A DNA stretch of 24,964 nucleotides from positions 1-24,964 of the forward strand of contig CANFFA010000001.1 of the NCBI GenBank assembly GCA_947445425.1. Direction: 5' to 3'. The DNA is from Paludibacteraceae bacterium. Its GTDB lineage: Bacteria; Bacteroidota; Bacteroidia; Bacteroidales; Paludibacteraceae. The notes beneath the pieces were generated by a model. It ran no database searches and had not been told where the DNA came from. It saw only the letters and a list, made by a program, of their open reading frames with translations. A program made the translations under genes and the position numbers. This document shows positions 1-24,964 of the stretch, one piece after another. Position 1 is the first letter of the stretch, and every line of letters begins with the position of its first letter.

Positions 1-587
1 CTTTACCAGCATGAGCAGTCAAGCGTACAAAAGTCGTATTCTTAGCACGAAATTTCTCTACCAACTCTTCGCTTACTTCCACAGCACCTTTTTCCAGCAA
101 GGTCTTAATAGTGGGTAAACTATTGGTCAATTCAGTCAACTTATTCAACTCAGAAACACTAATCGCTTTACCTTCCGAAAGGGCATCAAGCACTTTCATT
201 TCACGCTCATTCAGCTGCGTTTCATTCTCATAATAAGGATTAATTCGAACTTGGGTTTCACTCTCCAACTTTAAACCAGCAGGAACCGCAGCCTGATAAA
301 CATCCCCCAAAAAAGCCTGATAATAGGAAGCAATCCAATCCCAAAGTTTCATCTGTGGCCGTCGAAGTATCGGCTCATTGTCCAACAAACAGAGTATTTC
401 TTTTGCCTCATAAACAGTAGGCGTTATGGAATGGACCAAATAAATAACCGCGGTGTACATCTTCTTTTTTCCAAAAGGAACCACCACACGCTTTCCAACA
501 TGCACAGTATCAGCCCACTCATCAGGAACTGAATAAGTAAAAGTATTGGCCAAAGGAAGGGGAAGAATAACGTCGACGTATTTCATA
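1..587 (-). CDS. priA: Primosomal protein N' (PriA helicase), N-terminal part, cut by window edge
   Basis: Read on the minus strand from an ATG at 587-585, the frame is open to the window edge (about 195 residues). The N-terminus MKYVDVILPLPLANTFTYSVP, followed by a VGKRVVVPFG segment, is typical of the PriA 3'-end DNA-binding domain in Bacteroidetes. A KLWDWIASYYQ segment and a winged-helix-like stretch (LNEREMKVLDAL) follow, as expected before the helicase domain. PriA is a superfamily 2 helicase that reloads the replisome at stalled forks. The ATP-binding motifs lie outside the window, so the call rests on the N-terminal domain alone. A TACCTTTG box (minus strand, 639-632) lies 45 bases upstream of the start and fits a Bacteroidetes -7 element. 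Confidence 0.87.
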
Positions 588-631
588 TTGTACGTAAAGG
601 AGTGGAAAAGAAAGTCGTTTGAAGTGTTTTG

Positions 632-639
632 CAAAGGTA
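632..639 (-). promoter_or_regulatory. Candidate -7 promoter box for priA
   Basis: The minus strand reads TACCTTTG here, an exact match to the Bacteroidetes -7 consensus TAnnTTTG, about 45 bases before the priA start. I see no well-spaced -33 TTG, so support is the -7 box alone. Confidence 0.4.
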
Positions 640-745
640 AGAAAGAATTGAGAAATGGCATAATCAAGTATTCGTATGATTTAAACCTATAAATCAATTG
701 TTTACACATAAAACAATGTGATTATACTTTACAAAAGATATTAAC

Positions 746-753
746 TATATTTG
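746..753 (+). promoter_or_regulatory. Candidate -7 promoter box for carbonic anhydrase gene
   Basis: TATATTTG matches the Bacteroidetes -7 consensus TAnnTTTG exactly and lies 92 bases before the ATG at 845. The -33 element is not obvious; a TGTG at 717-720 is the nearest candidate. Transcription would give an AU-rich leader of roughly 80-90 nt. Confidence 0.45.
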
Positions 754-844
754 CAAAACATTACAAAAGAAGCTTGAAGCTTTAAATCACACATTTCTAA
801 AACCCTTAAAATATTATATAGAAACAGTACAATTAAATTACAAA

Positions 845-1471
845 ATGAACGCAGAACAAATATTTACCAATAATAGAAATTGGATTGCCGAAAAACTAAA
901 GGTAGACGAAAATTATTTCAAAACACTATCTATCGGTCAGAATCCATCCTTTCTTTACATAGGATGTTCCGATAGTAGGGTGACCGCTGAAGAGCTAATG
1001 GGCGTAGGCCCTGGAGAAGTTTTTGTACATAGAAATATCGCCAATATGGTTCCAAATGCTGATCTAAGTGCCATGTCAGTCATCACTTATGCGGTAACGC
1101 ATCTTGAAGTGGAGCATATTGTAGTCTGCGGACACTACTATTGTGGGGGTGTAAAAGCAGCCATGCAATCCTCTGATTTAGGAATTCTGAACCCTTGGTT
1201 GAGAAACATCAGGGATGTGTACCGTTTGCATAAAGCAGAATTAGACTCTATTACCAACGAGGAGGAGAAATACCAGCGTTTAGTAGAGCTGAACGTTCAA
1301 GAGCAGTGCATAAATGTGATTAAGACTTCTGATGTACAAAAAGCATCAAAAGAGCGAAGTATCAGTGTACATGGTTGGGTGTTTGATGACCACAGCGGGA
1401 AGTTGATAGATTTGAAAATTGATTTTGATAAGATACTACATGATATTATGGAGATTTATCATATTATTTAA
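845..1471 (+). CDS. can: Beta-class carbonic anhydrase
   Basis: This 208-residue protein would reversibly hydrate CO2 to bicarbonate, supplying carboxylation reactions and pH balance in the cytoplasm. The beta-class zinc site is complete: Cys41 and Asp43-Arg45 in the CSDSR motif, then His97 and Cys100 in VVCGHYYCGG. The VGPGEVFVHRNIAN segment (about 54-67) is also characteristic. Length is normal for the class. The ATG follows an AT-rich leader with no strong Shine-Dalgarno sequence, as is usual in Bacteroidetes. The gene is monocistronic, with priA divergent upstream and the gldB-like gene convergent downstream, separated by an unusual repeat array. Family assignment is secure; the symbol is by homology only. 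Confidence 0.95.
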   Translation: MNAEQIFTNNRNWIAEKLKVDENYFKTLSIGQNPSFLYIGCSDSRVTAEELMGVGPGEVFVHRNIANMVPNADLSAMSVITYAVTHLEVEHIVVCGHYYCGGVKAAMQSSDLGILNPWLRNIRDVYRLHKAELDSITNEEEKYQRLVELNVQEQCINVIKTSDVQKASKERSISVHGWVFDDHSGKLIDLKIDFDKILHDIMEIYHII

Positions 1472-1487
1472 AATAATAAATGTTGAA

Positions 1488-1616
1488 ACGCAACGCAATA
1501 AACGACATAGAGACGCAATGCAATAAACGACTTAGAGACGCAATGCAATAAACGACTTAGAGACGCAATGCAATAAACGACTTAGAGACGCAATGCATTG
1601 CGTCTCTAAGTCGTTT
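1488..1616. repeat. 25-bp direct tandem repeat ending in a 42-bp perfect palindrome
   Basis: Four 25-bp copies start at 1488, 1513, 1538 and 1563 (unit begins ACGCAATGCAATAAACGA and ends CTTAGAG). The first copy has two substitutions and the next three are identical. The fifth copy breaks after ACGCAATGCA and runs into its own reverse complement, giving a perfect palindrome at 1575-1616 centred on ATGCAT. The palindrome ends one base before the stop codon of the gldB-like gene on the other strand. It could serve as a bidirectional terminator between two convergent genes. The core GAGACGCAATGC / GCATTGCGTCTC recurs in related form at 10787 and 14837. Confidence 0.9.
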
Positions 1617-2633
1617 TCACGGTTTATACCCCGAATTTTCCAACATTTTTTGGTAATTATCATCCTTCATCAAATCACGTAATCCTACTTGAGGATTATT
1701 TTTCATATAACTGGATACAATTTGCCATCCTATCCAAGTACCCAAGCGACCTGGCGATTCTTGTGAAATCGGAGCAGTAAAAGGAGCGTCATTCATATAC
1801 TTTTTAATCAGTATATTGTCTGTAGAAAACAGATCCTTTTGGTCGATCATCGCCGCCCAGATATTTTTTTCGTATTGATTACACCACTTCCAATGAACAG
1901 GATCATAAGCCATTAGGTCCTCCGCCTTTTCCTGCGGCATACATACCGATAATAGGTACATTACCTTACCCCTAAAAAGCATGTGATCCAAAAGTCTGTC
2001 CTTATCATTGCTGAGGGCAAACATGCGGAAAAGCGTAGCCGAAACAATATCAGCAGCTACACACTCTCGGCGCATATTGTACATTAAGTATTTATACGTA
2101 AAATCCTTGTAAGCCTTATAATCACTTCCCAAATAAAAATCAGTACCTATGGCAATAAAATCATCATTCATAATCACTGAACGATTCAAACCTGAAACAA
2201 AAAAGTATATTTCTGGTAATTTTGCATTGGGAAAATAATGCATGATATAAGTGTATGCATCTGAAAGACTCTTCTCGATATCTGTCACATCAGCAAAGGT
2301 TTCCATAGACTTCTTGTTCACGGGAGCAAAGGTCTTATCCGCCAAAAATGATTTAAATAAATTACTCACCGCAACCGTATCCATAGCAGCAGTATCTAAA
2401 ATTTCAGCAGTATAGGCAGGTAAGAACTTTGGGAAATCGACATATAATTTAGCCACATTTTGCTTAAAGTCTTTATCCACAAGCGTCATCATAGCTTTGT
2501 CAAAACGCTTAATTTTAACTTCCACTCTTTTCTCTGAAGTGTCTATCTTAAAGCGCTTGGTTGATTTGCTACAAGATGAAAATAGCAAAGGAAACACGAT
2601 CATTACAAGAACAAACAAATTCGTTTTTTTCAT
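1617..2633 (-). CDS. gldB: GldB-like lipoprotein
   Basis: A 338-residue lipoprotein when started at the ATG at 2633. This start gives a clean signal peptide (MKKTNLFVLVMIVFPLLFSSC) with the lipobox cysteine at residue 21; an open frame reaching back to 2720 would add 29 residues with no signal function. The mature part shows features of the GldB family: an early VEVKIKRFDKAMM segment, the PEIYFFVSGLNRSV / IAIGTDFYLGSD stretch and a C-terminal GRLGTWIGWQIVSSYMKNNP. In Flavobacterium johnsoniae GldB is needed for gliding, but homologues occur in non-gliding Bacteroidales, so motility should not be assumed. It follows yidC on the same strand with a hairpin in the gap. Confidence 0.8.
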   Translation of the reverse strand: MKKTNLFVLVMIVFPLLFSSCSKSTKRFKIDTSEKRVEVKIKRFDKAMMTLVDKDFKQNVAKLYVDFPKFLPAYTAEILDTAAMDTVAVSNLFKSFLADKTFAPVNKKSMETFADVTDIEKSLSDAYTYIMHYFPNAKLPEIYFFVSGLNRSVIMNDDFIAIGTDFYLGSDYKAYKDFTYKYLMYNMRRECVAADIVSATLFRMFALSNDKDRLLDHMLFRGKVMYLLSVCMPQEKAEDLMAYDPVHWKWCNQYEKNIWAAMIDQKDLFSTDNILIKKYMNDAPFTAPISQESPGRLGTWIGWQIVSSYMKNNPQVGLRDLMKDDNYQKMLENSGYKP

Positions 2634-2658
2634 ACTCTTTCTTTTATTATAAAACCAA

Positions 2659-2707
2659 ACAAAAGGCGCAAAGCGCAATTTTAGAACTTGCATTTTACGC
2701 CTTTTGT
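2659..2707 (-). terminator. Candidate hairpin between yidC and the gldB-like gene
   Basis: ACAAAAGGCG at 2659-2668 pairs perfectly with CGCCTTTTGT at 2698-2707, a 10-bp stem with a 29-base loop. It lies downstream of the yidC stop and upstream of the gldB-like start. The A/T-rich stem end could act as a weak terminator or processing site. Confidence 0.4.
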
Positions 2708-2760
2708 GAAAATATATCATACAATCTACAGTTAAAAACTCGTAGACATTTTACTCTTAA

Positions 2761-4653
2761 CTACTTCTTCCCTCTTACTGCCTTTTGTTGCTCTTGTTGC
2801 ATTTTTTCCAATCGCGCCATAAAACCACTTTTCTTAACTGGTTTTTTACTATTGCGTTTTGCATGCAACTCTGCCAACATCTTCTTTTCATCCACCATAC
2901 CACGAATGGCATAGGTTTGAATAATAGAAATCAAGGTAGACACAAAATAGTAATAACTTAATCCTGAAGCATAGTTATTGAACATAAACATGAAAGCCAA
3001 AGGCATCAGGTACATCATCCACTTCATACCTGGAATCTGATCATTTCCTCCAGTACTTGCCATATTTAGTTTGGTATAAACAATACTAGTGGCAGTCATT
3101 AGCAGACAGAAAAGACTGATATGATTTCCAAAATACTCAGTAATTAACGGAATATGACCAGACCAACTATAAATAGAATCATAGGCCGAAAGATCGGTTG
3201 CCCATAAGAAACTTTCTTGACGCAACTCAATAGCAGCCGGAAAGAAACTAAACATTGCAAATAAGATAGGCATTTGTAATAAGGTAGGCAAACAGCCACT
3301 CATGGGACTCACTCCTACTTTAGAATAAATATCCATACTCACTTTTTGACGCTCCACTGTTTTATCAGCAGGGATCTTTGCAGTAAGTTCATCAATTTCA
3401 GGCTTTAACACCCTCATCTTAGCACTAGAAACATAAGATTTATAGGTCAAAGGGAACAATAAAGTCTTGATGGCCAAGGTCATTAATAGGATAATAATAC
3501 CAAAATTACCCATAAAGCCGCTGAAGAAATTAAACATTGGGATAATCATAAAACGATTCACCCAACCAAAAATGCCCCAACCCAAAGGTATAATTTTGTT
3601 CAGATTAAGCTCATCTTTCGAGTCAACACCTTTATCGTATGCAGATAAGACTTTATACTGATTTGGTCCTAAAAACAGATTAAAAGAACTGGATTCTTTA
3701 CCTGTTGGATCAAAAGCCACTGTCATATTTGCAGAGTAAGCTTTCAAGTAACCTGAATTCTCACCTTCCAATTTGCTCTTTAATTTTGTGGCACTCAATC
3801 CATCTTTAGAAATTAAAATAGAACTGAAAAACTGTCCTTTAAAAGCAATCCATTTGGCCTTGGTCGTCAATTCTTTTTCTTCATTCTTGCTTTCGCTCAA
3901 GGTTTCAATATCCTCAGACATATATTTAAATTCTACATTCGCATAACGATCTTCAAATTTACGTCCCAATTCTTGTTGACGCACCTTTGCCGACCAAGCC
4001 ATTTCCAAGAAGTTAGTTCCTGCTGGCATCACCGTATTCATTGCATTTGCCTTGATATCAAAGCCCAACATATAATTATTTGCTGGAAGGGTATACGTAA
4101 AGTCAAGATAAGCCTCGCCAGAAGTTTTTAATCGAAAGACCAAAGTCTGATTACCTTTTACATCTTTTTTTATCGGTGCAATAGAATCAAAATACAAACT
4201 AGCTGAATTCAATACACGGTTGTTATTGGTAACCAATGTAAAAGCCATATTACTTTCATTGGCTTCGAAAAGGATTAATGGCAATGAATCATGCGTTTTG
4301 TAATTTTTCAATTGAGCAGAACAGATACTTCCACCCTTATTACTAAAAGTCAACTTTACCAATTCATTTTCTAGTGTATAAAATTTTTCAACACCAGTGG
4401 AAGCAACACTAAAAGCACCAAAAGTATCAGCAGCTTTAGTAGTATCATTTGCCGCAATTGAATCGGCTGCAGCTGCACTCTTTGAAATATTCGCTTCAAC
4501 AGCCTGAGGTGCATTACTTTGATCTACAAATGCAATAGAGTCGTTGTACCTTTTTTGATCTGCTAATTGCTTTTCTGTAGGCTTATTTAATTGAGTAAAG
4601 CCTATGAATATCAGTGCAATGAGCACAAATCCAATAATCGTATTTTTATCCAT
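2761..4653 (-). CDS. yidC: Membrane protein insertase YidC
   Basis: This 630-residue insertase places proteins in the inner membrane, alone or with SecYEG. The start at 4653 gives MDKNTIIGFVLIALIFIGFTQ, the usual first transmembrane helix; an upstream ATG at 4677 would add eight residues before it. A Ser/Ala/Asp-rich linker follows (about 35-75), then the large periplasmic domain (about 80-340). The C-terminal insertase core has hydrophobic segments from about 355 onward, including FGIIILLMTLAIKTLLFPLTYKSY and GCLPTLLQMPILFAMFSFFP, both hallmarks of YidC/Oxa1. The C-terminus is Lys-rich (KKPVKKSGF...VRGKK), as expected for ribosome contact. pyrG lies 70 bases upstream on the same strand. Confidence 0.96.
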   Translation of the reverse strand: MDKNTIIGFVLIALIFIGFTQLNKPTEKQLADQKRYNDSIAFVDQSNAPQAVEANISKSAAAADSIAANDTTKAADTFGAFSVASTGVEKFYTLENELVKLTFSNKGGSICSAQLKNYKTHDSLPLILFEANESNMAFTLVTNNNRVLNSASLYFDSIAPIKKDVKGNQTLVFRLKTSGEAYLDFTYTLPANNYMLGFDIKANAMNTVMPAGTNFLEMAWSAKVRQQELGRKFEDRYANVEFKYMSEDIETLSESKNEEKELTTKAKWIAFKGQFFSSILISKDGLSATKLKSKLEGENSGYLKAYSANMTVAFDPTGKESSSFNLFLGPNQYKVLSAYDKGVDSKDELNLNKIIPLGWGIFGWVNRFMIIPMFNFFSGFMGNFGIIILLMTLAIKTLLFPLTYKSYVSSAKMRVLKPEIDELTAKIPADKTVERQKVSMDIYSKVGVSPMSGCLPTLLQMPILFAMFSFFPAAIELRQESFLWATDLSAYDSIYSWSGHIPLITEYFGNHISLFCLLMTATSIVYTKLNMASTGGNDQIPGMKWMMYLMPLAFMFMFNNYASGLSYYYFVSTLISIIQTYAIRGMVDEKKMLAELHAKRNSKKPVKKSGFMARLEKMQQEQQKAVRGKK

Positions 4654-4723
4654 CTTTGTTTTGACGACTGTCAACACTTTTATTTAAACAGTCTGAGTTT
4701 AATTATTAATTTTGAATTATTAA

Positions 4724-6331
4724 TTACTTTTGAATGGCAGCTTGAATAAAGCTGATAAACAATGGATGAGGATTCACCACAGTGCTGCTATATTCTGGGT
4801 GAAATTGCACCCCAATAAACCATTTATGCGACTTCAACTCAATGATTTCAACCAGATTAGATTCATCATTCATCCCACTACAAATCATACCAGCTTTTTC
4901 AAACTCCTCTTTGTATTCATTGTTAAATTCAAAACGATGACGGTGACGCTCACTGATGTGATCTTTACCATATATTTCGTGAGCCTTAGAATGTTTCTTC
5001 AATTTGCATTTATATGCACCCAAACGCATACTACCGCCTAGGTTTAAAACATCTTTTTGCTCATCCATAATATCTACAATGTTATGGGTAGTAGTATCAT
5101 CAATTTCCGTACTATTGGCATCTGCATAACCCAATACATTTCTGGCAAATTCTATAGACATGGTTTGCATTCCCATACAAATACCTAAACACGGCATATT
5201 GTTTTCACGTGCATATCTCAAGGCAGAAAATTTACCTTCCATACCACGCTCTCCAAAACCTGGAGCCACAATAATACCAGCTAATCCACCTAGTTTCTTT
5301 GCAACATTTTCATCAGTTATTTTATCAGAAAGGATTAATTCCAATTTCAATTTATGATCGTTGTAAGCACTGGCATGAATCAATGATTCAATGATAGATT
5401 TATAAGCATCAGGCAATTGTGTATATTTACCAACCAAACCGATACGAATTTCATCTTTCGCATTTTCTAGTTTTTCAACAAAACTAATCCATTTTCCCAT
5501 ATCTGCATCTGGCGTTTTGGCCAAATCAAATCCCATTTTGGACAGTACTACTTCATCCAATTTTTCCAATTGCATGTTCATCGGTACTCTATAAATGGTA
5601 GGTACATCGATGGATTGCATCACAGCACTTTGTTCAACATTGCAAAACAAAGCAACCTTTTTACGGATATCCATAGAGATATTGTGCTCGGTACGAAGCA
5701 CTAAAATATCGGCTTGAACGCCTTGTTCTTGTAAAGCTTTTACTGAATGTTGTGTAGGTTTAGTCTTAAGCTCTTTGGCGGCAGCCAAATAAGGGACGTA
5801 AGTAAGATGGATGATCAAACACTTGTTTCCAAGCTCCCATTTCAATTGACGAACTGCCTCAATATAAGGCAATGATTCAATATCACCCACAGTACCACCC
5901 AATTCAGTAATGACAAATTCATATTCGCCTTTGCTACCCAATTGCTTGATATTGCGTTTAATCTCGTCAGTAATGTGCGGAATAATTTGCACCGTTTTTC
6001 CCAAATAATCACCTCTACGCTCTTTGTTAATAACGTTTTGATAGATGCGACCAGTGGTAATATTATTGGCACGATGGGTCGGCGCATTTAAAAAACGCTC
6101 ATAATGACCTAAATCCAAATCAGCCTCATGGCCATCTACGGTTACATAACATTCACCATGTTCGTAAGGATTTAAGGTACCTGGATCTATATTAATATAA
6201 GGATCTAACTTTTGATTCGTAACCCTAAAACCACGGGCTTGCAACAACTTACCCAATGAAGCTGCAATAATACCCTTACCCAATGATGAAGTAACTCCAC
6301 CGGTTACAAAAATATACTTTGTATCTTTCAC
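4724..6331 (-). CDS. pyrG: CTP synthase
   Basis: This 535-residue enzyme amidates UTP to CTP using ATP and glutamine. The synthetase domain opens with FVTGGVTSSLGKG (about 8-20), containing the P-loop, and includes DPYINIDPGTLNPYEHGE and ITELGGTVGDIES (about 141-153). The C-terminal class I glutaminase domain has its nucleophile Cys385 in GICMGMQ and the His511/Glu513 pair in QFHPEYSS. Length matches the family. It is the first of a co-directional set with yidC and the gldB-like gene. The trp promoter is divergent upstream. All catalytic motifs appear intact. Confidence 0.97.
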   Translation of the reverse strand: MKDTKYIFVTGGVTSSLGKGIIAASLGKLLQARGFRVTNQKLDPYINIDPGTLNPYEHGECYVTVDGHEADLDLGHYERFLNAPTHRANNITTGRIYQNVINKERRGDYLGKTVQIIPHITDEIKRNIKQLGSKGEYEFVITELGGTVGDIESLPYIEAVRQLKWELGNKCLIIHLTYVPYLAAAKELKTKPTQHSVKALQEQGVQADILVLRTEHNISMDIRKKVALFCNVEQSAVMQSIDVPTIYRVPMNMQLEKLDEVVLSKMGFDLAKTPDADMGKWISFVEKLENAKDEIRIGLVGKYTQLPDAYKSIIESLIHASAYNDHKLKLELILSDKITDENVAKKLGGLAGIIVAPGFGERGMEGKFSALRYARENNMPCLGICMGMQTMSIEFARNVLGYADANSTEIDDTTTHNIVDIMDEQKDVLNLGGSMRLGAYKCKLKKHSKAHEIYGKDHISERHRHRFEFNNEYKEEFEKAGMICSGMNDESNLVEIIELKSHKWFIGVQFHPEYSSTVVNPHPLFISFIQAAIQK

Positions 6332-6559
6332 AAGCTTATTTTTCTTACTAATTATTAACTGATTAAACCCTATTTTTCAGCGTGCAAATTTCGGAAAAAA
6401 AACTGAAATACGAAAGCGTTAGACTGGTTTTGTTTTAGGCTTTTAGTCCTATTTCATATTCTAAAGAAATAACAGTACTCATAAGTGAATGAAGATGCAA
6501 GATGACCAAAGTCTTGTCAAAAAAAATTCAATTTGAAATAAAAAAAATATCCTATTTTC
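6332..6559. other. Gap between divergent pyrG and trp leader, no gene seen
   Basis: I see no convincing coding frame or RNA gene between the pyrG start and the trp promoter. The DNA is A/T-rich and must hold the pyrG promoter; no clean TAnnTTTG box was found on the minus strand. Confidence 0.5.
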
Positions 6560-6590
6560 TTGCACAATTAAAATGAAATTGCAATCTTTG
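6560..6590 (+). promoter_or_regulatory. Predicted trp operon promoter
   Basis: A TTG at 6560-6562 and AATCTTTG at 6583-6590 are separated by 20 bases, fitting the Bacteroidetes -33/-7 arrangement except that the first base of TAnnTTTG is A. Transcription would start near 6597, about 20 nt before the leader-peptide ATG. Confidence 0.5.
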
Positions 6591-6618
6591 CACCATCAAA
6601 GTAGAGAAACTAACAAAG

Positions 6619-6678
6619 ATGAAAATATTTACTGTAAATGGTTTGGGTTGGTGGCACACAGGATTTCAAAAATCGTGA
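6619..6678 (+). CDS. trpL: trp operon leader peptide
   Basis: A 19-codon frame reads MKIFTVNGLGWWHTGFQKS and ends at TGA 6676-6678. Two adjacent Trp codons (TGG TGG, 6649-6654) in so short a peptide, just upstream of a terminator and the trp genes, are the signature of a ribosome-mediated attenuator. The peptide probably has no function beyond having its translation sensed. The codons after WW bring the ribosome onto the sequence 6672-6680, which can pair with the terminator. Confidence 0.87.
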   Translation: MKIFTVNGLGWWHTGFQKS

Positions 6679-6752
6679 GTGTTACAGCTATGCATTATAT
6701 GTAAATCATATATTATAAAGGCTTGTCGTTACTCACGATGAGCCTTTTTTTT
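6672..6752 (+). terminator. trp attenuator: antiterminator / terminator switch
   Basis: Terminator: 6718-6729 pairs with 6735-6746 (12 bp including two G-U pairs, 5-base loop), followed by eight T at 6745-6752. Antiterminator: ATCGTGAGT at 6672-6680 is perfectly complementary to ACTCACGAT at 6731-6739, the loop and 3' arm of the terminator. The 5' antiterminator arm overlaps the trpL stop codon. A ribosome finishing trpL (Trp plentiful) would cover it and let the terminator form. A ribosome stalled at the TGG pair would leave it free, giving read-through into trpB. The structure is seen in the sequence; the mechanism is inferred from known trp leaders. Confidence 0.85.
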
Positions 6753-6761
6753 ACCTACCAA

Positions 6762-6898
6762 ACCCCTAGCCCCTTAAGGGGGATTAGAATTGTTTTTTCG
6801 ACATCAATTTCACATAAACAAAGACATAATTAACTAGTATGGAGAATAATAAAGAAAACAATAGTAATTCCAACTCCCCTTTAGGGGAAGGAGGTGGA
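6762..6898. repeat. Junction element copy 1 (attenuator to trpB), inverted C-rich arms
   Basis: Left arm from 6762 contains CCCCTTAAGGGG (6770-6781) and continues to CGACATCAA at about 6807. Right arm 6862-6898 contains CCCCTTTAGGGG (6876-6887). The arms are roughly inverted copies of one another around a spacer of about 55 bases. The left arm starts ten bases after the attenuator T-run, so here it does not end a gene. The right arm is translated as TrpB residues about 10-20. Confidence 0.8.
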
Positions 6899-8077
6899 AT
6901 TGACGCAAATGGTTATTATGGTGAATTTGGCGGTGCCTATATTCCTGAAATTCTTCATGGAACAGTGGAACGTCTAAACGCTGCATACCAAGCAATAAAA
7001 GGAGATGCATCCTTTAAAGCGGAGTATTACGATCTATTGAAGCATTATGTCGGACGGCCTTCTCCTTTATATTTTGCCAAAAGATTGTCCGAGAAATATA
7101 ATACTAAAATCTACTTGAAACGGGAAGATTTGAATCATACTGGTGCACACAAGATTAACAATGCCCTGGGTCAGATTTTGTTAGCAAAACGCATGGGTAA
7201 ATCCCGCATTATTGCTGAAACTGGTGCAGGACAACATGGTGTTGCTACGGCCACAGCCTGTGCATTAATGGGATTAGAATGTACAGTATTCATGGGCAAA
7301 ATTGATGTAGAACGTCAGTTTTTGAATGTACAAAAAATGCGCATGTTGGGTGCAAAAGTAGAACCAGTAACCAGTGGAAGTTCCACTCTAAAAGATGCTA
7401 CCAATGAAGCCATTCGCTATTGGTGCTCTAACCCTGATTCTTTTTATATCATCGGTTCCACGGTGGGACCTCACCCCTACCCCGACATGGTTGGATATTT
7501 TCAGTCTGTTATAAGCGAAGAGATTAAAGATCAACTACAAGAACAAATTGGTCGTGATTATCCCGATTATTTGATGGCTTGTGTGGGTGGTGGAAGTAAT
7601 GCTATGGGTACTTATTACCATTTCTTAAGTGATGAAAGAGTGAAAATCATATCGGCCGAAGCGGGTGGTTTAGGAATAAATTCAGGTGAGACGGCGGCTA
7701 CCATAAGCATAGGATCCAAAGGGATAATCCATGGCTTCCGCACTTTATTAATGCAAGACACTGATGGTCAAATCATTGAACCCTATTCTATTTCTGCAGG
7801 TTTAGATTATCCGGGCATAGGACCAGCTCATGCTTTTTACTCAAAAATTGGCCGAACCAAAGTGCATCCCATCAATGATGATGAAGCATTGGAAGCCGCT
7901 TTTGAATTAACGAAACTAGAAGGTATTATTCCCGCTATAGAATCCGCTCATGCATTGGCATTACTAAAAAAAGAAAAAGGGACTTTCAAGCCTGATGATA
8001 TAGTCGTTTTAACTGTTTCCGGAAGAGGAGATAAGGACATGGATACCTATGTAAAATTTTTCACCCCTCACCCCTAA
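6839..8077 (+). CDS. trpB: Tryptophan synthase beta chain
   Basis: This 412-residue PLP enzyme condenses indole and serine to tryptophan in complex with TrpA. The conserved protein begins near GYYGEFGGAYIPE (residue 26). The PLP lysine is Lys105 in HTGAHKINNA, Glu127 in ETGAGQHG is the catalytic glutamate, and GGGS (250-253) binds the PLP phosphate. Residues 1-21 are not family sequence: they are Asn/Ser-rich, end in SPLGEGGG and are encoded by a dispersed repeat. The last residues (FTPHP) and the TAA stop come from a second repeat copy at CCCCTAAAGGGG. It is the first structural gene after the attenuator. trpA is seven genes downstream, as is usual in Bacteroidales. Confidence 0.97.
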   Translation: MENNKENNSNSNSPLGEGGGIDANGYYGEFGGAYIPEILHGTVERLNAAYQAIKGDASFKAEYYDLLKHYVGRPSPLYFAKRLSEKYNTKIYLKREDLNHTGAHKINNALGQILLAKRMGKSRIIAETGAGQHGVATATACALMGLECTVFMGKIDVERQFLNVQKMRMLGAKVEPVTSGSSTLKDATNEAIRYWCSNPDSFYIIGSTVGPHPYPDMVGYFQSVISEEIKDQLQEQIGRDYPDYLMACVGGGSNAMGTYYHFLSDERVKIISAEAGGLGINSGETAATISIGSKGIIHGFRTLLMQDTDGQIIEPYSISAGLDYPGIGPAHAFYSKIGRTKVHPINDDEALEAAFELTKLEGIIPAIESAHALALLKKEKGTFKPDDIVVLTVSGRGDKDMDTYVKFFTPHP

Positions 8078-8228
8078 AGGGGAATGAAATTAGTTCGGTC
8101 GAAATCAATTAAAACATTTAACACCACCAGATGCAATAATAAAGACCACTTCCATGTTTTATGTATAAAAAATATGGGAAATAAAAAAATCAAAAGTAAT
8201 TTCGACACCCCTTTAGGGGTTGGGGGTT
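8062..8228. repeat. Junction element copy 2 (trpB to DUF559 gene)
   Basis: Left arm 8062-8110 holds CCCCTAAAGGGG (8071-8082); the trpB stop TAA is 8075-8077, inside the palindrome. It continues with GAATGAAATTAG and TCGAAATCAA, shared with copy 4. Right arm 8192-8228 holds CCCCTTTAGGGG (8208-8219) followed by TTGGGGGT, and is translated as TPLGVGG at the start of the DUF559 protein. This is the longest copy in the trp operon. Confidence 0.85.
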
Positions 8229-8611
8229 CTAATATGTTTCACGGTGCTCTACCCATTCATTTTGAATTCGCTAGAGAATTGAGAGCAAATCAAACGACTT
8301 CAGAAATATTTCTTTGGCAACATTTAAAAAGTATTCAAACAATACCCAAAGTTCGATTTAGGCGACAACACCCTATCTTACACTTTATTGCAGATTTCTA
8401 TTGCCACAAGGCAAAAATCATAATTGAAATTGACGGAGCTTATCATGATACACCAGATCAATACTTCTACGATAAGTGTCGAGAAGCAGAACTAGAAGCT
8501 TTAGGTTTAAAGGTAATTAGATTTACAAACGAACAAGTGCTTGGGGATATTGAAACTGTATTAAATAAGATCAAGGAAGAACTCAAAAACACAACTGAAT
8601 TAGTCGTTTGA
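8174..8611 (+). CDS. DUF559 endonuclease-like protein
   Basis: From the ATG at 8174 the protein is 145 residues; an in-frame ATG at 8084 lies inside the repeat arm and is less likely. After a repeat-encoded tail ending TPLGVGG, the domain starts at MFHGALPIHFEFARELRANQT. It shows the DUF559 pattern: TSEIFLWQHLK, VRFRRQHPI, FIADFYCHKAKIIIEIDG, then H and a C-terminal LEALGLKVIRFTNEQV. The family is related to Vsr-type very-short-patch-repair endonucleases; the Asp in EIDG and the Glu before it resemble a PD-(D/E)XK-like site. Function is unknown. It has no link to tryptophan synthesis, yet lies between trpB and trpE, flanked by repeat copies. It may be cargo or a partner of the repeat. Confidence 0.82.
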   Translation: MGNKKIKSNFDTPLGVGGSNMFHGALPIHFEFARELRANQTTSEIFLWQHLKSIQTIPKVRFRRQHPILHFIADFYCHKAKIIIEIDGAYHDTPDQYFYDKCREAELEALGLKVIRFTNEQVLGDIETVLNKIKEELKNTTELVV

Positions 8612-8686
8612 CATCAAACAAAACAAATAATATAAATAATATGGAAATCAAAAGTAATTCAAACTCCCCTTTAGGGGTTGGGGGTC
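8596..8686. repeat. Junction element copy 3 (DUF559 gene to trpE), left arm partial
   Basis: The left side keeps only GAATTAG and GACATCAA (8597-8616), matching the distal part of left arms 1, 2 and 4; the CCCCTAAAGGGG core is missing. Right arm 8651-8686 is intact, with CCCCTTTAGGGG at 8666-8677 followed by TTGGGGGT, and encodes NSPLGVGG of TrpE. The DUF559 stop (8609-8611) overlaps the left remnant. Confidence 0.7.
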
Positions 8687-10089
8687 TTATCGTGAATACA
8701 AAGAAAATGCTTGCCGATCTACAAACGCCGGTAGGTATTTATTTAAAGATAAGAGACTTGTATACCAAATCAGTTCTTTTAGAAAGCTCTGATTACCACG
8801 GTGTTGAAAACAGCTATTCCTATATTGGCTTTTGCCCAATCGGTGGGATTTCGGTGAACAATTTTGTCATCACTGAAGAATATCCAGATGGAAGCAAAAT
8901 TGAGACGGCTGTTGAGGATAAAATGACGGTGGCTGAGCGCTTTGATGTATTTTTAAAATCGGTCAATCTAATTAAAAACGAGAATGAAATCGGTGTAAAT
9001 GGCTTGTTTGGCTATTCTTCTTACGAATCAGTGCAATATTTTGAAGATGTAAAACTCTCAGCACGGGGCACAGTTCCAGGAAGCATGCCAGGTCTACACT
9101 ATGTATTATTCAAATACATCATCGCAGTTAACCATTTTAACAATGAATTGACCATCATCGAAAATTTGATGGAAAATGAAGAGAGTAAAATTTCGGAAAT
9201 TGAGGAAGTATTGTCAAGCAATAATTTCGCCACTTACAAATTCGAAGCAGTAGGTGAAGAAAAATCAGACATTACCAACGAACAATACAAAGAGATGGTT
9301 CGCAAAGGAAAAGAACAGTGCTACAAAGGAAATGTATTTCAAATTGTATTGTCACGTCGTTTTTACCAAGAATACAAAGGAGACGATTTTATGCTTTACC
9401 GCACCTTACGCTCTGTGAATCCTTCTCCTTACTTATTCTATTTCAACTTTGGTGATTTCCGCATTTTTGGGTCTTCACCTGAAGCCCATTTAGTGGTTGA
9501 TGCAAAAAAACAAAAGGCTTATATTAAACCCATTGCAGGAACCTTCCGTCGTACGGGGGATGATGAAAAGGATTTTCAATTAGCAGAAAAACTGCGTCAA
9601 GACAAAAAAGAAAATGCAGAGCATGTGATGTTGGTCGATTTGGCACGCAATGACTTGAGCCGCAACACCGACCATGTAGAAGTTGAAGTATTTAGAGAAG
9701 TGCAATATTATTCTCATGTATTACATTTGGTTTCTAGTGTCAGTGGAAGATTGAAACCAGACACCAAAGTCATCAAACTCTTTGCAGATACCTTCCCGGC
9801 AGGAACGCTTTCGGGAGCTCCTAAAATTAAAGCCTTACAACTTATCGATCAAATTGAACCACACGACCGTGGTCCTTATGGCGGATGTTTGGGATACATT
9901 GGCTTCGATGGCAGCTTTAATCAGGCCATTACGATACGTTCTTTTGTAAGTAAAAATAATACTTTGTACTACCAAGCTGGTGCTGGAATAGTTGCAAAAT
10001 CTGATGAAGAAAGTGAGTTGCAGGAAGTAAATAATAAATTGGCGGCATTGAAAAAAGCGGTGGATGTGGCTTCAACCCCTAAGCCCTAA
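8641..10089 (+). CDS. trpE: Anthranilate synthase component I
   Basis: This 482-residue subunit converts chorismate to anthranilate with ammonia delivered by TrpG. ATG 8641 is preferred over a TTG-initiated extension from 8608, which would overlap the DUF559 stop. The chorismate-binding domain is clear: GSSPEAHLVV, PIAGTFRRTGDDEKD, HVMLVDLARNDLSR, GTLSGAPKIKALQLID and GGCLGYIGFDG. The feedback-site element LLESSDYHGVENSYSYIG is present near the N-terminus. Residues 1-16 (ending NSPLGVGG) are repeat-encoded. The C-terminal STPKP and the stop codon also lie in a repeat arm. This is the committed step of the pathway. Confidence 0.96.
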   Translation: MEIKSNSNSPLGVGGLIVNTKKMLADLQTPVGIYLKIRDLYTKSVLLESSDYHGVENSYSYIGFCPIGGISVNNFVITEEYPDGSKIETAVEDKMTVAERFDVFLKSVNLIKNENEIGVNGLFGYSSYESVQYFEDVKLSARGTVPGSMPGLHYVLFKYIIAVNHFNNELTIIENLMENEESKISEIEEVLSSNNFATYKFEAVGEEKSDITNEQYKEMVRKGKEQCYKGNVFQIVLSRRFYQEYKGDDFMLYRTLRSVNPSPYLFYFNFGDFRIFGSSPEAHLVVDAKKQKAYIKPIAGTFRRTGDDEKDFQLAEKLRQDKKENAEHVMLVDLARNDLSRNTDHVEVEVFREVQYYSHVLHLVSSVSGRLKPDTKVIKLFADTFPAGTLSGAPKIKALQLIDQIEPHDRGPYGGCLGYIGFDGSFNQAITIRSFVSKNNTLYYQAGAGIVAKSDEESELQEVNNKLAALKKAVDVASTPKP

Positions 10090-10200
10090 AGGGGAATGAG
10101 ATTAGCTTTTCGAAATCAACACTTTACATAAAGATTCTTAATATGGAAAAAAATATAGAAAATAAAAGCAAATCCAACTCCCCTTCAGGGGTTGGGGGTT
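10073..10200. repeat. Junction element copy 4 (trpE to trpG)
   Basis: Left arm 10073-10119 has GCCCTAAAGGGG (10083-10094) containing the trpE stop at 10087-10089, then GAATGAGATTAG and CGAAATCAAC. Right arm 10164-10200 has CCCCTTCAGGGG (10180-10191) followed by TTGGGGGT and encodes NSPSGVGG of TrpG. The interior resembles copy 1: both run from CGAMATCAA through TTYACATAAA, so homology extends beyond the C-rich cores. Confidence 0.85.
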
Positions 10201-10763
10201 CAATTCTCGTTTTTGACAACTATGATTCCTTTACCTACAATTTGGTACATGAAGTTAAAAAGCTAGGATACACCAATATAGAAGTACATCGTAACGATCA
10301 AATTCCCTTGGAAGAGATTGCTCGTTTTGATAAAATCATCCTTTCTCCGGGTCCTGGGGTTCCTTCTGAATCTGGAATTCTACTCGATGTAATTCGTACG
10401 TATGCATCAACAAAACCGATTCTAGGAGTCTGCCTTGGCGAACAAGCCATTGCAGAAGCTTTTGGCGGAACACTCATCAATCTTGCCGAAGTACACCACG
10501 GGGTTACTTCTATGATCAATGTATTGGAAGAAGATGTACTTTTCAAAGGTTTGCCAAAGACCCTAGAAGTAGGGCGCTATCATTCATGGGCTGCCGAAAA
10601 ATCAACCTTGCCAGCATGTTTAACCATTACGGCAGTTGACGAAGAGGGGATGATCATGGCTTTGGCTCACAAAACCTATGATGTGCGGGGAGTACAATTT
10701 CATCCAGAATCGGTATTGACACCAGATGGATTGCAAATGTTGAAAAATTGGTTGGAATCGTAA
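10143..10763 (+). CDS. trpG: Anthranilate synthase component II (glutamine amidotransferase)
   Basis: This 206-residue class I glutaminase feeds ammonia to TrpE. The family sequence begins at ILVFDNYDSFTYNLVH (residue 21). SPGPGVPSESG forms the oxyanion region, Cys97 in GVCLGEQAIAEAFGG is the nucleophile, and His187/Glu189 in QFHPES complete the triad. The Glu after CLG is less usual than His or Gln. Residues 1-19 (ending NSPSGVGG) come from the repeat arm and are extra to the family. The next gene, trpD, starts 90 bases downstream beyond a perfect 26-bp palindrome. Confidence 0.96.
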   Translation: MEKNIENKSKSNSPSGVGGSILVFDNYDSFTYNLVHEVKKLGYTNIEVHRNDQIPLEEIARFDKIILSPGPGVPSESGILLDVIRTYASTKPILGVCLGEQAIAEAFGGTLINLAEVHHGVTSMINVLEEDVLFKGLPKTLEVGRYHSWAAEKSTLPACLTITAVDEEGMIMALAHKTYDVRGVQFHPESVLTPDGLQMLKNWLES

Positions 10764-10786
10764 ACATGCGTATAGACCTTGCATGA

Positions 10787-10812
10787 TAGAGACGTTGCAT
10801 GCAACGTCTCTA
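10787..10812. repeat. 26-bp perfect palindrome between trpG and trpD
   Basis: TAGAGACGTTGCA followed by its exact reverse complement, centred on GCATGC. It shares the GAGACG...CGTCTC outer stem with the palindrome at 1575-1616, while the inner bases differ (TTGCATGCAA against CAATGCATTG). It has no T-run and lies inside an operon, so an efficient terminator is unlikely. Confidence 0.85.
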
Positions 10813-10852
10813 CAAAATAAAACGATACGATCATTAAAATCTAGAATATTCC

Positions 10853-11848
10853 ATGAAACATTTACTAAACAGATTATTCAATCACCAATCGCTCACCAAA
10901 CAAGAGGCTTCCGAAGTGATGATCAACATAGCTGCCGGAAAATACAGTGAAGTAGAAATCGCTGCCTTTATCTCGGTCTACCTCATGCGAAGCATAGAAC
11001 TGGAGGAGGTAATCGGTTTTCGAGAAGCACTACTCAGCATGGCCATTCCAATGGACTTGTCTGAATTTGAACCACTTGACATAGTCGGAACTGGTGGAGA
11101 TGGCAAGAACACCTTTAACATCTCTACCTGTAGTTGTTTTGCAGTAGCAGGTGCGGGGTACAAAGTTGCCAAACACGGTAATTATGGTGCAACATCCGTA
11201 AGCGGTTCTTCCAATGTTTTAGAATATTTCGGTGCCAAATTCACTACAGATATGAATGTAGTGAAACGCTCATTGGAGGAGGCCAATTTTGCCTATCTGC
11301 ATGCTCCTTTGTGCAACCCTGCGATGAAAAACGTAGCACCAGTACGTAAGAATTTGGGTGTACGTACTTTTTTCAACGTACTTGGACCACTCATTAGTCC
11401 TGTACGTCCACATTACCAATGTTTAGGAGTTTACAACCTAAAGATGATGCGACTGTACAATTACATCTACCAAAGCTTGGGTTGTCAATACACCATTGCT
11501 TTCAGTCTGGATGGTTATGATGAAATTTCATTGACCGACAGTTGTAAAATTGTGAATAACAATGGTGAGTTTCTCTTTACACCTGAGCAATTGGGCTATC
11601 CTAAAATTGAACAAAAAGAACTTTGGGGAGGTGATACCATTGGAGAAGCCTCACAAATCCTTTTGAATGTTTTGGACAATAATAGCACTATTGCACAACG
11701 CAATGCAGTAGTTATCAACTCCGCCATTGCCATACAAACCCGTTGTCCTGAGAAAAGTTTGGAAGTATGCAAAGCAGAGGCATTGGAATCTTTGGAAAGT
11801 GGAAGGGCGAAGGCTGCATTTGTGAAGTTTGAGGAGATTTACAAATAA
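10853..11848 (+). CDS. trpD: Anthranilate phosphoribosyltransferase
   Basis: This 331-residue enzyme transfers phosphoribose from PRPP to anthranilate. The glycine-rich PRPP site GTGGDGKNTFNIST lies at about 79-92 and the anthranilate-site KHGN motif at 107-110, followed by SVSGSSNVLEYFG. NVLGPLISPVRPHYQCLGVY is also typical. The start is natural (MKHLLNRLFNHQSLT) and carries no repeat-encoded tail, unlike TrpB, TrpE and TrpG. The next pathway gene, trpC, is displaced by about 680 bases holding a toxin-antitoxin remnant. Confidence 0.96.
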   Translation: MKHLLNRLFNHQSLTKQEASEVMINIAAGKYSEVEIAAFISVYLMRSIELEEVIGFREALLSMAIPMDLSEFEPLDIVGTGGDGKNTFNISTCSCFAVAGAGYKVAKHGNYGATSVSGSSNVLEYFGAKFTTDMNVVKRSLEEANFAYLHAPLCNPAMKNVAPVRKNLGVRTFFNVLGPLISPVRPHYQCLGVYNLKMMRLYNYIYQSLGCQYTIAFSLDGYDEISLTDSCKIVNNNGEFLFTPEQLGYPKIEQKELWGGDTIGEASQILLNVLDNNSTIAQRNAVVINSAIAIQTRCPEKSLEVCKAEALESLESGRAKAAFVKFEEIYK

Positions 11849-11892
11849 TCACTCCAATTCTTGAGAGTGGATATATCGGAAATAAAAAACGA

Positions 11893-12123
11893 TTGATTAT
11901 GATGCGATTAACATTGATAAACAGAACCGTAAACTCTTTGTCGAAACTACCTAACGACAAGGTACAAGAAGTATCCGATTTTACTGAGTTTATCTTAAAG
12001 AAATACGAAGATGAAATCTTGCAAAAAGGGATACATAAACTAGTAAGCAATTCAGATTCTTTTCAATTTCTGAAAGATGAAGAGGATCTGTATTCGGAAT
12101 CTGACTTAAAAGAGAAATTCTAA
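11893..12123 (+). CDS. Small DUF2281-like antitoxin candidate
   Basis: A 76-residue acidic protein; the start could also be the second ATG at 11899. The stretch LSKLPNDKVQEVSDFTEFILKKYEDE resembles DUF2281-like small proteins, many of which are antitoxins. The C-terminal SESDLKEKF looks like a toxin-binding tail. Its stop overlaps the ATG of the following MazF/PemK-like frame (TAATG), as in many type II toxin-antitoxin pairs. It is unrelated to tryptophan synthesis and splits trpD from trpC. Family assignment is by pattern only. Confidence 0.65.
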   Translation: MIMMRLTLINRTVNSLSKLPNDKVQEVSDFTEFILKKYEDEILQKGIHKLVSNSDSFQFLKDEEDLYSESDLKEKF

Positions 12124-12439
12124 TGGAAAAAGGCGAAATAATACTCATACCATTTCCATTTACCGTTTAAAAGGAAATAAAAACAAACCTGCCTTAATCC
12201 TAATCAGTTGTGAATTAGATATTACTGTGGCTTTCATTTCCACTCAATTAAAATGGAATGAAGCTACTGATTTAATATTAAATCCATCCACTGAAAATGG
12301 GTTAAAGAAGAAATCACTTCTACGATTATCAAAACTTGCAACCATTGATAAAGAGTTGGCTATTGGAAGATTAGGAAGCTTAAATGCCAATGATTTAAAA
12401 CAAGTGGATAGTAACTTAATGATACTATTAAAACTATAA
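12123..12439 (+). pseudogene. MazF/PemK-like toxin, broken by a one-base frameshift
   Basis: The frame from ATG 12123 reads MEKGEIILIPFPFTV and stops at TAA 12168-12170. The N-terminal GEIILIPFPFT is the PemK/MazF start motif. In the -1 frame, coding resumes at once with LKGNKNKPALILIS and runs to 12437-12439 (ending GSLNANDLKQVDSNLMILLKL), the usual end of this family. Adding one A after ACCG (12162-12165) would restore GAT TTA AAA GGA and an intact toxin of about 105 residues. No slippery heptamer fits in the correct frame, so this is probably a true loss of function or a sequencing error. The toxin would be an mRNA interferase. Confidence 0.8.
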
Positions 12440-12529
12440 GTGGGCTATAAGTAAACTATAAATTGTAGTCAACTGAAAATAAAATCCACTGCACAATTTT
12501 CAACTTGAAAGTTAATTAACACAAATTCA

Positions 12530-13324
12530 ATGTCAACAATATTAGATAAAATAATAGCCGACAAGCTAATAGAAGTTGCAGAGCGCAAAGCCACAATTTC
12601 CATTTCCGACCTAGAGAAATCTCTTGATTTTAAGAGAAAGTGCCTTTCCATGAAACAAAGCCTGCTCAATTCAGAATCAGGCATCATTGCCGAGTTCAAG
12701 CGGAAATCGCCCTCTCTTGGGTGGATACATGAACATGCAGATGTTCAGACGGTTACTTCAGGCTATTCAGATGCAGGTGCCTCAGGTATTTCAATTTTGA
12801 CGGATTTTCCCTATTTTGGAGGAACTCCAGCTGATTTAATCGCTGCCCGTCCCTCTATCAAATGTCCTGTTTTACGTAAAGATTTCATTGTTGACGAATA
12901 CCAATTGTATGAAGCCAAGGCGATGGGTGCTGATGTCATTTTGCTTATTGCAGCAGCCCTGAGTTCATCACAAACGAAACAGCTGGGACGAAAGGCACAT
13001 GAATTGGGCTTGGAAGTTCTGTTGGAAGTTCACAACCGCGCAGAATTAGACCATGCAAATGAATTTGTGGACATGCTGGGCGTCAATAACCGTAACCTAA
13101 AAACTTTCGAACAAAGCATTCAGGTTTCATTTGACTTGGCCAACTTAATACCGAATAATTTTGCCAAAGTGAGTGAAAGCGGTATTTCAAAAGTAGAGAC
13201 GGTCCGTGAGCTTCGTGAGGCAGGATATTGCGGATTTTTGATGGGAGAGAATTTCATGAAAGAAGAAAATCCAGCGGAAGCTATGAGCAAATTTATTAAA
13301 AAAATTAAAAATGGAAACCAATAA
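12530..13324 (+). CDS. trpC: Indole-3-glycerol-phosphate synthase
   Basis: This 264-residue TIM barrel closes the indole ring from carboxyphenylamino-deoxyribulose phosphate. Its active-site motifs are in order: IIAEFKRKSPSLGWI (52-66, with Glu55 and Lys57), PVLRKDFIVDEYQLYEAKAMGAD, VLLEVHNRAEL, LGVNNRNLKTF and KVSESGIS. It is a stand-alone protein, not fused to TrpF. Its last 14 bases overlap the trpF start. It follows the toxin remnant by 90 bases in which I see no strong signal. Confidence 0.96.
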   Translation: MSTILDKIIADKLIEVAERKATISISDLEKSLDFKRKCLSMKQSLLNSESGIIAEFKRKSPSLGWIHEHADVQTVTSGYSDAGASGISILTDFPYFGGTPADLIAARPSIKCPVLRKDFIVDEYQLYEAKAMGADVILLIAAALSSSQTKQLGRKAHELGLEVLLEVHNRAELDHANEFVDMLGVNNRNLKTFEQSIQVSFDLANLIPNNFAKVSESGISKVETVRELREAGYCGFLMGENFMKEENPAEAMSKFIKKIKNGNQ

Positions 13325-13979
13325 TAATCTCAATGCCACTTTAGGGTTTAGGGATTCTTTAAAAATAAAAATTTGTGGGATGAAATTTCCCGACAACATA
13401 CAAGCTGTAACAGATTTAAAACCTGATTTTTTAGGATTTATATTTTATCCAAAATCCCCAAGATATCCAGAAACATTGGATATTGATTTATTGCTAAATA
13501 TTCCAAGAAATATCCTGAAAATTGGAGTCTTTGTAAATGAAACACAAGACAATATCCTTGAAACAGTCAAGAAATACAGTTTACAAGGGGTGCAATTACA
13601 CGGTTCAGAATCAGAGGAGCTTTGTTACACCTTAAAATCACTTGGATTTTTGGTTTTCAAAGCATTTCCAATTGCTGATGCAACTGATTTTAAAGCAACT
13701 GAAAATTATGAAGGGGCGTGCGACTTCTTCCTTTTTGACACCAAAACCCCTACACATGGAGGTTCTGGAGTTAAATTCGATTGGTCTATACTCTCATCCT
13801 ATCAAGGAGATACTCGTTTTCTTCTGAGTGGTGGGATTTCAGTGGAAGATGTGGAAATAATCAAGTTAATAAATCATCCAAAAATGATTGGTGTCGACCT
13901 GAATAGCCGCTTTGAAATTAGCCCAGGAATGAAAGACTCAACGCTATTAGCTGAATTTATTACTGCCATAAAATCTTGA
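13311..13979 (+). CDS. trpF: Phosphoribosylanthranilate isomerase
   Basis: This 222-residue TIM barrel performs the Amadori rearrangement of phosphoribosylanthranilate. The catalytic Cys22 lies in LKIKICGMK and the catalytic Asp143 in FLFDTKTPTHGGSG; GVQLHGSES and FLLSGGIS are the usual barrel motifs. Most TrpF proteins begin at KIKICGM. Here residues 1-16 (METNNNLNATLGFRDS) precede it and are encoded by a decayed repeat arm reading CCACTTTAGGGTTTAGGG. The first 14 bases overlap trpC, which suggests coupled translation. Confidence 0.95.
   Translation: METNNNLNATLGFRDSLKIKICGMKFPDNIQAVTDLKPDFLGFIFYPKSPRYPETLDIDLLLNIPRNILKIGVFVNETQDNILETVKKYSLQGVQLHGSESEELCYTLKSLGFLVFKAFPIADATDFKATENYEGACDFFLFDTKTPTHGGSGVKFDWSILSSYQGDTRFLLSGGISVEDVEIIKLINHPKMIGVDLNSRFEISPGMKDSTLLAEFITAIKS
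13335..13355. repeat. Decayed half element at the trpF start
   Basis: CCACTTTAGGGTTTAGGG resembles the right arm of the junction element, with the palindromic core lost, and is closest to the arm before argH (CCACTTTAGGGGCTAGG at 21365). No left arm is visible in trpC. It is translated as part of the TrpF N-terminal tail. Confidence 0.55.
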
Positions 13980-14010
13980 TAAAAATTAAAAAGTTCGAAC
14001 AACAAATAAA

Positions 14011-14046
14011 CCAGCGACCAATGACTTAAGACCGTTGACCGTTGAC
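14011..14046. repeat. Short GACC/GTTGACC direct repeats before trpA
   Basis: GACCGTTGACCGTTGAC (14030-14046) holds two copies of GACCGTT and part of a third. The related GACCAATGAC lies 14 bases upstream of it. It occupies the trpF-trpA gap just before the ATG. No function is evident. Confidence 0.6.
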
Positions 14047-14058
14047 AAAAAATCATCC

Positions 14059-14829
14059 ATGAACAGAATCAATCAATTGTTTCAACAAAAATCCGAAAAC
14101 ATCCTTTCGGTATATTTCACAGCAGGTTTCCCAAAATTAGAAGACACAGTACCTACACTAAAATGCTTACAGGCTAATGGAGTTGATTTAGTGGAAATTG
14201 GCGTACCCTTTTCCGACCCAATGGCCGACGGTCTGGTGATACAAAACAGTAGTGAAGTGGCGCTTAAAAATGGTATGAGTATTAAGAAGTTGTTTGAACA
14301 GCTATCAAATATTCGTTCAGAAATCAATATCCCCCTTATTATGATGGGGTATTTAAATCCTATTATGCAATTTGGATTTGAAGCTTTTTGTAAAGAGTGC
14401 CATAGAGTCGGAGTTGATGGGATGATTATTCCAGATCTACCAATGTCCGATTTCCTTGCTAATTACAAAGAAATCGCAGAACGTTATGGATTGGAATTCA
14501 TTTTCCTGATTACCCCAGAAACGTCAGAGGAACGTATCCGTCTGATTGACAGTCATACCAATGGTTTCATCTATATGGTTTCTTCGGCAGCAGTAACTGG
14601 AACTCAAAATTCATTTGATAGCAAAGTGGATTATTTTAATCGTATCAACTCCATGAATTTGAAAAACCCACGCTTAATTGGTTTTGGAATTTCTAACAAA
14701 TCAACCCGTGAGACGGTCTGTAAATACTCATCCGGCGCCATTATTGGAAGTGCATTTATCAAAGCATTGGCGGAAACAAATGACGTTGAAATGGGGGTTA
14801 AATTATTATTGGAAAATTTGAATAAATGA
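14059..14829 (+). CDS. trpA: Tryptophan synthase alpha chain
   Basis: This 256-residue TIM barrel cleaves indole-3-glycerol phosphate and channels indole to TrpB. The start at ATG 14059 gives MNRINQLFQQKSENILSVYF; a TTG-initiated extension to 14035 would run through a short repeat and is not needed. Catalytic Glu46 and Asp57 lie in DLVEIGVPFSDPMADG, equivalent to the usual Glu49/Asp60. GYLNPIMQFG, DGMIIPDLP and the phosphate-site segment IGFGISN follow. It is the last gene of the operon, and the palindrome at 14837 lies just past its stop. Confidence 0.96.
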   Translation: MNRINQLFQQKSENILSVYFTAGFPKLEDTVPTLKCLQANGVDLVEIGVPFSDPMADGLVIQNSSEVALKNGMSIKKLFEQLSNIRSEINIPLIMMGYLNPIMQFGFEAFCKECHRVGVDGMIIPDLPMSDFLANYKEIAERYGLEFIFLITPETSEERIRLIDSHTNGFIYMVSSAAVTGTQNSFDSKVDYFNRINSMNLKNPRLIGFGISNKSTRETVCKYSSGAIIGSAFIKALAETNDVEMGVKLLLENLNK

Positions 14830-14836
14830 TTAATTG

Positions 14837-14868
14837 TCGTAGAGGCGCAATGCATTGTGCCTCTACGA
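14837..14868. terminator. 32-bp near-perfect palindrome between trpA and tag
   Basis: TCGTAGAGGCGCAATG pairs with CATTGTGCCTCTACGA, with one G-T pair. It belongs to the same family as the palindromes at 1575 and 10787. It lies 8 bases after the trpA stop and contains the tag stop codon (14863-14865) on the other strand. The position between convergent genes suits a bidirectional terminator, but neither side has a long T-run. Confidence 0.75.
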
Positions 14869-15417
14869 TCGAAACGAACATTTTTCAAAATGGTCATTCA
14901 CCATCCCGCTGGCCTGCATAAAGGCATAACAGATGGTGGATCCCACAAATTTAAAACCTCGCGAAAGTAAATCTTTACTCATCGCATCAGAAATCACGGT
15001 CTTAGAAGGTAAATCTGACATCGAATGAACGATATTTTCAATTATTTTTCCCTCCGTAAATTTCCAAATATAAGCATCAAAGGTTCCAAACTCAGCTTGG
15101 ATGCTTAAAAAGGCCTTTGCATTTCCGACGGTGGCACGTATCTTCGCCTGATTTCTAACAATGGAAGCATCCTGCATTAGCTCCTGAATTCTCTCCTCCT
15201 GATAAAGCACTATTTTGTTTGCATCAAAATTATCGAAAGCCCTACGGAAATTTTCCCGTTTATGAAGTACTATTTTCCAACTCAGTCCCGCCTGAAATCC
15301 CTCCAATAACAATAATTCAAACAGTTTCGAATCATTATGTTCCGGTTTTCCCCACTCAGTATTGTGATAGACCTGCATGAGAAGGTCATTTCCTGGCCAT
15401 GTACAATTACAATCCAT
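14863..15417 (-). CDS. tag: DNA-3-methyladenine glycosylase I
   Basis: This 184-residue base-excision repair enzyme removes 3-methyladenine from alkylated DNA. The N-terminal CTWPGNDLLMQVYHNTEWG is diagnostic. The zinc snap is complete: Cys5 and His18 near the N-terminus, His176 and Cys180 in NDHFEKC at the C-terminus. LFELLLLEGFQAGLSWKIVL and the RGFKFVGSTICYAFMQASGMVNDH segment match the helix-hairpin-helix fold. It is convergent with the trp operon and divergent from the HD-domain gene. Its stop lies within a dispersed palindrome, so the last residues (SFRS) may derive from it. Confidence 0.95.
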   Translation of the reverse strand: MDCNCTWPGNDLLMQVYHNTEWGKPEHNDSKLFELLLLEGFQAGLSWKIVLHKRENFRRAFDNFDANKIVLYQEERIQELMQDASIVRNQAKIRATVGNAKAFLSIQAEFGTFDAYIWKFTEGKIIENIVHSMSDLPSKTVISDAMSKDLLSRGFKFVGSTICYAFMQASGMVNDHFEKCSFRS

Positions 15418-15443
15418 TTTTCATTTTGTTTTGTTTATTTAAA

Positions 15444-15473
15444 TTTGCTTTACTATCAAATCCAGTATCTTTA
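15444..15473 (+). promoter_or_regulatory. Candidate promoter for the HD-domain gene
   Basis: TTTG at 15444-15447 and TATCTTTA at 15466-15473 are separated by 18 bases, close to the Bacteroidetes -33/-7 pattern, with A in place of the final G. The HD gene starts 53 bases downstream. Confidence 0.4.
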
Positions 15474-15526
15474 AGCGATTTCTATAGCAAGCATAGAATC
15501 TCATTTCAACTCAAAATCTTATCATT

Positions 15527-16066
15527 ATGTTCAATCCGCATGAAATAATTGAGAAATACTACCCAAAACATGATGATATTCATTATGTTTTAATTACCCA
15601 CAGTGAACAAGTAAGAAATAAAGCATTAGAAATAGCTTCTTTACATCCAGAATTTGACTTGGATTTGGAATTCATCTCAGAAGCTGCTATGCTCCATGAC
15701 ATTGGAGTTTTCCTTTGCGACGCAGAACGTATACACTGTTATGGGAAACATAAGTACATTGAACATGGTTATTTAGGAGCAGATTTATTACGTGCTGAAG
15801 GACTTCACCGTCATGCTTTAGTAGCAGAACGCCACACTGGCGTTGGGATAAGTTTAGAGCTAATTGAAAGACGGCAGCTCCCTCTACCCCATCGCGATTT
15901 TCTACCCATATCTATGGAAGAACAAGTGATTTGTTATGCTGACAAGTTTTTTTCCAAAACCCAATTGGGAAATGTGCATTCTGTTGAGCGGATCAGAACT
16001 AACTTAAGTCATCATAGTGAAATTGACGTACTTAAATTTGATTTGTGGCATAAAATCTTTCAATAG
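15527..16066 (+). CDS. HD-domain phosphohydrolase
   Basis: This 179-residue protein has an HD metal-binding fold: a first His in LITHSEQV (near residue 25), the His-Asp pair in AAMLHDIGVF (near 60), later histidines in KYIEHGYLGADLLRAEGLHRHALVAERHTGVG, and an Asp in QVICYADKFF. This is the order expected of an HD/HDIG hydrolase acting on phosphoesters or nucleotides. The substrate cannot be read from the sequence. Small proteins of this type are common in Bacteroidetes. Its stop codon TAG is the first triplet of a long perfect hairpin. Confidence 0.85.
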   Translation: MFNPHEIIEKYYPKHDDIHYVLITHSEQVRNKALEIASLHPEFDLDLEFISEAAMLHDIGVFLCDAERIHCYGKHKYIEHGYLGADLLRAEGLHRHALVAERHTGVGISLELIERRQLPLPHRDFLPISMEEQVICYADKFFSKTQLGNVHSVERIRTNLSHHSEIDVLKFDLWHKIFQ

Positions 16067-16138
16067 ACATTAGATAAAAGAACAAAGACTAAAGACAGTG
16101 AATTCGTCTTTAGTCTTTGTTCTTTTATCTAATGTCTA
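16064..16138. terminator. 33-bp perfect inverted repeat, probable bidirectional terminator
   Basis: Arms 16064-16096 and 16106-16138 are exact reverse complements, with a 9-base loop containing GAATTC. The stem begins at the HD gene stop codon, and the convergent DUF3078 gene ends 26 bases beyond it. The stem is A/T-rich with a TCTTTTATCT stretch on the 3' side. A stem this long and perfect exceeds what termination needs and suggests a recent origin or a repeat family. Confidence 0.8.
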
Positions 16139-16164
16139 ATTTTCACTCTCAATTTATCATCACA

Positions 16165-17661
16165 CTAGTTTATAAATTTATAAGAAAAACCGACGCTCAT
16201 CAATTGTTTGAGTTGTATCCCTTGCTTTTCCCCAATAATGGTATTATCATAACGTGGATTCACGGAAATCCGTGTTGACAAAAAGCGGTTAATGGTCAAT
16301 GTACAAACCGTTTCCCAATCTATTTCTACTTTTGTATAATTTGTATAAAATGTAAGCCGAGTATCTAACTGAACCTTTTCCATGGGGATATAGGTATATA
16401 GTAATTTAAATGCACTACCCACCTCACTCAGCACATTTTTCCCAGCTGCTATACCAAAAAGATTAGGACTCAAGTTCTTTATATCGTTCATATAGATGTA
16501 TTTATACGAGATTGGCGACACCATCAGAGACAGAACTTTATCTACTTTATAATCCACCCCAAGACCTACATTAAAACGTACTGGTGTTAGGAAAGTTGAT
16601 TTTAAATCCTTTGAACTAATTGACTTATAATTATTAAATAGTTGTGTTGAGAAATCGACAGAAGCACTATAAAAAAACTTACCACCCGCTTTTACCCCTA
16701 ACTTACTGGTTGCTCGAAGAATATCATCATTGGTATTCAAAGACCGAAGTGCTGGCTGAGGCACAGTATTAAACCCCATACGCCACTCAGCATCATTGTC
16801 CCATTGGATATAATTTCCATCATTATAATTTAATTTTCCAGCCAAATTCCCGAGTACGGCAATATTAGTATTTGCCCCTTGATACCAATTCGCAGAAGCA
16901 TAATTTTGAGAAAACTGAGCTAAACCCGTAGCCTTTCTGATCCACGGACTAGCCTTATCTTCCCTGATTTTTAGTTTTTGTTCAGCAGTCAACAATGGAT
17001 TGTCATTCGTGAATTTAACGTGCCTAATCGGTCTACTTTCAATGTAACGATCATTATTTACGCTTGGGTCTGGCAACTCACTGTAAATATATGCGTATAA
17101 ATGAGTTGCTGTCCTACTGATCTCGTTTCGAGCCAATAATCTAAGATTCAGCAAAGTAGTCTCTGGTGAATCTTGTTTCGATGTTTTATTTAAAATAATT
17201 CTATTGTTTTTTCCTTCATAGAAAAATTCGTTTAAATCTCTATTAAGCCTCCAGTTGAAATTAGATTGATAGCCTTGAAAAACAAGGTGAATATAAAATG
17301 GACTACTGTTTAAAACCAAAGAATCAATCACAATAGGATTTAATACTACTGGAATTTGGAACTGTTTAGGTGGATTCTGTTTTTGTTGCTCCACTTTTAA
17401 AACAGTGACCAATGAATCAAATGACTGACTATCAACAGGGATGCGGCGGGATTTATTTCTTTTGTTAGTAATTATGGAAGTAGGTACTTTCCTGTCAATA
17501 TTTGGTTTTACGCTTACTGCATAGTTTTCCAACAAAGTATCTAGGTTTAAAACTACAGGCTGTACCAAGTTTGTACTATCTTGTTGGGGAGCATTTAAGA
17601 TAGCATGAGCACCAAAAGGAACAAATGTAAATATAATGAATATAATTGCGTTTAATTTCAT
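16165..17661 (-). CDS. DUF3078 outer-membrane beta-barrel protein
   Basis: This 498-residue protein has a signal peptide (MKLNAIIFIIFTFVPFGAHA, cut near residue 20). A Gln/Pro/Lys-rich and variable region spans about 22-225. The DUF3078 section starts near ATGLAQFSQNYASANWYQGANTNIAVLGNLAGKLNY, followed by alternating beta strands (WDNDAEWRMGFNT, KFFYSASVDFSTQLF, RFNVGLGVDYKVDKVLSLMVSPISYKY) and a C-terminal SVGFSYKFIN that ends in an aromatic residue plus Asn. This is the profile of an outer-membrane barrel found in Bacteroidetes. Its function is unknown. rmuC lies 49 bases upstream on the same strand. Confidence 0.85.
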   Translation of the reverse strand: MKLNAIIFIIFTFVPFGAHAILNAPQQDSTNLVQPVVLNLDTLLENYAVSVKPNIDRKVPTSIITNKRNKSRRIPVDSQSFDSLVTVLKVEQQKQNPPKQFQIPVVLNPIVIDSLVLNSSPFYIHLVFQGYQSNFNWRLNRDLNEFFYEGKNNRIILNKTSKQDSPETTLLNLRLLARNEISRTATHLYAYIYSELPDPSVNNDRYIESRPIRHVKFTNDNPLLTAEQKLKIREDKASPWIRKATGLAQFSQNYASANWYQGANTNIAVLGNLAGKLNYNDGNYIQWDNDAEWRMGFNTVPQPALRSLNTNDDILRATSKLGVKAGGKFFYSASVDFSTQLFNNYKSISSKDLKSTFLTPVRFNVGLGVDYKVDKVLSLMVSPISYKYIYMNDIKNLSPNLFGIAAGKNVLSEVGSAFKLLYTYIPMEKVQLDTRLTFYTNYTKVEIDWETVCTLTINRFLSTRISVNPRYDNTIIGEKQGIQLKQLMSVGFSYKFIN

Positions 17662-17710
17662 ATCACTGACAACTCAAAAAGGTTAAATTACAATTACTTA
17701 CATTTAGGAA

Positions 17711-19051
17711 TTATCCAATATCAAAACCTGACGGTAAGGATTTATTGGTACCTGTTTTGGCCCCCAACTCTTTGATTTTCTCCGCGGTTCGTATCATATT
17801 CCCATTCCCTTCCTTCATTTTTTTTACAGCCTCATCATAGGCATTTGAAGTTTTATCGATACTGACCCTAATCTTTACCATATCCTCCGTAAAGCCTATA
17901 AATTTATCATACAAAGCACCACTTAATCTAGCGATTTCCTGAGCATTCTTGGTCTGATTTTCCTGCTTCCAAATTGATGAAATAGTCCGAAGCGTTGCCA
18001 ATAAAGTCGTAGGACTCACAATTACAATCTTCCGCTCCCAAGCATAAGAAAAAAGATCGCCATCTGCTTGAACCGCAACTGAAAATGAGGCTTCTATGGG
18101 TACAAACATCAACACAAAATCGGGTGTATTGAGGTGCTGTGCATTCTGATAATTCTTCTCACTCAATAATTTAACATGACTACGAATAGAATTGATATGC
18201 TCCTTTAAATGAGCACTCCTATGCAACTCTGTCTCAGCAGAGACAGACCGTTCATACGCTACCAAGGACACTTTAGAATCGATAATGATGTGCTTTTGCT
18301 CAGGCAAATGAATGATTACATCTGGTCGTTGAACGTTGGATTCTGAACCAGCGACAACTTCTTCACATTGATACTCCTGCCCACGGGTAAGTCCGGAACG
18401 TTCCAACACCCTTTCTAAAATCACTTCACCCCAATTGCCTTGTTTTTTCAGATCACCTTTCAAAGCATTGGTCAAATTATGAGCTTCTTGACTGATCTGG
18501 ATATTTAGTGCCGTGAGCTTCCGTACTTCTTCACGTAAGCTGACCTTATCTCTCAGTTCTTTATCATAAGTATCCTCCACCTTTTTCTCGAAAAGCTGAA
18601 TTCTTTCTTTCAGGGGATTTAAAATTTCACTCAGATTTTTATGGTTGGAGATGGAAAACTCATCCGAACGCTCTTTAAGTATTTTATTCGCAACATTCTC
18701 AAATTCAGAAGTTAACTTTTGTTGAACTCTTTCCATTTCCTCTTTTTGAACACTTAATTTTTCATTTAAATATTCAAGGTTTTTTTTAGTTCCGGCGAGT
18801 TCAATACGACTTTCATTGAGCAATAATAAAGACTTATTATGCTCATTCTGAACTGATTCTAAGTCAGTGGTTTTCAAACGCAAAGTTTCCTTTAAAACAG
18901 AACATTGCGTTTCAAGGACATTTTTATCAATCAAAGCGTTTTTTCCAACTTGATCAAAAAGTTTTTGCTGTTTCAAACCTTGCGAGGAGCCAATAAAGTA
19001 CGCCAAAAGAAAGCCAACTGCAAAAGCACAAGCGACTAATATATATTCCAT
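17711..19051 (-). CDS. rmuC: RmuC family DNA recombination protein
   Basis: This 446-residue protein begins with a membrane anchor (MEYILVACAFAVGFLLAYFIG). A long coiled coil with heptads rich in Glu, Lys and Leu follows (about 30-190), then the RmuC nuclease-like domain. That domain holds KGDLKKQGNWGEVILERVLERSGL (198-221), RPDVIIHLP with Asp244, and IIIDSKVSLVAYE with Asp258 and Lys260, a PD-(D/E)XK arrangement. FVPIEASFSVAV is also typical. In E. coli, RmuC limits rearrangement at short inverted repeats. That is worth noting in a region so rich in palindromes, although the gene is widespread and the link may be coincidence. Confidence 0.94.
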   Translation of the reverse strand: MEYILVACAFAVGFLLAYFIGSSQGLKQQKLFDQVGKNALIDKNVLETQCSVLKETLRLKTTDLESVQNEHNKSLLLLNESRIELAGTKKNLEYLNEKLSVQKEEMERVQQKLTSEFENVANKILKERSDEFSISNHKNLSEILNPLKERIQLFEKKVEDTYDKELRDKVSLREEVRKLTALNIQISQEAHNLTNALKGDLKKQGNWGEVILERVLERSGLTRGQEYQCEEVVAGSESNVQRPDVIIHLPEQKHIIIDSKVSLVAYERSVSAETELHRSAHLKEHINSIRSHVKLLSEKNYQNAQHLNTPDFVLMFVPIEASFSVAVQADGDLFSYAWERKIVIVSPTTLLATLRTISSIWKQENQTKNAQEIARLSGALYDKFIGFTEDMVKIRVSIDKTSNAYDEAVKKMKEGNGNMIRTAEKIKELGAKTGTNKSLPSGFDIG

Positions 19052-19170
19052 TTAAAATGAATGAGCTAGTTTGAAAAGGAGCTTACAAGAAATAAGAAGT
19101 AAGTTTCATTGCATAATTGGTGGTATAGAATAAACTAAATGAGGAAAACAAAGCGGTCTTTTATCTTTTA

Positions 19171-19380
19171 TTAATCAAACAAAGTAGGATGATCGAGTTC
19201 CATTTTTTTAATTATGGCAATCATAAGCGTTTCACGAATAAATTTCGACTTATTTTGAACCTTATATTTGGCCATATAACGGTTCAAAGCCTTATTTTCC
19301 TCTTCATTTAGGGTGCAAAAATGACGGTGTGTGCGCAATGAGGTGCGTTGGGAAAGGGGGGTAATTTGCTTTTTTGCCAT
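19171..19380 (-). CDS. Small ribbon-helix-helix-like protein
   Basis: This 69-residue basic protein reads as a short strand (THRHFCTLN) followed by two helices (EEENKALNRYMAKYKV and NKSKFIRETLMIAIIKKM). That is the layout of ribbon-helix-helix DNA-binding proteins, including MobC-like and MobA-like mobilisation accessory proteins of Bacteroidetes. No relaxase or other mobilisation gene is nearby. A TATTTTTG box on the minus strand (19407-19400) lies 20 bases upstream and supports its being a real gene. Role unknown: repressor or relic of a mobile element. Confidence 0.6.
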   Translation of the reverse strand: MAKKQITPLSQRTSLRTHRHFCTLNEEENKALNRYMAKYKVQNKSKFIRETLMIAIIKKMELDHPTLFD

Positions 19381-19399
19381 AATTCGTTCTTATTCTGCA

Positions 19400-19407
19400 C
19401 AAAAATA
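19400..19407 (-). promoter_or_regulatory. Candidate -7 box for the small RHH-like gene
   Basis: The minus strand reads TATTTTTG, matching TAnnTTTG, 20 bases before the ATG at 19380. No clear -33 element is visible. Confidence 0.4.
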
Positions 19408-19528
19408 ATATTATCTTGAGAATTAAAACGGTAAATTACTGTAAAACTGATAAGTGATTGAACAATTATAGTATTTTTTTGTTTTAAAATCATAATTTAG
19501 CATTTAAACTCCTTCAAGTTCATAAAAT

Positions 19529-19894
19529 ATGGCGGTACACAATGATTTGGGGAATCTAGGAGAAGGAGTTGCAGAAGCTCATTTGATATCAAAAGGCTAT
19601 CAAATACAACAAACCAATTGGCGGATTGGCAAATTGGAGCTTGACATTATCGCAAAAAACGAAAACTGGCTGATTATTATAGAGGTGAAAACTCGTTCCA
19701 CTGATTTCTTTGAGCTACCAGAAGAAGCCATTACCCTAAAAAAAATTAGAAATATCGTGCGGGCTACCCATGCTTACATCCATCAAATAGACTGGCAGGG
19801 AGAGACTCGATTTGATGTCATAACAGTCATTCCACAGGGCGAATCATTTCAAATAGAACATATAGAAGATGCGTTTCTTTCTCCTTTAAATTAA
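19529..19894 (+). CDS. yraN: YraN family (UPF0102) endonuclease-like protein
   Basis: This 121-residue protein has the YraN pattern: GNLGEGVAEAHLISKGYQI (7-25), NWRIGKLELDIIAKNENWLIIIEVKTR (31-57) and a C-terminal RFDVITV. The ELDIIA...IIEVKTR stretch is the PD-(D/E)XK-like core (Glu33-Asp35 region, then Glu-x-Lys), so a nuclease fold is likely. The cellular role is not established. The gene stands alone, about 200 bases before pyrE. Confidence 0.92.
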   Translation: MAVHNDLGNLGEGVAEAHLISKGYQIQQTNWRIGKLELDIIAKNENWLIIIEVKTRSTDFFELPEEAITLKKIRNIVRATHAYIHQIDWQGETRFDVITVIPQGESFQIEHIEDAFLSPLN

Positions 19895-20025
19895 GACTTT
19901 AGCACGATTAAGATATCAAAAATAAAATTTAGATACCTTTAGTTTTATTGTCAAATTCATCGCAACAATATTAAAATATGTATTATAAATTTTCATTTTA
20001 ACTTTCTTGTCTTAATTTGTTTACG

Positions 20026-20033
20026 TACTTTTG
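20026..20033 (+). promoter_or_regulatory. Candidate -7 promoter box for pyrE
   Basis: TACTTTTG matches TAnnTTTG exactly and lies 67 bases before the pyrE ATG. TTG at 20007-20009 is a possible -33 element, but the spacing of 16 is short. Confidence 0.5.
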
Positions 20034-20100
20034 CAGCGTTAAATACAAAGGCAATATAAAGTAAAAGGTCTTTGCCAATTTATTAATAAAACAACTACAA

Positions 20101-20742
20101 ATGAAATCATTAGAAAAAGCTACGGCTGAACAATTACTTAAAATTAAAGCAGTAAAATTACAACCAAACAACCCATTTATCTGGGCTTCGGGTTGGAATT
20201 CCCCTATATATTGCGACAACCGCAAAACCCTCTCTTACCCGCAAACCCGCAATTTCGTCAAAATTGAGCTAGCACGTTTAATCATGGAATTACATCCAGA
20301 CGTACAAGTAATTGCTGGTGTGGCTACTGGCGCAATTGCACAAGGTGCATTGGTAGCAGATATGTTGGGTCTACCTTTCGTTTACGTTCGTCCAACACCG
20401 AAAGGGCATGGTTTGGAAAACCTAATTGAAGGTGATTTACGTCCTGGCCAAAAAGTCGTAGTGGTAGAAGACCTAATTTCTACTGGTGGTAGCAGTCTGA
20501 AAGCTGTAGATGCCATCCGCAATGATGGTTGCGAAGTATTGGGAATGTTGGCAATATTTACCTACGGCTTCCCAGAAGCAGACACCAAATTCAAACAAGC
20601 CAAAGTTAAGTTAAACACTTTGAGTAATTATGATGCAGTTTTGGCTCAAGCACTCTCTACTAACTACATTTCAGCAGATGATATCGAAACATTGCAAGAG
20701 TGGCGCAAGAATCCATCTACTTGGAAAAAAGACCTTATCTAA
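20101..20742 (+). CDS. pyrE: Orotate phosphoribosyltransferase
   Basis: This 213-residue enzyme makes orotidine monophosphate from orotate and PRPP in pyrimidine synthesis. The PRPP loop VVVVEDLISTGGSS is at 119-132. SGWNSPIYCDNRKTLSYP (near 30-47) and VIAGVATGAIAQGALVADMLGLPFVYVR (70-97) are characteristic. The length is typical of the Bacteroidetes short form. The SRPBCC gene follows 35 bases downstream, and argH lies beyond it. Confidence 0.96.
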   Translation: MKSLEKATAEQLLKIKAVKLQPNNPFIWASGWNSPIYCDNRKTLSYPQTRNFVKIELARLIMELHPDVQVIAGVATGAIAQGALVADMLGLPFVYVRPTPKGHGLENLIEGDLRPGQKVVVVEDLISTGGSSLKAVDAIRNDGCEVLGMLAIFTYGFPEADTKFKQAKVKLNTLSNYDAVLAQALSTNYISADDIETLQEWRKNPSTWKKDLI

Positions 20743-20777
20743 ACCACTTATCACATACAAAACCTACACAAAGAATA

Positions 20778-21209
20778 ATGAGTCAGACTACTTATGAAAG
20801 TGATATTAAAACCATTTCTTCCTCGGAAGAAGTGGTTTTTGGCATCCTAAGCGACCTTAACAACTTAAGAAAATTTCAAGACAACCCTCAATTGGGCGAT
20901 AAACTTAAAGATATAGAGTTTAATACCGACAGCTGTAATTTCACTGTAGAGGGTTTTGGGAAAGTGGGCTTGCAAATTATTGAACGAGAAGCTTTCAAAA
21001 GCATTAAATTCGAGTCAACAAATGCCCCTGTCAAAGTGAATCTATGGATACAACTTAAACAAGTTGAGGAGAATGACACCAGACTAAAATTGACATTGAA
21101 AGCTGAATTACCTACCATGATTAAAATGATGGTAGACAAAAAGTTGAAAGAAGGGATAAACATGGTGGCGGATTTGCTGGCAAAAGCATTGTCTACCCCT
21201 AACCCCTAA
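20778..21209 (+). CDS. SRPBCC-fold (polyketide cyclase/START-like) protein
   Basis: A 143-residue protein from ATG 20778 (MSQTTYESDIKTISSSEEVVF). An open frame back to 20700 overlaps the pyrE end and adds non-conserved residues. The opening strand, the helix LSDLNNLRKF, a run of antiparallel strands and the long C-terminal helix MIKMMVDKKLKEGINMVADLLAKAL fit the SRPBCC hydrophobic-ligand fold. No ligand or function is known; such a gene beside pyrE is common in Bacteroidales. The last five residues, STPNP, and the stop are encoded by the C-rich repeat arm (CCCCTAAAGGGG from 21203). Confidence 0.82.
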   Translation: MSQTTYESDIKTISSSEEVVFGILSDLNNLRKFQDNPQLGDKLKDIEFNTDSCNFTVEGFGKVGLQIIEREAFKSIKFESTNAPVKVNLWIQLKQVEENDTRLKLTLKAELPTMIKMMVDKKLKEGINMVADLLAKALSTPNP

Positions 21210-21385
21210 AGGGGAGTAGGAGCTGTGAATAAAGAAATGGTTTCCGTTTGATAACGGATTTAATAAAAAACAATTTCAGCTTCCTAAAAATTAAAATCAA
21301 AACAGTCAATCACTAAATAATATTTCTACCTTAATTATCAATAAGGATAGTAAGTAATCAAATACCACTTTAGGGGCTAGGTGCA
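21193..21385. repeat. Junction element copy 5 (SRPBCC gene to argH)
   Basis: Left arm 21193-21222 has ACCCCTAACCCCTAAAGGGG, with the SRPBCC stop TAA at 21207-21209. Right arm 21365-21383 is CCACTTTAGGGGCTAGGTG, six bases before the argH ATG, so it is untranslated. The interior (about 140 bases) does not resemble copies 1-4. It includes a small hairpin (TCCGTT at 21243-21248 with AACGGA at 21253-21258). Confidence 0.7.
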
Positions 21386-21388
21386 AAT

Positions 21389-22726
21389 ATGGCAAAACTT
21401 TGGGAAAAAACTACGCAGGTTGATGCGAAAATTGAAGCTTTTACAGTAGGACGCGATCGTGAGATGGACCTATTTTTAGCAAAGTACGATGTAATGGGTT
21501 CAATGGCTCATATTCGTATGTTGGAGTCTGTTGGTCTATTACAAGCTGATGAGCTTAAAACATTGCTTACAGAGTTAAAAAAGATCTACCTATTGGCAGA
21601 CAGCGGGCAATTCACTATCGAAGAGGGTGTTGAAGATGTCCACTCACAAGTGGAAATGTTACTGACTACAAGCTTGGGAGACATGGGCAAAAAGATTCAC
21701 AGTGGCCGATCTCGTAATGACCAAGTATTATTGGATTTAAAGCTATTTTCCCGCGCCGAAATTGAAAAAACGGTCCTTGCTGTTTCTGAGCTTTTTGAAG
21801 TACTTATTTCTCAAAGCAATAAATACAAAGACGTACTACTTCCAGGCTACACACACCTACAAGTTGCCATGCCATCTTCCTTTGGACTTTGGTTTGGAGC
21901 TTATGCTGAAAGTCTTGCCGATGATTTACAACTACTCCTTTCGGCTTGGAAAATCACGAACCGCAACCCTTTGGGTTCTGCTGCTGGATATGGCTCATCC
22001 TTTCCACTCAACCGACAGATGACCACTGATCTACTGGGTTTTGACTCCATGAATTACAATGTAGTCTATGCGCAAATGGGGCGTGGGAAAATGGAGCGCA
22101 CCGTAGCAAACGCATTGGCAAGTGTGGCGGCAACGATTTCAAAACTAGCCTTTGACGCTTGTATGTTTACCTCTCAAAACTTTGGATTCATAAAACTACC
22201 TGACAATTTCACGACTGGTTCTAGCATAATGCCGCACAAAAAGAATCCGGATGTTTTCGAACTTACCCGCGCAAAATGCAACAAACTCCAATCACTTCCA
22301 CAGCAGATCATGATGATTACCAATAACTTGCCTTCAGGTTATTTCCGCGATTTGCAAATCATCAAAGAGGTATTTGTTCCTGCATTTGGAGAGTTGACAG
22401 ACTGTATAGAAATGACCGCTATGATGATGGCCCAAGTAGAAGTAAATGCTGACATACTAAAAGAGGATAGATACGATTATCTTTTCAGCGTGGAGGAGGT
22501 AAATCGCCTCACGCTCACTGGCGTACCTTTTAGAGATGCCTACAAGCAAGTGGGACTTGAAATTGAAGCCGGCAAATTCAAACCAAACAAAACCGTAAAT
22601 CATACCCACCAAGGAAGCATTGGTAATTTGTTTAATGATGAAATTTGTGCTTATAAAAACGAAGTGCTTTCACAATTTAGTTTTAATAAAATGCATACAG
22701 CATTGGCTGATCTATTAGCTGATTAA
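21389..22726 (+). CDS. argH: Argininosuccinate lyase
   Basis: This 445-residue homotetrameric lyase splits argininosuccinate into arginine and fumarate. The fumarase/aspartase signature GSSIMPHKKNP is at 277-287, with Ser278/Ser279 in the catalytic loop. His156 in GYTHLQVAMPSSFG is the conserved histidine, and EDVHSQVE plus KIHSGRSRNDQ (substrate-binding loop) are intact. The C-terminus is slightly short relative to E. coli, as usual in this phylum. The gene starts without a repeat-encoded tail, although a repeat arm ends just before it. A strong hairpin follows. Confidence 0.96.
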   Translation: MAKLWEKTTQVDAKIEAFTVGRDREMDLFLAKYDVMGSMAHIRMLESVGLLQADELKTLLTELKKIYLLADSGQFTIEEGVEDVHSQVEMLLTTSLGDMGKKIHSGRSRNDQVLLDLKLFSRAEIEKTVLAVSELFEVLISQSNKYKDVLLPGYTHLQVAMPSSFGLWFGAYAESLADDLQLLLSAWKITNRNPLGSAAGYGSSFPLNRQMTTDLLGFDSMNYNVVYAQMGRGKMERTVANALASVAATISKLAFDACMFTSQNFGFIKLPDNFTTGSSIMPHKKNPDVFELTRAKCNKLQSLPQQIMMITNNLPSGYFRDLQIIKEVFVPAFGELTDCIEMTAMMMAQVEVNADILKEDRYDYLFSVEEVNRLTLTGVPFRDAYKQVGLEIEAGKFKPNKTVNHTHQGSIGNLFNDEICAYKNEVLSQFSFNKMHTALADLLAD

Positions 22727-22745
22727 CAAAACAATAAACATTAAT

Positions 22746-22795
22746 AAGAGCTGCCACATTTATACAATATGAGTATAATTGTGGCGGCTCTTTTG
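22746..22795 (+). terminator. Terminator after argH
   Basis: 22746-22765 pairs with 22773-22792 over about 20 bp (one G-T pair and one mismatch) with a 7-base loop, ending in CTCTTTT. It lies 20 bases past the argH stop. Confidence 0.8.
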
Positions 22796-22872
22796 ATATA
22801 GAAAAATGGGAACAAAATTAAAATATGCTACAGATTATAATTGTAAATTTGAGTTAAGAATATATATTATCA

Positions 22873-22902
22873 TTGTCAATCTAGATACTTTCCGTATTTT
22901 TG
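22873..22902 (+). promoter_or_regulatory. Predicted metK promoter
   Basis: TTG at 22873-22875, 19 bases, then TATTTTTG at 22895-22902: a full match to the Bacteroidetes -33/-7 pattern. The start point would fall near 22909, just before the riboswitch aptamer. Confidence 0.7.
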
Positions 22903-22913
22903 TATCGTAATAA

Positions 22914-22962
22914 ATGTGGAGAGATTTGGACTGCTTGCAACCACAGAAAAAAATGCTAAATC
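22914..22962 (+). ncRNA. SAM-II riboswitch (metK leader)
   Basis: The leader has the conserved SAM-II pattern: TGTGG (22915-22919) pairing with CCACA (22941-22945), a loop reading GAGATTTGGACTGCTTGCAA between them, then an A-rich stretch and TGCTAAA (22954-22960), which closes the H-type pseudoknot. It lies directly downstream of a good promoter and upstream of metK, whose product makes S-adenosylmethionine. SAM-II normally represses when SAM is bound, often by hiding the ribosome site. No classical terminator follows within the 110-base gap to the ATG. AGTCC at 22999-23003 could pair with GGACT (22928-22932) inside the aptamer; that switch is inference. Confidence 0.85.
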
Positions 22963-23072
22963 GCAAATCCGCTTTGTCGCAACTTCTGCACCGCAAAAAG
23001 TCCTCCTTTTACTTTCCCTCCAATATTTATTTACAATTACTGTAAACAAATAATTTTTTCAATCTATTCATT

Positions 23073-24353
23073 ATGGGATATTTATTTTCATCCGAATCGG
23101 TATCGGAAGGTCATCCAGACAAAGTTGCCGATCAAATTTCTGACGCTTTGTTGGATAATTTTTTAGCACAAGACAAAAGCTCTAAAGTTGCTTGTGAAAC
23201 TTTGGTAACGACTGGTCAAGTTGTATTGGCTGGTGAGGTAAAAACGCAGGCTTATGTCGATGTTCAGACTGTGGCGCGTGCTGTTATCAACAGCATCGGT
23301 TATACCAAAGGCGAATATATGTTTAGCGGGGATGCTTGTGGTATTTTTTCTTCCATCCACGAACAATCTGCTGACATCAATCAAGGTGTAGAACGTGCTG
23401 AGCCAATGGAGCAAGGTGCTGGTGACCAAGGTATGATGTTTGGTTATGCTTGTAACGAAACCAAAAACTTAATGCCAATTGCATTGGATTTATCACATGC
23501 TTTGGTTCAAGAACTTGCTGCTATTCGCAAAGAAGGAAAAGTTATGACTTACCTGCGTCCAGATTCAAAATCGCAAGTTACTATTGAATACGACGATAAC
23601 AACCAACCCGTTAAAGTTCATACCATTGTTGTTTCAACGCAACATGATGATTTGGTGAATCCAGTTCATGGTGCTGCAACTGCTAAAAATGATGACGAAA
23701 TGTTGGCCATCATTCGCAAAGATGTGAAAGATATTTTGATTCCTCGTGTTAAAGCATTGGATCCACAATTTGCACAATTGATCACTGAAGATTACGTATT
23801 ACACGTAAACCCAACCGGTAAGTTTGTAATTGGTGGCCCTCATGGTGACACCGGTTTAACAGGTCGTAAAATCATCGTAGATACTTATGGCGGGAAAGGT
23901 GCTCACGGTGGTGGTGCTTTCTCTGGAAAAGATCCTTCAAAAGTAGACCGTTCAGCAGCATATGCAGCACGTCACATTGCTAAGAACATTGTAGCAGCAG
24001 GTCTAGCCAATGAAGTATTGGTGCAAGTGGCTTACGCTATTGGGGTTGCAAAACCTATGAACCTTTACATTAACACTTATGGTACTGCTCAAGTAAAATT
24101 GAATGATGGCGAAATTGCTGTGAAAATCGAGAAACTTTTCGACATGCGTCCAAAAGCAATTGAAGATCGCTTGAAATTACGCAATCCTATTTACCAAGAA
24201 AGTGCATCTTATGGCCATATGGGTCGTACTCCTGAAGTAAAAACCAAAGCATTCAAAGATGGCAATGGAAAAGACTTTACACAAACAGTAGAGTTGTTTA
24301 CTTGGGAAAAAACTGACAAAGTAGCTGATATTAAAGCTGAATTTGGATTGTAA
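23073..24353 (+). CDS. metK: S-adenosylmethionine synthetase
   Basis: This 426-residue enzyme makes S-adenosylmethionine from methionine and ATP. Its motifs are intact: [19 protein letters not shown] (7-25), [33 protein letters not shown] and [19 protein letters not shown]. Length fits the Bacteroidetes form. The family start [13 protein letters not shown] is immediate, so the ATG is secure. It is transcribed alone, with the SAM-II riboswitch in its leader and a strong terminator after the stop. Confidence 0.97.
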
Positions 24354-24372
24354 AATCGAATTATATATTTCT

Positions 24373-24408
24373 AAAAGACCCGACTAATATAACTAGTCGG
24401 GTCTTTTT
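24373..24408 (+). terminator. Intrinsic terminator after metK
   Basis: 24373-24386 and 24394-24407 form a perfect 14-bp stem (AAAAGACCCGACTA with its complement) with a 7-base loop, followed by T residues. It starts 20 bases past the stop. Confidence 0.92.
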
Positions 24409-24440
24409 ATTTTCCTTATCTTTGTGCATAATTTTAAAAT

Positions 24441-24964
24441 ATGAGAAAACTATTTTTAGGCCTAATTCTTATCAGCAGTATAGCTGCATGCAAACAGAAA
24501 GTACAGCTTGTTGAAGCCAAAGCATTGACGGTAAATGTTCCAAGCTTTTCAACCGATTCAGCCTACCAGTATGTAAAAAATCAGTGTGATTTTGGTCCAC
24601 GTACACCGAATTCCGCTGCACATCAATCTTGTGCCAATTATCTAACGAGCCAATTAAAACATTTTGGAGCAGAAGTTATAGAACAAAAAGCCGATTTACA
24701 AGGTTATGATGGCCTAACCTTACACACGATCAATATCATTGGCAGTTACAATCCAAAAGCCACTACCCGTGTACTCCTTTTCTCACACTGGGATTCCCGC
24801 CCGTGGGCTGATAATGACCCCAACCCAGCGAATCACAAACAAGCCGTAATGGGGGCAAATGATGGCGCCAGTGGCGTAGGTATTTTATTAGAAATGGCAA
24901 GGCTAATGGGTCAAAAATCACCCAACATTGGTGTGGATATTATCTTTTTTGATGCAGAAGATTA
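24441..24964 (+). CDS. M28-family / glutaminyl-cyclase-like lipoprotein, cut by window edge
   Basis: The first 174 residues of a lipoprotein: signal peptide MRKLFLGLILISSIAAC, with the lipobox cysteine at 17. Then come GPRTPNSAAHQSCANYL and the M28 zinc-site segments: FSHWDSRPWADNDPN (His and Asp), MGANDGASGVGILLEMARLM (bridging Asp) and VDIIFFDAED (Glu-Asp) at the edge. HWDSRPWADND with ANDGASG is typical of Bacteroidetes glutaminyl-peptide cyclotransferase-like proteins, which share the M28 aminopeptidase fold. It may cyclise N-terminal Gln on exported proteins, or act as an aminopeptidase. The rest lies outside the window. Confidence 0.87.
   Translation, partial: MRKLFLGLILISSIAACKQKVQLVEAKALTVNVPSFSTDSAYQYVKNQCDFGPRTPNSAAHQSCANYLTSQLKHFGAEVIEQKADLQGYDGLTLHTINIIGSYNPKATTRVLLFSHWDSRPWADNDPNPANHKQAVMGANDGASGVGILLEMARLMGQKSPNIGVDIIFFDAED

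Follow-up and report, generated by a model that had tools for sequence, protein, structure and literature searches.

The window, a stretch of 24,964 nucleotides from a Paludibacteraceae bacterium (GCA_947445425.1, contig CANFFA010000001.1), carries trp genes whose junctions are occupied by palindromic units, all features given here lying on the forward strand. The four units that an earlier note had reported at trp junctions were recovered from the window sequence at the coordinates it gave. Copy 1 (6762–6895, left end 6762–6781, right end 6876–6895) separates the trp leader RNA from trpB; copy 2 (8063–8227, left end 8063–8082, right end 8208–8227) lies at the trpB/DUF559 junction, copy 3 (8597–8685, right end 8666–8685) at the DUF559/trpE junction and copy 4 (10075–10199, left end 10075–10094, right end 10180–10199) at the trpE/trpG junction. 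The common layout ascribed to all four, with a left arm and a right arm approximately its reverse complement, holds for copies 1, 2 and 4, but not for copy 3, which has no left palindrome and whose left side consists of the inner left sequence GAATTAG..GACATCAA alone. The proposed right-arm consensus must also be amended at copy 1, where the right end reads GGGGAAGGAGGT and not GGGGTTGGGGGT; the interior TTYACATAAA is indeed common to copies 1 and 4. Between copies 2 and 3 lies an open reading frame (8084–8611) for a DUF559 (PF04480) endonuclease, with the domain match at 8264–8584 and a likely start at the ATG at 8174, within the copy 2 leader. On either side of this gene stands a leader with its right end, so that it is bracketed by direct repeats.

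The units contribute to the coding sequence on both sides. Copy 1 bears an ATG and a leader peptide (MENNKENNSNSNSPLGEGGG, 6839–6898) fused in frame to TrpB, and the stop of TrpB, after ..TPHP, comes from the left end of copy 2. The leader ATG of copy 3 (8641) is fused to TrpE, which in turn stops in the left end of copy 4 (..STPKP), whose leader ATG (10143) is fused to TrpG. Beyond these four units, the window holds two degenerate copies. One (13311–13352) is a right end whose leader falls where trpF begins (METNNNLNATLGFRD..), and at three trpF loci of relatives the corresponding right end and leader are unmistakable; the other (21195–21381) lies between a CoxG-like gene and the next gene, which starts at 21389, and its left end provides the stop of the CoxG-like gene (..STPNP). 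Right ends upstream of trp genes supply an ATG and a leader peptide in frame with the following gene in 49 of 50 cases. As a result of these leader fusions, TrpB, TrpE, TrpG and further proteins have element-derived N-termini in many of these species.

The earlier note had suggested a small non-autonomous element inserting at gene boundaries, for which further genomic copies should exist, and many were found. The 2.52-Mb draft genome contains the palindrome CCCCTNNAGGGG at 36 places and the reversed pattern at none, and across 48 genomes of the genus its count ranges from 0 to 340, the reversed control giving at most three in each. Two pairs of dispersed copies within one genome share 94.6% and 90.4% identity from end to end, in unrelated flanks, and the surroundings of other copies are likewise unrelated, some of them lying between tRNA genes. 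One identical trp junction has the unit in some sister species and lacks it in others, the junction lengths beside trpE in this comparison being uncertain by a few bases and the insertion boundaries at trp junctions approximate, given the distance between the sister species. The sequence is not a conserved ancestral spacer, the other origin considered in that note. Among 64 elements, the complementarity of the ends exceeded that of shuffled sequences, which identifies terminal inverted repeats. The dispersed near-identical copies and the presence or absence at one junction thus bear out the element, but the target-site duplication expected for it was absent from the same 64 elements (2–5 bp, offsets 0–2, no excess at p < 0.03).

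DUF559 is a widespread domain that is still filed as being of unknown function. The window gene matches PF04480 with 114.4 bits (curated cut-off 20.6) and is the sole match to this family in the genome. In relatives, CCCCTNNAGGGG lies within 350 bp of small DUF559 genes at 10 of 20 loci, on both sides at nine of them, and near none of 20 Y1 transposase genes of the same genomes. It is missing near the other 10 small DUF559 genes of palindrome-rich genomes, seven of which have another palindrome, found by eye or by script. Other DUF559 clades, several of them in one genus, likewise bear different palindromes of their own. A flanking inverted repeat with a score of at least 13 was detected at 53 of 109 small DUF559 loci from several phyla, compared with 24 of 313 mismatched flank pairs; a repeat of score 13 was absent in 56 of 108 small DUF559 rows. 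On a DUF559 tree built from sequences of at least 85 residues outside long ORFs, the palindrome types are clustered, with 33 changes against a shuffled mean of 50.0 and none of 200 shuffles as low. With kinship ignored, the palindrome count of the 48 genomes correlates with the number of small DUF559 genes among the matches listed (rho 0.67); it also tracks genome size (0.61), and the partial rank correlation with DUF559, given genome size and Y1 count and again ignoring kinship, is 0.55 (0 of 5000 permutations).

Taken together, these observations make it probable (roughly 0.6) that the trp units are short copies of a homing-like mobile palindromic element whose full form carries the DUF559 nuclease. 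The full form would consist of a palindromic end, the nuclease gene and a second palindromic end. The nuclease, which has a Vsr/EDxHD homing-endonuclease fold, most likely cuts empty sites, in spacers immediately ahead of start codons or in conserved loops of genes, and would so drive the spread, the element being copied in during repair of the break. Recombination between the repeats flanking the nuclease would then leave behind the palindrome without nuclease, which would be the short form. At a junction, the left end quickly terminates the upstream gene and the right end can supply an ATG and a leader in frame with the downstream one; inside essential genes the whole unit forms an open-frame insert. 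This translatability would let the element persist in tightly packed operons. Accompanied by DUF559 and lodged between or even within essential genes that stay intact, the repeats appear to be a form of bacterial selfish DNA of which few descriptions exist.

The dependence could also run the other way, the palindromes being spread by some other, unseen factor and DUF559 being a parasitic homing-endonuclease gene to which dispersed palindromes offer homology arms and sites where it can land without harm. The association and the correlation, like the match between clade and palindrome type, would equally be expected of a nuclease dependent on the elements, and the direct repeats around the window nuclease also speak for this alternative, as do palindrome-rich genomes without DUF559 among the matches listed. 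Six genomes have many palindromes and no small DUF559 gene among those matches (G008, 141; G010, 111; G025, 95; G032, 55; G012, 50; G020, 50); G008, G012 and G020 have a long-frame DUF559, G010 and G025 have none among the matches listed, and G032 has one weak match (7.1e-4). A further observation against the nuclease-driven reading is that gene-sized gaps between neighbouring palindromes, in an unsorted set with ORFs named by eye, contain mostly host genes and DUF559 in two of 16 cases. As for another mover, none was found, none of 20 Y1 genes being flanked by CCCCTNNAGGGG, and since several DUF559 clades within one genus have their own palindromes, an independent mover would be required for each clade. 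We regard this alternative as unlikely.

The structural evidence relates DUF559 to the homing endonuclease I-Bth0305I (PDB 3r3p), with a Foldseek E-value of 2.8e-5 (TM 0.62/0.82) and a profile match of E 1.4e-5. The D of DFYC and the D and H of EVDG..H in DUF559 are kept in 3hrl, but their counterparts in 3r3p are A, N and W, so that the alignment does not establish a shared active site. According to the available portions of PMC3943268, I-Bth0305I, an EDxHD homing endonuclease, also resembles the present system in its recurrent insertion at fixed sites of conserved genes; it differs in that the DUF559 element has no intron or intein, has palindromic ends and nuclease-less short copies, and has other aligned catalytic residues.

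At all 13 long-frame DUF559 loci scanned, out of about 60 among the matches listed, the nuclease is an open-frame graft in ValS, IleS, LeuS, UvrA, PurL or MetH; the corresponding position in sister species is a plain loop or carries a bare palindrome. Among 29 parsed ValS loops, two hold DUF559, three a bare palindrome and 24 are plain; this loop, the UvrA loop and the trpB–trpE spacer are each occupied by DUF559 in several species and by a bare palindrome or nothing in others. G003 and G006 share 96% identity over the UvrA segment searched and differ at this loop, one having a bare palindrome and the other palindrome ends with DUF559. For the trpB–trpE nuclease copies, the comparison of one origin with several, on a tree again limited to sequences of at least 85 residues outside long ORFs, gave p-AU 0.104. 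The grafts could in principle be removed by splicing, as inteins or introns, and PMC9403480, where it deals with inteins of a cyanobacterium, assigns DUF559 to the EDxHD homing family. Against this, neither a splicing domain (13 Pfam scans of graft loci) nor an intron RNA (eight graft loci, none reaching an Rfam gathering score) was found; the inserts measure about 140 residues, of which some 108 are DUF559, and no stop interrupts the reading frame across the palindromes at the two ends. We rejected splicing as very improbable. The ValS, IleS, LeuS and UvrA grafts would show the entry of a selfish nuclease into essential proteins without splicing.

A RAYT-type Y1 transposase moving REP/BIME elements, with DUF559 as a chance neighbour, would agree with the abundance of Y1 genes in the genus and with their uncorrected correlation with palindrome number (0.53). 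The partial correlation is nevertheless only 0.11 (2402 of 5000 permutations as large), none of 20 Y1 loci has the palindrome within 350 bp, and many Y1 loci carry different palindromes of their own. Moreover, palindromes occur in genomes without a Y1 match (G020, 50; G032, 55; G044, 21), whereas G045 has six Y1 matches and no palindrome. This mover was rejected and appears scarcely credible. As far as described in the portions of PMC3733652, PMC3116915 and PMC8266576 available, REPIN/BIME elements and RAYTs share with the present system many dispersed GC-rich palindromes, often in inverted pairs, and one flanked candidate-mover gene, but that gene is a Y1 transposase and here a DUF559 nuclease, and the ends are here translated as leader or graft. 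Visual inspection of the 64 elements showed no constant GTAG, the tag of REP/BIME, at their ends.

A structured RNA retained at operon junctions for regulation, close to the second reading of the earlier note, accords with the location in operons and with the folding of copies into long hairpins (z −2.28 and −4.95 (copy 4), DNA parameters), but is highly improbable as the main explanation, given that sister species differ in the presence of the unit at one junction, that copies lie between tRNA genes and that no Rfam family reached its gathering score in the region. Copy 4 does hit microRNA families in Rfam, far under their gathering scores, as a reflection of the hairpin.

MITEs have terminal inverted repeats in common with the mobile palindromic element and differ in their target-site duplication. 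We know of no nuclease for the palindromic elements of Rickettsia. Compared by description only, in the available part of PMC3733652, these are alike in lying in frame within protein genes, as do the palindromes seen here in the ValS and UvrA loops and the DUF559 grafts. In that same part, REP-like palindromes of the CGTC kind have no known mover, and their pairing with DUF559 would offer a testable mechanism. More tentatively, and at slightly less than even odds, DUF559 may represent a class of mobile nuclease in several phyla, free of intron, intein and transposase, that survives by being translatable, lands next to start codons bringing a start and leader of its own or as open-frame grafts in loops of essential enzymes, and sheds palindromes lacking the nuclease as REP-like families, one per DUF559 clade. 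In the open-licence PMC literature we recognised no joint account of DUF559 and palindromic repeats, or of in-frame DUF559 inserts. VsrA of Caulobacter, a protein with the same domain as the window nuclease, is proposed to be a host mismatch-repair enzyme in the available sections of PMC12907096, which do not mention palindromes; in cells without the methylase ScmA, the SOS response depends on VsrA (PMC12907096).

The four units at the trp junctions (leader RNA/trpB, trpB/DUF559, DUF559/trpE and trpE/trpG) were found as the earlier note described them, apart from details such as the missing left palindrome of copy 3. Copy 1 lies between trpB and a tryptophan leader RNA (6599–6727, + strand; Rfam RF01692, Bacteroid-trp, 48.4 bits, just below the gathering score of 49) that encodes a WW leader peptide. 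In the draft genome (2.52 Mb, 76% complete) the palindrome pattern, CCCCTNNAGGGG, was counted 36 times, vs 0 for the reversed pattern; across 48 genomes of the genus the counts range from 0 to 340, the reversed control never exceeding 3. Each unit is a variable core inside an imperfect inverted repeat of about 20–34 bp, and folding of two copies gave long hairpins (z −2.28 and −4.95). Among 64 elements the complementarity of the ends extends into the flanks (56 vs a shuffled mean of 37.4 at position 1, 33 vs 18.3 at position 2, 27 vs 17.1 at position 3), thus both ends of one copy belong to the same subfamily. The target duplication expected in the earlier note was not found in these 64 elements at the 2–5 bp tested. 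In a relative, G015, two pairs of complete elements share 94.6% (74 bp) and 90.4% (115 bp) identity and have unrelated flanks. Some tRNA-gene spacers hold palindromic pairs almost without core (L020, Gly/Tyr and Trp; L273, Tyr/Gly).

Copies 2 and 3 enclose an ORF that is the sole PF04480 (DUF559) match of the draft genome (114.4 bits). Its structure model (mean pLDDT 85.5) resembles 3hrl, both chains of I-Bth0305I, PvuRts1I and, more weakly, Vsr; a profile search retrieved 3hrl (2.1e-29) and I-Bth0305I (1.4e-5), and three polar residues have no counterpart in I-Bth0305I in the profile alignment. In palindrome-rich genomes, CCCCTNNAGGGG stands within 350 bp of small DUF559 genes at 10 of 20 loci, on both sides at nine, vs none of 20 loci for the Y1 transposase genes taken as comparison. 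Several other DUF559 loci carry different inverted palindromes, of the CCTCCAAGGAGG, CCCCCAAATGGGGG and GGGGACGAGCGAAGCGGAGGGG types; many Y1 loci bear their own palindromes. A flanking inverted repeat scoring at least 13 was found at 53 of 109 small DUF559 loci from several phyla vs 24 of 313 mismatched flank pairs. On the DUF559 tree, loci with the same palindrome type tend to group together (33 changes vs a shuffled mean of 50.0, none of 200 shuffles being as low), the largest class being ‘none’ (56/108). In some other DUF559-bearing genomes a looser hairpin pattern, CCCTCTCY..AGAGGG, occurs in many copies (G151, 34; G152, 39; G153, 31; G154, 27 with a control of 2; G157, 13), and it is rare in G149 (4), G150 (3), G155 (3) and G156 (0).

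These data are consistent with the window repeat being the short palindromic form of a homing-like nuclease element, of which the DUF559 nuclease would be the driver. Across the genus, ignoring kinship, palindrome count correlates with the number of small DUF559 genes among the matches listed (rho 0.67), and the partial correlation, likewise ignoring kinship, is 0.55 for DUF559 (given size and Y1) and 0.11 for Y1. Among the matches listed, two palindrome-rich genomes have no DUF559 (G010, G025) and G032 has one weak match, which may reflect loss, incomplete assembly or a different mover. That DUF559 merely parasitises palindromes moved by another factor seems to us rather unlikely. Palindromic repeats, Vsr-fold homing nucleases and in-frame palindromes are already known separately; our searches of open-licence PMC papers turned up neither their combination nor open-frame DUF559 grafts in essential enzymes.

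Among the matches listed, about 60 DUF559 matches in relatives have frames longer than 260 residues. In all 13 of these loci that were scanned, DUF559 lies inside another protein: ValS (L037, L040, L048, L062), IleS (L035, L039 twice, L043), LeuS (L044, L047), UvrA (L036, L045), PurL (L046) and MetH (L050), the hosts at L044, L045 and L046 being named by Pfam alone. For 12 of the 13, inspection by eye showed hairpin-type ends on either side; at L036 the left end is degenerate, and at L039 and L062 the right end is imperfect. Pfam detected no splicing domain in the 13 proteins, and eight graft loci gave no Rfam match. Of the 48 genus genomes, 44 gave a ValS match; we retrieved 30 of these loci and parsed 29, a third DUF559 carrier (G024) lying outside the 30. 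The ValS loop has 9 residues in 23 of the 29, 17 in one, a bare palindrome in three (16–19 residues) and DUF559 in two (147 and 151 residues). The UvrA insert has 165 residues in G006, with DUF559 between two palindromic ends, and 26 in G003, where the same place reads GCCCCCTAAATCCCCCAAGGGGGACTTAGGGGGC; the searched segment is 96% identical. A script found hairpin-bearing UvrA loops in 5 of 30, of which G033 may be chance. At L039 (G022, contig C52) two DUF559 copies about 1.7 kb apart seem to share a single isoleucyl-tRNA synthetase frame. In three paralogous synthetases (L040, ValS; L044, LeuS; L035, IleS) the graft lies a short way ahead of the TTRPET / TTTPWT motif, a position that would suit a conserved stretch of DNA as target.

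In the window, the left end of three copies supplies the stop of the upstream gene (TPHP* in copy 2, STPKP* in copy 4, STPNP* in the copy at 21195). In 41 loci, 50 right ends lie at most 60 nt upstream of a trp gene or DUF559. For 49 of them the frame of that gene is open from an ATG within or before the right end, with leaders such as MEKNIENKSKSNSPSGVGG, vs 2 of 100 for the remaining two frames; 3 of the 50 retain an ATG after the right end, while 161 of 197 genes without a right end have an ATG near the expected start. A longer leader, by eye mostly SPLGVGG-like, precedes the conserved MFYGALPIHFE start in 22 of 25 homologues aligned with the window DUF559. Outside trp, leaders are a minority in counts made on unannotated ORFs: nine native ATGs and five fused starts in the draft genome (three of the five from the window), and 24 native, five fused and two other in G015, with no more than 25 nt between the right end and the native start in 18 of the 24. 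We therefore infer that units insert just ahead of start codons; where a unit carries a leader, its own ATG would take over as start.

Occupancy of the trp junctions varies, very degenerate ends being scored as ‘neither’: of 34 readable trpB–trpE loci, five hold DUF559, six a right end without it and 23 neither, and of 37 at trpE–trpG the figures are 1, 15 and 21. The shortest empty trpB–trpE spacers measure 29 bp (G044) and 34 bp (G032). DUF559 occupies trpB–trpE in the window, G004, G011, G001 and, frame-broken, G043; a frame-broken copy lies at trpE–trpG in G024. The best tree does not group the four intact trpB–trpE nucleases, and a single origin is not rejected (p-AU 0.104). At L099 and L288 (trp loci of G034 and G039) the same junctions are filled by other repeat families, e.g. 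AACACGAAGTAAATAACGGACGAAGTC arrays. The window itself holds a second palindromic family (TAGAGACGCAATGCATTGCGTCTCTA and a variant) at 1472–1616 and 14840–14865, adjoining a 25-nt tandem array, and a 33-nt perfect inverted repeat with a 9-nt loop at 16064–16138, where the ORF at 15527–16066 ends.
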